From Actinomycetota bacterium (GTDB lineage: Bacteria; Actinomycetota; Acidimicrobiia; Acidimicrobiales; RAAP-2), in NCBI GenBank assembly GCA_009699875.1, contig WLNI01000001.1:558001-622000 (forward strand): a DNA stretch of 64,000 nt, in the 5' to 3' direction. Position numbers and translations under genes: made by a program. Positions 1-64,000 of the stretch are shown here, piece after piece (the first letter of the stretch is position 1; the number at the start of each line of letters is the position of its first letter). The notes beneath the pieces were generated by a model. That model searched no databases. It saw only the letters and a list, made by a program, of their open reading frames with translations, and was not told where the DNA came from.

Positions 1-131
1 CCAGGCTGTGTCAACACTTCAGAGACCCAGATCGAGTCAAATCCATGAGTCAATAGGCTCGTGCAGATCCCTTCGAATTCTGCTGGATCTGCGACATGGC
101 CTGCGGTGCCGATACCGAAACGAACTTTCAC
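1..131 (-). CDS. LLM-class F420/flavin-dependent oxidoreductase, N-terminal fragment (runs off the left edge)
   Basis: Hand translation of the minus strand from GTG at 131: [43 protein letters not shown], typical luciferase-like N-terminus. Start overlaps the TGA of the upstream aldolase (GTGA). Confidence 0.65.
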
Positions 132-1147
132 GGGGCTCCCTTGATTACGGCTGCAACTCGATCAGTAGCATCATCATCGATCTCTCGATGGGTGACAAGG
201 CGCACGATACCCGGAGAGATGGTGCCCGCAATGATTCCTTGCGCGCTTAGGTACTCCAAGAGACCATCGGCTTGTAGGTGTTTGAACACAACAAGATTTG
301 TTGGTTGGGTGAGAACCTCCTCAGCCACCTCAGGCCAGCGCTGAGCCACGGCTTCAGCAATTCGGTGTGCTCGCTGATGATCTTCGGCGAGTCGTTCAAC
401 CATTGAAGTAAGCCCAATGATCCCAGGGGCCGCGACAACTCCAGCTTGGCGCATCGATCCACCGAGTCGCTTCCGCTCCACTCTCATTTGCCCGGTCAAA
501 GATTCAGGTCCTGCAAGAAGTGAGCCAACCGGTGCACAGAGTCCTTTTGAGAGACAACACATCACCGTCGTTGCAGGAGCAACGATTTCAGCGGCAGGGA
601 TACCAGTCGCAACTTCAGCGTTGAAGAGTCGTGCCCCATCAACGTGGAGTGGCCGGTCCCCAATCGCTTCTTTCAGCGTGGCGAGTTCACCCGGTTGCCA
701 CACTCTCCCCCCTGAAGGCATATGCGTATTTTCGACAAAAACTGCCGAGATTTCTGGCTGGTGATGATTTGCGGTTTCAAGAGAGCGCTGAATGTCCTCA
801 AGACTGAGCGTTCCACGATGATCATTTAACGTGCGGAACTGAAGAGAGCTGTTTCGTGCTGCCGCACCTTCTTCATAGATCACCACATGTTGGCGAGCTC
901 CTGCCACAACGACATCACCGGGCTTGGTGAGAACTCGAATCGCAATTTGATTTGCCATTGTCCCAGACGGCACAAAAATGGCCGATTCTTTTCCCACCCG
1001 GCGAGCAAATCTCTCTTCAAGCTCGCGTACCGTTGGGTCCTCGCCATACCCGTCATCTCCCACCAGAGCTGACGACATTGCTTCTCGCATTTCGTCTGTG
1101 GGTGACGTCACGGTATCGCTACGCAGATCAATCATTGAAGGTGCCAC
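128..1147 (-). CDS. ltaE: Low-specificity L-threonine aldolase (PLP-dependent)
   Basis: [20 protein letters not shown]...[11 protein letters not shown]...[12 protein letters not shown]; aldolase/beta-eliminating lyase family motifs. Confidence 0.9.
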
Positions 1148-1200
1148 ATATCAATGCTACCGGTGACCCGTCTCTCTCTTTGAGGCCATAGGCTACGGGC

Positions 1201-1623
1201 ATGCCAAATGAAGAAGAATCATTAGATAGCGCCGCGCTCGTTGGAAATGTTGGCGTCCATGCTCAACTTGGCATTGAAGCAGTCGAACTCTCAAAAGATC
1301 GAGTTGTGCTTTCCTTGCCGATCGGCTCAAAGGTGCATCAGCCTTATGGGATTTTGCATGGAGGTGTCTCTGCACTCCTCGCAGAGTCTGCAGCGTCGAT
1401 TGGGGCTGCTCTCAATGTTGCGTCCGACAAAGCAGTCGTTGGAATTGAACTCAATGCAAGTCACTTGCGCTCTGCCGTATCGGGAACCTTGATCGCAACT
1501 GCCACTCCCGTGAGGATCGGGAGAACAATCCACGTCTGGCGGATCGAACTTACTGATGAGTCAGGAAGAGGTATTTGTGAAGCCCGTTGCTCTATGGCCG
1601 TCATCGACCGACCTGCCGAGTAA
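1201..1623 (+). CDS. PaaI-family hotdog thioesterase
   Basis: HQPYGILHGGVSALLAESAASIGA motif of hotdog thioesterases. Confidence 0.85.
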   Translation: MPNEEESLDSAALVGNVGVHAQLGIEAVELSKDRVVLSLPIGSKVHQPYGILHGGVSALLAESAASIGAALNVASDKAVVGIELNASHLRSAVSGTLIATATPVRIGRTIHVWRIELTDESGRGICEARCSMAVIDRPAE

Positions 1624-1701
1624 CTCACCTTCCTCCTTCTTGATGAAGGAACCTCGTATGCTTAGCCAGATGAACAAATCTGCCTCCCTTGGGGCGTGGT
1701 G

Positions 1702-2628
1702 ATGGCAGGTATTCGAATAACAGGCTGGGGCATTGGACTTCCTGATCGCATCGTGACGAATGAGGAGTTATCCCAAACGCTCGACACCTCTGATGAGTGG
1801 ATTCGGGAGCGATCTGGGATTCATCAACGCCATATTGGGGGAACGACCTCCTCACTCGCGGTGATCGCGGGGCGTGCAGCAATGGATCAGGCTGGCGTGA
1901 CCGGTGATGATGTCGACATGGTGCTCCTGGCGACAACGACTCCAGATAAGACCGTTCCTGGGACTGCACCAACCGTTCAACATGCATTAGGAATCACTGG
2001 AGGCGCAGTCGATCTGAATGCCGCCTGCTCTGGATTCGTCTATGGCCTTGTTTTTGCATCAGGGCTCATAGCAACAGGGGCCAAGAGAGTCCTCCTCATC
2101 GGCGCTGAAACGTTGTCTCGCATTGTCGACTGGGAAGACCGTGGAACTGCAATTCTTTTTGGGGATGGAGCAGGTGCGCTGCTCATAGAGGCGACTGATG
2201 ACGAGGGTGACCTCTTAAGTTGGGACCTGGGCAGCGATGGGAGTCTGACCGACCTCCTTTACTGTGAACACGGCGACGCCATCCATATGGAAGGGAAAGA
2301 GGTCTTTCGACGAGCTGTTCGAGTGATGGTCGATTCTTCAACGAACGCGATGAGCCAGGCCAACGTAACTGCCTCCGATATTTCACTTGTTATTCCCCAC
2401 CAAGCAAATATGCGGATTATCCAAGCAGCATGCCAGCGACTGGAGATTCCCGAGGAGCGAGCCGTTGTCGTCATGGACCGCTATGCCAACACGTCGTCGG
2501 CATCAATCCCACTGGCATTTGTTGATGCGATTGAGAACGGAAGGATTCACCCCGGAGACCTTCTCCTCCTTACAGGCTTTGGAGCTGGGATGACCTGGGC
2601 AAGCGCGGTGTTGCGATGGCCTCGCTAA
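1702..2628 (+). CDS. fabH: 3-oxoacyl-ACP synthase III (KASIII)
   Basis: NAACSGFVYGL (Cys), IPHQANMRI (His) and YANTSSASIPLA (Asn) catalytic motifs; start set at ATG 1702. Confidence 0.88.
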   Translation: MAGIRITGWGIGLPDRIVTNEELSQTLDTSDEWIRERSGIHQRHIGGTTSSLAVIAGRAAMDQAGVTGDDVDMVLLATTTPDKTVPGTAPTVQHALGITGGAVDLNAACSGFVYGLVFASGLIATGAKRVLLIGAETLSRIVDWEDRGTAILFGDGAGALLIEATDDEGDLLSWDLGSDGSLTDLLYCEHGDAIHMEGKEVFRRAVRVMVDSSTNAMSQANVTASDISLVIPHQANMRIIQAACQRLEIPEERAVVVMDRYANTSSASIPLAFVDAIENGRIHPGDLLLLTGFGAGMTWASAVLRWPR

Positions 2629-3500
2629 GGGGTCCTTCGCTCGTCATTCTGGCCGCGGGACGAGCCCGCCGCTTCGGCGGGATTAAGCCTCTCGCCCCCA
2701 TTGGCATCAACGGGGAAGCCGTTCTCGATCTTGGCGCGAGTGACGCCATCACTGCAGGCTTTGCTCAGATTGTTATCGTCATCAATAACGAAACTGGCCC
2801 TGTGATCCGAGACCATATCGCCAACACGTGGCCATCAAACGTACGGGTGGAGTTTGCGATCCAAGACCGACCACTTGGAACCGTCGACGCAGTATTGAGC
2901 GCTCGAGAATTTTGTGAGCACGGCGAACCATTCGCTGTGATTAATGCCGATGATCTCTATGGCACTGACGCCCTCGGAATGACGGTCAAGCACTTGGTTA
3001 GCACTCCGACCAATATGTTGGTCGGATTCCGTCTTGATCGAGCCTTGGTAGGAAGCGATCCAGTCACTCGAGGAATTTGCGAAGTTATTGATGGTCGACT
3101 CGCCTCGATTACTGAGCGCCGGAGCGTCGTCGCACTCGAACATGGCTACGAATCGCATGATGATCTTGAGCCGAGATCACTCAACGCCGACGCATTGGTG
3201 TCGATGAATTTGTGGGGGTTCGTCCCCTCGATGTGGACTGTCTTTCAAATGGCCATGGAGCAGGCCGAGGCTGCCAGCGAAGACAATGAGGTTCTCCTCC
3301 CCGAACTTGTTTCCGATGTCCTTCAGGGGAGATATGACGCCCTTGATTCTGGCTTGAAAGAGTTCTCTGTTCTCCCGACCGACACTCGTTGTATCGGCGT
3401 CACTCATCCTGATGACCTTGGAGTTGTCCAGGAAGAAATTGCTCTCCAGATTAAACAGGGATTTCGCCCCAAGCGACCTTTCGAACTTTCTGGAACATGA
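2616..3500 (+). CDS. Sugar nucleotidyltransferase-like protein
   Basis: N-terminal LVILAAGRARRFGGIKPLAPIG nucleotidyltransferase signature; overlaps fabH 3' end. Confidence 0.8.
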   Translation: MASLRGPSLVILAAGRARRFGGIKPLAPIGINGEAVLDLGASDAITAGFAQIVIVINNETGPVIRDHIANTWPSNVRVEFAIQDRPLGTVDAVLSAREFCEHGEPFAVINADDLYGTDALGMTVKHLVSTPTNMLVGFRLDRALVGSDPVTRGICEVIDGRLASITERRSVVALEHGYESHDDLEPRSLNADALVSMNLWGFVPSMWTVFQMAMEQAEAASEDNEVLLPELVSDVLQGRYDALDSGLKEFSVLPTDTRCIGVTHPDDLGVVQEEIALQIKQGFRPKRPFELSGT

Positions 3501-4372
3501 CACGGACGTCTCGGCTCGTCATTGCCTTCGGGATTAACGTCTGCTTGAGCGTTGGACTTGTTCTCGCCGGTCACGTCGCCCACTCCACAAGCTTGGTTGC
3601 TGACGCAGGCCACAACCTCACTGATGCAATGGCAATTCTGATCGCCTTGGTCGCCACCATCGTCTCACTTCGCCCGCCAAGTGATCGGCGGTCCTACGGC
3701 TACGGGCGTGCCACTATTCTCGCAGCGCTCGTCAACGGCGTCGTCTTGACGTTTGTCACGATATCTATCGTTTGGCTGGGGGTTTCTCGTCTCCTCCATC
3801 CTCAACTCATGCACGGAGGCGTTGTCGTCATTGCGGCAACGTTCTCACTGCTTGCCAACCTTGTCGTCGTCTGGCTCTTGATGGAAGGCTCAGATGACAT
3901 GGGCATTCGAAGTGCCTTACTCCACTCTGTGAGCGACTCACTCAGTGCGTTCGTCGTCATTATCGCTGGATTCGTTGCTCTCTTTGCCAGCGGTCCCGTG
4001 GCGTTGCGAGTTGACCCGGTCGCCACGCTCATTGTTGCTGGATTTATTGTGGTTGAAGCCATTCGAATCACCAAGGAGAGTCTCCACGTGCTCTTGGAAG
4101 GTGTCCCGACCGACATCGACGTCGAGTTGGTGCGTCAGTGTCTTTGTTCATTAGAAGAAATAGAGTCAGTTCATGATCTCCATATTTGGAGTTTGTCCTC
4201 AAGTCATCGAGTCTTGAGCGCTCATCTCGTCGTGAAAGGCGACCCGACAGCGTCTGCCACAGCCCCTCTTATTGCGCGCACCCGTCACCTTTTGGACGAA
4301 CAGTTCTCGATCGATCACGCCACGCTTGAGATTGAGATTGCTCCGTGTAGTCCTGAGACTTCACATCTCTAA
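3497..4372 (+). CDS. Cation diffusion facilitator transporter (CDF, CzcD/ZitB-like)
   Basis: HSTSLVADAGHNLTDAMAI, LLHSVSDSLSAFVV, VHDLHIWSLSSSHRVLSAHL; ATGA overlap with previous gene. Confidence 0.88.
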   Translation: MTRTSRLVIAFGINVCLSVGLVLAGHVAHSTSLVADAGHNLTDAMAILIALVATIVSLRPPSDRRSYGYGRATILAALVNGVVLTFVTISIVWLGVSRLLHPQLMHGGVVVIAATFSLLANLVVVWLLMEGSDDMGIRSALLHSVSDSLSAFVVIIAGFVALFASGPVALRVDPVATLIVAGFIVVEAIRITKESLHVLLEGVPTDIDVELVRQCLCSLEEIESVHDLHIWSLSSSHRVLSAHLVVKGDPTASATAPLIARTRHLLDEQFSIDHATLEIEIAPCSPETSHL

Positions 4373-4399
4373 ACAATGATTTGAGCCGAGACGCGACGA

Positions 4400-4702
4400 A
4401 ACCCCGAGTGACTGGGCGGCCGAAGCCTCCCCGCCTCTCGGGGCGTCGCCCGAGTGGCAACCACCGCATTCCCAGGTTGTGTCGGACAACCCGAGGCCGA
4501 TGCGTCCGGTTCGTGTCCCGAAGGCCACGCCCGTGACGATGTGCCACCTACCTCGTTCACTCCGTGCCTCTGCAAAGTGCTCCTCTCGAAGCGCTCCGTG
4601 CCCCTCCTCAGTACTCCCGAAGGATCCCCCTGGAAAGACCATTCCCTGGTGACCCGAAGCTCACCCGACAACGTTCGGCGGGTTGTGTGAACCCGGCGTT
4701 GG
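4400..4702 (-). ncRNA. Candidate structured non-coding RNA of unknown family (ends approximate)
   Basis: No convincing ORF; four C(UUCG)G-capped hairpins on the minus strand (loops at 4655-4658, 4618-4621, 4519-4522, 4421-4424), further perfect stems CGGGTT/AACCCG (4679-4695) and GGTTGT/ACAACC (4475-4491); GC-rich; promoter-like element directly upstream. Confidence 0.55.
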
Positions 4703-4707
4703 GAAGC

Positions 4708-4736
4708 ATTGTGTGCTTTTCTCACGACGAGGTCAA
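4708..4736 (-). promoter_or_regulatory. Sigma70-like promoter for the candidate RNA: TTGACC-N17-CACAAT
   Basis: Minus strand TTGACC (4731-4736), 17-bp spacer, CACAAT (4708-4713), about 7 bp before the first structured bases. Confidence 0.5.
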
Positions 4737-4758
4737 GTAAAAATCGAAAATCCTCTGC

Positions 4759-4842
4759 TTATCCACGACCTTTTTCCTGTTCTCCACACGGAACCGTTCT
4801 CATCCCCAGCGCAATCCACAGATCGAACCATGGTTTCCCACA
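4759..4842 (+). promoter_or_regulatory. Cluster of five DnaA-box-like 9-mers
   Basis: TTATCCACG 4759-4767, TTCTCCACA 4780-4788, TCATCCCCA 4800-4808, CAATCCACA 4812-4820, TTTCCCACA 4834-4842; all same orientation, 1-2 mismatches to TTATCCACA. Confidence 0.4.
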
Positions 4843-4862
4843 AGGAAGGAGAAAAGGCGGAA

Positions 4863-5660
4863 CTAGAGCGGCGTGACGTAGGCGGCCGAGATTCCCCCAT
4901 CAACCAAGAAGGTGGAACCCGTAATGAAGGAGGAGTCATCACTCGCCAAGAAAGCTGCTGCCCCGGCCATCTCTGAAGCCTCTGCGAAGCGACCCATTGG
5001 AATATGAATGAGGCGACGAGCTGCTCGTTCTGGATCCTTCGCAAAGAGCTCTTGGAGAAGTGGGGTATTCACTGGCCCTGGGCAAAGGGCATTCACCCTT
5101 ACTCCTTGTCTCGCAAACTCAACGCCAAGTTCTCGAGACATCGAAAGCACTGCTCCTTTCGACGCGGTGTAGGAGATTTGGCTCGTGGCTGCTCCCATTA
5201 ATGCAACGAACGATGCCGTATTAATAATCGAACCACTTCCTCGCTCAAGCATGTAAGGGAGCACTGTTTTACAACAGAGGTAGACGGAAGTGAGATTGAC
5301 ATCTTGAACCCGTTTCCATGCATCAATTTCAGTGACAAGGATCGAGTCGTCATCAGGAGGGGAAATCCCGGCGTTGTGACACGCTATATCGATGCCTCCA
5401 TAGTGCTGAGCGGCTTGTGCGTAGAGATTTTTCACCTGATCGGCATCGGTGACATTCACAGGGATGAAAAGTCCGCCGACGTCGCTCGCCACCGATTCGC
5501 CTGCCGCAACATCCATATCCCCCACCACGACGTTGGCGCCTTCGGCAGCAAAACGAACTGCCATGGCTTGACCAATTCCACTTGCAGCTCCCGTGATCAC
5601 GGCGACACGACCTTCGAGTCGATGTGCTTTGGGATCCGTATTGGACGGTAGGGGTGACAT
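4863..5660 (-). CDS. SDR family oxidoreductase
   Basis: GRVAVITGAASGIGQ; YTASKGA; start moved to ATG 5660 (MSPLPS) with AAGGAG upstream. Confidence 0.85.
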   Translation of the reverse strand: MSPLPSNTDPKAHRLEGRVAVITGAASGIGQAMAVRFAAEGANVVVGDMDVAAGESVASDVGGLFIPVNVTDADQVKNLYAQAAQHYGGIDIACHNAGISPPDDDSILVTEIDAWKRVQDVNLTSVYLCCKTVLPYMLERGSGSIINTASFVALMGAATSQISYTASKGAVLSMSRELGVEFARQGVRVNALCPGPVNTPLLQELFAKDPERAARRLIHIPMGRFAEASEMAGAAAFLASDDSSFITGSTFLVDGGISAAYVTPL

Positions 5661-5670
5661 GGAACTCCTT

Positions 5671-7035
5671 CTATGACTCGCTTGAAATGAACACATTCTT
5701 GACGTCACTAAATGCGTCGAGTGCGTCAGGCCCAAGCTCTCGACCGATTCCTGACTGCTTGAATCCTCCAAATGGAGTCCAGTAGCGCACTGAGGAATGC
5801 GAATTCACTGAGAGATTACCTGAGTCGATTCCGCGCGCCACTCGCAGCGCCCGACCGAGATTCTCGGTCCAGATCGATCCAGAGAGCCCGAAGGGTGTGT
5901 TGTTCGCGATTGAGATGGCATCTGCTTCGTCTTCGAAAGGAAGTACGACCACGACCGGCCCGAAAATCTCTTCTCGCACAGCCCGATCTGTCGGTGAAAC
6001 TGGGGCGAGCACCGTGGGTGGAAACCAAAATCCAGGTCCAGTTGGGCAATTTCCCTGAAAGGCAATTGGAGCACCTTCCGGGACGTACGATTCGACGATT
6101 CTCCTTTGTTCATCTGAGACCAGCGGACCCATTTCAGTTGTTTCAAGCTGGGGGTCACCGACAACAAACCCTGTGACAGCTGACTCAAAATGCTCCAGGA
6201 ACTTTTCATACACAGATCGCTCCACCAAAATTCGGGACCGGGCACAACAGTCTTGACCTGCATTGTCAAAAACCCCACCAGGGGCACGTGATGCAGCCAT
6301 CTCGATATCAGTATCAGCAAAGATCACATTGGCACTCTTGCCTCCAAGTTCTAATGTGACACGCTTCACTTGATCAGCACAGCCCGCCATGATCCGAGAC
6401 CCAACATCCGTTGAACCGGTGAAACAGACCTTGGCTACTTTTTCATGCGTGACGAAACGCCACCCAACAATTGACCCACTTCCAGTAATCACGTTGAACA
6501 CGCCTTCTGGAAGTCCCGCTTCTAGAGCGAGTTCACCGAGCCGCAGCGCCGACAGTGGCGTAATTTCCGCTGGTTTGAGGACCACCGCGTTTCCCGCTGC
6601 CAAGGCTGGGGCGAAACCCCAACTTGCGATGGGCATCGGAAAATTCCACGGAACAATGATTCCAACGACTCCGAGCGGCTCGTGGAACGTAACATTGATT
6701 CCTCCCTCAACTGGAATTTGAAGTCCGCTGTGTCGCTCGGGAGCTCCGGCGTAATAGTTGAGAACATCACGCACATTTCCGGCCTCCCACCTTGCATTCG
6801 AGATGGTGTGACCGGCATTCGCTACCTCAAGCTGCGCCAACTCTTCTTGGTGAGTGTCGACCAGGTCTGCGAACCTTCGAAGCAGCCTGGCTCGATCACC
6901 TGGGCTGACCTTGCGCCAACTCTCAAACGCGAGCGCGGCTTTCTCAATGACTCGGTCCGTCTCTTCAAGTGAATGGGAAGCGACCGACCCTATCGTCGAC
7001 TCGGTTGCTGGATTAATGACGTCAAATGTGCTCAT
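5671..7035 (-). CDS. NAD(P)-dependent aldehyde dehydrogenase
   Basis: VPWNFPMPIASW, VTLELGGKSANVIF, GQDCCARSR catalytic Cys, GGFKQSGIGRE; start MSTFDVINPATE. Confidence 0.9.
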   Translation of the reverse strand: MSTFDVINPATESTIGSVASHSLEETDRVIEKAALAFESWRKVSPGDRARLLRRFADLVDTHQEELAQLEVANAGHTISNARWEAGNVRDVLNYYAGAPERHSGLQIPVEGGINVTFHEPLGVVGIIVPWNFPMPIASWGFAPALAAGNAVVLKPAEITPLSALRLGELALEAGLPEGVFNVITGSGSIVGWRFVTHEKVAKVCFTGSTDVGSRIMAGCADQVKRVTLELGGKSANVIFADTDIEMAASRAPGGVFDNAGQDCCARSRILVERSVYEKFLEHFESAVTGFVVGDPQLETTEMGPLVSDEQRRIVESYVPEGAPIAFQGNCPTGPGFWFPPTVLAPVSPTDRAVREEIFGPVVVVLPFEDEADAISIANNTPFGLSGSIWTENLGRALRVARGIDSGNLSVNSHSSVRYWTPFGGFKQSGIGRELGPDALDAFSDVKNVFISSES

Positions 7036-7173
7036 AGGCCTAGCCCTGAATCTAGCCATGTCACTCCCCCTCTTGAGGAAGCGTCAGTTCTGAGACGCCA
7101 ACAGAGAATCCAGTTGCCTCGCTGAACCTCAGAACAAACGCTCAGGAGCCGCCACTTCCCAAGAATCCCCGGA

Positions 7174-8766
7174 CTACGGGAGGGATGCCGATGACATGTC
7201 CGGGCCAAGATCAATAGTCTGGCGAGGTCCCGTGAACCACTTCTTCACCGATAGGTGCCAGTAAATCCAGAGCAGGATCATGGCCGTTGGAACTACCAAG
7301 ATTGTGTAGTTCACGTATTTCCATGCAAATCCGCTATCCCACGGCACCCCCAGCGTGGAGGTTGGCATGAATGCCATAAACGTGACAAGAACAACGTCAA
7401 GCAGTGCAATGACCGAGAGCACCTTGTACTTCTTTCCTAAGTTCCACTCTCCAGGAACGAATGCATCACCCATTTTCAGGCGCTTCCAAATCGGAATCGC
7501 AAAACACCAGTAGAGCCCGATGACGCCGATCGACACCACCGCATAAAAGGCAATGGGGACAGGTGCGCCATTAATATCGACCTTCACGAGGGCTGGCAAG
7601 GTAATGATCACGGAAACAATGACCGCCAAAATCACGCCGGCAACTGGAACTCGCTTCGCGCTGAGCTTCGACCACATCTTGTGTCCAGGAACTGCTCCAT
7701 CTCGACTAAACGCAAAGAGCATTCGTGAACAACTCGTCAAACAGGCCATCGTGCAGAACAGCTGGCCGATAGCTGAAATCAACAGCACCGATCCACCCCA
7801 GCGAGAGGAAAGGGCCTGGGAGAAGATGACCGCCACGCCACCGCCACCTTTCGTGACGTCAGATTGGTTTTGAACCGCAAAGAGGAACGCCAGGAGAAGA
7901 ACCCATCCACCGATCGCTGAATAGAAAATCGAACGCCAAATACCTTTCGCTGCTGCAGTGGACGCCCCATGGGTCTCTTCTGAGAGGTGGGCAGAAGCGT
8001 CGTACCCAGTGATTGTGTACTGGGTTAACAGGGCTCCGATCGGCAACACAATGAAGAGATAGCCCACGCCACTGGTCTTGCCACCAAAGAATCCAGTGTT
8101 GTTGACGGTTGAGGTGAAGACCATTGACGCACTCGCATGGTGAGCCGGGACAATGACCAGGATCAAAATAACGGCCGCCGCTCCGAGGACGTGCCACCAC
8201 ACCGAAATATTGTTGAACACTGCCAGGAGATGGCTTGAGAAGATATTGGCAAGTCCCACAATCAAGAGGACACCAATAAAGTACAAGAAAATCGTGTTCA
8301 GATTTCCTGAGTGATAACTCGTCGACAAGAATCCAAGAGTTAAGTCAAAGAACGTTGCGCAGCCGTACGCCACTGACGCCACAATTGCAACGAGTCCAAT
8401 CAGGTTCAGCCAACCTGTGTAGTACCCCGCCTTTGGCCCACCAAGTTTCGATGCCCACCAGTAAATTCCACCCGACGTTGGGAACGCCGAAACCAGTTCA
8501 GAAAGACAAAGTCCAATACAGAGGATCAGTGCTGCAAGTACGGGCCATCCCCATGCAATTGCAGCAGGACCACCGGCATTCCAACCTTGTCCAAATGTCG
8601 TGAAACACCCAGCAAGAATTGAGATAATCGAGAACGAAATGGCAAAGTTTGAAAACCCTGACCACGATCGTTTCAACTCTTGCTTGTAGCCGAGAGAAGC
8701 GAGTTGTTTCTCGTCCTCACTCATTGTGGCAACGTCATTGCCCGATGCTGGATTTACTTCTGACAC
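7174..8766 (-). CDS. APC-superfamily amino acid permease
   Basis: Multi-TM protein: LGYKQELKRSWSGFSNFAISFSIISILAGCFTTFGQGWNAGGP typical of the amino acid/GABA permease group; GTG start. Confidence 0.85.
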   Translation of the reverse strand: MSEVNPASGNDVATMSEDEKQLASLGYKQELKRSWSGFSNFAISFSIISILAGCFTTFGQGWNAGGPAAIAWGWPVLAALILCIGLCLSELVSAFPTSGGIYWWASKLGGPKAGYYTGWLNLIGLVAIVASVAYGCATFFDLTLGFLSTSYHSGNLNTIFLYFIGVLLIVGLANIFSSHLLAVFNNISVWWHVLGAAAVILILVIVPAHHASASMVFTSTVNNTGFFGGKTSGVGYLFIVLPIGALLTQYTITGYDASAHLSEETHGASTAAAKGIWRSIFYSAIGGWVLLLAFLFAVQNQSDVTKGGGGVAVIFSQALSSRWGGSVLLISAIGQLFCTMACLTSCSRMLFAFSRDGAVPGHKMWSKLSAKRVPVAGVILAVIVSVIITLPALVKVDINGAPVPIAFYAVVSIGVIGLYWCFAIPIWKRLKMGDAFVPGEWNLGKKYKVLSVIALLDVVLVTFMAFMPTSTLGVPWDSGFAWKYVNYTILVVPTAMILLWIYWHLSVKKWFTGPRQTIDLGPDMSSASLP

Positions 8767-8939
8767 GTCATACCCCCCCCCTCATCTGTGGTGCGACCCC
8801 AGACAGGCTGCACCCCCCCTTGTAGTGAGAAGATAGCAGCGCGCTCCTTGAGACGCTTGGTTTTGAGACCGACTGCGTGAAAGGTTCGAATTCTGGCCAC
8901 CCTGTCAACATGGAGGGCTCTAAGCGATAGCCTTCTGCG

Positions 8940-10610
8940 GTGCCCGATTCCTTAACCATCGATCAGTTCAACCTTGGCAAAGTTTTCGAAGCCATTGCCG
9001 AGACGGTCCCTGATAGAGACTTCATTGTCATTGGAAACAAACGCTTTACGTACGCCGAGACGGCTGAACGCTCTCGACGCCTGGCCTCATATCTGGCGTC
9101 GCATGGACTTGGAACACATAAGGAACGACGTGATCTTCAAGGTCACGAATCCGGTCAAGACCATGTCGCGCTCGCCCTCTACAACGGCTCCGAGTACCTC
9201 GAAGGAATGATTGGCTCGTATCTCGCTCGATGCGCGCCTTTCAACGTCAACTATCGCTACGTGGGGACCGAACTTCAGTACCTCTTGGACGATGCCAGGA
9301 CCTCAGCAATCATTTTCCACTCCTCATTAGCACCCGTTCTCAAAGAAGTGTTGAAGGGTCTAGCCCAGTCACCAAAAGTTCTCTTGCAAGTTTCAGATGA
9401 CTCTGGCGAACCACTTCTCGAGGGCGCCGTTGACTATGAAGAAGCCTTAGCAAGTTCTGATCCGAATGGACCTGAGGTCTCCCCCGACCCTGACGATCTT
9501 TACGTTCTCTATACGGGTGGTACGACAGGAATGCCCAAGGGAGTCTTGTGGCGCCAGCACGACATTTTCATGGCAGCGATGGGTGGTCGCAAAATTGGTA
9601 CTTGGGAGATCGTGCCTTCCTATGACGCACTCCGAGAGGGTGCGCTCAATGGCATGCCCATCAAGATATTGATGCTTCCTCCGTTGATGCATGGAGCGGC
9701 ACAGTGGGCCAGCTTCATCATGGTGTGCGAGGGTGCCACGTTGGTGATGGCAGCAAATCCCCGGACTCTTGATCCTGTTGACGTCTGGAAGACCGTCGAG
9801 CGAGAAGGCGTCAACACATTCACCGTTGTCGGCGATGCCACTGTTCGTCCACTTCTTGACGAACTCGACCGAGGCTCCTATGACACCTCCAGCCTCTTTG
9901 TCATTGGCAACGGCGGGGCTCCTCTCACTGCAGCAGTTCGTGCATTGATCGGCGAGCGCCTACCAAACGTCTTGATTTCGGATTCTGCGGGGTCGTCAGA
10001 GACCGGGGCCCAAATGTCAACGAGTTCTGCCAGCAACGAAGCGGCCGGTTCCTTCCAGCCAGGGCCTGGAACCACTGTCGTCAATGAAGAAATGAACGCC
10101 CTCTTGGAACCCGGGCACGAAGGCAATGGATGGTTGGCTCAAGGGGGCTGGGTTCCGTTGGGCTACTTCGGAGACGAAGCAAAATCGCTCAAAACCTTCC
10201 CGATCATCGAAGGACAGCGATTCAGTATCCCCGGAGACCGCGCGCGACTCTTGGCCGATGGCGTGATTGATCTCTTAGGGAGAGACTCTGTCACGATCAA
10301 TTCTGGTGGTGAAAAGATTTTTGCCGAAGAAGTCGAAGGGGCGATCGCTGGCCACCCCAGCGTCGTCGATGTGGTCGTGACGGGTCGAGCTTCTGAGAGG
10401 TGGGGACAAGAAGTAGTGGCGGTCGTCCAGATTGGCCCTGAGGCTGAGCAAGATGCTGACGGAATTGTTGAGTTCGCCTCATCCACCATCGCTCGCTACA
10501 AACTCCCCAAAGATGTCATCTTCGTTGAGACCCTTCAGCGTTCCCCTTCTGGAAAAGCCGATTACCGATGGGCGAAAAGTATCGCTGAGGGCACGACCAC
10601 AGAATCATGA
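8940..10610 (+). CDS. Acyl-CoA synthetase (FadD-like, ANL superfamily)
   Basis: VLYTGGTTGMPKGV AMP-binding motif, SGGEKIFAEEVE, C-terminal GKADYRWAK. Confidence 0.88.
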   Translation: MPDSLTIDQFNLGKVFEAIAETVPDRDFIVIGNKRFTYAETAERSRRLASYLASHGLGTHKERRDLQGHESGQDHVALALYNGSEYLEGMIGSYLARCAPFNVNYRYVGTELQYLLDDARTSAIIFHSSLAPVLKEVLKGLAQSPKVLLQVSDDSGEPLLEGAVDYEEALASSDPNGPEVSPDPDDLYVLYTGGTTGMPKGVLWRQHDIFMAAMGGRKIGTWEIVPSYDALREGALNGMPIKILMLPPLMHGAAQWASFIMVCEGATLVMAANPRTLDPVDVWKTVEREGVNTFTVVGDATVRPLLDELDRGSYDTSSLFVIGNGGAPLTAAVRALIGERLPNVLISDSAGSSETGAQMSTSSASNEAAGSFQPGPGTTVVNEEMNALLEPGHEGNGWLAQGGWVPLGYFGDEAKSLKTFPIIEGQRFSIPGDRARLLADGVIDLLGRDSVTINSGGEKIFAEEVEGAIAGHPSVVDVVVTGRASERWGQEVVAVVQIGPEAEQDADGIVEFASSTIARYKLPKDVIFVETLQRSPSGKADYRWAKSIAEGTTTES

Positions 10611-11497
10611 CCGCAGCAGAGGCCATCCTTCAAGGCTGCCTCGGAGCTTCTCACGTCGGGAGCGGTCCAACCGATGAGCAATTCAATATTCTCCAGAGCC
10701 TTTCGCACGGTTACTTCGGCCTTGATCTGGATATCAGATCTCTTTCTCCGATCGGTGCAGCGGAGTTAGCGCGAAACGTCGACGAGCAAGATCGGCATCG
10801 GGTCGTCGACTTTCTCATCGTCCTTGAGTTCTGCCGCCACCCCGCTGACACTGGTCAAGCGGACCTTGTTGAGGAGTACGTCGACGCGTTGGGAATCGAT
10901 GAACCATTCCTTCTTGTCGCTCGCGACGCTCTTACAGCAGAGCATGCCAAGGTCATGGAGGACTGGAGTCGTTTTAGCGAAGCACCTACTCTTGAGCCAG
11001 GACTTGCGACAGAAGATCCCGCCCTCGCTGAACAACTCCGTTCGCTTCAGTACTGCCCTCCTGAAAGTTTGGGTCGCGCATTCTTCGACTACTACGAGGC
11101 CTGGGGGCTCAAACTCCCTGGAGAGCCAGGTGGTGGATCAGCAGACCTCGTTGCTCATGATTTCACTCATGTTCTTGCCGGCTATGTTCCTACTCCGGTC
11201 GAGGAAATCTCATTGCAAGCAATGCTGGTCAGTGCAACAGATTTTGAACATCACTTCTCAGGCCTCATTGCGTCCCTGTCTCTTTTTGAAACAGCATCAT
11301 TTGACATTCTTGATCTCACCCCTCAAAGTGAAACACTCAATAGAACGGGTGCCACTGATATTTTCGCCGAGGCATTTCGCCGAGGCCAGGAATGTGGTGG
11401 TGACTTTTCAACTATTGATCATCTCGCGAGAGTCAGCGAATCACTCGAAGACATCCGACGTGATTTAAGAATTCCTTCGCGAAGCGCTTCCCTCTAG
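10607..11497 (+). CDS. Coq4-like protein with HDxxHx11E motif
   Basis: VAHDFTHVLAGYVPTPVEEISLQ: HDFTH + 11 residues + E; ATGA overlap with fadD. Confidence 0.55.
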   Translation: MTAAEAILQGCLGASHVGSGPTDEQFNILQSLSHGYFGLDLDIRSLSPIGAAELARNVDEQDRHRVVDFLIVLEFCRHPADTGQADLVEEYVDALGIDEPFLLVARDALTAEHAKVMEDWSRFSEAPTLEPGLATEDPALAEQLRSLQYCPPESLGRAFFDYYEAWGLKLPGEPGGGSADLVAHDFTHVLAGYVPTPVEEISLQAMLVSATDFEHHFSGLIASLSLFETASFDILDLTPQSETLNRTGATDIFAEAFRRGQECGGDFSTIDHLARVSESLEDIRRDLRIPSRSASL

Positions 11498-11517
11498 GGG
11501 TCCAGCGAACGAAGTTG

Positions 11518-12432
11518 TTATTTCTTAATCGATTTAAACTTCGAAACAATCAATCGCGCTTCGAGGTTGTAGCCAGTGGTTTTGGCGTGGATGTCACCCT
11601 TTGAACAGAACCACGTTAAGGCACACACGCTCGCCACTGGTGCTGGGATTTCCCCGTACTTCTTCACATTGACCACATTGGTAAGTGGTGTGTACGCCCC
11701 AGTTGCAGCAGTCATGTCAACAAAAAGTCCACCAGCCTGCGCATACGATTCGCTCAGTGCTGGGTTGATCAACGACTGGAATGCCACCACCGAAAGTTGC
11801 GCCAGGCTCATTCGGGCCGGGGTCGTTGGCTGAGTTGGATACACGTAGGTTCCAAGAATGACGTCAGGATACGTCAGGCCAATGATCGGCGTCTTAGAGC
11901 CTGCTGCAGCTCGAAGATCATTGGCGATCGTCGTCACGTTCTTCTTGACATTGGTGGTTGCCGTGCCGACACATGAGATTGGATCAGGGTCTTTTGCGCA
12001 CGAGGTCACGTCGTTCCCAGCGATGGAAACGGTAATCAGTCCAATGTGGCCTTTGTTCTTTGTGATGAAAGCGTCAGCAGCAGCAATTTGAGTTGTCGTT
12101 GGATACGCAACTGCCCCAGCGGTGTGTTTCATTACTGAAGGACAGCCAATGGTATTGAGGACTGAATCAGTTGTCGCTCCTCCACACCCAAAGTTCTTGA
12201 GGGTCATCTTGATATTTTTTGCCACTGGGACTGTGTAGCCAGGGGTTGAACCAAGGCCTGGCTGATACCCAACAGAGTAGGAATCCCCGAGTGAGACATA
12301 GTACGTCGGTGAGGATTTTGCACTTGCGCTATGAGGTAGGACGACAATCATTCCCGCCACCAGCATGAATGCGACGATTATTGCCCGAGGGTTTGTGACA
12401 AGCCTCCGAAAATTCATTCCCACTTCGTTCAT
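11518..12432 (-). CDS. Secreted SGNH/GDSL hydrolase
   Basis: Signal peptide, YYVSLGDSYSVGYQPG block I, NFGCGGATTDSVL, AGNDVTSC. Confidence 0.8.
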   Translation of the reverse strand: MNEVGMNFRRLVTNPRAIIVAFMLVAGMIVVLPHSASAKSSPTYYVSLGDSYSVGYQPGLGSTPGYTVPVAKNIKMTLKNFGCGGATTDSVLNTIGCPSVMKHTAGAVAYPTTTQIAAADAFITKNKGHIGLITVSIAGNDVTSCAKDPDPISCVGTATTNVKKNVTTIANDLRAAAGSKTPIIGLTYPDVILGTYVYPTQPTTPARMSLAQLSVVAFQSLINPALSESYAQAGGLFVDMTAATGAYTPLTNVVNVKKYGEIPAPVASVCALTWFCSKGDIHAKTTGYNLEARLIVSKFKSIKK

Positions 12433-12586
12433 CGTTTCCTCTCAGCAAACTGACATGTGTGACAGAACCGCGATGCTTCTGTGATGCATCGTCTTCCCAG
12501 CATAGTGATACCAAAGCCTACGATCAGGTCAGGCCAGCGGGAACGAAGAGGTCTCAACCACCGAAGAAACGACTAACGATGAGAGA

Positions 12587-12662
12587 TGGTGGAGATGATG
12601 GGATTCGAACCCACTGCCTCTACATTGCGAACGTAGCGCTCTACCAATTGAGCTACACCCCC
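12587..12662 (-). tRNA. tRNA-Ala (anticodon CGC), CCA encoded
   Basis: Minus strand GGGGGTG...TTCGCAA loop...GTTCGAATC...CATCTCCACCA; G3-U70 pair typical of tRNA-Ala. Confidence 0.93.
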
Positions 12663-12701
12663 GTCAAGATCAAAGTGTACCTTGCCCAGGGTGGTGAATT
12701 T

Positions 12702-13520
12702 TCAGCGTGCGGCTGCGCGCTGGGGTTCTTCCCACCAGTCATCACCATCAAGATCATCATCGAAGTAGAGGTCTTCCGAGCCACGAGAGCTCGCAACCCG
12801 ATGACGGCCATCATCTTCCTCGAATCGGTCGTCTTCGAGATGGGCGACCCCATGGGCAACATGGCGGTCATAGCCTTTTTCACCGATAAAGCCGTTGGTC
12901 GCCGCATAGGCCATCAGGCCCACATACCCCACTAAAGCGATGATCGCCAAAATGGTCACGTAGAAGAAGACGGAGACGATGAATCCGATAATCGCGCTTA
13001 GCAAGACTGCTGCGATGAGAGAGAAAAGGATGTTGCGTCGTCGCAGCGCCGCCTCACGTCGACTCAGCGAAGTTGATGGACCTGATGCACCGTACGAGAT
13101 GCGATCGTCATCACCAAGGTAACTGTCATTGGCGTACTCATCGTCCTCGTAGTGTTCGCTTTCGTACGCACCGCGACGATCACCCATTTGGGTGCTGCGA
13201 TCTTCTTCGTAATAATCCTCATATTGTTGGCGCATTTTATTTTCTCCCCCCTGGCTTATTGGGCCAAGTAAGACGAGTCGTGGTTGGGCAATTGTCGGTG
13301 GATTTTGTGGCACCGCGATTTGCGGCGGGGGCAACGGGTTTTCGCCTCCACTAAGGCGATACGCGGGCTCCACCACTTTCGGTCCAGAGCGCTCAAGCAA
13401 GTTGAGCGATTTATGGAACGACATGATGGATCGGTCACTGTCTGAGTTCCGAATCTTGCGATAGATACTCGGTCCAAGAACCACTCCCCACAACACGACA
13501 AGAAGAAGAACGATGATCAT
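12702..13520 (-). CDS. Membrane protein with N-terminal TM, acidic disordered linker and C-terminal TM hairpin; possibly SepX/GlpR-like
   Basis: MIIVLLLVVLWGVVLGPSIYRK...SIMSFHKSLNLLER ... RRRNILFSLIAAVLLSAIIGFIVSVFFYVTILAIIALVGYVGLM. Confidence 0.5.
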   Translation of the reverse strand: MIIVLLLVVLWGVVLGPSIYRKIRNSDSDRSIMSFHKSLNLLERSGPKVVEPAYRLSGGENPLPPPQIAVPQNPPTIAQPRLVLLGPISQGGENKMRQQYEDYYEEDRSTQMGDRRGAYESEHYEDDEYANDSYLGDDDRISYGASGPSTSLSRREAALRRRNILFSLIAAVLLSAIIGFIVSVFFYVTILAIIALVGYVGLMAYAATNGFIGEKGYDRHVAHGVAHLEDDRFEEDDGRHRVASSRGSEDLYFDDDLDGDDWWEEPQRAAAR

Positions 13521-13610
13521 CGATTCCGCGCCCTGCCTTTCCGTTTTTCCCTGCTTTAACGGTACAGAACCCCTCGCGCGTGGTGGTGGATGATGGTCGA
13601 TTTTCTCCGC

Positions 13611-14399
13611 TTAGGTTTTCCCTCGCGCGCTATAGCGCCCATCTCGGTCGCGCTGGAGTGAAATTTCAATCCCAAAAGTGGTCGAAATTCCCTTGGATGT
13701 CATTACCTCTTCGAGCGGACCACTCGCCACAAGGGCTCCTTCTCTCAGGAGCGCCCCATGGGTCATGAACGGCGGGATCTCTTCCACGTGGTGGGTCACG
13801 AGAACCGCCCCTTCTGGCTTTGGGGCAGCCATCACGGCGCCGAGGCGCTCGAGGAGGCGCTCTCGGGCTCCCATATCTAAGCCCGCAGCCGGCTCGTCGA
13901 GACACAAAAGTTCAGGATTACTCATCAAAACTCGGGCTAATAAAACATGGGTGCGTTCCCCGTCAGAGATAATCCCAAGTGATTTTTTACTTAGCTGACC
14001 CACCCCAAGTTCTGCAAGAAGGTGGTCAGCTCGAACATGATCAGCATCGTCGTACTCACGCCACCATGGCTCAAGCGCGCCATCGACTCCTGTGAGTACC
14101 ACGTCATGAACACTCAATGCTGGTCGAAGCTGTCGCGCTAACGAAGAACTAAAAAAGCCAAGTGATGCTCGGAGTGTTCGCAGATCTACTCTCCCAAGAC
14201 GATGGCCCAAGAGTTCTACCTCACCAGTCGTCGGCCACAATCGACCCGAGAGAATGGAGAGCAATGTTGACTTGCCAGACCCATTTGGACCAAGAAGCAC
14301 CCAACGTGATCCTGATTCAATCTCAAGTCGATCAAGCGATAACAAGACCTTCTCATCGCGAACGACACTGACGTTTCGAAGCCCAGCAACCCGTGTCAC
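13611..14399 (-). CDS. ABC transporter ATP-binding protein
   Basis: Walker A LGPNGSGKST; Walker B ELLCLDEPAAGLD; H-loop VTHH. Confidence 0.9.
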   Translation of the reverse strand: MTRVAGLRNVSVVRDEKVLLSLDRLEIESGSRWVLLGPNGSGKSTLLSILSGRLWPTTGEVELLGHRLGRVDLRTLRASLGFFSSSLARQLRPALSVHDVVLTGVDGALEPWWREYDDADHVRADHLLAELGVGQLSKKSLGIISDGERTHVLLARVLMSNPELLCLDEPAAGLDMGARERLLERLGAVMAAPKPEGAVLVTHHVEEIPPFMTHGALLREGALVASGPLEEVMTSKGISTTFGIEISLQRDRDGRYSARGKT

Positions 14400-14444
14400 T
14401 GGACTAGTCGCGGCGAATAATCGCTCGTGGCCACTGAAACCTGG

Positions 14445-15125
14445 TCACTCGTGGAGCCCGCACTCAACTTTGTCACTGTCAAACCATCGCCCCGCCCGAG
14501 GATCTTCGCCCGGCTGCACTGGTCTCGTGGTCGAAGCACAGCCAATTGAAAGATATCCCTGGGCAATCAGTGGGTGGGTCATCAGCGCATGATCTCTCTC
14601 AAAACTGGCCACATCATCGTCGCTCCATGTCGCTAGTGGATTGATCTTTACTAGCCCAAAACTCTCATCCCATGACACGATGGGCGCAGCCGCTCGCGTG
14701 GGGGCGTCGCAGCGCTTCACTGCAGTGAGCCATGCTTTCTTCCCCGCGACAGCCTTCTTGAGAGGTGCGACTTTTCGAACTGCGCAGCACCCCTCCGCTC
14801 CACAGGGAATTCCCACCGCATCAGCCCCTGGCTTTGTCGTCGTCAGATTCAAGTTGTATCGAGATACGACGTCTTCGACAAATGAAAGCGTCTCGGGAAA
14901 ATGGTCTTCGGTGTCAAGGAAGATGACTTCGATCTTTGGATGAATGGCCACTGCAAGATCAAGTAAGACAAGGTCTTGAAAAGAACACGCAAAGACCAAA
15001 TCATCGCCAAAGCGATCGTAGGCCCAGGAAATCACGGCACCCGGCGTTGCCGATTCAAATGATTCGGAAATGCCCTCGATCTCGAGCAAAAGGTCCTGGT
15101 GCTCTTGGGAATTCACTGCGGTCAT
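14445..15125 (-). CDS. cysH: Assimilatory sulfonucleotide (APS/PAPS) reductase, atypical Fe-S cysteine set
   Basis: EGCCAVRKVAPL, C-terminal VECGLHE; second Cys motif reads SIGCASTTRPV. Confidence 0.85.
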   Translation of the reverse strand: MTAVNSQEHQDLLLEIEGISESFESATPGAVISWAYDRFGDDLVFACSFQDLVLLDLAVAIHPKIEVIFLDTEDHFPETLSFVEDVVSRYNLNLTTTKPGADAVGIPCGAEGCCAVRKVAPLKKAVAGKKAWLTAVKRCDAPTRAAAPIVSWDESFGLVKINPLATWSDDDVASFERDHALMTHPLIAQGYLSIGCASTTRPVQPGEDPRAGRWFDSDKVECGLHE

Positions 15126-15205
15126 GCCTTACACTCCTCGATGTGGCCTGAGATCTGCTCTGTTCAGCGTATTTCTCACTTTGTGTTCTCTGAGGTACGA
15201 TAATT

Positions 15206-15228
15206 GACCTCGGAGGTCGGGAATTCCC
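15206..15228. promoter_or_regulatory. Tandem palindromes between cysH and cysD
   Basis: GACCTCGGAGGTC (15206-15218) directly followed by GGGAATTCCC (15219-15228). Confidence 0.45.
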
Positions 15229-15306
15229 AACCCCCGAATCCTAAACCTCAGTCCACCTCAAGCACCTCCTCTTCCAAGGAGAGGGATCTCCAAAGAAGGT
15301 TTCTAG

Positions 15307-16227
15307 ATGTCCCCCCAGAAAATGATAAATCAGCCGATTGATCATCTTGACCTGCTTGAGTCCCATGCCATCTTCATCCTTCGCGAAGTTGTTGCTGAGT
15401 GTGAGCGACCAGTACTCCTCTTTAGTGGAGGCAAGGATTCCGCAGTCCTCTTGCATCTTGCGGTCAAAGCATTCGAACCGAGTGGCCTTCCCTTCCCTAT
15501 CCTCCACATTGATACTGGCCACAACTTCCCAGAGGTCATTGAGTTCCGTGACGAGTTCGTCAAAGCTGCTGGCGGACAGCTCTACGTGGCGAGCGTCCAA
15601 GAAAGCATCGATCAAGGACGAGTCGTTGACCCTGGCCATGGCGAGTCACGGAATCGACTCCAGACAGTGACTTTGCTTGACGCTATAACCAAGCACCGAT
15701 TTGACGCTGCCTTTGGTGGAGCTCGACGAGACGAAGACAAGGCTCGAGCCAAAGAACGCGTGCTCTCGTTCCGAGATGCGTTTGGACAGTGGGACCCCCG
15801 ACGCCAACGCCCAGAGCTGTGGCATCTCTACCAAGGTCACGTCACACCAGGCGAACATCTCCGGGCATTCCCGCTCTCGGATTGGACCGAGCTCGATATA
15901 TGGCGATACATAGAACGTAAAAAAATTGATCTTCCTTCCATCTACTTTGCCCACGAACGCGAAGTCATCGAGAGAGACGGCATGTTGCTGAGTGTGAATG
16001 AATGGATTCACCCTCGAGGAAATGAAACTCATCACAGCCAGATGGTCCGCTACCGAACGGTGGGAGACGTGACGTGCACCGGGGCGATTGCTTCGGAGGC
16101 CACCACTATCGATGAGGTCATTGATGAGGTCATCACCTCGACCGTTTCTGAGCGAGGAGCCACTCGAGCAGACGATCGATTCTCCGAAACATCGATGGAA
16201 GACAGAAAACGCGAAGGGTACTTCTAG
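15307..16227 (+). CDS. cysD: Sulfate adenylyltransferase subunit 2
   Basis: LLFSGGKDSAVLLHLA PP-loop, FPILHIDTGHNFPEVIEFRD, FGGARRDEDKARAKER. Confidence 0.93.
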   Translation: MSPQKMINQPIDHLDLLESHAIFILREVVAECERPVLLFSGGKDSAVLLHLAVKAFEPSGLPFPILHIDTGHNFPEVIEFRDEFVKAAGGQLYVASVQESIDQGRVVDPGHGESRNRLQTVTLLDAITKHRFDAAFGGARRDEDKARAKERVLSFRDAFGQWDPRRQRPELWHLYQGHVTPGEHLRAFPLSDWTELDIWRYIERKKIDLPSIYFAHEREVIERDGMLLSVNEWIHPRGNETHHSQMVRYRTVGDVTCTGAIASEATTIDEVIDEVITSTVSERGATRADDRFSETSMEDRKREGYF

Positions 16228-16231
16228 AGCA

Positions 16232-17524
16232 ATGGATGCAACGCTTGAAGCAGCACCAATTGTCGATCTTCTTCGCTTTGCGACGATTGGCTCAGTCGAT
16301 GACGGAAAGTCAACACTGATCGGTCGACTCTTGGTTGACACTCGTCAACTGTTCCATGATCAAATCGAAGCCGTTGAACAAGCATCTCGTCGACGCGGTG
16401 TTGGCGACATCGACTTGGCATTTGTCACTGACGGACTTCGAGCTGAACGAGAACAGGGAATCACAATTGACGTTGCCTACAGGTACGCGTCAACACCTCA
16501 ACGTAAATTCATCATCGCTGACTGCCCGGGCCATATCCAATACACGGCAAATATGGCAACCGGTGCTTCGAATGCCGACGTGGCCCTTGTTGTTGTCGAT
16601 GCCACCGCAGGTCTCAAAGAACAGACCAAGCGTCACCTTTGTATCGCGGCTCTCCTTGGAGTTCGCCATCTCATTGTCTGTGCCAACAAGATGGACAAGG
16701 CTGATTGGGACCACGAAGCGTATGACCGCATCGTTGATGAAATGGAAGGTCTCCAGCACATTCTCGTAAGCAAATCAGTAACCGTGATTCCCATTTCAGC
16801 GCTTAATGGTGACAATGTTGTCGAACACTCTTCTGCGGCGCCTTTTTATTCTGGCCCGACGGTCTTAGAGGCCCTCGAGGCAATACCTTCAGGGGTTTGG
16901 GCGGGAACTCACCATGGGACCTCCTCCCTTGCCACTCGCCTACCAGTGCAGTGGATTCTGCGCCAGCCGGGAGGAGGGCGGATGTATGCAGGAATGGTTG
17001 ATGGCGCGCCCCTTCATGTCGGCGATGACATCGTGGTCCTTCCCGACGGACTCCACAGCACCGTGACAGAGATCATGACGCCCAATGGGCTCTGCGATTC
17101 CGCTGGAATCGGACTTTCAATTTCTGTTGGACTCGCCGATGATCTCGACGTTTCTCGAGGCGACATGATCGTTGGCGCAAATGACTTACCTGCAGTTTCT
17201 AATGAAATTGAAGCAACGGTTTGCTGGTTCGGGACGACTCGGCTCACTGCGGGAACTCGGTTTAGAGCGAAACACACCACTCGAACCACACCAGCAATTG
17301 TCAGTGCGGTCACTGCTCATCTCAACATTGATGATTTGACGTTGGTTCCAGCAGAGATGCTTGGAGAAAATGAGATTGGCACCATCACATTGACCTTCGC
17401 TACTCCGTTAGCCGTCGACGATTATCAGAGAAACCGAATCACTGGGAGCTTCATCTTGGTGGACGAAGCAACAAATATTACGGTGGCCGCAGGAATGGTT
17501 GGACCTCCGGGTCTTGAAAAATAA
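16232..17524 (+). CDS. cysN: Sulfate adenylyltransferase subunit 1 (GTPase)
   Basis: ATIGSVDDGKSTLIGRLL, EREQGITIDVAYRY, DCPGHIQYTANM, CANKMD; start set at ATG 16232. Confidence 0.92.
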   Translation: MDATLEAAPIVDLLRFATIGSVDDGKSTLIGRLLVDTRQLFHDQIEAVEQASRRRGVGDIDLAFVTDGLRAEREQGITIDVAYRYASTPQRKFIIADCPGHIQYTANMATGASNADVALVVVDATAGLKEQTKRHLCIAALLGVRHLIVCANKMDKADWDHEAYDRIVDEMEGLQHILVSKSVTVIPISALNGDNVVEHSSAAPFYSGPTVLEALEAIPSGVWAGTHHGTSSLATRLPVQWILRQPGGGRMYAGMVDGAPLHVGDDIVVLPDGLHSTVTEIMTPNGLCDSAGIGLSISVGLADDLDVSRGDMIVGANDLPAVSNEIEATVCWFGTTRLTAGTRFRAKHTTRTTPAIVSAVTAHLNIDDLTLVPAEMLGENEIGTITLTFATPLAVDDYQRNRITGSFILVDEATNITVAAGMVGPPGLEK

Positions 17525-17534
17525 ACTAGCGGCG

Positions 17535-18038
17535 TTAGGGTTGCGCAACCATAAGGATCGATCCAAGAATTAAAAGAAACACCACCGCATCAATCCCCCA
17601 TCGCAAGAGCGAAACGGGGCGACTCCACTGAGTGACTTCTGGGACGACGCTTTGGCGAGAAATCAACAGGCGAAGTCTGCTGGCTGAGCGGAAAATCATA
17701 ACTTCCGCGACAACAATGCCGATGAGCCAAAGCACGCTGCCACTCACAACAAACGAAGTTGAAAATGTGTAGCTCTCGTGGCTGACCAGAACGAGGACAA
17801 TGCCGCTCAAAGGAATCAAGTACAGGGTCCTTCCTGCAACTTCGCGTCCGGGCGAGAAGAAGCGAACAGCACCCCCAGGCCACGCTCGTCCAGGCACGCC
17901 TCGACCAAGACTGATGGCGGCTGCGTACATTGCAACCATGATCACGAGTGACACAACAACTGCGGCAATGTGCACAATGAGTACCAGGTCAAAAACGGTT
18001 GAACGCGGTGCCGTCTCGGCGAGAAGATTCACGGGCAT
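17535..18038 (-). CDS. Integral membrane protein of unknown function (possibly DUF2269-like)
   Basis: Four predicted TM segments; VFDLVLIVHIAAVVVSLVIMVAMYAAA. Confidence 0.55.
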   Translation of the reverse strand: MPVNLLAETAPRSTVFDLVLIVHIAAVVVSLVIMVAMYAAAISLGRGVPGRAWPGGAVRFFSPGREVAGRTLYLIPLSGIVLVLVSHESYTFSTSFVVSGSVLWLIGIVVAEVMIFRSASRLRLLISRQSVVPEVTQWSRPVSLLRWGIDAVVFLLILGSILMVAQP

Positions 18039-18171
18039 ATTCTTGCCGACTATTGATGCTGAGTGGGTTAAAGGTGACAAGAAGACGAAATCTTTGCGAA
18101 ATCAGTTTGTTCGAAGGCAAATTCTCGCTTCTCCGCTAGACATTCGAGGTGAGAGCCTCTAAACCATAGGC

Positions 18172-19314
18172 ATGCATCAATCCATCTTGTTGGCACTGGT
18201 CGTCATCACGGCGCTTGGATTCGACTTTACGAATGGATTCCATGACACGGCCAACGCGATGGCCACGTCGATTGCAACCGGTGCCCTCAAGCCAAAGGTG
18301 GCAGTAGGGATGAGTGCCGTCTTAAACCTCGTCGGAGCATTCCTCTCTCTGGCAGTTGCCGCCACCATCGCCAGTGGCATCGTTGATCAGAACTTGATCA
18401 CACTCCAAGTGGTCTTTGCGGGACTCGTTGGTGGAATTGTATGGAACATGCTGACCTGGTATCTCGGCATTCCCTCGAGCTCGAGTCACGCTCTTATTGG
18501 TGGCGTCGTTGGGGCCATGTTTGTTCATGCTGGATCCTCTGCCATTGAGTGGAACGGCGTATTTTCGAAAGTGATCATTCCCGCCCTCCTCGCTCCCTTC
18601 GTTGCCGGGAGTATTGCCGCCGCCGCGACTTGGCTGGCCTATCGCCTGACGCACAATGTTCAGGCTGGTGTGAAATCTTCAAGCTTTCGTTGGGCCCAGG
18701 TTGGTTCAGCATCCATGGTTTCATTAGCACACGGAACAAATGACGCACAGAAGACAATGGGGATCATTACCTTGGCCCTCGTTGCTAACGGCACCCTCGG
18801 AAAAGATGGCGTGACCCCAACCTGGGTCATTATTTCTTGTGCGATTGCGATCTCTCTTGGTACTTATCTAGGAGGGTGGCGAATTATTCGTACCCTTGGA
18901 AAAGGCCTGACCGATATTGAAACGCCGCAGGGCTTTGCGGCAGAGACATCGTCGGCGGCTGTTCTCCTTGCCTCCTCTCATTTTGGAATTCCGCTGTCCA
19001 CCACGCAGATCTGCACCGGTTCGGTGGTGGGTTCAGGAGTTGGCCATAGCGTTCCGGTCCGCTGGAGAGTCTTCGGCCGAATGGTCTTCACCTGGGCGCT
19101 CACACTCCCCGCTGCAGCACTCGTCGGGGCAGCCTCATTCGCAGGACAACAGGCAATCGGAGGCAATGCCGGCGTCATTGTGCTGACAATCATTCTTGTT
19201 GGGGTCTGTGGCGGAATTTATGCCCTCTCTCGCAAAAACGCAGTATCTGCGAACAATGTCAATGATGACTGGGACCCTTCATCGACACCACTTCCATCGG
19301 TCCCCGCCACATAG
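18172..19314 (+). CDS. pit: Inorganic phosphate transporter (PiT family)
   Basis: DFTNGFHDTANAMATSIATGAL and SLAHGTNDAQKTMGI signatures. Confidence 0.93.
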   Translation: MHQSILLALVVITALGFDFTNGFHDTANAMATSIATGALKPKVAVGMSAVLNLVGAFLSLAVAATIASGIVDQNLITLQVVFAGLVGGIVWNMLTWYLGIPSSSSHALIGGVVGAMFVHAGSSAIEWNGVFSKVIIPALLAPFVAGSIAAAATWLAYRLTHNVQAGVKSSSFRWAQVGSASMVSLAHGTNDAQKTMGIITLALVANGTLGKDGVTPTWVIISCAIAISLGTYLGGWRIIRTLGKGLTDIETPQGFAAETSSAAVLLASSHFGIPLSTTQICTGSVVGSGVGHSVPVRWRVFGRMVFTWALTLPAAALVGAASFAGQQAIGGNAGVIVLTIILVGVCGGIYALSRKNAVSANNVNDDWDPSSTPLPSVPAT

Positions 19315-19328
19315 AATAAGGAACCCTG

Positions 19329-19574
19329 ATGCATCTGCTTTTGGCCTCATCAAAACCGCTCGTCGACTGGGCGGGACTTGGAAAAGTCTTTCTTGTGTCA
19401 GCGCTATTTGCGTTGGGCGTTGTCTTTGTAATGTCGCTTTCAATCATGGCGTTCTCGGACGCCTCGACCCACAGTGGGGGAAGAAAAGTCACGAGTACCG
19501 CGCTGGCTGGATTTGGAATCCTCGTGATTCTCGCAATTGTCGCCTACGGCATCTACATCATCACCGCAAAATAG
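19329..19574 (+). CDS. Small two-TM membrane protein
   Basis: 81 aa, two hydrophobic segments, between pit and usp on the same strand. Confidence 0.6.
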   Translation: MHLLLASSKPLVDWAGLGKVFLVSALFALGVVFVMSLSIMAFSDASTHSGGRKVTSTALAGFGILVILAIVAYGIYIITAK

Positions 19575-19584
19575 GAAGGGACAT

Positions 19585-20406
19585 ATGAAAATCACCACTT
19601 CCATGATTGTTGTTGGGGTCGATGGTTCGCCGGAGAGCGTTGCTGCGTATCGATTCGCCCAGCATGAGCTTGCGCAGGGAGAACGATACAAATCGATCTT
19701 GATTGTTGCGTCACTGACCGATCCGTTGGGCCTCGGCAACGACGATGCGGTTGATGATGCACGAGCCGCAGCAATGCGACAGCACATTGTTGAAGCAGTA
19801 GGAGAAAGTGATCTTCAAATCGAGGTTCGATCGGGAGACCCAGCTCACGTCTTAGCTGAAGTCTCAGATGATGCTGGCCTCTTGGTTATAGGAAAACGCG
19901 GTCATGGCGGCTTTCGAAATCTCGTTTTGGGTTCAACAGCTTCCTCATGCCTCGGCATAGCAAAGTGTCCCGTGATGGTCATTCCCTCAACGTTCGAAAA
20001 CTCTCTCACGAGTGAACTAGTCGTCGGCATCGACGGTTCCCTCTCGAGTCACCGAGCCCTGGCGTGGGCCATCGAAGAGGCTGCGGGGCGTTCAGTGAAT
20101 GTTGAACTCGTCGCCACATGGCGTCGCCCTCATCTTTGGGAACCAGTCCAAGGCTCGCCTGGTCACTATGAAGCGCTTGCGGATCACGAGCTCGAAGATG
20201 CCATGAGTTCGCTTGACTCGAAAGGCGTGCTTGTCGCCACCCACAGCATTGAGGGACATCCTTCCGAGGTCTTGCTCTCGCGCTCAGAGACCGCAGGTCT
20301 CATTGTCTTGGGGAACGAGGCGCACAAGGGCGGAAGGATCCATGCCCACGCCACGGCCGTTGAGATTGCCAGTCATTCAGTGTGCCCCGTCGTCGTTGTC
20401 CCCTAA
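19585..20406 (+). CDS. Universal stress protein, tandem UspA domains
   Basis: MIVVGVDGSPESVAAYRFA and LVVGIDGSLSSHRALAWA; start at ATG 19585 after GGAAGGG. Confidence 0.9.
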   Translation: MKITTSMIVVGVDGSPESVAAYRFAQHELAQGERYKSILIVASLTDPLGLGNDDAVDDARAAAMRQHIVEAVGESDLQIEVRSGDPAHVLAEVSDDAGLLVIGKRGHGGFRNLVLGSTASSCLGIAKCPVMVIPSTFENSLTSELVVGIDGSLSSHRALAWAIEEAAGRSVNVELVATWRRPHLWEPVQGSPGHYEALADHELEDAMSSLDSKGVLVATHSIEGHPSEVLLSRSETAGLIVLGNEAHKGGRIHAHATAVEIASHSVCPVVVVP

Positions 20407-20493
20407 CCTCACCCTGCACCGCTCGAGGCAGCCAGGAAGGTACGCTCGGTTGAGGCCAAAGAGGACAACGGTGAGCAACGTGAGGGTATTTGA

Positions 20494-21474
20494 ATGACAG
20501 AGATGCGACTTGACCCACTTTCGGGTCGCTGGGTAGTTATCTCTCAGGCACGTTCTGAACGACCTGATGCGTTCGTTCTCCACGCCAAACGACTCGAGCA
20601 TGAACCCTTAGAACCCTGTCCCTTCTGCCCAGGCCACGAAGAAGAGACGCCCCCTGCGCTGGTCACCTACGACGAAGACGGAGCTTGGAAAGTTCGTATT
20701 GTTCCAAATAAATATCCCGCCTTTGAAGGAGATCAGCCCTTCGTGGTGGAAAATCGGGGACCCGTCTTTACGGAAGGAACCGCTGGAGGAATCCACGAGG
20801 TCCTTATTCTTTCTCCCGAGCATGGGGCAGCGTGGCCCGACCTCGATGATCACCAAGCTGGATTAGTTATGAAAGCCATGAGAGATCGCATGGAAATGCA
20901 CTCGCACGAGTCCTACCTTCGCTACAGCCAGGCGATTGTCAATGCCGGCCGAGAAGCGGGAGCGTCGGTCGAACACCCCCACGGGCAACTCATGTCGATG
21001 AGTTTTGTCCCACGAGAACTCGCCGAAGAGCAGGCTCGATTTGCACGCTTCACAGCGCGATGTCTCCTCTGCACAACAATTGAGGCTGAAGAGTCTGTAG
21101 GACACCGTATTGTGTTTCAAGATGACCATGTCGTCGTGATTAGCCCCTACTGGGCCAGTGTTCCCTACGAAATGCTGGTCCTGCCTCGACACCACACCCC
21201 TCACCTCCACACCGCTGCTGACGTCGACGTCGAGTCAGTTGGTCGGGCAATTGGGATAGCGCTACGAGCGCTCGTTTCAACTATTGGTGACGCCGCCTAC
21301 AACCTTGTCTTCCACTCTGCACCATTCAAGATGGGAGAGCCATTTCACTGGCACGTCCACATTGTGCCAAAAGCAACCACACGAGCAGGATTCGAAATGG
21401 GAACTGGCGTGGCCATCAACATCGTTCCCCCTGAAGCCGCAGCGATAGAGCTCGCCGCTCACGTACTCAGCTAA
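20494..21474 (+). CDS. galT: Galactose-1-phosphate uridylyltransferase (GalT-like, HIT superfamily)
   Basis: CPFCPGHEEETPP, VEHPHGQLMSMSFVP, FHWHVHIVPK. Confidence 0.82.
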   Translation: MTEMRLDPLSGRWVVISQARSERPDAFVLHAKRLEHEPLEPCPFCPGHEEETPPALVTYDEDGAWKVRIVPNKYPAFEGDQPFVVENRGPVFTEGTAGGIHEVLILSPEHGAAWPDLDDHQAGLVMKAMRDRMEMHSHESYLRYSQAIVNAGREAGASVEHPHGQLMSMSFVPRELAEEQARFARFTARCLLCTTIEAEESVGHRIVFQDDHVVVISPYWASVPYEMLVLPRHHTPHLHTAADVDVESVGRAIGIALRALVSTIGDAAYNLVFHSAPFKMGEPFHWHVHIVPKATTRAGFEMGTGVAINIVPPEAAAIELAAHVLS

Positions 21475-22444
21475 GCAGCGCCTCCGCAGCAGAGTAAGGG
21501 TCGGTCTCGCGAGCAACGAGGCGTTTCACACTCGCTTGAAAAAGTTCGCCGTCAGCCACCTGTTCGACCCGCTCAGCGAGGCGTGCTTGCAGTACTCTTC
21601 GCAGCGCTTCGATGAGCCGTGCTTCTCGTCGTGTTTCAAGCGTTCCAGAGCCCACGAGGTGCGCTCGGTGGTCCGCAACGGTTCGCCACAACTCGCTCAC
21701 TCCCTCGCCGCTTTGCGCGACCGTCTCAAGAATTGGCGGTCTCCAGTCTCCAAGTTGTGAGAGGTCAAGCATCTGTTCGAGGTCTCGGCGGGACTCTCTC
21801 GCCCCTGGTCGATCCGCCTTGTTAATGACGAAGATATCGGCAATCTCAAGCAAACCTGCTTTGTTGGCCTGCATGGAATCCCCCCACCCCGGGGTGACGA
21901 CGACGACGGTGGTATCTGCAGCTGACGCCACTTCAACTTCCATCTGGCCGACGCCAACGGTCTCAATCAACACCACAGGCATCTCCGCTGCGCCAAGGAG
22001 TCTGACCGCATCAGGAACTGCGAGCGATAGGCCCCCGAGGTGTCCTCGAGTGGCCATGGAGCGAATAAACACCGTCGGGTCGGTGGCGTGATCTTGCATA
22101 CGGATACGGTCACCAAGGATAGCGCCACCACTAAAAGGTGACGAAGGATCAATCGCCAGAACAGAGACCTGCTCGATGGCTTCGGCTGCTCCGTTTTCAA
22201 CTTCCGGCCAGCCGCGTCGGGCCGTCGTGATTAATTGATCAGTGAGTGTGGATTTCCCTGCTCCCGGCGCACCGGTTAATCCCACGCTGTAGGGAGGAGC
22301 TGTGGCGTAGACCAACTTCGCTACCTCGAGACTCTCCGCTCCACCTCGCTCGATCATCGTCAAGAGGCGAGCTAACCCAACCCGACTCCCTTGCCGGGCG
22401 TCGTCAAGTAAGACTGCAGGATCTCGAGATGTTGTAGTCATCAC
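21467..22444 (-). CDS. meaB: Methylmalonyl-CoA mutase-associated GTPase MeaB/ArgK
   Basis: VGLTGAPGAGKSTLTDQLI, FIRSMATRGHLGGLS, VVIETVGVGQMEVEV-like segment, VINKADRPGA. Confidence 0.9.
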   Translation of the reverse strand: MMTTTSRDPAVLLDDARQGSRVGLARLLTMIERGGAESLEVAKLVYATAPPYSVGLTGAPGAGKSTLTDQLITTARRGWPEVENGAAEAIEQVSVLAIDPSSPFSGGAILGDRIRMQDHATDPTVFIRSMATRGHLGGLSLAVPDAVRLLGAAEMPVVLIETVGVGQMEVEVASAADTTVVVVTPGWGDSMQANKAGLLEIADIFVINKADRPGARESRRDLEQMLDLSQLGDWRPPILETVAQSGEGVSELWRTVADHRAHLVGSGTLETRREARLIEALRRVLQARLAERVEQVADGELFQASVKRLVARETDPYSAAEALLS

Positions 22445-23709
22445 AGCCAGGTTACGTCGGCGCCGAGGGATGCCAGTGTCCCCACGAAATCTTCATAGCC
22501 GCGTTCAATATGCTCGACCCCCGCAACGACTGTTTCGCCCTCGGCGGCAAGTCCTGCCAAGACCAGGGCCGCTCCGGCTCGAATATCTGGGGCCTTGACG
22601 GGCGCCCCGGAGAGTCGAGGAACGCCCCGCACGACAGCGTGGTGGCCCTCAGTTGAAATATCGGCTCCCATCCGACGTAGTTCGTCGACGTAGCGAAATC
22701 GGCCCTCAAAAAGGTTCTCCGAAACGATTGAGACGCCATCAGCCACGCTGAGTGCGGTGACTAAAAAGGGCTTGTAGTCAGTCGCAACCCCCGGAAACGG
22801 CAAGGTGGCAATGTCAGAGGCCACGCAACGTTGTGTTGACGTCACTCGGATCCCTTCTGGTCCAGAAAAGACTTCGAGGCCCATCGCCTCGAGTTTCTTC
22901 AAAAACATCTCCATATGTTCTGGTCGTCCATCGCTCACGGTCACCGAACCACCGCCGAGCGCTGGCGCCAAAAGGTAGGTCGCACAGACCACTCGATCTG
23001 GAATAACTCGGTGGGATGTTGGCGACAGTGTCTCGGATCCTTCAATAACGAGCTGAGATGTTCCTGCTCCTTGAATAGAGGCCCCCATCGAGGTCAGCAT
23101 CTCTGCCAAATCCGTTACTTCAGGTTCGCGAGCAGCATTCTCGATGGTGGTTGTCCCGCTCGCTGAGACGGCGGCCATCAAGAGGTTGTCAGTCGCGGTA
23201 TGGCTTGGATACTCCAAGACAATGTGCGCCCCACGTAAGCGACCTGATGCATCAGTGACCTCACCCTCAACGAAGCCATGGTTTGTTGTAAAGCGAACCC
23301 CCATGGCTTCGAGACCCGAGAGATGAATGTCGATAGGCCGACTCCCAAAGTCATCCCCGCCTGGGAGCGAGACACGTGCCTTCCCACAACGAGCGAGCAG
23401 TGGTCCAAGGACGACAATCGAGGCTCGCATCTTTTCGACGAGTTCGTAAGGGGCAACCGGAGTTATTTCTTCGGTTGTCGGCACATCAATACTCAGGCGG
23501 CGGCCATCGTGTCGTTCAACGCCGCAGCCGAGGGAGCGAAGCATGTCAGACATGATTTCAACATCAGTGATGGCTGGAACATTCTCTAATTCATAGGTTC
23601 CCTCTGCCAAGAGACACGCTGCCATCAATTTCAGGACTGAGTTCTTTGCCCCTCCAACCTCCACGCTTCCAGCGAGTGGAGGGCCTGGGTTGACCACGAT
23701 CCTTTTCAT
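22441..23709 (-). CDS. murA: UDP-N-acetylglucosamine 1-carboxyvinyltransferase
   Basis: [57 protein letters not shown]; start at ATG 23709. Confidence 0.92.
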
Positions 23710-23808
23710 ACCTTGATTATGGTCGCCAGTGGCGGCTCTTCCTAACCACAGCCGGAGTTTGACGTCCAAGCGGGTCGCCAACCTGGCTTCTCAAGTAAGG
23801 TTTCCGCC

Positions 23809-24801
23809 ATGGACCGAACGCCTGAAACTCCAGATCGGAACCTCGCCCTTGACTTAGTGCGGGTCACCGAAGCCGCTGCCATGGCGGCGAATCGATTTAT
23901 GGGCCGGGGCGACAAAAATGCGGCTGACGGCGCCGCCGTTGAAGCGATGCGAGTCGTGCTCTCTACCGTGCGAATGGACGGCATTGTCGTGATTGGCGAG
24001 GGTGAGAAAGACGAAGCCCCCATGTTGTACAACGGCGAGCGAATCGGGGATGGCTCCCCTCCCGAGTGCGATATTGCTGTTGATCCAATTGATGGCACCA
24101 CATTGACGGCAAAGGGACGCGGCGGCGCCCTCGCCGTGATTGCCGTCTCTGAACGAGGCACCATGTTCGATCCAGGACCTTGTGTCTATATGGAGAAGAT
24201 TGCCGTTGGCCCACGAGGCATTGGTGCAGTTGACATCCGAAACTCCCCCACCGAGAACCTAACGTCGCTGGGGAAACAACTTAATCAACCAGTTCAGAAC
24301 TTAACTGCGGTCATTCTTGATCGAGATCGTCACGAAGAACTCATCGGTGAGGTTCGCCAAGCCGGGGCCCGGGTGCGCTTGATCACCGACGGTGACGTCG
24401 CCGGAGCCATCCAGACAAGTTGGCCAAACTCGGGAGCCGACATTCTCTTTGGAATCGGCGGGACTCCAGAAGGCGTGATCGCAGCGGCTGCGTTGCGCTC
24501 CTTGGGGGGAGAACTCCAAGGCCGACTCTGGCCTCGAAACGACGAGGAGCGCAGCGCTGCACTCGATGCTGGCTACGACCTCGATCGAGTCCTTATGACC
24601 GAAGATCTGGTCTCGGGTGATAACTGCTTCTTCTCTGCGACCGGTATTACTGACGGAGAGCTCCTTCAGGGGGTGCGCTTCACAGAAACAGGAGTTTCTA
24701 CTCAGTCAATCGTGATGCGATCTCGATCTGGAACGTGGCGAAAAGTCGATGCGATGCACCGACTAGAGAAACTCTCGCAGTTCTCTTCGATCGACTACTA
24801 A
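23809..24801 (+). CDS. glpX: Class II fructose-1,6-bisphosphatase
   Basis: [38 protein letters not shown]. Confidence 0.93.
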
Positions 24802-25304
24802 ACCTGCGAGGCAGGAATACTCAAACGCAGTTCCGCTCGAGCAAGGTCTGCTTCTGCATTGGCGAGTTCTGCCATCGCGTCACCCATCTCTTCCTCGCTT
24901 TGGCGAGAGTTTGCTGCTCGCAGTTCAGTGACTCGAGCCTCTGCTGCAACCTGTGCTTCTCGAGCCCGAGGGACATCGAGTTCGCTCACGAGTTCAGCAA
25001 CCCCGGCCAGAATCGTGACGCGCGTTGTGCGCGCACTCTCGGGTGAGTCAGGGAGCAATTCTCCACCGGCACCTTCGCTGGTCGTGATCTGGACGAATCC
25101 GCCATGGATCACGACGTCAATCTGGTCACCTTCGACCGGCTCGATTTTAACGAGACCTGGTACCACGTCGCCGATGAGTTCCGCGTGTTCTGCCATGACC
25201 GTGAGGTCGCCTTCTGACGTCGCCAAGACAACCGAGTTTGCCGGTCCGGCAAACAGGGCGGCTTCTGGAGTCACAATTTCAACGCCGACGGCGTGCTCGG
25301 CCAT
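24798..25304 (-). CDS. atpC: F1Fo ATP synthase epsilon subunit
   Basis: [37 protein letters not shown]; operon position. Confidence 0.88.
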
Positions 25305-26744
<1,440 letters not shown>

Positions 26745-27650
26745 TCATGCTCCTTTTTTCTGACGCAGTGCTTCCGCACCACCCACGATTTCCATGATCT
26801 CGGTTGTAATTGAATCTTGACGAGCTCGGTTCATGATCCTTGTCAGGGTCAAACTCAAGTCGTCAGCATTATCAGTTGCCGCAGCCATTGCTCGTTGCTG
26901 CGACGTGTGAAACGCTGCCGCACCTTCTAAGAGGGCGGAGAACATTTCGCTTTCGAGTGCCTTCGGGGCAAGATCTGCAAGAAGTTGCTCGGCATCAGGC
27001 TCAAACTCGGTGTAGCCACGTAACTCGTGCGGCGCGTCCTCTTCTTCACGTTCTCCTCGGGGGTCAACAAGTGGCAAGAGTTGTCGAGTCTCGACTTTTT
27101 GTGAACCAGCCGAAATAAATCTTGTGGAGACTAAGAGCACTTGGTCAGCCTCTCCGGCGATGAATGGTGCCGCTGCGCTCGCTGCAACTTCTCGAGCATC
27201 AGCGAAAGAAGGTCGGTCGGTAAATCCCTGGAACGATGCTTCGACCTCTTGACCGCGAAAGCGGAAGTACGGTCCGGCTTTCTTTCCAACGACAATGACT
27301 CGCGAATTCGCGCCTTTCTTTTTGAGCTCGATAATCAGACGCTCCGCGGCTCGAAGAGCTGAAGAGTTGTAGGCACCAGAGAGTCCACGATCGCCAACGA
27401 TGACGACAATCACGGCCGTCTCAATCTTTTCTGGCGTTCCAAGCATCTTGCCCGCTGCATGTGCGTCGCCCTTGGCAGCTTCGACAATGACTCTCGCCAT
27501 TCCCTCTCGGTAGGGGCGGTTCGCAATAATTCGAGCTTGGGCTCGTTGAATCTGAGATGCGGCAATCAACTCCATCGCTTTTGTGATTTTCCGCGTTGCT
27601 TCGACACTCTTAATACGACGTCGAAGAACTCTCTCTTGACCTCCAGCCAT
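26745..27650 (-). CDS. atpG: F1Fo ATP synthase gamma subunit
   Basis: RRIKSVEATRKITKAMELIA; ITTEIMEIVGGAEAL C-terminus. Confidence 0.95.
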   Translation of the reverse strand: MAGGQERVLRRRIKSVEATRKITKAMELIAASQIQRAQARIIANRPYREGMARVIVEAAKGDAHAAGKMLGTPEKIETAVIVVIVGDRGLSGAYNSSALRAAERLIIELKKKGANSRVIVVGKKAGPYFRFRGQEVEASFQGFTDRPSFADAREVAASAAAPFIAGEADQVLLVSTRFISAGSQKVETRQLLPLVDPRGEREEEDAPHELRGYTEFEPDAEQLLADLAPKALESEMFSALLEGAAAFHTSQQRAMAAATDNADDLSLTLTRIMNRARQDSITTEIMEIVGGAEALRQKKGA

Positions 27651-27691
27651 GGGTGCTTACCTCCTCTCTTCTCTCTGTTTTCGAAACTGGT

Positions 27692-29215
27692 CTAAGCGTC
27701 TGTTCCGAGATCAAACCCGGAAAGGAACGTGTCGAGGGCCTTGTCGAGGGCGTCAGTACTCGAGATCGCTCCTGTGGTGCGGATCTCATCGAGAATTCCA
27801 GACTGGCTAGCCCGGAAGTACTCACGCAACGACGTTTCAAATCGTCGGACTTCCTTGACCGGCACGGTGTCGGCCCACCCCTTGGTCCCGGCATAAATAA
27901 CCACCACTTGCTCTTCAACGGGAACAGGTGCATTCAGAGGTTGCTTCAACAACTCGGTCAAGCGATATCCCCGGTCAAGTTGTTGCTGGCTTGACTTGTC
28001 GAGTTCTGAACCAAAAGTGGCGAAGGACTCTAAGTCTCGGAACTGAGCCAAGTCGATCTTGAGTGTTCCAGCGACTGACTTCATCGCCTTGATCTGGGCA
28101 GCTCCACCGACTCGAGACACTGAGTTTCCGACATTGATAGCGGGACGCACACCTGAGTAGAACAGGTCAGACTCCAAGAAGACCTGGCCGTCGGTGATTG
28201 AAATCACGTTGGTTGGGATATAGGCCGAGATGTCTCCAGCCTTGGTCTCAATGATCGGCAGTGCGGTCAATGACCCTCCACCGAGTTCGTCCGAAAGCTT
28301 CGCTGCACGCTCTAAGAGACGGCTGTGAAGGTAGAAGACGTCACCTGGGTAGGCCTCACGACCTGGTGGGCGACGAAGCAGAAGCGACAACTGCCGATAC
28401 GCCTCGGCCTGCTTGGAAAGGTCATCGTAAACAACGAGTGCTGCTTGGCCGTTTTCCATCCAGTGCTGTCCCAGCGCACACCCTGCGAAGGGAGCGAGGA
28501 ACTTAAACGGCGCAGGGTCTCCTGCGGAGGCGACAACGACCACGGTGTACTCCATCGCACCGGTGTCTTCCAAGAGTTTGACGGTCTGGGCAACCGATGA
28601 GTTCTTCTGGCCGATGGCAACGTAGATGCACTTCACGCCTTGGCCTGCTTGGTTCAGAATCGTGTCGATGGCGATCGTGGTCTTCCCGGTCTTTCGGTCA
28701 CCAATGATCAACTCTCGTTGCCCTCGGCCGATTGGCGTCATCGCGTCAATGGCCTTGATGCCGGTTTGTAGAGGCTCGGTCACAGGTTGTCGGCCCATAA
28801 TTCCAGGGGCTTGAATCTCCATACGACGACTTTCTGTCGCGTTAATTGGGCCCTTGCCATCAATGGGCTCACCCAAGGCGTTTACGACTCGGCCGAGCAT
28901 GGCGTCGCCACAGGCAATCGACAAGATCCTCCCGGTGGCTCGCACAATTTGGTCTTCTTCTAATGAGTCCACTGATCCGAGAACCACAGAACCCACAGTG
29001 TCCTCGTCCAAGTTCATTGCGAGACCCAATGTCCCGTCTTCAAACTCAAGGAGTTCGTTCAACGCTGCTCCTGGGAGTCCTGAGACTCGAGCAATACCGT
29101 CCGCTACCTCAACGATTCGACCGACTTGCTCTGCCCCAACCTCTGGGGTGTAGTCGGCGACGTGACGCTTGAGAGCTTCAGTAATCTCATTTGCGCTAAT
29201 CGTTAGTTCTGCCAT
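27692..29215 (-). CDS. atpA: F1Fo ATP synthase alpha subunit
   Basis: [34 protein letters not shown]. Confidence 0.98.
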
Positions 29216-29241
29216 GTGGCTCCTCCGTCATTCTTTCTTTA

Positions 29242-30144
29242 CTAGTCGTTCTTTTGAAATGCTTTGTGGTCGGCGTCTAAGTGCTCTCGAAGTTGATCAA
29301 GTCGACCTCGCGCCGTCGCGTCGACCAACAGATCTCCAACTTCAACGCGTACTCCACCGAGAAGCGATGCGTCTTCTGTGATTTGTAACTCCACTGGATT
29401 GCCCGCCAACGCTGCGAGCGAGTCTCTCAGTGCATCAGCTTGCGCGCTATCAAGCCCTTTCGCTGTACGAACTTTTGCCACGCGCCACCCTCGAGCACGT
29501 GCGGTCAAATCAACGAGCCAGTCAATCGTGCCGACAACGTCTCTGGCACGTCCTCCCGCGATCACGTACTCCAAGAGGCGGACCGAAGGCGCTGATGCTC
29601 TGTTGGCTAAGAGGTCGTGCACGACGCCTTGTCGTCGCTCCACTGGCATATCTCGATCTGTCAGGGCGTGGCGAAGACTTGGATTCCCTTCGATGCTGCG
29701 GGCGAATCGGAAGAGCTCATCTTCGGTCTCTTCTAAATCGCGTACCTCAAGCTCTTCGTAAAGAGCAGCGGCGAATCCACCAACACGCTCTCGAGCACCC
29801 ATCACCGAGAGTCCGAGCTCGGCTTGGGCCTCTAGGTGTGCTGCTTGTCGAGAGCGCACCGCCAAGAAGGCCAGTGATTGAGGAACCTCTTGCGCCAAAC
29901 TGACAAGAGCGGCATGAGAAGCCAAACGGACAGACGGTGCAGATACTTTGTTTTCCAAGACATCAGCCATCACGGCCTTGCGAGCCGAGCCAGTGACCGA
30001 CGTATCCGTCATGGCGGCACGCAAGTCATTATTCGCCAAGATGGTTTCTTCGACTTGCGCGAGTTCAGCCGCGACCCTCTGGGTCGTTGCTTCATCAAGC
30101 TCACCTAACACGGCGGCTGCATAGCCTTGGATTGACGGATTCAT
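29242..30144 (-). CDS. atpH: F1Fo ATP synthase delta subunit
   Basis: GGVRVEVGDLLVDATARGRLDQLREHL C-terminal motif; operon position. Confidence 0.88.
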   Translation of the reverse strand: MNPSIQGYAAAVLGELDEATTQRVAAELAQVEETILANNDLRAAMTDTSVTGSARKAVMADVLENKVSAPSVRLASHAALVSLAQEVPQSLAFLAVRSRQAAHLEAQAELGLSVMGARERVGGFAAALYEELEVRDLEETEDELFRFARSIEGNPSLRHALTDRDMPVERRQGVVHDLLANRASAPSVRLLEYVIAGGRARDVVGTIDWLVDLTARARGWRVAKVRTAKGLDSAQADALRDSLAALAGNPVELQITEDASLLGGVRVEVGDLLVDATARGRLDQLREHLDADHKAFQKND

Positions 30145-30671
30145 CCTTGTGCGCCCGTCTCCCCTGCGTTTGCTGAAGTGCGAAGGGCACCTACTGCTTC
30201 GTCGACAAGGTCCTGGTGGGCCTTCATGTCGACCTCTCGACCGATCACGCGCTCGACAACACCCATCACGATGGTGCCAAGTTGCGCTGCCGCATCGTCA
30301 ACCGCTCGCTGTCGCGCCAGAGTCACCTCGGCGTCAGCATTGCCAACGATTCGGTCATACTCGGTCTGACCTTTTGCTTGCGCCTCGCTGCGAACCTGTT
30401 CTGCCGTTGTGTTTGCTTGGGCCACGATGTCTCGTGCTTGGCTCCGAGCGTCTTCTAGGGCTTGGCGGCGTTGGTCGTCAGCAGCCGCTGCATCAACTTT
30501 GGCTGCTTCAGCCGCATCAAGGGATGCCTTGATGTCAGCTTGGCGATCCGCCATGGCCTTGGACAGGGGCGGCACGATATAACGCTTGGTCAACCACAAA
30601 ATGATCAGCAGTACTGCTAACTCGACGAAGAACGTTCCGTTAGGCAGAAGAAAAATTGCTGCGATCGACAT
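30141..30671 (-). CDS. atpF: F1Fo ATP synthase b subunit
   Basis: N-terminal TM followed by long Ala-rich amphipathic helix; operon position. Confidence 0.9.
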   Translation of the reverse strand: MSIAAIFLLPNGTFFVELAVLLIILWLTKRYIVPPLSKAMADRQADIKASLDAAEAAKVDAAAADDQRRQALEDARSQARDIVAQANTTAEQVRSEAQAKGQTEYDRIVGNADAEVTLARQRAVDDAAAQLGTIVMGVVERVIGREVDMKAHQDLVDEAVGALRTSANAGETGAQG

Positions 30672-30736
30672 ACGTCTCTCTCCTCTACTTGACTTTCAAT
30701 GAGTCCGTTTCAATGGACTCGTGGGCTGAGTTCGGC

Positions 30737-30997
30737 CTAGGCCTTGGCGAAGACGTACACAAAGACGACCATGAACAACAAGTTGATGAAGTACATGGCT
30801 TCTGCAAGACCAACGGTCAAGAAGAAGTAGGTCCGTGCTTTGTTTTCGATTTCTGGTTGTCGAGCAATCGCTGCGATTGTCTGGCTACCGGCCAGACCGT
30901 CACCGATGGCTGCACCGACGGCGCCGCCGCCCAATGCAAGTCCACCTCCGACGAGGGCTCCTGCCAGCTGAACTGCCTGCTCCATTGTTTGTGCCAT
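30737..30997 (-). CDS. atpE: F1Fo ATP synthase c subunit
   Basis: [49 protein letters not shown]. Confidence 0.95.
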
Positions 30998-31054
30998 TAC
31001 TTTCCTCCTGTGTGATGGGACTTCATTGATAAAACTTTTTCTTCACGAAGTGCT

Positions 31055-31780
31055 TTAGTGCTCATCTCGGCTCATTCCCATGCCGAAGTACAACAAAGCA
31101 AGCAACGCGAAGATAAACGCCTGGATGAGACCGATCGCCATATCGAATGGCTTCCAAATCATGATGCCGAAGAAGGATCCATACCAAGGAAGCAACGACG
31201 CCATAACAACGACCATAAGGCCTCCAGAGAAGATATTTCCAAAGAGCCGGAATGTCAGAGTGATTGGCTTGGTGATCTCTTCAATAATGTTGATCGGCAC
31301 CAAGGCCTTGTAGGGGGTCGCATAGTGATGGAAGTAACCCTTCCAGCCACGACTCTTCACTGACTCATAGTGAACCCAAAGAATCACAGTAAGGGCCATC
31401 GCCAAGGGGAGGTTTACGTCACCGGTAGGAACAGGGAAGTACTCGGTACCGTTGTTTGGCAGCACCGACATCCAGTTACAAATCAGGATGAACAAGAACA
31501 GCGTCATTGCCAGGGGAATGAACTTTTTCCCTTGCGGCCCGATTGAAGATTCGGTGACGTCTTCAATCTGTTCAATCAGTGTTTCGTAGGCCAGCTGCCA
31601 CTTTCCAGGAATACCTTTGGTGGCTTTCGAGCGCACGTAGAAACCAATGCCGAGAACAATGGCGGCGGCGATCAGCGACGTCCAGATGATGTCGTAGTCG
31701 AGTTGGAGTCCAAAAATCTTTCCCGTTGAGATGTGCTCACCAACGGTGATCTCACCAGTCGCCAAAATCTCTGGGGTCAT
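31055..31780 (-). CDS. atpB: F1Fo ATP synthase a subunit
   Basis: KPITLTFRLFGNIFSGGLMV; AIGLIQAFIFALLALLYFGM. Confidence 0.95.
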   Translation of the reverse strand: MTPEILATGEITVGEHISTGKIFGLQLDYDIIWTSLIAAAIVLGIGFYVRSKATKGIPGKWQLAYETLIEQIEDVTESSIGPQGKKFIPLAMTLFLFILICNWMSVLPNNGTEYFPVPTGDVNLPLAMALTVILWVHYESVKSRGWKGYFHHYATPYKALVPINIIEEITKPITLTFRLFGNIFSGGLMVVVMASLLPWYGSFFGIMIWKPFDMAIGLIQAFIFALLALLYFGMGMSRDEH

Positions 31781-32202
31781 AATGTGCCGCCTTGGACAAA
31801 GATCACGCGGGCAACACTAATCACAAAAAGAATCTGGAAAATCACGAGGCCAATTACGACCCCGAGACCTAGAGGTTTTGACAGTAACAACAGCCCAATT
31901 GCCACGACCGTGATGGCCCCTAATCGCCAGGCTGTCTTGGTCCGGAGCATGCGCCGGACAACCTTTCCCGAGCCCTCACCCTTGCCTTCGATCTTGGCGA
32001 CTCCAGCATCGAGAAAGCGGAGATTCAAGATTGCTGCGCCGAGGCCCACCACGATGCCGATGGCCGCCAGGGGCGATGAGAACACGATGGCAATGATGAC
32101 TGCAACCACGCCCACGGCCATCGCTGAGATCACTGTTCTGCGCAGTAAGCGCTGAAGCACACTTGCATCGAGCTCTCCGAAGTTTTCAAGCATCGATGAC
32201 AT
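31777..32202 (-). CDS. AtpI-like membrane protein upstream of the ATP synthase operon
   Basis: Four-TM small protein overlapping atpB start by ATGA. Confidence 0.6.
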   Translation of the reverse strand: MSSMLENFGELDASVLQRLLRRTVISAMAVGVVAVIIAIVFSSPLAAIGIVVGLGAAILNLRFLDAGVAKIEGKGEGSGKVVRRMLRTKTAWRLGAITVVAIGLLLLSKPLGLGVVIGLVIFQILFVISVARVIFVQGGTL

Positions 32203-32208
32203 TCTGAC

Positions 32209-32448
32209 CTAGAGAAACTTTCGAATCTGCGCAATGGCCGAGAATACGGCCGCGAGACATCCGAGGACGAGTCCGACAAAAAGAAAAATTGGTGAGGTGT
32301 GCAGAGCACTGTCTGCCCAGATGCCGAGTACAACTCCGATGGCGACGAGTACCGCACAGCTGATTCCCATCGTGGTGAAGGCTGCCCACTGCGGAATCGA
32401 ACCTTGTGAAGGTGATGGGGGCGTCTTCGTCTCGTCGTCGGTAGTCAT
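32209..32448 (-). CDS. AtpZ/AtpI-like small two-TM protein
   Basis: WAAFTTMGISCAVLVAIGVVLGIWAD...FLFVGLVLGCLAAV; first gene of the atp cluster. Confidence 0.6.
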   Translation of the reverse strand: MTTDDETKTPPSPSQGSIPQWAAFTTMGISCAVLVAIGVVLGIWADSALHTSPIFLFVGLVLGCLAAVFSAIAQIRKFL

Positions 32449-32490
32449 TAGTGGTACTCATTCGAAAATAAACCTTCACGGAGTTCGATT

Positions 32491-32531
32491 ATTACCCAAC
32501 GAGGGTATGGGTAATTCGGGGGAACGCCCCC
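32491..32531. promoter_or_regulatory. Two tandem stem-loops upstream of the ATP synthase cluster
   Basis: ATTACCCA-9nt-TGGGTAAT (32491-32515) and GGGGG-AACG-CCCCC (32518-32531). Confidence 0.45.
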
Positions 32532-32538
32532 TTGATCA

Positions 32539-33726
32539 TTACACCTCAAGGTCACTCGCGCCAAAGGCGCCAGAACGACCCTCCTCCGCCACCTTCCCGT
32601 CGTGGGCGGAGCCGTCGCCTTCCGGGTCATCTCCGTTGCGACGGAGGCCTGGATGGAACCACGTATAGAGGCCCACTCCAAGGACCAGGGCCCCAAAAAT
32701 AACGAAAGGGTTGGCGTTTGGCCGAATGAGTGGATAGAGGACGAAGCCGCTCAAAAGGGCAGTCCAGAGCCACAAAATGGCCACTGTCCGACGATGCCCA
32801 TGGCCCAATCGAAGGAGTCGGTGATGGATGTGATCCTTGTCTGGAGTCTGGAACCCCTGCCCCTTCGCAGTCCTTCGCACGAAGGCGAAGAGGGCGTCGA
32901 GGAGGGGCACCCCAAGAATGAAGAAGGGGATGAAAAGGGGTGCAAAAAAGAAGAATGTGACACCGCTCGCCGGTGCGGTTCGACCACCAATGACCATGGT
33001 CGACGCACTCATCAAAAGCCCCAGAAGGAGAGCGCCGGCATCGCCCATAAAGATCTTGGCCGGATGGAAATTAAACGGCAAGAACCCCAAACAGACCCCA
33101 CATGCGATCACCGCAACAAGGGGTCCAATGTTCTGGGCCGGTAAGAGTCCAAGGTCTTGGAGCCGCAGCCCATAGACCGCCAACGCGCCCGCTCCTATGG
33201 CGACCAATCCAGCGGCGAGGCCGTCAAGGCCGTCAATGAGATTGATGGCGTTCGTCAGAGCCACCACCCAGAGAGCGGTAATTAAGGGAATGATCGTTGG
33301 GGAAAGCACGATAAAGCCGGCGAAGGGAAGTTTGAACTGATACATGGTGACGCCGGCAAAATACAAAATGCTGGCAGCCAACACCTGCCCGGCGATCTTG
33401 GCTGGAGCAGACATTGCCCGGAAGTCATCGACGAGACCGACAAGAAAAATCGCCGCAGCCCCAATCAGAACCCCGAGCGCTTCGTTCGAACCTGCGAAGA
33501 CTTGGTGGAGTCCCGGGATCACCGATCCCACGGCCATGGCAGCGCAGACGCCGATAAACATCGCCGCTCCTCCACCGTAGGGAGTTACTCGATCATGCAT
33601 CTTTCGATCTGATGGCATATCGACGTAGCCAACTTTGATCGCGACCTTTCTAGCTGGCCACGTCACCGCAGCAGTGACGCCAATGGCCACGATCAAGACA
33701 ACTGCGTACCAACCGATTGGTGGCAT
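32539..33726 (-). CDS. MraY/WecA-family polyprenyl-phosphate phospho-sugar transferase
   Basis: MPSDRKMHDRVTPYGGGAAMFIG; NAINLIDGLDGLAAG; FMGDAGALLLG; DKDHIHHRLLRLGH. Confidence 0.92.
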   Translation of the reverse strand: MPPIGWYAVVLIVAIGVTAAVTWPARKVAIKVGYVDMPSDRKMHDRVTPYGGGAAMFIGVCAAMAVGSVIPGLHQVFAGSNEALGVLIGAAAIFLVGLVDDFRAMSAPAKIAGQVLAASILYFAGVTMYQFKLPFAGFIVLSPTIIPLITALWVVALTNAINLIDGLDGLAAGLVAIGAGALAVYGLRLQDLGLLPAQNIGPLVAVIACGVCLGFLPFNFHPAKIFMGDAGALLLGLLMSASTMVIGGRTAPASGVTFFFFAPLFIPFFILGVPLLDALFAFVRRTAKGQGFQTPDKDHIHHRLLRLGHGHRRTVAILWLWTALLSGFVLYPLIRPNANPFVIFGALVLGVGLYTWFHPGLRRNGDDPEGDGSAHDGKVAEEGRSGAFGASDLEV

Positions 33727-33742
33727 GAATCGTTCGTCGGTC

Positions 33743-35035
33743 CTAGTTCACCAAGGAGGCGTAGGGGTCAAAGGCGCCACAGAGCTCTGCAACTTCTTTT
33801 CGAACCGATGTAATCACCGCTTCATCATTTCTGTCCTTGAGGACAGTCCCAATCAGCCGTGCTATCTCAGCCATCTGGACTTCGCCCATTCCCGCTGTCG
33901 TCTCTGCGGCAGTCCCCAAACGAAGCCCCGATGTCACAAACGGGCTGCGTGGGTCATCAGGAACTGTGTTTCGGTTGACGGTAATACCCGCTCGATCCAT
34001 CACTTCTTGGGCTTCTTTTCCGGTGAGGTCTTCATCAAACGTTCTCAGGTCAAGCAAGACCAGATGGTTGTCAGTCCCCCCTGAGACCAACCGGAACCCC
34101 TGTTGCTCTAACGCGACCGCAAGGGCCGCTGCGTTTGCCACTACTTGGTGGGCATAGACCGAAAAACTCGGATCTAGGGCTTCTTTGAAGGCCACGGCCT
34201 TGGCCGCAATCGCGTGCTCAAGCGGACCACCTTGCAGGCCGGGGAAGATTGCTCCATCGACCTTCTTGGCCAGATCTTCCCTACAGAGAATCGCCCCTCC
34301 ACGAGGACCCCGAAGGGTCTTGTGCGTCGTAAACGTCATCACGTCAGCGATACCAACTGGATTGGGATGGGCGCCCCCAGCGATCAACCCCGCAGGGTGT
34401 GCCGCGTCGAACATCAGCATGGCGCCAACCTCGTCGGCAATCTCTCGATAGTCCTTGGCATCGATTGTCCGGGCGTATGCCGTAGCCCCAGCGACAATGA
34501 GTTTTGGGCGCTCGGCCAACGCAAGATCTCGGACTTGATTCATGTCGATCATTTCGCCAGGATTATCTGGATCTCCACTAGCTGGCGTGAGGCCATACGA
34601 AACAAAATTCCAAATCTTTGACGTGATCGAAGCAGGGGATCCGTGTGTCAGATGCCCGCCTTGGTCTAAGCGCATTGCCAAGACCGTGTCGCCAGGGTCT
34701 AAGAGGGCTTGATAGACGGCCACGTTGGCATTGGCTCCCGAATGTGGTTGGACGTTTGCATGGTCCGCTCCAAAGAGTTCGGTCAATCGATCTCGTGCCA
34801 AGTCTTCAACTTGATCAACGACCTGGTTCCCGCCGTAGTACCTCCTGCCGGGATAGCCCTCTGAATACTTGTTCGTAAGCACTGAGCCAGATGCTGCGAG
34901 CACAGCTGGCGAGGTGAAATTCTCACTCGCGATGAGTTGAAGCGTGGTGCGCTGACGGTTTAACTCTTCATCAAGAAGTCGAGATATCTCAGGATCATCA
35001 GTGATCCATTCGGCAAATGGGGACGATGCAGACAC
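33743..35035 (-). CDS. glyA: Serine hydroxymethyltransferase
   Basis: [48 protein letters not shown]. Confidence 0.97.
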
Positions 35036-35040
35036 GAGCG

Positions 35041-35514
35041 TTAGCCCTCCTTTGTTTCAAATCGAAGACCAGCGGCATCGTCGAGTGCCGAGATCTTCGC
35101 TAATCGATTGAGATGTCGCCCTTCTTGAGGTACCGCAGCAAGGAATGCGTCGAGCGCGTCGAGCGCTGTTGTTTCTCCCAACGTTCGATCACCGAAGCAG
35201 ATGACATTTGCATGATTGTGCATTCGAGCGAGCTGCGCAGTCGTGACGTCATGCACCACTGCAGCTCGAACTCCATTTATTTTGTTCGCCGCAATTGAAA
35301 TACCAATCCCGGTTCCACACACCGCTACTCCAAGATCAACTGTTCCTTCGGCGACCGCACGACCAACAGCAGCGCCAAAGTCGGGGTAGTCGACTGAAAC
35401 CGATGGGTCGTTGGTTCCAAAATCAGTCACCTGATGGCCAAGCTCTTCTAAGTGTGATGCCAAAGCAGCCTTGAGGCGAACTCCAGCGTGGTCTGAACCA
35501 ACGGCAAAGTGCAT
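35041..35514 (-). CDS. rpiB: Ribose-5-phosphate isomerase B
   Basis: [42 protein letters not shown]; start set at 35514. Confidence 0.9.
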
Positions 35515-35583
35515 ATCTCGCATCCTACCGAGGTTGCCAGCCTCACTCACCGGACACCCTGAGTCCCGATACACTTCGCCGAC

Positions 35584-37122
35584 ATGGCCATCGATCCTCG
35601 AACCCCGGTCATCGTTGGCGTAGGCCAAGTCCTCCATCACCCAGACAAGGTCTCTGGCCCAGAGGACCTCGTTGAGCCCCTCGATCTCATGGTCGATGCC
35701 CTGCGTCGAGCGGCTGAAGATATCGACGGCGTTGCCGAGGGAGCACCTAGCCCGCTTGGGACACGCCTCCTTTCAAATATTGATCGGCTGACCTCGGTCG
35801 TGAGCTTTACGTGGCGAACTGCCAACCCATCACTTTTGGTCGCCGAGCGTCTCGGCATCCATCCTGGCGATCTTGCTGTCACCGCAACTGGGGGCTGCAT
35901 GCCACAGAAACTCGTTGCCGACGCAGCCACTGCCATTTTGAACGGCGACGCCGACGTTGTTGGAGTGGTTGGCTCTGAGGCAATGTTCAGCCGAGGAGCG
36001 TCTCGAAAATCTGGGTTGGGAGATGTGCAGTGGACACTCCAGGATCCAGAGACAACTCCACCTGCTCGTGTCTTTGGAACCGAAACAATGCCACTGACCC
36101 CATTGGAGATTGAACGATCGATTCTTCTGCCTATTCAAATCTATCCACTCTTTGAAAATGCAAGCCGGGCTCGAAATGCTTGGACTATTGACGAGCACCG
36201 CCAAAAGATTGGGAACCTCTGGTCGTCGTTCTCGGAGGTAGCAACAGCGAATCCTTCCGCTTGGATGAGAGAACCCCATTCGAGCGAGGAGATCATCACC
36301 GCCTCGCCGTCGAATCGGATGATCGCTGAGCCCTATACGAAAATGATGGTGGCCAACCTCCCTGTCGATATGGGAGCGGCTTTTTTGATGTGTAGCTACG
36401 AAACCGCTCGCTCACTTGGAATCAGAGATGACGCACTCGTGTTCCCTCAGAGCCATGCTCATGCCAATGACCATTTCTTCATCTCAGAGCGACCCGAACT
36501 TGATCGCTCTGTCGCTATCAAAGCTGCTGGAGACAGAGCGTTCGAACTAGCTGGTGCCTCAATCGATGACGTTGCCCACATCGATCTCTATAGCTGCTTC
36601 CCAATCGCCGTGGCCCTCGGGGCAGAGGCCTTGGGTTTGGACCTTGAGGACCGCACTCGACCCCTCACGCTGACCGGTGGCTTGACCTTTGGTGGTGGCC
36701 CTGGGAATAACTACGTTGGTCACTCCATCGCCACCATGGTCCAGCGCCTCAGAGAACACCCAGGAGACCTCGGCCTTCTCACGGGCCTGAGTTATTTCGC
36801 CACCACCCACGCAGTTGGGTTGTATTCAACGACCCCGCCTTCGACGTCCTTCCAGAGTGCCGACGTGCAAAGCGTTGTCGATGCTGAACCCATCCAGCGA
36901 GTTGCGCGTGAACTAGAAGGCACGGTGCGAGTTGAGACCTATACGGTCGTTCACGATCGGGACAATGGACCGGAGAAAATCATCGCAGCTGTTCGCGATC
37001 AATTTGAAACAAGAAGTTGGGCATGTATTACAGATGAAGCAACGATGAGGGACCTCGCTGGAACTGAACTCTGTGGCCTCACCGGCGTTCTCACGAACGA
37101 TGGTTCCCTGATACTCGATTAG
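35584..37122 (+). CDS. Thiolase-superfamily acetyl-CoA acetyltransferase
   Basis: PVIVGVGQVLHHPDKV; IDDVAHIDLYSCFPIAV; GGLTFGGGPGNNYVGHSIATM. Confidence 0.82.
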   Translation: MAIDPRTPVIVGVGQVLHHPDKVSGPEDLVEPLDLMVDALRRAAEDIDGVAEGAPSPLGTRLLSNIDRLTSVVSFTWRTANPSLLVAERLGIHPGDLAVTATGGCMPQKLVADAATAILNGDADVVGVVGSEAMFSRGASRKSGLGDVQWTLQDPETTPPARVFGTETMPLTPLEIERSILLPIQIYPLFENASRARNAWTIDEHRQKIGNLWSSFSEVATANPSAWMREPHSSEEIITASPSNRMIAEPYTKMMVANLPVDMGAAFLMCSYETARSLGIRDDALVFPQSHAHANDHFFISERPELDRSVAIKAAGDRAFELAGASIDDVAHIDLYSCFPIAVALGAEALGLDLEDRTRPLTLTGGLTFGGGPGNNYVGHSIATMVQRLREHPGDLGLLTGLSYFATTHAVGLYSTTPPSTSFQSADVQSVVDAEPIQRVARELEGTVRVETYTVVHDRDNGPEKIIAAVRDQFETRSWACITDEATMRDLAGTELCGLTGVLTNDGSLILD

Positions 37123-37739
37123 CTCAAGTTCTTTTCGACGTAGGCGCGAATCTCATCAAAAGAAATCGTTCCTTCTCTCAGTTCATCGATTTCGCTGTCA
37201 TCAATTCGGATAATTGTTGAAGGTGCACCATCCCTCAGACCGCCGTCAAGAAGTACATCGATTCCAAATTGGCCACTCAAGACGCCTGCAACTTCGTCTG
37301 CGCTGTGGCATGGATCCTCACCGTGTCGATTCGCACTTGTGACGGCCAGAGGTCCCGTGAGTTCAAGGAGTTTGAGGGTCAGATCGTCATTTGGAACCCT
37401 CAAACCCACTGTCTTGTCATCTGATCCAACCAAGGTTGCAATGCTCTCCTGGCACGGGACCACAATCGTCAACGGGCCAGGCCAAAAGCCCTCTGCAACG
37501 CAGTGTGCGGCTGGGGAGAGCACCCCCACCAGGTCTTCTGCTGCGGCGAGGCTCGCCACCAAAATTGGGAGTGCCTGCGTTGAGGGTCGTTCTTTGACGG
37601 CAAACAGTTGCTCGATAGCGCCGTGCTGCGAGAGGGATGCGGCGAGACCGTAGACGGTATCTGTTGGGATCGCTCCAACGGCGCCGGCAACCAGCATGGA
37701 CGCAACGGCATCGATCTGATCAGGTGGAAACGTGTTCAT
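37119..37739 (-). CDS. Sua5/YciO/YrdC L-threonylcarbamoyladenylate synthase
   Basis: GAIPTDTVYGLAASL; LAVTSANRHGEDP. Confidence 0.9.
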   Translation of the reverse strand: MNTFPPDQIDAVASMLVAGAVGAIPTDTVYGLAASLSQHGAIEQLFAVKERPSTQALPILVASLAAAEDLVGVLSPAAHCVAEGFWPGPLTIVVPCQESIATLVGSDDKTVGLRVPNDDLTLKLLELTGPLAVTSANRHGEDPCHSADEVAGVLSGQFGIDVLLDGGLRDGAPSTIIRIDDSEIDELREGTISFDEIRAYVEKNLS

Positions 37740-38578
37740 GAGTTCTTCACCGCGCTCAGTCCTCTCGGTTTTTCCGCTAAATCGTAAATGACTTCCACGT
37801 CTTCAAGACCAACAGCGCTGGCGAGTGCGACTGCGGGCTCAACCTGGCCTTCTCCCATTTCTATCCCGACAACTCCCCCAGGCGAAAGCCATGGACCCAC
37901 CTCGCTCAAGATAGTGGCCACGTCTCGAAACCCAGGCGTTCCATCTTTTGCATCCAAACTAAACAACGCCTCATCTGGCTCATAGAACAACTCAGTGGCC
38001 AATCCTGGTCGCTCACTTACTGCAACGTACGGCGGGTTTGAAACCAACAAATCTATCTTTCCTTTCAATGCCGGCTCCAAGGCATCGAACCAACTTCCCA
38101 AGCGGAACTCAACGCGTTCGATGCCAAGTTTCATAGTGTTTTCAAGAGCCAGCTCGAGAGCGTCTCGAGATAGATCACTCAAAATCACTCGCTCAAGAAC
38201 AGTGTTCTCTTGAAGTGCCGACGCCAAGCTGAGGCCAATCGCTCCGGTGCCGGTCCCAAGATCAACAATCGTCAGAGCGGATCTTGTTGCAGATGATGCT
38301 CGCCATCGCTGAAGAACTGCTTCAACAATCTGTTCAGTCTCTGGACGAGGGATCAAGGCCCGCTCGTCAACAAGGAGCTCAAGGTCTCGAAACTGCCATG
38401 ACCCAAGCACGTATTGCAAGGGCTCCCCCGCTGCCCTCCGAGCAGCAAGTCCCCGTGCCATCGCTGCGACCTCTTGATCGTGAGTTACCCGAGCGGCAAC
38501 GGCCTCAAGAATCCAGCGTGCTTCTTGAGCTGAACCGGTCTCTTCGGTCAACTCTTCGAGAAGAAGATCGTTAGCCAC
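37736..38578 (-). CDS. prmC: Peptide chain release factor N5-glutamine methyltransferase
   Basis: LIPRPETEQIVEAVL; DLGTGTGAIGLSLA; LLVSNPPYV. Confidence 0.93.
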   Translation of the reverse strand: MANDLLLEELTEETGSAQEARWILEAVAARVTHDQEVAAMARGLAARRAAGEPLQYVLGSWQFRDLELLVDERALIPRPETEQIVEAVLQRWRASSATRSALTIVDLGTGTGAIGLSLASALQENTVLERVILSDLSRDALELALENTMKLGIERVEFRLGSWFDALEPALKGKIDLLVSNPPYVAVSERPGLATELFYEPDEALFSLDAKDGTPGFRDVATILSEVGPWLSPGGVVGIEMGEGQVEPAVALASAVGLEDVEVIYDLAEKPRGLSAVKNS

Positions 38579-39641
38579 CGGCTTGGGTGAGCTGTTCAGC
38601 TCGCTTTGCCGCCATTAACGCGTCAACTACCTCGTCAAGGTCGCCGGCCAAGATGGCGTCCAGTTTGTACAGCGTCAAGTTAATTCGATGATCAGTGACA
38701 CGACTGTCTTTGAAGTTGTAGGTCCGGATCTTTTCAGACCGCCCACCGCCACCGATTTGCGAGCGGCGCAGGTCGCCAACTTCGGTTGCTTGCGCGTCTT
38801 GGGCGGCTTTCAACAAGCGAGCCCTCAGGACCACCATGGCTTTTGCCCTGTTCTGGATCTGACTTTTTTCATCCTGCATCGCCACCACAATCCCAGTTGG
38901 GATGTGGGTAATTCGCACCGCAGAGTCGGTGGTGTTCACGCTTTGACCACCGGGCCCACTTGAGCGATAGACATCGATCTTGAGATCATTCGCATCGATC
39001 TCCACGTCGACTTCTTCAGCCTCTGGCAAGACGGTCACCGTGGCTGACGAGGTGTGGACACGGCCTTTGGACTCCGTGACCGGGACTCGCTGAACCCGGT
39101 GGACGCCCCCCTCGTGTTCGAAACGGCTCCAGGCGTCTCCGCCCTTGACCACAAAGACAACTTCATCGAGTCCGTCGCGCTCGGAGGCACGCTCTTCGAG
39201 CACTTCGATTTTGAGCCCTCGAGTCTGCGCATAATGCTGATACATCTCATAGAGATCTCGCGCAAAAAGATTAGCTTCTTCTCCGCCTTCGGCGCCACGA
39301 ATCTCCATGATGACGTTTCTTCCATCGTTGGGATCTTTTGGAAGCAATAGTGCTTGGAGTTCTTCTTCGATCTCAAGAGCGAGGTGATGTGCCCGATCTA
39401 CTTCTTCACGAAGCTCTTCTCGCTCAGACGCGTCTGCGACCTCTAAAAGTTCAGTTGCGGACTCTGCGTCCCCTTTGGCTGCCTTGAGGCGGCGATACGC
39501 TGCTACCACCTCACTCAGCTCCTTGTGGCGCTTTGAGAGTTCACGCAAAAGGTTGGGGTTATTCGAGACCTCAGGTGAAGAGAGGCGTGATTCAACGTCG
39601 GCGTATTCCGCCTCGATTTCTTGAAGTCGATCGTCGAGCAT
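38571..39641 (-). CDS. prfA: Peptide chain release factor 1
   Basis: RSSGPGGQSVNTTDSAVRITHIPTGI GGQ motif. Confidence 0.97.
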   Translation of the reverse strand: MLDDRLQEIEAEYADVESRLSSPEVSNNPNLLRELSKRHKELSEVVAAYRRLKAAKGDAESATELLEVADASEREELREEVDRAHHLALEIEEELQALLLPKDPNDGRNVIMEIRGAEGGEEANLFARDLYEMYQHYAQTRGLKIEVLEERASERDGLDEVVFVVKGGDAWSRFEHEGGVHRVQRVPVTESKGRVHTSSATVTVLPEAEEVDVEIDANDLKIDVYRSSGPGGQSVNTTDSAVRITHIPTGIVVAMQDEKSQIQNRAKAMVVLRARLLKAAQDAQATEVGDLRRSQIGGGGRSEKIRTYNFKDSRVTDHRINLTLYKLDAILAGDLDEVVDALMAAKRAEQLTQAGG

Positions 39642-39683
39642 GTCAGTTCCCTCGCTGGTCTCTCAGCGAGCGGGCCCGTTCAA

Positions 39684-39905
39684 TTAGGACTTAGCGCCCT
39701 TGGCTTTACGGTCACCGTAGCGACGGTTGAATCGATCAACTCGACCACCCGAGTCAACAAGCTTCTGCTTACCCGTAAAGAACGGATGACACTCATTGCA
39801 AAGCTCTGAACGAAGTTCAGGCTTCGTGGACATGGTCGTAAAGACGTTGCCGCACGAACAGGTCACTGTTGCTTCAACGTAATTTGGGTGAATATCTGCC
39901 TTCAT
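39684..39905 (-). CDS. rpmE: 50S ribosomal protein L31 (zinc-binding type)
   Basis: [22 protein letters not shown]...[30 protein letters not shown]. Confidence 0.95.
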
Positions 39906-39956
39906 AGTGTTCTCCTCAGTGCGGGGCTTTCATTCTAGATGGTTCTGGAATGGTTG

Positions 39957-41546
39957 TTAGCCGTTCCCTTGACCCTTGGCGATCTCGGCCAAAAACTCGT
40001 CATTTGAATCGGTTGTCTTGATTTTGTCCATCAATAACTCAAGGCCTGCAGCGGCGGAACCATCTGAGGCCAAGGCATTGAGTACTCGGCGAAGTTTCCA
40101 GACTTGTTGAAGTTGACCCTTTTCAAAGAGCAGCTCTTCATGTCGAGTTGACGAGGCATTGACGTCAATCGAGGGATACAGGCGTCGCTCGGCAAGGCGG
40201 CGGTCAAGGCGAAGTTCCATGTTACCGGTTCCCTTGAACTCTTCGAAGATGACTTCATCCATTTTGGAACCGGTCTCTACGAGCGCAGTTGCCAGAATCG
40301 TGAGTGATCCGCCCTCTTCAATATTTCGAGCGGCGCCAAAGAACTTCTTCGGCGGGTAGAGCGCTCCGGAGTCGACACCACCCGACATCACTCGTCCCGA
40401 CGTTGGGGCAGAGATGTTGTAGGCCCGAGCAAGGCGGGTAATACCGTCAAGGATAATGACGACATCTTTTCCAAGTTCAACAAGTCGCTTCGCACGCTCG
40501 ATCGTGAGCTCTGCAACGTGAGTGTGTTCATCGGATGGACGGTCAAATGTCGAAGCAATCACTTCACCTTGAACGGAGCGACGCATGTCGGTCACTTCTT
40601 CAGGTCGCTCGTCAACTAAGAGCACCATGAGGTGGACCTCAGGGTTATTGGCCTCAATCGAGTGCGCAATCTGCTTCATAACCGTCGTCTTCCCCGCTTT
40701 CGGAGGGGAGACGATCAACCCACGTTGTCCTTTTCCGATTGGGCTCAGCAGATCGACGATACGCGCCGTCATGTTGTCTTTATCTTTTGGAGTCTCGAGA
40801 GAAAGTTTCTCGTCTGGAAACAGAGGTGTGAGATCCTCAAAACGGCGACGTGATCGCGCTTCTTCTGGATCCATGCCTGAGACCGTGTCGATGCGAATCA
40901 GTGCTGGGTACTTTTCATTGCTCGCAGCTGGACGAAATGCTCCCTCGATGGCGTCCCCTTTTCTCAGCGCAAACTTTCTCGCTTGACTTATGGAGACGTA
41001 GACGTCCTTGAGCGAGGGAAGATACCCTTCGCAACGCAAGAAGCCATAGCCCTCGTCACGAAGATCGAGGAGTCCTCGACATTCAACGAGTTCGCCTTGG
41101 TAAGGAGCGTCAGAGCCGCCGCCTTGGAGGTCTCGATCGCCAGATTCTCGACGAGGACCTCGTCCTCTGCGACGGTTGTTATTTCGACGATTTCCAGGAT
41201 CGCCATTTCCCTGGCGGTTGTTATTCTGTGAACGATTCTGATTGTTCTGGTTCCGTGGTCGATCAGTGCCCACGTCTTCGGCATCATCAATAGGAGCTGA
41301 CGCAGCGGCTTTCGGCTCTGAAGATTCAGAAGATGGGCTCGATGCAGACTCAGAGGACGCGTCGTCGCCAACCCCTGCTGCGGTCAAGATCCCAGAAATC
41401 AAGTCGGCCTTCTTCATGCGGCTCGTTGATTTCACACTGAGTTGTTCAGCAATGGTTTGAAGTTCGGCGCGCTCTTTGGTTTCAAGGACGCTTCGGCCAA
41501 GTTGTGCTTCGGAAGTCATGTCTTTCGACGCTCCTTTTTCTCCCAC
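39957..41546 (-). CDS. rho: Transcription termination factor Rho with N/R-rich insertion
   Basis: [51 protein letters not shown]. Confidence 0.97.
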
Positions 41547-41731
41547 GAAGGCATTCGGGGTACCGGTGTCTACCGGGAGAAGATCAAGGGTAGGACGCCA
41601 GCGGATTGCTGGACCCTGTGCACTCCCCCTCCAGCGACCCGACCAAATTCTGGGGTCTTCGTCGTATGACGACGGTGAGGAAGAACAGAAGTAATACTAG
41701 CCCGAATTCACACTGCCTCGCAACGCGAGGC

Positions 41732-42769
41732 TCAAACCCCGAGTTCTTTGAGGATCTCGCTCATCGTGGGCTCCACCGCTCTTGGGACCTCAATCTGGCT
41801 AATGGCCCGGTCAGGATCCTTCAGCCCGTTCCCGGTGAGCACACAGACCACGCGCGAGCCCTCCGGGACCCCCACCTTTAAAAGTCCAGCCACTGAGGCC
41901 GCGCTTGCAGGCTCGCAGAAGACTGATTCTTCGGAGGCCAAGAGGCGATATGCCTCAAGGATTTCGTCATCGGTCACCAAATCGATTTTCCCTCCAGAGG
42001 AATCTCGTGCTTCCTCGGCCTCTTTCCAACTCGCCGGCTTCCCGATGCGAATCGCCGTTGCGATCGTCTCTGGGTGTTCGACGGCGTGACCAAGAACAAT
42101 GGGGGCAGCGCCTGAGGCTTGGAATCCCATCATCTTTGGAAGTCGGCTTGCGTGGCCAGCGTCGTGATACTCGCGATACCCCTTCCAATAGGCCGTAATA
42201 TTTCCCGCGTTTCCCACCGGGATGAAGTGGAAATCTGGGGCATCCCCAAGGGCGTCAATGATCTCAAAGGCGCCCGTCTTCTGCCCTTCAATGCGATAGG
42301 GATTGATTGAGTTCACCACTGTTATGGGCGCGTGGCTGGGGAGTTCTCGCACCAGCTCTAACGCTTGGTCGAAGTTTCCGCGGATCTGGAGAACCGTTGC
42401 TCCATGAATCAGTGCTTGGGCTAGTTTCCCGAGTGCAATCGCGCCGTCAGGAATCAAAACCGCGCAGGTCAAACCAGCTCGCGCCGAATAGGCAGCCGCT
42501 GATGCCGAGGTATTCCCTGTCGACGCGCACACCACGGCTTTGGCGCCGTCTTCAACAGCCTTCGAGATGGCCATGGTCATTCCGCGGTCTTTAAACGAAC
42601 CTGTGGGGTTCGCTCCTTCCACCTTGAGAAAGACTTCAGCGTGAAGTCGTTCGGATAGATACGGCGCTTCCAGAAGAGGAGTGGCTCCCTCTAACAACGT
42701 CACGACGGGCGTCGCAGACGTAACCGGGAGGTACGCTCGGTACTCTTCAATCAGTCCCCGCCACGCCAC
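41732..42769 (-). CDS. thrC: Threonine synthase
   Basis: [25 protein letters not shown]-lysine motif; [17 protein letters not shown]. Confidence 0.93.
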
Positions 42770-44098
42770 TTAGGAGCCGTTACTTTCTTCGCTCGTCACA
42801 ACCCGGAGAATTCCTCCAACCGAATCGACGACATCGGAGCGTTCCAACTCCTGAATCGTCGCTGCCATGTCGCGTTCAGTTGCTTCATGCGTCAGGAAAA
42901 TTAGTCGCGCCTCGTCGTCGAGACCAACCTGTTCCATTGAGCGAATTGAAATATTGTGATCACCATAAATCTTGGCTACTTTCGCCAAGACGCCTGGTTG
43001 GTCAAGGACATCAAGCGAAATATAGAACGCGCTTCTCAGATCATCGATGCGAACTGCTTCGCGATCAAGACTGCGGACGGCCGCCGGGGCAGCCGTCTTG
43101 TTGACAAGATTTCGCGCTGCTTCAATGACGTCACCGAGGACCGCAGAAGCTGTTGGCATGCCACCCGCCCCTTGTCCATAAAGCATGAGAGGCCCAGCGG
43201 CGGCACCTTCGATGAAGACAGCGTTATAGGAGCCACCCACTTGAGCAAGCGGGTGGTCCAAAGGAACCATCGCTGGATGCACCCGCACAGAGATCTCCTT
43301 AGGACCAACTTTTTCAGCGATCGCTAAGAGTTTGATGGCATAGCCAAACTGTCGTGCAAATGCAATATCGACACTTCGTACCTTCGAAATACCCTCTCGA
43401 GAAACTCGTTCAAGGGGTATCTCACAGCCAAAGGCCAATCCGGCGAGAATTGCGGCTTTCGCTGCAGCGTCAAAACCTTCAACGTCAGCGGTGGGGTCGC
43501 GCTCGGCCAGACCACGTGCCATCGCTTCCGCGAGAACGTCAGCATATTCAGATCCCTCATCTGACATTTTGCTCAGGATGAAGTTGGTCGTCCCGTTCAC
43601 TATTCCCATCACTCGAGTAATTGACTCGCCGGCAAGTGACTCTCGGAGCGTTCGTATGACTGGAATTGCCCCCGCCACCGCTGCCTCGAAATTCAGATCC
43701 ACGCCGTTTGCTTCTGCGAGCGCACTGAGTTCTACACCGTGCTGCGCCAAAAGCTCCTTATTGGCTGAAACAACAGGTTTGCCAAGTTTCAGGGCGGATT
43801 CGATCAATTCTTTCGCTGGTTCGACTCCACCTATGAGTTCGACAACCATGTCAACGGAGTCATCACTCACAAGTTTTTGGGCGTTCTCTGTCATCAGCCC
43901 TGAAGGGAACCATGGTGCGCTCGAGCGGTCCCGTTTGAGATCGTTCACCGCTATCCCGACAATTTCAATTCGGATCCCACTTCGATCTGCAGTCTCTCCC
44001 GAGCGCGCTGGGTCACTCAGCAACTCAACGAGCGCTGCTCCCACGTTCCCGCAGCCCAGAATGGCCACACGGACAGGTGTCACTGATTCTTTCGGCAC
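42770..44098 (-). CDS. hom: Homoserine dehydrogenase
   Basis: VAILGCGNVGAALVELL; GIVNGTTNFILSKM; C-terminal ACT domain. Confidence 0.95.
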   Translation of the reverse strand: MPKESVTPVRVAILGCGNVGAALVELLSDPARSGETADRSGIRIEIVGIAVNDLKRDRSSAPWFPSGLMTENAQKLVSDDSVDMVVELIGGVEPAKELIESALKLGKPVVSANKELLAQHGVELSALAEANGVDLNFEAAVAGAIPVIRTLRESLAGESITRVMGIVNGTTNFILSKMSDEGSEYADVLAEAMARGLAERDPTADVEGFDAAAKAAILAGLAFGCEIPLERVSREGISKVRSVDIAFARQFGYAIKLLAIAEKVGPKEISVRVHPAMVPLDHPLAQVGGSYNAVFIEGAAAGPLMLYGQGAGGMPTASAVLGDVIEAARNLVNKTAAPAAVRSLDREAVRIDDLRSAFYISLDVLDQPGVLAKVAKIYGDHNISIRSMEQVGLDDEARLIFLTHEATERDMAATIQELERSDVVDSVGGILRVVTSEESNGS

Positions 44099-44143
44099 AC
44101 CTTCAACGCTACTCGGGCTTCAGCATCTCCTCGGAGGACTGGC

Positions 44144-45418
44144 TTAAGCGTCAAGGGCGCCGAGGTCTTCGACCGTCTCTCTTCGCACCACAACAGTGGC
44201 CTTGCCTCCACGAACAAAGATCACCGGAGGTCGAGGGACCTTGTTGTACGTCGATGCCATGGAGTATCCATAGGCCCCCGTCACCGGTGTGGCCACTAAA
44301 TCCCCGACGCTAAGCGCCCTGGGCACCCAGCCCTCGGGAACAATCACGTCGCCGCTTTCGCAGTGCTTTCCAACAATCCGCACACTTTGTTCACGGGCCA
44401 CCTCAACGTTCGCGGGATCGAACGCTTCGTAGCCCGCTCCGTAAAGAACAGGGCGAGGGTTATCGCTCATCCCCCCATCAACTGCCATGTAGGTCCGGAT
44501 GTCTGGAAGGACTTTGATTGTTCCCACCCGATAGATCGTGACCGCGGCTTGCGCCACGATTGCACGGCCGGGCTCTGCGGTCACGACAACTTCGTCTCCA
44601 ACGCCAGCCGAACGCAGCGCACCATGGACAGCGTCAGCCCACTCACTGATTGATGGGGCGATTTCACCGTTTAAATAGGCGACGCCAAGTCCTCCCCCGA
44701 CGCACAACTCGCGCAGCCCTAATGGAACAAAGAAACTCGCCAGGATCTCCGATGCCTGCGCGAAGGAATCCACATCGAAGACTTGACTTCCAATGTGAGC
44801 ATGAATCCCCGCTAGGTCAACGTGCTTCATTGCCTCAAGGCGAGTAACCGCTCTCTGTGCAGCCCCTGACGCGATAGAAAAACCAAATTTAGAATCTTCC
44901 TGACCCGTCTTGATGAATTCATGGGTGTGGGCCTCTACTCCTGGCGTGACACGAAGCAGGACGGTGGCCTGAAGTTCTGCGCTCACCAGTCGTTCGAGAC
45001 GATCAATCTCATCTTCAGAGTCGATGATGATAAGCCGCACACCTGTTTCGAGCGCCAAGAGAATTTCAGCTCCAGACTTATTGTTTCCATGAAGAACGAT
45101 TTGATTTCCTTGCGCCCCAGCTCGGAGCGCGCTGTAAAGTTCGCCTGCTGTCGCAACATCAAGACACATGCCCTCTTCGAGCGCCACGCGTGCCATTGCA
45201 GTGCAGAGAAATGCCTTCGTTGCATAGGCCACACCCGGGCCAAACGCGCGAACCGCTTCTCGACAACGAATGCGTAGGTGCTCTTCGTCATAAATGAACA
45301 GCGGCGTTCCATACTCTTCGGCCAGTGTGATGACGTCACATCCTCCAAGAACCAAATGACCATTTGAAGAGACCTCTGCCGTCAGAGGGAGGAGACTTTG
45401 CTCAATTGGCGAGACCAT
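44144..45418 (-). CDS. lysA: Diaminopimelate decarboxylase
   Basis: VAYATKAFLCTAMAR; GIHAHIGSQVFD; EPGRAIVAQA; CESGDVI. Confidence 0.95.
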   Translation of the reverse strand: MVSPIEQSLLPLTAEVSSNGHLVLGGCDVITLAEEYGTPLFIYDEEHLRIRCREAVRAFGPGVAYATKAFLCTAMARVALEEGMCLDVATAGELYSALRAGAQGNQIVLHGNNKSGAEILLALETGVRLIIIDSEDEIDRLERLVSAELQATVLLRVTPGVEAHTHEFIKTGQEDSKFGFSIASGAAQRAVTRLEAMKHVDLAGIHAHIGSQVFDVDSFAQASEILASFFVPLGLRELCVGGGLGVAYLNGEIAPSISEWADAVHGALRSAGVGDEVVVTAEPGRAIVAQAAVTIYRVGTIKVLPDIRTYMAVDGGMSDNPRPVLYGAGYEAFDPANVEVAREQSVRIVGKHCESGDVIVPEGWVPRALSVGDLVATPVTGAYGYSMASTYNKVPRPPVIFVRGGKATVVVRRETVEDLGALDA

Positions 45419-45487
45419 GGCCCTAAGCGTAGGTGGCGCGTCGCCCTCAGGGTGAAGCTTCTTCGGCGGCTACCATGGCCTCTGTTC

Positions 45488-45563
45488 GCCTCTGTAGCTC
45501 AGCGGATAGAGCACTGGCTTCCGAAGCCAGGTGTCGGGGGTTCAAGTCCCTCCAGGGGCACCA
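45488..45563 (+). tRNA. tRNA-Arg (anticodon CCG), CCA encoded
   Basis: GCCTCTGTAGCTCAGCGGATAGAGC...CTGGC TTCCGAA GCCAG...GGTTCAAGTCC...CAGGGGCACCA cloverleaf. Confidence 0.95.
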
Positions 45564-45585
45564 CTCGCCGTGAGCGCACAGAGCC

Positions 45586-46329
45586 TTAGCGATCGGGAAA
45601 TACCTGCCACTTCTCGTCTCGGCGCAGGATGGCCAGGCTGCCGAAGAGGACAAGTGCGACCAAGCCTGCAAACAAGACAAGTGACCAGCGATATGAGGTG
45701 TGCACAATCAAAAGTGCCGCAATGAGCGCTCCCACGATCCGAGTCACGATCGAGAGAACCCTCCGCAAAGTGGTTTTCAAGGGAGCCGTGGTGATCTCTG
45801 CTGCAAGCTGTGTCGCAACAGCGGTGATGTAGGTCGTTGAAATATTGGCAACCTTCATCCGTTGCTGTGACGCACTCTGAAGGCCCATCGCGCTACCCAG
45901 GAAAATTGTTATCACCATTGAAGGGAATCGAGAAGGAAGTCCGCTATCTACGAATGTGACAGCCAGTGCCGCAAGCGCCAATACCAACTCAGCAATCGTC
46001 ATTTTCAATAAGTATCGAGAGCGCGAACGGCGAGGTGTTTTTGAGATGAATCCAACGACTCCCGCAACCCCCAAAAATGAGAGCGTTGCTGCCACGGTGT
46101 TGATCAAAGAGATGCCCTGGACTCCCCCGAGGCCCAGCCCCAGCACGACGAAGTTTCCAGTCATGTTTGCAACGAAAGTCCGACCGAGAATCAAGAAACT
46201 CACGGCATCGGCGACGCCTGCCGCTAAGGCAAGAATGCCAAGCAACATCGGTAAGGGTCCGTCGTGGATATCTTCGGTCCACCACCGAACGAAAATATTT
46301 GTGGCGCTGCGCTTGTTATGTGGGCTCAC
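45586..46329 (-). CDS. YoaK-type (DUF1275) membrane protein
   Basis: LALAAGVADAVSFLILGRTFVANMTGNFVVLG; GSAMGLQSASQQRM. Confidence 0.85.
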   Translation of the reverse strand: MSPHNKRSATNIFVRWWTEDIHDGPLPMLLGILALAAGVADAVSFLILGRTFVANMTGNFVVLGLGLGGVQGISLINTVAATLSFLGVAGVVGFISKTPRRSRSRYLLKMTIAELVLALAALAVTFVDSGLPSRFPSMVITIFLGSAMGLQSASQQRMKVANISTTYITAVATQLAAEITTAPLKTTLRRVLSIVTRIVGALIAALLIVHTSYRWSLVLFAGLVALVLFGSLAILRRDEKWQVFPDR

Positions 46330-46332
46330 AAC

Positions 46333-46941
46333 CTACCCGATAGCAATTTCAAGATCCCTTGAGAACGTTTCGTAGTGTCCCCCTGGGAGATACGACTCTG
46401 GAATTTCATCGATCGCGTCATAGCGATCAACGTCAAAAACATTTGAGGACTGAATTGACTCTTCTTGGGCCACGCCAACAAGTGTCAACTCTTTTGCCGT
46501 TGCAAACGCATCCTTCGTTGACGAAGCCAACGTTGCGAGCACGCTTCGATCAACACGGCCAATGAGGGCATACGTCACACCGCTCGAAGACTCCCCGATG
46601 AGGTGGGCCACCATTGCGTGATGCTTCCCGTCATCGATGCCATAGACCGTCAAGTCACCCGAACCAAAAACCTCCCTGACGCGATCATGGCGTTCATCAT
46701 GAGGGAGGAGATGCCATTGAATATGCCGACGATCTTTCATCGCCCAGAGAGCACCTGGAGGAATATTCCCTTCAGGCTCGTCCTCTTGCAACGGCGTTGA
46801 TTGATCAGCCCCAACTAATGGCTCTGGAGCGATGAGCGAGTCATTGTCCAAAATGATGTCACCAGGCTTCGGCCGATCTCCAGAAGAAGACGAAACCGCT
46901 TCACCCCATTCATGTTCATTGTCCTTGGGTTCCTTGCTCAT
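46333..46941 (-). CDS. Hypothetical protein
   Basis: 202-aa ORF with acidic N-terminus; no family recognised. Confidence 0.55.
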   Translation of the reverse strand: MSKEPKDNEHEWGEAVSSSSGDRPKPGDIILDNDSLIAPEPLVGADQSTPLQEDEPEGNIPPGALWAMKDRRHIQWHLLPHDERHDRVREVFGSGDLTVYGIDDGKHHAMVAHLIGESSSGVTYALIGRVDRSVLATLASSTKDAFATAKELTLVGVAQEESIQSSNVFDVDRYDAIDEIPESYLPGGHYETFSRDLEIAIG

Positions 46942-47134
46942 TACTACTCCTTCTGGCAGGCATTCAGAGGCGTGTTCGTAGCCACGACCCTAGTGCCCAA
47001 TCGATCACAATTCAGAATTTCTCACACCAAGAAAGGGTCTTCATGGTTCAACGCCTCCTCGAGAGGCTGGGGATTCTCAGTGTCTCTGCGGCTATGCCAT
47101 AAAAAAGTGACGGGGAGGGGTTACATTCAGCACT

Positions 47135-47698
47135 ATGAGCAATCGCTTCCTTCCCGTCTCACTTTTCGCCGTCGCTATCTTTCTTGGCGCGTGTGGGTCA
47201 TCCTCAACTTCTTCGTCCTCATCAACAACGACTTCAACGGGCAAATCAGCCACCACTTCGACCACGTCGACGTCGTCGCCACCTTCTGCAAAGACCACAA
47301 GTTGCAAGACAAGCGACCTCACAATTACCGTTGGGCCTTCTCAAGGAGCTGCAGGACACGTCTACATCCCAATTCTCTTTCAAAATACTGGGGCGAGTTC
47401 GTGCACCATCGACGGCTTCCCTCAAGTCGCCGGCACAAATAGCAGCGGACAACAAGTTACCCAAGCCGCTCATTCGTCGGGGACACCTTCCACGGTGGTT
47501 CTCCCGGTGAAGGCATTTTCTTCTGCGACCCTGACTGCGATAAATGTGCCGAGTGGGAACGAAACCTCGTGCACCAACTTCGCTGGCCTCAACGTGACAC
47601 CCCCAGACAACACCACGGGCGTCTCAATCACCGTCCAAACCCCAGGATGCGCTGGCTTGAGCGTCTCACCGGTCGTGGCCGGCACAAGCGGGCAATAA
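47135..47698 (+). CDS. DUF4232-like lipoprotein with S/T-rich linker
   Basis: Lipobox FLGAC|GSS; CKTSDLTITVGPSQGAAGHVYIPILFQNTGASSCTIDGFPQV. Confidence 0.8.
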   Translation: MSNRFLPVSLFAVAIFLGACGSSSTSSSSSTTTSTGKSATTSTTSTSSPPSAKTTSCKTSDLTITVGPSQGAAGHVYIPILFQNTGASSCTIDGFPQVAGTNSSGQQVTQAAHSSGTPSTVVLPVKAFSSATLTAINVPSGNETSCTNFAGLNVTPPDNTTGVSITVQTPGCAGLSVSPVVAGTSGQ

Positions 47699-47762
47699 AC
47701 CCGCGAACTCGAGCCATTGCGTCGGGGGGTTTTGGGGACAGAACTCTCGCTAGCCTGGAGAA

Positions 47763-48719
47763 ATGGTCGACACCTTGGTCCCACCCCTACGCGATCGCCC
47801 TGAAGTGTTACCGAGTGAGCGACTTCTTGAAAATGGCATGCTCGCAGGAGATTTACGTGGCGACTTCAGAAGAATTGCGGACGCAAGAAATGCGCTGAGC
47901 GTGGTTGCTCTCTGGGCTGGGGTCATTCTTTTATGTGGGCTTTCTGCATGGCTCAAGCTGTGGTGGGTTGTTCTCCTTGCTTTTTTGTTGATGGGGCCAA
48001 TTCATGTCCGGTTTGCAATCTTGATGCATGAAGCAGCACACAAACTGCTCTTTTCAAAGAAACGACTCAATGATTTCGTCGGCACATGGCTGATTGCCTA
48101 CCCAGCATTCGTTCCAATCACTCTCTATCGTCGCGGTCATCTTTCTCACCATCGAGATGAGTTTGGACCTGATGAACCTGATATGGGTTTCTATCAGGGC
48201 TATCCCTGTGAACCCTCGGATCTTCGTCGGCGTCTCCTTCGAGACGCGTTGGGAATTTCAGGTTGGAAAAATTTCTGGGCATTATTGCGAGCAACGAAGA
48301 CAGCGCAAGGAAGAAACATTGCCGTCCCAATTCTTCTTATTCAGTTGGGACTTTGGGCAGGTTCTTGGATCGCAACTGGCGAGTGGTGGATCTACCCCTT
48401 GTTGTGGTGGCTTCCGTGGATGACACAGTGGAGAGTGCTGAACCGGCTCCGTGCGATCGGTGAGCACGGCGGGATGGAAAGAAGCGGTGACCGGCGAGCG
48501 ACGACTCATAATGTGAGCCAACACCTTCTTGCTCGATTCTGGTTTGTTCCCTATAACACCGGCTGGCATTTGGCACACCATGTTGATATGGGAATCCCAT
48601 GGAGGAATCTTCCCCGGTATCACGCTGAATTGGTTGCCTCTGGTTACGTGACCGATGCCATCACGTATCGGAGTTACCTCTCGCTCTGGAAAGCAGCGAC
48701 TGCCGCATCAGCTAGGTGA
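47763..48719 (+). CDS. Membrane fatty-acid desaturase family protein
   Basis: Histidine boxes HEAAH, GHLSHH, HLAHH. Confidence 0.85.
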   Translation: MVDTLVPPLRDRPEVLPSERLLENGMLAGDLRGDFRRIADARNALSVVALWAGVILLCGLSAWLKLWWVVLLAFLLMGPIHVRFAILMHEAAHKLLFSKKRLNDFVGTWLIAYPAFVPITLYRRGHLSHHRDEFGPDEPDMGFYQGYPCEPSDLRRRLLRDALGISGWKNFWALLRATKTAQGRNIAVPILLIQLGLWAGSWIATGEWWIYPLLWWLPWMTQWRVLNRLRAIGEHGGMERSGDRRATTHNVSQHLLARFWFVPYNTGWHLAHHVDMGIPWRNLPRYHAELVASGYVTDAITYRSYLSLWKAATAASAR

Positions 48720-48720
48720 T

Positions 48721-49503
48721 TCACGTCGCCGTCATTCCACCATCGACTGGCAACGCAGTTCCGGTGACACCGCTCGATGCTTCTGATGCGAGCCAGCCAA
48801 TGAGTGCTGCAGGCTCCTGCGGGGTGAGAAGCCGCCCAATAAGTTGATGGTTTGCGAACTCTTCGGGTGAATCCAAGCCGTAAAGTTTGGCCGACGCTCC
48901 GAGCATGGAAGTATCCGTTGACCCAGGACAGATGGCATTGACCGTGATGCCTGTACCTGCGACATCACTCGCCAAACCTTTCACCAAACCGATGACACCG
49001 TGTTTTGCGGCAACGTATGCCGCTGCATTATGGACGCCGATCAGACCCGCTGCCGAGGACACGGCAATCATCCGTCCGTGTTCGACCGGAGACGAGACCA
49101 ATCTTGACGCAACCGCGTCGAAGAGTCGCCGAGTCCCATGCAGGTTGATATCGATCACTGTGTCATAGGCAGCGTCATCCATCTCCCAAAGCGGAACCCC
49201 GCCAGCGATGAAGCCAGCACACGCCACGCCAACATCGAGTCCACCAAACTGCTCGACCGCTGTTTCTACCGCCAATGCCATGTCAGATGCTGATCGGACA
49301 TCTCCAACCAGGGCCAATGCGTGCGAGCCATGTCGACTCACTACATGATCAAGTTCTTGTTTTGTCGCCAACGCATAGGGGATCGATGGATCATCTCGGC
49401 AGCGATCAACTGCGACAACCGACATACCTTGTGCCACGAGATTGTCTACGACGGCCGCCCCAATCCCTCGTGCGGCCCCGGTCACAATGGCAACTCGACT
49501 CAT
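48721..49503 (-). CDS. SDR oxidoreductase of the mycofactocin-associated type
   Basis: VAIVTGAARGIGAAVVDNLVAQGMSVVAVDRCRDDPSIPYALATKQELD; adjacent to mftE. Confidence 0.78.
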   Translation of the reverse strand: MSRVAIVTGAARGIGAAVVDNLVAQGMSVVAVDRCRDDPSIPYALATKQELDHVVSRHGSHALALVGDVRSASDMALAVETAVEQFGGLDVGVACAGFIAGGVPLWEMDDAAYDTVIDINLHGTRRLFDAVASRLVSSPVEHGRMIAVSSAAGLIGVHNAAAYVAAKHGVIGLVKGLASDVAGTGITVNAICPGSTDTSMLGASAKLYGLDSPEEFANHQLIGRLLTPQEPAALIGWLASEASSGVTGTALPVDGGMTAT

Positions 49504-50195
49504 TGGTCAAACCTCTTCTCGATAGTGGTGAGCAACTGCGATGTCAGTGTGGCGAACAACGCTTCTCCCTCTTTGCGAGATGCACCCCTCGGATCACCCA
49601 GCACACCATTGTCGCTCACACTCTTGACTCCATGCTCACGTAGTGACTCCATGATCTCGCTCAATGGAGCCACCTGTCCAGTAATCCCCTCAAATTCGCC
49701 GACTCCCTCTGGCCAAAGCCAGAGAAGGAGTGACGTCTCACTCCGACCAGCATGGGCGTCCCCGCCTTCAATCGAGGGCGAAAAACAACACAGTGCATCG
49801 CCTTCGTGCCGCGCCAACTTCTCGGTCGTCGCGAGTGCCGACGCGTTTCCCCCGTGACCAGAGACAAAAACCACCCCTTGGAATGATCGACGAGCTGATC
49901 GAACGACTTCGGTTAACAACGCCGCAAGTGCTTCTGTCCCAATAGAGAGCGTCCCTGGAAAATCTTGGTGCTCGCCACTCGACCCAAGCGAAATTGTCGG
50001 CCCCATCACGAGATCGTTTCGAAGATCGCACGCCCGCTCGCAGAGGCTCTCCGCTATCAAGGTGTCGGTCCCAAGAGGGAGGTGAGGTCCGTGTTGCTCG
50101 CACGACCCAACTGCCATGATCAGTATGTGATCGGGGCTCGCTGCCACATCCATCCAGGTTCTTCTCGCTAATACCTGCGAATCACCTGGCGCCAT
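49500..50195 (-). CDS. mftE: Mycofactocin system creatininase-family peptidase MftE
   Basis: GSCEQHGPHLPLGTDTLIAE; SSGEHQDFPGTLSIG; FVSGHGGN; cluster context. Confidence 0.9.
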   Translation of the reverse strand: MAPGDSQVLARRTWMDVAASPDHILIMAVGSCEQHGPHLPLGTDTLIAESLCERACDLRNDLVMGPTISLGSSGEHQDFPGTLSIGTEALAALLTEVVRSARRSFQGVVFVSGHGGNASALATTEKLARHEGDALCCFSPSIEGGDAHAGRSETSLLLWLWPEGVGEFEGITGQVAPLSEIMESLREHGVKSVSDNGVLGDPRGASRKEGEALFATLTSQLLTTIEKRFDQ

Positions 50196-50198
50196 GGC

Positions 50199-51326
50199 TC
50201 AAGCAGAACTGGTCAGTCGCAACGGCACGCGTGATGAGTGGTCAACAGCGGGCCCAGGACGCAACGAAACAGGGACTGATGCCATCGCCGTCTCTCCATG
50301 CCCAAACACACATTCGGGGTCAGGTCCATCAAGTGGGATGCCCGTAAAGAACTTCGCAGCCATGCAGCCGCCTTGACACGCGTCGTATGACCCACATGAT
50401 GCGCATGCACCCGCGCTCGAGGGTTCTCTCAGAGACGTAAACAATTCGGAGTCTCGCCACACTGAGGTGAAGCCTCCACCATCTCGTACGTTTCCTGCTT
50501 TGAATTCGTCATGAATCACGAAGGGGCAGGCGTAAACATCGCCTACTGGGTCAATCAAACACACCACTCGGCCTGCGCCACAGAGGTTCAGCCCGTCGAG
50601 AGACTCTCCTAACGCAGAGAGGTGAAAAAACGAGTCGCCAGTGAGGACATTGGGGTGATCAAGGAGCCATGCATACAGTTCGCGCTGTTGAACAGCGGTG
50701 GGGTGGAGTTGGTCCCATGTATCGACTCCTCTCCCGGAAGGACGAAGGCGAGTTAAACGAAGTTGCGCACCGTATCGATCGGCAAGATCTTGGAACTGTT
50801 CGATTTGGGGAATATTTTGCCTCGTCATGACCACTGAAATTTTGAACTCTCCAAAATTCGCTTCGGCAAGATTATCCATCGCTCTCGTCGCAGCAGCGAA
50901 TGAACCAGTTCCTCGAACTGCGTCGTTCGTTGCCGCATCAGCCCCGTCGACGGAAATCTGAACGTCGACGTACTCAGTCTCGGCAAGACGTTTTGCTCGA
51001 ACCTTGTCGAGCCGAGTTCCGTTCGTCGAGAATTTGACACCGACCCCTCGATCAACTGCGTGATCGAGCAGCTCGAAGAAGTCCTGTCGCACAAGCGGCT
51101 CGCCTCCACCCACGTTGACATAGAAAATCTTCAATTCAGCCATCTCGTCAATAAGTGCAAGCGCTTCAGCGGTTGAAAGTTCGTTGGGATCACGTCGCCC
51201 AGAACTCGAAAGACAGTGGATGCACGCCAAGTTGCACGCATACGTCAATTCCCAGGTCAAGCAGATCGGTGCTTGGAGCCCAAGCTTGAAGCGATCACGC
51301 AATGTTGGTTGTGTTTCAACGGACAC
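50199..51326 (-). CDS. mftC: Mycofactocin radical SAM maturase MftC
   Basis: WELTYACNLACIHCLSSSGRRDP (CX3CX2C) and SPASM-type Cys-rich C-terminus; adjacent to mftA/mftB. Confidence 0.93.
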   Translation of the reverse strand: MSVETQPTLRDRFKLGLQAPICLTWELTYACNLACIHCLSSSGRRDPNELSTAEALALIDEMAELKIFYVNVGGGEPLVRQDFFELLDHAVDRGVGVKFSTNGTRLDKVRAKRLAETEYVDVQISVDGADAATNDAVRGTGSFAAATRAMDNLAEANFGEFKISVVMTRQNIPQIEQFQDLADRYGAQLRLTRLRPSGRGVDTWDQLHPTAVQQRELYAWLLDHPNVLTGDSFFHLSALGESLDGLNLCGAGRVVCLIDPVGDVYACPFVIHDEFKAGNVRDGGGFTSVWRDSELFTSLREPSSAGACASCGSYDACQGGCMAAKFFTGIPLDGPDPECVFGHGETAMASVPVSLRPGPAVDHSSRVPLRLTSSA

Positions 51327-51606
51327 CGATAACCTCCGATGTTGCTAAGCGTGCCAATGCTGCTTCGTACTGCCCTGCCTGTCCTTCTCCAACCGTCGCG
51401 ATGATTGCCCCAGATGCGGACTCGTAGTCTTCCAATACTTTCACCAACTCGACGAGTGGTCGGGACTTCAAAAAGACAAGCCGACGATTCCCATAGTGAT
51501 AGGCCAACGCGCCGAACTCTTCATCTCGAAGGGCGACTCTCTCGTCGAGACGCCACGCAAGCGTCGGATCGAACGTTGTCGAAGACGCTTTGTTGTTTTC
51601 TGACAC
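51316..51606 (-). CDS. mftB: Mycofactocin precursor-binding protein MftB (RRE-type)
   Basis: WRLDERVALRDEEFGALAYHYGNRRLVFLKSRPLVELVKVLEDY; GTG start at 51606 avoids overlapping mftA. Confidence 0.88.
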   Translation of the reverse strand: MSENNKASSTTFDPTLAWRLDERVALRDEEFGALAYHYGNRRLVFLKSRPLVELVKVLEDYESASGAIIATVGEGQAGQYEAALARLATSEVIGVR

Positions 51607-51610
51607 GGGT

Positions 51611-51730
51611 TTAGTAGACCCCGCACATTCCATCAATAGATACTTCCTCGACTAAGAGATCCTCGACAATCTCATCGTTCTCTCCGGAATTTTCGTTGAC
51701 CTCTGAGACTGTGGTGGTTGGATCTTGCAT
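51611..51730 (-). CDS. mftA: Mycofactocin precursor peptide MftA (39 aa), missing from the ORF track
   Basis: MQDPTTTVSEVNENSGENDEIVEDLLVEEVSIDGMCGVY*; ends in canonical IDGMCGVY; AAGGAG 6 nt upstream of ATG. Confidence 0.96.
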   Translation of the reverse strand: MQDPTTTVSEVNENSGENDEIVEDLLVEEVSIDGMCGVY

Positions 51731-51874
51731 GGTGATCTCCTTGGCTTTCAAAGTAGGTACCTCTATTGTCGCACCTGGTGCTCAATGTACGATACTCACT
51801 CCTTGGGCCCGTGAGACGCCATCTCTTCGGGGCGAAACCACGGCATTCTCCAGGGGGCCATTCTCTTTGGCAGG

Positions 51875-53365
51875 ATGCCTTGTGTGAGTTCAACGTTTCC
51901 AGCACTTGCTTCTCTTGGCCTGCCTTCTCCTGGTGGACCCGACCCGCTCCCCTCAGGCTGTACCTTCCACGTGGATTCGAACACGACCTATCTCGGGCAA
52001 GGCGTCGTCGCCGGTGGTTCCCCATTTCGGCTCCGTCAGCTTTCTGATCAGGGTGCCTTGGCCTTCGAGTCGTGGGCAGCTGGCGGGCCTCTCGAGGCAG
52101 CCTTGTCGCAACAGCAGCTTGCTCGCCGACTCGTTGATGACGGGGTACTTCACCCCACATGGCCTTCAGAGGTCTTCTTAGACTTTGACGATGTCACTGT
52201 CGTGATTCCTATTCGAGATCGACCTGAGCAACTCAATGATCTTTTAGCTCAACTCGAAGAATTTCGGGTCATCGTGGTTGATGATTGTTCCGAGGACGTC
52301 AATGAGATCAGGAGGATTACGTCCCTCCATAATGTTCGCCTCGTCACACGCGATCGGCAAGGTGGTCCAGGCGCCGCACGAAATACTGGAATGCATGAGG
52401 TAACAACTCCACTCACTGTGTTTATTGATTCGGACTGCTGGCTCACCCCAGAGTGGCTTCCCCCTCTACTTGCTCACTTCACTGACCCACGGGTTGGAGC
52501 AGTCGCCCCAAGAATTCAAGGCAGCCGGGGGGCGTCATCCCGAGAACGTTTTGAACATGACGCCTCACCTCTCGATGTTGGATCCTCACCGAGTTTGGTC
52601 CGTCCTGGTTCGCCCGTGAGTTTCCTTCCTTCCGCGACGCTGCTTCTTCGAACTCGCCTTGGACCAATGCTCTTTGACGAGTCCCTCAACGGTGGCGAAG
52701 ACGTTGACCTTGTCTGGCGCCTCGCTGAATCTGGATGGCTTGTTCGTTTCGAACCCTCAAGCGTTGTCCACCACCCCATGCGAGGGACCCTCCATGGGTG
52801 GTTTGCTCAGCGCTACTTCTATGGAACGACCGCTGCACCTTTGGAGCAGCGCCACGGTGACGCAGCTGCGCCTCTCAAGGGGCCATTTTGGAACCTGCTT
52901 GGGTGGCTCTTTGTTGCCCTTGGTCTCCCTGGTCTCGGAGCCGTCTGTCTTGGCGTCTCAGTTGAGCTCTTGCGCAAACGACTCCAATCCTTTAGCGATT
53001 CTCCACTTCGTTTAGCGTGGGATCTCAGCCGATTCTCCTGGCAGCACACCCCAGCACTTTGTCGTCAGCTCGTGCGGACCTACGCCCCGCTGATGATTCT
53101 TGGATCCCTGTTTTCTCGAAGGCTTCGACGGGCCTTGCTTGTGACGCTCTCGGTTGGGACACTCGATCGTTGGCAAAAAAGCGGTAGCGACCTCGACGTC
53201 GCCTCGTTTTCCTACTGGTCTGTCCTCGATGACGTGACCTACGCTGCTGGGGTCTGGAGTGGAGTACTGAAAATGAAACGACCCGGAGCACTTCTGCCCC
53301 GGGTCACGTTCACATGGCGGAAACCTGTTCCCCCGTTTCAAAACTCTTCTTCGCAGCACACCTAG
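51875..53365 (+). CDS. mftF: Mycofactocin glycosyltransferase MftF-like (GT2)
   Basis: VTVVIPIRDRPEQLNDLL...VIVVDDCSED; FIDSDCWLTPEWL; GGEDVDLVWRL; divergent from mftA. Confidence 0.85.
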   Translation: MPCVSSTFPALASLGLPSPGGPDPLPSGCTFHVDSNTTYLGQGVVAGGSPFRLRQLSDQGALAFESWAAGGPLEAALSQQQLARRLVDDGVLHPTWPSEVFLDFDDVTVVIPIRDRPEQLNDLLAQLEEFRVIVVDDCSEDVNEIRRITSLHNVRLVTRDRQGGPGAARNTGMHEVTTPLTVFIDSDCWLTPEWLPPLLAHFTDPRVGAVAPRIQGSRGASSRERFEHDASPLDVGSSPSLVRPGSPVSFLPSATLLLRTRLGPMLFDESLNGGEDVDLVWRLAESGWLVRFEPSSVVHHPMRGTLHGWFAQRYFYGTTAAPLEQRHGDAAAPLKGPFWNLLGWLFVALGLPGLGAVCLGVSVELLRKRLQSFSDSPLRLAWDLSRFSWQHTPALCRQLVRTYAPLMILGSLFSRRLRRALLVTLSVGTLDRWQKSGSDLDVASFSYWSVLDDVTYAAGVWSGVLKMKRPGALLPRVTFTWRKPVPPFQNSSSQHT

Positions 53366-54507
53366 AAGGCAACAACCCCACGGATGTTGATTCCTGCCTC
53401 GAGGTCGTCGTATCCCTGCTGCACGGTTTCGATGGTGTACTCATTGGTGACAAGTTCATCGATCTCGAGCATGCCTGCGTCATAGAGTTTCAAAAGGCGA
53501 GGAATCTGGACCCGGGGACTCACCGACCCAAACACTGTTCCAAGAATCGACTGGTTGAACATCGAAAGATTGAAGAGGTTCAACTCGATCTTGTCTTGGG
53601 CGAACGGAGCGATTGCCGTTGCCACGATTCGAGCATCTTTGGATCCCATCGCACACGCTGGAGCAATCATGTCGCCGGTCAAGACTCCTGGCGTCAAAAT
53701 CACCACGTCAGCCATTCGACCTTCGGTGAGTTCGGCGACAAGGAATGTCGCGTCGAGCATGTTTGAAACTCCATGCGTTGCACCAATCTTTTTGGCTCGC
53801 TCAACCTTCGAGTCAAGAGGGTCAACCGCAATAATTGCTCGGGCTCCTGCGAGGCGCGCACCTTGAATTGCACCTGACCCCACACCACCAGCACCTACAA
53901 CAACAACCACTTCACCTGGGACGACTTTGGCTCGGTCGACCGCTGACCCAAATCCGGTGGAGATTCCACAACTAATCAACGCAGCCGCTTTCAAGTTTGC
54001 ATCGGGGGCAATCTTGACCAGTGAAGCTTCGTTGACGACCATGTACTCAGAGAACGTTCCAAGCTGCGTCATCCGATTCAAGTGCTGATCGCCAAAGTGG
54101 TGACGCCACGTTCCGTCCGAGATCATGGGCCCAGCCAGCGTTGACATGCCGAGGTCACAGAGATACTGGCGTCCACTTGCACACCAGTAGCACTGGCCAC
54201 ACGCGGGGATAAAGGCAACGGCAACTCGGTCGCCCGCGGTCACGGTCTGGACCTCGGGTCCTACGGATTCGACGATGCCCGCACCTTCGTGGCCACCGAT
54301 GCAAGGAAACATTGAGTCAACGCCGAAAATCTCTAAGGTCTCTCGAGGGGCAGAAATATCTCCGGTGCGCAAGTGCTCATCAGAGTGACACATGCCCGCA
54401 TAGACCATCTTGACTTTGACTTCGTGTGCATGAGGCTCATCAATTTCAATGTCTTCTGCCGTCCATGGCTGGTAGAGACCTGTACAGATTGCTGCTCGGA
54501 CCTTCAT
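53362..54507 (-). CDS. NDMA-dependent (mycofactocin-associated) zinc alcohol dehydrogenase
   Basis: YAGMCHSDEHLRTGD, CIGGHEGAGIVESVG, CGQCYWCASGRQYLC; next to mftF. Confidence 0.88.
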   Translation of the reverse strand: MKVRAAICTGLYQPWTAEDIEIDEPHAHEVKVKMVYAGMCHSDEHLRTGDISAPRETLEIFGVDSMFPCIGGHEGAGIVESVGPEVQTVTAGDRVAVAFIPACGQCYWCASGRQYLCDLGMSTLAGPMISDGTWRHHFGDQHLNRMTQLGTFSEYMVVNEASLVKIAPDANLKAAALISCGISTGFGSAVDRAKVVPGEVVVVVGAGGVGSGAIQGARLAGARAIIAVDPLDSKVERAKKIGATHGVSNMLDATFLVAELTEGRMADVVILTPGVLTGDMIAPACAMGSKDARIVATAIAPFAQDKIELNLFNLSMFNQSILGTVFGSVSPRVQIPRLLKLYDAGMLEIDELVTNEYTIETVQQGYDDLEAGINIRGVVAF

Positions 54508-54622
54508 AGAATTATTTCCTCCCAGTTGGCTTCCTCACGAATTCTCAGCGAGGTCAGAAAACGACCCTAGCCCGGCTTTGCGAATCATGAAAGTGGCACG
54601 ACCTCACCACAATACTGCGGCC

Positions 54623-56335
54623 CTACATTCTCTCTGGGGCCTCGATCCCTAAGAGACCGAGGCCCGTTCTCAATGTGGAGGCCGTCAACTCACAGAGTTC
54701 GAGTCGGCTGGCTTTTGTCGCCTCATCTGGGGCTTTGAGGACTGGACAAAACTCATAAAACGACGTGAACTGCTGGGCCAATGTAAAGAGATAGGTGCAG
54801 AGCTTCGATGGACTCAATGTCTCGAGAGAGTTTTCGATGGCTTCAGGAAATGCCACAAGCTGTCGAGCGAGATCCCGTTCTGCTGGCTCCGTGAGAGTGA
54901 TCTTGCCACCCGACGGCAATGAATCAGCTCGTCGAAAAATTGAACGAATACGGGCGTGAGCGTACTGGAGATAGGGGCCAGTATCGCCTTCAAAGGCCAG
55001 CATGCGGTCCCAGTCGAAGACGTAATCACGCTGCCGATCTGTCGAAAGGTCAGCAAACTTAATGGCGCCCATTGCTAGCTGATGTGCAATGACGTCAGTA
55101 TCGGATGCTTCGGCACCGCGTTCTTCAAGTGCGCTGCGTGCCCGAAGTGTTCCTTCGTCAAGGAGCCCTTTTAGCTTGACGGTCCCACCATCTCGAGTCT
55201 TGAACATCTTTCGATCGGGGCCAAGGACGTTTCCAAAAGCGACGTGTGTCGCCTGAGTATGTTCATTGAGCCATCCCGCCATGGTGGCAACGGCAAAACA
55301 CATCTCAAAATGTTGTGACTGAGGCGCACCAACCACATAGAGGATTCGATCCGCATTGAGATGACTCACCCGATCTCGTATGGCTGCTAAATCGGTGGCG
55401 GCATAGCCGTAACCTTCATCGGATTTTCGAACGATGAGGGGAAGTGGTTCACCATCTCGGTTGACAAAGCCCTCCGGGAAGACGCAGAGTGCTCCGTCAG
55501 AGTCGACGAGGAGCCCAGCTGCCTCGAGATCAGCAACAACATCATCAAGCATGTCGTTGTAGGCCGACTCCCCGACCACGTCGGTCTCACGCAGTCCAAC
55601 CCCTAGTTCTTCATAGACCGCGTCAAAATAATGAATTGACTCAGCGACTAAAACTCTCCACAGTCGAAGTGTCTCCTCGTCTCCACCTTGCAACAGGACA
55701 ACTCGGGAGCGGCTCCGTTCTTTGAAAGTATCGTCTGCATCAAATTTTCCTCGAGCTTCGCGATAAAAACCGTCAAGATCTCCAACAGAAAGATTCGCGA
55801 CCGCATTATCTTCGCCAAGATCAACAAGATGCTCAATCAGCATCCCAAACGGCGTACCCCAATCGCCGATGTGATTCCGGCGCAGCACCTGGTGGCCTAC
55901 AAACTCCAAAATTCGACACAACGAATCCCCAATGACGGTGGAGCGAAGGTGTCCGACATGCATTTCTTTCGCTACATTCGGGGCTGAGTAGTCCACGACA
56001 ACAACTTGTGCCTTCTCTGCGGCCGAAACCCCGAGGGCCTCGTCAGCACCCATCTCCTCAAGTTGGGAAATCAGGGCCTCGTCAGAAACCGTGAGGTTTA
56101 AGAATCCAGGTCCAGCGATCTCAACGGAATCGACGAGTCCTTGGAAGTCGACGTGGTCGACGATCTCTTGGGCCACGTCTCTTGGGGGTCGACCAAGTCG
56201 TTTTGCCAAGCCCATGACGCCGTTGACTTGAAAGTCAGCGTGATCACTTCGTCGCAACACGGGATCGGCCCCTTGTTCAAGGCGGTCGAAACCTGGCGTC
56301 AGGCTGTCAAAAAGTTTTTCGGCGAGGGTGGCCAC
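54623..56335 (-). CDS. argS: Arginyl-tRNA synthetase
   Basis: YSAPNVAKEMHVGHLRSTVIGD HIGH motif; C-terminal anticodon-binding domain. Confidence 0.97.
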   Translation of the reverse strand: MATLAEKLFDSLTPGFDRLEQGADPVLRRSDHADFQVNGVMGLAKRLGRPPRDVAQEIVDHVDFQGLVDSVEIAGPGFLNLTVSDEALISQLEEMGADEALGVSAAEKAQVVVVDYSAPNVAKEMHVGHLRSTVIGDSLCRILEFVGHQVLRRNHIGDWGTPFGMLIEHLVDLGEDNAVANLSVGDLDGFYREARGKFDADDTFKERSRSRVVLLQGGDEETLRLWRVLVAESIHYFDAVYEELGVGLRETDVVGESAYNDMLDDVVADLEAAGLLVDSDGALCVFPEGFVNRDGEPLPLIVRKSDEGYGYAATDLAAIRDRVSHLNADRILYVVGAPQSQHFEMCFAVATMAGWLNEHTQATHVAFGNVLGPDRKMFKTRDGGTVKLKGLLDEGTLRARSALEERGAEASDTDVIAHQLAMGAIKFADLSTDRQRDYVFDWDRMLAFEGDTGPYLQYAHARIRSIFRRADSLPSGGKITLTEPAERDLARQLVAFPEAIENSLETLSPSKLCTYLFTLAQQFTSFYEFCPVLKAPDEATKASRLELCELTASTLRTGLGLLGIEAPERM

Positions 56336-56374
56336 TGCTCCATCTTCTCACTTCCACCCTGCCGGCTTGGGCTC

Positions 56375-57469
56375 CTAGGTGGCTCCGTTAACCCCGTCCA
56401 TGATTCCCACGGCTCGAAATGGTCCAAAGAAGCCTTGTTCTAAGAGACCATGCCCGACGTGATCGCCGTAACGGAACTCAGCCAAGTGGTCAATGATCCC
56501 GTATTGAGCGAGTCCCTTGACCTCGTCAACACCCAGCACCAATCCCTGAGTCACGGTCTCTGGACCTTGATACATCCCGTGGCGCCAATCAGCATCAATT
56601 CCATAACCGGTCCCTACGGAAATGAAGTTTGGAAGAATCGAGGTGCACTCAATCTCGATACCACTTTCCTCGAAGACAATTCTTGAGGAGCGGATCAATC
56701 GTGTTCCCGGCTCCATCTCGTGATGCCATGTTGCAGGGCCTAAATCATCGTGAGGCCGAGTTCGGTCATGCCAAACCCTTTCGGACTGCACTAAGTGGCG
56801 AACGCCATCATCATCTTGGTGACAGATATAAAAGATTGAGTGGTCCTCAAACTGCATCGGGTAGTAGTTCCACATCCCCGGCAACACCATTAAACCCTCT
56901 CGAATGCCTGGAGGCTCCGCCTCTCCTACCGGGCGAATTCCCCATGATCGATCGCGATTACCCGAGCCATCGATTTGGAACTCGGTTCCATCAACTGAAA
57001 GCAATCCCGTCCATGATCCGGTCTGGGCTAATCGGTTGGTGTCAAAAATCAGGCGTCCATGTTGGCGTAAGGTCTGGCGGGGTTCCAACACCGCTTCGAT
57101 ATTCCCTTCAAAGACCACGTCCATTGCAATCGAGTGTTCTGTTGGCTCTACGACGACTCGGAGCATCTCTAAGGGCTTAATAACTTCAATCAGAAATGGC
57201 CCCACACTGAGATCCATCCGATCTACCAGTGGTTTCGATGAACGAACGATGTGCTGTTTCTCGCCAATCCGAATGTCGATAAACGCATCGGTTGTTCCAA
57301 GGTTTGGATACTGTCCTAAACCAAAGATTGCAAAGAACTCCTTATTCTCTGGGTACATGTTGAAGTAGTAGCGATCGTATGCATTTCGATCTGACGTCGC
57401 CGCATTGGCGATGAGTTCTGCGCTCTGGTGGACAGGGAAATCGTCGTAACTTGAAAGGCCGTTTGTCAT
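56375..57469 (-). CDS. Conserved hypothetical protein (DUF7064/7065-like)
   Basis: NRDRSWGIRPVGEAEPPG and FYICHQDDDGV segments resemble actinobacterial lipid/steroid-associated hypotheticals. Confidence 0.55.
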   Translation of the reverse strand: MTNGLSSYDDFPVHQSAELIANAATSDRNAYDRYYFNMYPENKEFFAIFGLGQYPNLGTTDAFIDIRIGEKQHIVRSSKPLVDRMDLSVGPFLIEVIKPLEMLRVVVEPTEHSIAMDVVFEGNIEAVLEPRQTLRQHGRLIFDTNRLAQTGSWTGLLSVDGTEFQIDGSGNRDRSWGIRPVGEAEPPGIREGLMVLPGMWNYYPMQFEDHSIFYICHQDDDGVRHLVQSERVWHDRTRPHDDLGPATWHHEMEPGTRLIRSSRIVFEESGIEIECTSILPNFISVGTGYGIDADWRHGMYQGPETVTQGLVLGVDEVKGLAQYGIIDHLAEFRYGDHVGHGLLEQGFFGPFRAVGIMDGVNGAT

Positions 57470-57478
57470 GTCGCGACT

Positions 57479-57682
57479 CTAACTACAACATCCGCCGCCG
57501 CAACACCCACCGCCACGTGGGGCGGGGGTATCGGCAAGGCCAGTTGAGGCAAAGACTGGGAGCAGGCGAGCAGCTCCCACGTGGCCTTCTGGACACGTGG
57601 CAGGAGCATCGGCTTGATCCATTGGCCGAGTGAGCTCGTAGGTCGCCGTACAGGTCATACATCGATAGTCGTAGCGCGGCAC
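57479..57682 (-). CDS. FmdB-family zinc-ribbon protein
   Basis: [21 protein letters not shown]...CPEGH; Cys-rich [11 protein letters not shown] tail. Confidence 0.8.
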
Positions 57683-57786
57683 CAGAGGTCCTTCTTTCTT
57701 GGGGTGATGGGCGTGTCCATGATCGTACTCACCTGAGAATGGACCCGCAGACTGAGAGCGTTCGTAGGGGTTCTAGTCTTAGGGCT

Positions 57787-60477
57787 ATGCCTGAAACATC
57801 ATCGCATCCAGACAGTTTTGAATCCCGATCCACGCTCAACGTTGGGGACCGCTCAGTGGAGATCTTCTCATTGCGAGCCCCAGGACTTTCTGAATTCGAC
57901 GTGGACCGACTTCCCTTTTCAATCAAAATTCTGTTGGAGAATCTTCTCCGCCACGAAGACGGAAGAAAAGTCACCACCGCCGACATCGTGGCCCTCGCTC
58001 AGTGGGCGATCAACCCCCTGGCACACGGTGAAGCTGCTGGCGATGCCGCAAAGGAGATCTCCTTCAGCCCAGAGCGAGTGCTGATGCAGGACTTAACCGG
58101 CGTCCCTGCAGTCGTCGATCTTGCAGCCATGCGCGATGCCATTGTGGAACTTGGAGGCGACGCCTCGTTAATTAATCCACTCGTCCCCGTCGAACTTGTT
58201 ACCGACCACTCCGTCATTGTCGAACGCTCTGGGTCTTCTGAGTCTTACGAACAAAACGTTGCGATTGAGTACCAGCGGAACCTTGAACGCTACGAACTAC
58301 TTCGATGGGCTCAAAACTCCTACGACAGATTTCGGGTCGTGCCTCCTGGCATGGGAATCTGTCATCAAGTCAACGTTGAACACTTAGCTCGTGTGGTTTT
58401 CGAAACTGATGGCGTGGCCTATCCCGACACTGTGGTTGGAACTGACTCGCATACCACCATGGTGAATGGTCTTGGTGTCCTCGGATGGGGAGTTGGAGGG
58501 ATTGAAGCAGAAGCCGCAATGCTCGGTCAGCCAACTTCGATGTTGATCCCCCCTGTCGTTGGTCTCAAACTTGTTGGTGCAACTCGTGAAGGAGTAACCG
58601 CAACCGACGTAGTACTCACCATCACAGAGTTGCTTCGCAAACACGGCGTCGTCAGTAAATTTGTTGAAGCATATGGAGAGGGTGTTGGCGCACTAAGCCT
58701 TGAGACCCGAGCGACAATCGGAAATATGAGTCCTGAATATGGCGCAACGTGTGCCATCTTCCCAATTGACCAGGTCACGCTCGACTATCTCGAATTCACC
58801 GGGCGGCCTCAAGGCCAACTCGAACTCGTTGAGGCGTATGCGAAAGCACAAGGTCTCTGGCACGAACCTACTGCCGTGGAGCCAATCTTCTCGGAGTACG
58901 TCGAGCTCGACCTCAGCACGGTTGTCCCCTCCATGGCTGGCCCTTCACGCCCCCAGGACCGAGTGGACCTCCCTCACGTTCACCGCGCATTTCGCTCCGA
59001 GCTTGGACGCGAGCCAAAAGAGGCGATCGGCGTCGACGCAGGAGCATCTCTTCGTGACGGTGCCGTCGTGGTTGCGGCGATCACGAGTTGCACCAACACC
59101 TCGAATCCTTCAGTCCTCGTCGCTGCTGGACTCGTCGCTCAGCGAGCCGTTGAGCGCGGCTTAACTGCCAAGCCATGGGTCAAAACGTCGCTCGCACCAG
59201 GTTCCCGTGTCGTGATGGACTATCTCGATCGAGCAGGGTTGACCCAACCTCTCGATCAGCTTGGTTTCTACCTTGTGGGATATGGATGCACAACGTGCAT
59301 TGGAAACTCTGGGCCACTCTTTGATGGGATCTCTGATTCAGTCATCGCGAATGATCTCTCGGTCACCTCAGTACTTTCTGGAAACAGAAATTTTGAAGGT
59401 CGAATTCACCCCGACATCAAGCAGAACTATCTCGCGTCACCACCGCTGGTCGTGGCCTATGCGATAGCGGGAACCGTTGACATCGATCTTACGACTGAGC
59501 CTCTTGGGATTGATCGAGATGGCGTACCCGTCATGCTCGCCGATCTGTGGCCGAGTGACCTTGAGGTTGCCCAAGCGGTTCGCGCATCGGTGACTCCAGA
59601 GATGTTCACTGAGCGATATAGCGCTGCCTTTGAAGGCGATACGCACTGGCAGGCGATCGATGTTGCGCAAGGTGAGACCTTCGCGTGGAATGCGGCGTCG
59701 ACTTATGTCCGTCGGCCCCCGTTCCTCGAACATCTTTCGCATGAGCCTTCAATCATCGAAGACATTCTCGATGCGAGAATCTTGGCGAAACTCGGAAATT
59801 CTGTCACCACTGACCACATTTCTCCCGCAGGAAATATTCGCGGCAACGTTCCAGCTGGGGAATATCTCATTGATGGTGGCATCACCCCGGTGGACTTCAA
59901 CTCATATGGCACGCGTCGAGGAAACCACGAGGTCATGATGCGTGGCACATTTGCCAACGTTCGGCTTCGCAATGAACTCGCTCCTGGAACTGAAGGTGGC
60001 AGAACTCTCAAACTCCCAGAAGACGTTGAGACGTCGATCTACGACGCGGCAATGCGCTACGCAGCCGAAGAGACTCCGCTGATTATTCTTGGGGGGAAAG
60101 AATACGGTTCGGGTTCGAGTAGAGACTGGGCCGCAAAAGGAACCAAACTCCTTGGAGTCAAGGCAGTCATCGTTGAGTCATTCGAGCGAATCCACCGCGC
60201 CAACCTTGTTGGGATGGGTGTGCTCCCCCTTCAATTCCCAAATGGCTATTCGGCCAACTCTCTAGGACTCACTGGTCGAGAAATTGTTTCGATTACTGGG
60301 CTCGGATCGCTCAATAGCGGCGAGATCCCAAAGAATGTTGAAGTTCTCGCCCGAAAAGAAGATGGTTCCGCTGTTGAGTTTGATGCTCGCGTTCGGATAG
60401 ATACCCCAACCGAAGCTGACTATTTCCGACACGGTGGCGTGTTGCCATTTGTGTTGAGGAATTTAGCTGGCCTCTAA
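57787..60477 (+). CDS. acnA: Aconitate hydratase
   Basis: [67 protein letters not shown]; start at ATG 57787. Confidence 0.97.
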
Positions 60478-60501
60478 ATCATCTCAACGCCACAAACCCT
60501 G

Positions 60502-61278
60502 CTACTTCGTATCAACAATACGAAATGCTTCTGCGGTTCGTTTCTTTTTCAGACCGGCGGCCTTTCCAATCTGTCGACCCCAGGTCGTTAACAACTCTTC
60601 AATATGCTCCCCGTCACCTATTTGGCTGTCATGAGAACGCAGCGCTGCAATCTTTTGATCCAACACGTTGGTGGTGTCAACAGCCACGGTTGGGTTATTC
60701 ATTGCCATCACCCATACTTCGGGGACGCTGTGGGGCTCAAGACCTTCTTCTAAAAGTTCGGGGAATGCGAAGGGATTCCGAGCGTCGGGATAGACCGCAC
60801 TGATAGCTGCTTGACCGGCAGCCAAGTGGTCGGGATGCGACGCATAAATACGATCAAGATTGAGTTCAGGACTCTGGCAGATCACGCGGTCGGGCTTCAC
60901 TTGACGGATCACCCGTGAAAGATCTCGTCTCAGTGCTAGGTCTGCGACCACTTTGCCGTCTTCATGACCAAGAAAAATGACTGCCCCCACGCCAACTTGT
61001 TTGGCAGCATCGGTCTGTTCTTTACGACGGAGTTCTCCGCGTTGTTCTCTGGTGGTTGATCGGTCGCTGCCACCAGCATCACCATTGGTGACGATGCAGT
61101 AGACGACATCGATGCCTTTTTTTGTCATCACAGCGACTGTTCCCGCTGCTCCAAAATCAACGTCGTCAGGATGCGCGGTAATTACCAGTACCGTCTCGAC
61201 GCCTTTCGCTGGATTGACGATGGCCGGCTTCGCAGCAAACCCAAAGGCAACGGCTTGAGATTTTTTCTTCTTACTCAA
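60502..61278 (-). CDS. PIG-L family deacetylase
   Basis: VLVITAHPDDVDFGAAGTVA; YASHPDHLAAGQA. Confidence 0.88.
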   Translation of the reverse strand: MSKKKKSQAVAFGFAAKPAIVNPAKGVETVLVITAHPDDVDFGAAGTVAVMTKKGIDVVYCIVTNGDAGGSDRSTTREQRGELRRKEQTDAAKQVGVGAVIFLGHEDGKVVADLALRRDLSRVIRQVKPDRVICQSPELNLDRIYASHPDHLAAGQAAISAVYPDARNPFAFPELLEEGLEPHSVPEVWVMAMNNPTVAVDTTNVLDQKIAALRSHDSQIGDGEHIEELLTTWGRQIGKAAGLKKKRTAEAFRIVDTK

Positions 61279-62546
61279 AGTACTGAATCCTTCGGGTCAG
61301 GTTGCCAGGTACCGAGTTCCTTGAGGTGGGGACTGTTCGAGAAAATCTCAACGACAGGAAGTTTGAGTTCTAAGCGCTTTTGGATCACACTCGCTTCAAC
61401 GATCTGGTTCCAGAGCAGGAGAGAAACAACGACTCCAGCGGTTCCCGCCCGAGCGGTTCGCCCCGATCGGTGAAGGTAGGCCTTTTGATCCTCTGGTGGG
61501 TCGTAGTGCACCACGACGTCGACACCATCAATGTGGAGCCCCCGGGCAGCCACATCAGTGGCGACGAGAACGTGGAGTTTGTTGTTAGTGAATTCAGCGA
61601 GTGCTCGTTCTCGTTGTTGCTGGCGAAGATCCCCATGGATAGCCGCAGCGTTTACTTTGAGTTTTCCCAACTCTTCAACGAGTCGGTCTGCTCCTCGTTT
61701 GGTTCGACAAAAGATGAGTCCTTTGTCGTAGGAACTGACGATGGCGGCAGCCACTTTGACCTTGTCCATTTGGTGGACGTTAAAGAAATAGTGGACCATA
61801 TTGGCAACAGTCTGCGTATCAGACTGAACTTCATGGAAGACCGGGTCGGTCAGATATCTTGAGACCAACCGATCAACCGCGCCATCCAAGGTGGCAGAAA
61901 AAAGAAGTGTTTGATGGGGACCACTTAATCGACGCAAGACCCATTCGACCTGCGGCATAAATCCCATATCGGCCATTCGATCTGCTTCGTCCAAGACAAG
62001 GACGTCGAGATCCTCAACCCCAAGCTCACCTCGATCTCCGAGGTCGATTAACCGACCCGGCGTGGCAATGATGATCTCGCAGCCTTTCTTCAATGTCGCT
62101 ATCTGGCGCTCGATGTCAGCACCTCCATAGACAGCGATTGCTCTCATGCCAAGTGACGCTGCTAAGGGTTCCAGGACTTCGTGAACCTGGACGGCTAACT
62201 CTCGTGTCGGCAGAAGAACAAGTCCTTTGGGTTTCGCAGGACCCCCAGGAACCTGTTGAAGGTTTCCATTGGCGTCAGCAAGCTTGGCCGCAATGCGCTG
62301 AAGCATAGGAAGACCAAAGCCCAGGGTCTTTCCAGAACCAGTCTTTGCTTTCCCACAGACGTCTCGGCCAGCTAACGCGTCAGAAATGGTCATTGCTTGA
62401 ATTGGAAAGGCCACGGTGATGCCGTCGTTGGCCAAGGCCTTGACGAGGGGTTCAATGATCCCTAGAGATTCAAAGGTCCTTGTCGTTTCATAGGTATCGG
62501 CCTCAGGCGAGGAGAAGTCCGCGTTCGTAGCGGAGGGGTCTGTCAT
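61275..62546 (-). CDS. DEAD-box RNA helicase
   Basis: AKTGSGKTLGF, VLDEADRMADMGF, SATL, HRSGRTARAG. Confidence 0.95.
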   Translation of the reverse strand: MTDPSATNADFSSPEADTYETTRTFESLGIIEPLVKALANDGITVAFPIQAMTISDALAGRDVCGKAKTGSGKTLGFGLPMLQRIAAKLADANGNLQQVPGGPAKPKGLVLLPTRELAVQVHEVLEPLAASLGMRAIAVYGGADIERQIATLKKGCEIIIATPGRLIDLGDRGELGVEDLDVLVLDEADRMADMGFMPQVEWVLRRLSGPHQTLLFSATLDGAVDRLVSRYLTDPVFHEVQSDTQTVANMVHYFFNVHQMDKVKVAAAIVSSYDKGLIFCRTKRGADRLVEELGKLKVNAAAIHGDLRQQQRERALAEFTNNKLHVLVATDVAARGLHIDGVDVVVHYDPPEDQKAYLHRSGRTARAGTAGVVVSLLLWNQIVEASVIQKRLELKLPVVEIFSNSPHLKELGTWQPDPKDSVL

Positions 62547-62722
62547 ATTTTTCCCTATCTGGTTTGGTCGGGCCCGTAACCAGCGTGAGAGGAGATGGGC
62601 CCCGGATTAGATCGCCGAGTGCGATCTCTCCCCCCCTACCCTACTGGCGCTCCGTCCCTTCTTCGAGACAGAGCCTCTAGCATCATGGGAACGCTGGGAA
62701 ACAAAAGAGAAGGAACTCGAAA

Positions 62723-63190
62723 ATGGCTCGACTTGAAGAGGGAAAAGTAGCTCCAAAGTTCACTTTGAAAGACCACGATGGCAAGAGTGTGTCACTGGCG
62801 TCCTTCAAAGGACAGAAAGTTGTCGTCTACTTCTATCCCCGAGATGACACGCCAGGTTGCACAAAAGAAGCGTGCCAATTTAATGACAACCTTCGAAAGT
62901 TTTCGAATGCTGATGTGGCGATCCTTGGGATCTCACCCGATGGCGATAGCGCGCACACCAAATTCCGTACAAAATACAAACTCAAGTTCCCCCTTCTCAG
63001 CGATCCTGACAAAAAAGTGATGAGTGCCTATGGGGCATTCGGAGAAAAAATGATGTACGGCAAGAAGACAGTTGGAGTTATCCGCTCAACATTTCTCATT
63101 AACGAACAAGGAAAAATTCAGCGGGCCTGGTACAACGTACGCGCTGACGGACATGCGGAAAAAGTCCTTGAGGTCGTCAAGGACGGCTAG
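62723..63190 (+). CDS. bcp: Thioredoxin-dependent thiol peroxidase (Bcp/PrxQ)
   Basis: VVVYFYPRDDTPGCTKEACQFND. Confidence 0.95.
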   Translation: MARLEEGKVAPKFTLKDHDGKSVSLASFKGQKVVVYFYPRDDTPGCTKEACQFNDNLRKFSNADVAILGISPDGDSAHTKFRTKYKLKFPLLSDPDKKVMSAYGAFGEKMMYGKKTVGVIRSTFLINEQGKIQRAWYNVRADGHAEKVLEVVKDG

Positions 63191-63829
63191 CTACTTTGCG
63201 GCGTGTTTGCCGCGTGTACCTCTCTCTTTCTTAACAAGCTGATAGCGGTGATAGATGAACACCGCTATCGCGATCGCGATTACCGCTCCAACGACATAGC
63301 CAACCCAACTCACACCTTTGGTCCACTCCTCGTAGTGATCACTGAAGACATAGCCAAGGATGGTGAAAAGGGAGACCCAAACTGAAACCCCGAGGGTCGT
63401 AAAAATTCCAAATCGAACGGGCTGCATCTCTGCAACCCCGGCAGGAAGCGAGATCACCGAGCGGACAAGTGGGATCACTCGACCGACGAGCACGGCAACG
63501 TCGCCTCTTTTCTCAAACCACGCGTGTGCTTTGTCGAGATCTGTGTGAGTTAAGAAAACATACTTCCCCCATCGATCAACTACAGCCCGGCCTCCGGTTC
63601 TGCCAACGACGTAGGCGACAAAAGACCCCACAACTGAGCCGATGATCCCAATGACGATCACAAGCACAAGATTTAAAGGTTCATCACCACTTGAAGCCGC
63701 AAACGATGTCGAACACAAGGCCCCACCGAAGGCCAGTGTGACCTCGGAAGGAATTGGGAAACAAGCGGACTCAAGCACCGTCAGGACGAAGACGGCGATA
63801 TATCCATAGGTGATCAGATAGTGCTGCAT
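63191..63829 (-). CDS. DedA family membrane protein
   Basis: LESACFPIPSEVTLAFGG; GRVIPLVRSVISLPAGVAEM; ATG 63829 preferred over 63922. Confidence 0.87.
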   Translation of the reverse strand: MQHYLITYGYIAVFVLTVLESACFPIPSEVTLAFGGALCSTSFAASSGDEPLNLVLVIVIGIIGSVVGSFVAYVVGRTGGRAVVDRWGKYVFLTHTDLDKAHAWFEKRGDVAVLVGRVIPLVRSVISLPAGVAEMQPVRFGIFTTLGVSVWVSLFTILGYVFSDHYEEWTKGVSWVGYVVGAVIAIAIAVFIYHRYQLVKKERGTRGKHAAK

Positions 63830-63894
63830 CAAAACAGTCTCGCCGAAAAAGGCACTCTTGGGCAGTGATACTCCTGAAAACTCTTCAGCATCAA

Positions 63895-64000
63895 CTATTT
63901 TTGATGTTTTGGACACCACCACGTTGTCCGTCCACCAACGGTGTCACGGAAAAGTGCCTGACCATCTTTTGGACACGCCCCTCCAGGGTGCCGCTCGGCC
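63895..64000 (-). CDS. Fpg/Nei-family DNA glycosylase, C-terminal fragment (runs off the right edge)
   Basis: Hand translation: AERHPGGACPKDGQALFRDTVGGRTTWWCPKHQK*, matches the FpgNei zinc-finger pattern including GGRTT..CP. Confidence 0.75.
   Translation of the reverse strand, partial: AERHPGGACPKDGQALFRDTVGGRTTWWCPKHQK

Follow-up and report, generated by a model that had tools for sequence, protein, structure and literature searches.

Evidence for a new family of large structured noncoding RNAs in the Acidimicrobiia

A segment of about 320 nt on the minus strand of a 64,000-nt stretch of Acidimicrobiia DNA (the window) is almost certainly the gene for a new conserved noncoding RNA. Taken as a whole, the evidence is best explained by a stand-alone, structured, trans-acting RNA that belongs to a family across the Acidimicrobiia and is probably part of a ribonucleoprotein (RNP). 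We regard this explanation as likely.

An unannotated structured RNA with its own promoter had been proposed by a sequence-only reading. The proposal was borne out by conservation, covariation, the lack of a match in Rfam and a noncoding pattern of change. Its coordinates (4378–4702) were correct within about 10 nt, the conserved RNA extending from about 4702 to 4386.

Structure and covariation

All four CUUCGG hairpins and both further stems described in that reading were found on the minus strand (Table 1). Counting hairpins with a UUCG cap and three or more uninterrupted pairs gave 2, against 0.22 expected, and 7 of 500 shuffles reached as high a count. Folding of the single sequence gave z = -2.44 against shuffles for the minus strand and z = -1.02 for the plus strand. 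The consensus fold of eight near relatives (own genus plus two near neighbours) had an energy of -170 kcal/mol, compared with -110.5 +/- 5.7 kcal/mol for column-shuffled alignments.

What is conserved is not the UUCG loop as such: several of the same hairpins are capped by GNRA loops in relatives. Exchange of UUCG with GCAA or GAAA at the same positions is what would be expected of real hairpins.

The homologues fell into two groups sharing a common 3' domain: group A, which resembles the window RNA (about 285–370 nt), and group B (about 265 nt). Covariation was strong. In the alignment of 41 group-B sequences, 75 pairs were defined, with 96.7% of the cells paired and 36 pairs altered on both sides. 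None of 500 shuffles equalled this on any of five measures, and slid controls were 39–46% paired. For the 3' domain of groups A and B together, 93.9% of the cells were paired and 18 pairs were altered on both sides.

The consensus of the 41 homologues consisted of a 5' domain of multiple hairpins and two separate 3' hairpins, namely the CCGAC-pentaloop hairpin and the terminal hairpin of 56 nt. Within the genus, the 5' hairpin showed compensatory changes (GAGUU/AACUC, GGGCU/AGCCC and GGGUG/CACCC). The loop of this hairpin can pair with bases 130 nt further downstream; among 400 random placements, 2 were as good, and the partner segment was tied for the best placed in the whole RNA. This long-range pairing is the counterpart of helix 1 in the group-B alignment.

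Table 1. Positions of the RNA gene, its structural elements and the upstream elements in the window
Feature	Position	Strand	Remarks
ncRNA gene	4386..4702	-	5' end predicted at ~4702, some 6 nt past the -10
ncRNA gene, 3' limit	~4386	-	inferred from where conserved sequence ends
-35 TTGACC	4731..4736	-	kept in relatives
-10 CACAAT	4708..4713	-	CACACT in most same-genus relatives
Upstream element GTGGATAAGCAGAGGATTT	4748..4766	-	sole perfect match to the consensus pattern in own genome
DnaA-box-like repeat array	4759..4842	-	letters given as + strand
Repeat TTATCCACG	4759-4767		+ letters
Repeat TTCTCCACA	4780-4788		+ letters
Repeat TCATCCCCA	4800-4808		+ letters
Repeat CAATCCACA	4812-4820		+ letters
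Repeat TTTCCCACA	4834-4842		+ letters
5' hairpin CGGGUU/AACCCG	4679..4695	-	arms 4695-4690/4684-4679
Long-range pairing or pseudoknot	4556..4691	-	UUCAC (4691-4687) with GUGAA (4560-4556)
Hairpin GGUGAGC-UUCG-GGUCACC	4648..4665	-	GCAA/GAAA loops in L004, L005, L008
Hairpin UCC-UUCG-GGA	4615..4624	-	UUCG or GCAA loops in relatives
Hairpin GUGGCC-UUCG-GGACAC	4513..4528	-	UUCG or GCAA loops in relatives
CCGAC-pentaloop hairpin (GU-CCGAC-AC)	4474..4492	-	loop invariant in groups A and B, part of the motif having served to select many loci; stem covarying
Stem GGUUGU/ACAACC	4491-4486/4480-4475	-	
Terminal hairpin GACGCCCCGAG...GGCUUCGGCC...CUCGGGGUUUCGUC	4395..4447	-	R.A mismatch, invariant G.U; class-wide module
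Hairpin GGC-UUCG-GCC	4427-4418	-	
Tail GCGUCUCGG	4386..4394	-	class consensus about GCGUYCGG

Relatives and tandem copies

A 368-base query detected the RNA by BLASTN in 33 of 101 relatives, including 6/6 genomes of the same genus. A degenerate pattern derived from the 3' part matched at least 119 contigs in a collection of 85,488 species. Nearly all of the pattern matches listed carried the labels Acidimicrobiaceae, Acidimicrobiales, Actinomycetes or actinobacterium MAG, and the few labelled differently were taken as binning or naming errors. The named loci in the comparison are all MAGs. Because many loci were chosen by this pattern, the invariance of its letters was not counted as evidence; the same letters were also present, independently, in the set found by BLASTN.

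A few loci (L053, L136) combined a group-B RNA with the type of neighbourhood seen in group A (NTP-transferase/KAS III-like). This supported the common descent of the two groups.

Two models were used to search more widely, with E-values from a shortened calibration. Model R1, which represents the 3' domain and was partly trained on the window, matched 79 of the 296 class genomes searched; in a sample of 398 genomes from the phylum, 2 of those it matched lay outside the class. It scored the window at 96.2 bits. Model R2 was built from relatives in other orders only, leaving out the window and its taxonomic family. It matched the window at 4382–4451 (minus strand) with 43.7 bits and an E-value of 6.9e-9, and this RNA was its single match in the same genome at E <= 1e-4. 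In the phylum sample, R2 found two copies in each of the other-order genomes matched (6/6), 0.4–1.3 kb apart, and one match outside the class.

The other-order loci that were read out had the same terminal hairpin, a GCGUYCGG-like tail, CGCGAAAW boxes upstream and a TTGAC-type promoter, commonly in two copies close together. The window likewise has a terminal hairpin containing the R.A mismatch and invariant G.U, a GCGUYCGG-like tail after it and, upstream of the RNA, the gene's own promoter. Judged from these sequences, relatives occur throughout the Acidimicrobiia and often lie in tandem pairs. Between orders the 5' domain varies too much to be aligned, so that homology at the level of the class rests on the terminal module and the tail, together with the promoter arrangement and the taxonomic restriction.

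Many families of the same order (f7, f20 and others) had no match in the class and phylum model searches, the RNA being either lost or too diverged there. Tandem copies of the gene were seen at L104, L114 and L143 and at L166–L171, L174 and L175. In other orders, one of the tandem copies can be much longer and carry many additional GNRA/UUCG hairpins. The isolated matches outside the class (L172 in G541, L173 in G570 and G408:C253:51081-51152) may be either distant homologues or chance. At L172 and L173, a hairpin similar to the terminal module comes almost immediately after a promoter-like sequence.

Promoter, upstream repeats and neighbouring genes

The TTGACC-N17-CACAAT promoter noted earlier is present on the minus strand and was the sole sigma70-like site in 4200–4900 (0.2 expected). 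It is conserved among the relatives, and its distance from the RNA is fixed. No clean U-rich terminator was found at the RNA locus.

Repeats were abundant in the 150 bases above the -35 element. Over 69 dereplicated loci, this interval contained 114 DnaA-box-like sites against 8 expected, 111 TGGGGA sites against 7.4, and 67 GATTTCGC-like sites against 6.3, the expectations being from mononucleotide shuffles. Strong conservation of DnaA-box-like and TGGGGA repeats was observed at 4737–4842 of the window and in the upstream 150 bp of the 69 related loci.

DnaA is a possible binder of this array on sequence grounds, since boxes of the TTATCCACA and TTATCCCCA types were seen at the dnaA locus in the two genomes of the same genus that were examined. 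The boxes were also considered as part of oriC. This was rejected, as dnaA (C1:917758) is 355 kb from the RNA gene, and the locus is thus not a replication origin. A more specific proposal, in which a class-wide RNP RNA of undescribed mechanism would have its transcription tied by DnaA to the replication cycle, seems doubtful. If true, it would be a large structured noncoding RNA directly controlled by DnaA, with its promoter below an array of DnaA boxes; we know of no precedent for such direct control.

The Pfam domains of the neighbouring genes in the window are Cation_efflux, NTP_transferase, adh_short and Aldedh. Automatic ORF picking produced many false antisense genes in the relatives of high GC content; the neighbour clusters relied on here were checked with Pfam. 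The downstream NTP-transferase and CDF genes face the RNA gene in 69/69 cases, and the gene upstream of the RNA is variable among loci. Given this facing orientation and the conserved promoter of its own, the RNA is not the leader of the downstream gene. From its arrangement, the gene appears to be an independent transcription unit that stands alone at its locus.

On the facing strand, positions 1696–4372 of the window contain a conserved block of KAS III (FabH-like), NTP-transferase and CDF cation efflux genes, parts of which accompany the RNA at many group-A and a few group-B loci. The group-B loci inspected (L138, L059, L079 and others) had a convergent gene for an SRAP (SOS response associated peptidase) 3' of the RNA, confirmed by Pfam. 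Beyond it were genes of mutasome-like appearance (ImuA-like, Y-family polymerase-like and DnaE-like).

Known RNAs, alternatives and a possible mode of action

No family among 4227 Rfam models matched the RNA region at the gathering threshold. Relaxing the search to E-values up to 10 gave chance matches only. In 20 near relatives and 20 more distant loci no family matched at the gathering threshold either, apart from tRNAs. RNase P RNA (RF00010), tmRNA (RF00023) and SRP RNA (RF00169) are also structured bacterial RNAs, the first two of similar size. The sequence-only reading could not match the RNA to any of these, and each is located elsewhere in the same genome: RNase P RNA at C1:113556-113918 (248 bits), tmRNA at C3:3656-4006 (148 bits) and SRP RNA at C1:796607-796705. 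ARAGORN found no tmRNA in the window.

Among regulatory RNAs, those of the CsrB/RsmZ type, which sequester proteins, also have short repeated hairpins, but the loops here are GNRA or UUCG, not GGA. GGA was not in excess over dinucleotide shuffles (11.67 vs 11.39 expected in group A; 8.62 vs 8.79 in group B), and a CsrA sponge was rejected on this ground. Orphan RNAs such as raiA, OLE, GOLLD and ROOL are likewise large, conserved and of restricted range, with functions not evident from context; the present RNA differs in having no match to an Rfam model. No earlier description of it was found among open-licence papers.

The sequence-only reading had hinted at an RNA of the Ms1 type. The likeness to Ms1 RNA (MTS2823, scr3559) is that both are actinobacterial, about 230–300 nt, stand-alone and served by a sigma70-like promoter of their own. 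Published descriptions give Ms1 a size of about 300 nt (PMC4191392), a long hairpin that has a bubble at its centre, and an adjacent HAD hydrolase gene (PMC4191392, PMC9130861). The hint was not supported: the covarying fold here is multi-domain, with no long hairpin around a central bubble, and the neighbours differ. In place of the Ms1 synteny of a HAD hydrolase paired with an oxidoreductase (PMC9130861), an SDR oxidoreductase is present and a HAD hydrolase gene is not adjacent. Set against the published description, the multi-domain structure and the different neighbours are the reasons why the RNA was not filed as Ms1. The survey of Ms1 RNAs does not mention Acidimicrobiia in its main text.

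6S RNA shares with the present RNA a stand-alone, structured form and a promoter of its own, but its bubble resembling an open promoter within one long hairpin was not in the covarying structure here. The 6S model (RF00013) had no match in the window or elsewhere in the genome, which is weak evidence of absence, as many genomes are missed by the Rfam model (it matched 5 of 14 controls).

A functional counterpart of 6S or Ms1, which would bind RNA polymerase, tune its availability and replace 6S in the class, would agree with the size near that of Ms1, the lack of a 6S match in the genome, the own promoter and the single gene unit. We consider it quite unlikely: the conserved structure lacks the bubble-bearing hairpin that defines both RNAs, and the neighbours are CDF/NTP-transferase and SDR/ALDH genes rather than a HAD hydrolase gene (PMC9130861). 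A regulatory sRNA that base-pairs with mRNAs, using its loops or unpaired 5' segments, is unlikely. The tandem paralogues, and a 5' domain that changes fast while the 3' module stays fixed, do resemble sRNA families, but the 5' domain is mostly paired, its stable GNRA/UUCG caps would be poor seeds for target pairing, and no conserved unpaired seed was evident in alignment A1.

Most loci sit between convergent genes, and the part of the RNA most strongly conserved is its long, GC-rich terminal hairpin. These features would suit an element acting only in cis, as a large bidirectional terminator or a 3' UTR structure. Such an element would not explain the promoter kept at a fixed distance, the conserved 5' domain, the separate upstream boxes of each paralogue or the different neighbours of groups A and B, and this reading is very unlikely. 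A small protein gene is extremely improbable. Overlapping ORFs of 78–118 aa are present, but each same-genus relative had 4–7 indels of lengths not divisible by three as well as in-frame stops. Similarity at the protein level was spread over several frames, mostly only at the terminal hairpin, and no conserved ORF was found across the region in relatives. Coding was rejected on these grounds, in keeping with the earlier view that there is no credible CDS.

For the stand-alone, trans-acting RNA, we slightly favor an RNP mechanism, judged from the sequences. A sigma70-type promoter of its own, with a conserved array of putative protein-binding repeats upstream, would drive transcription of the RNA. 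Its lineage-variable 5' domain of GNRA- and UUCG-capped hairpins would be tied through the long-range pairing of the 5' end. The conserved 3' domain, with the CCGAC-loop hairpin, the long terminal hairpin and the GCGUYCGG-like tail, would be where a conserved protein binds. Three features resemble recognition sites: the CCGAC loop, which is fixed and unpaired, and, within the terminal stem, the R.A mismatch and an invariant G.U pair; from this resemblance we infer that the RNA may act as an RNP scaffold or decoy. The tandem paralogues would combine this 3' module with variant 5' domains.

The family is new and a natural new entry for Rfam, although its kind, the large orphan structured RNA, is already known. 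RNAs this large, covarying, class-wide and often in tandem usually mark a core cellular function, as do 6S, SRP and OLE. The Acidimicrobiia are widespread in soil, peat, mines and freshwater and are poorly studied, and to our knowledge neither 6S nor Ms1 RNA has been described in them. With the covariance models and a 3' module common to the family, homologue mining and pull-down are directly feasible. Identifying the partner of the RNA would show whether it replaces 6S or does something new.
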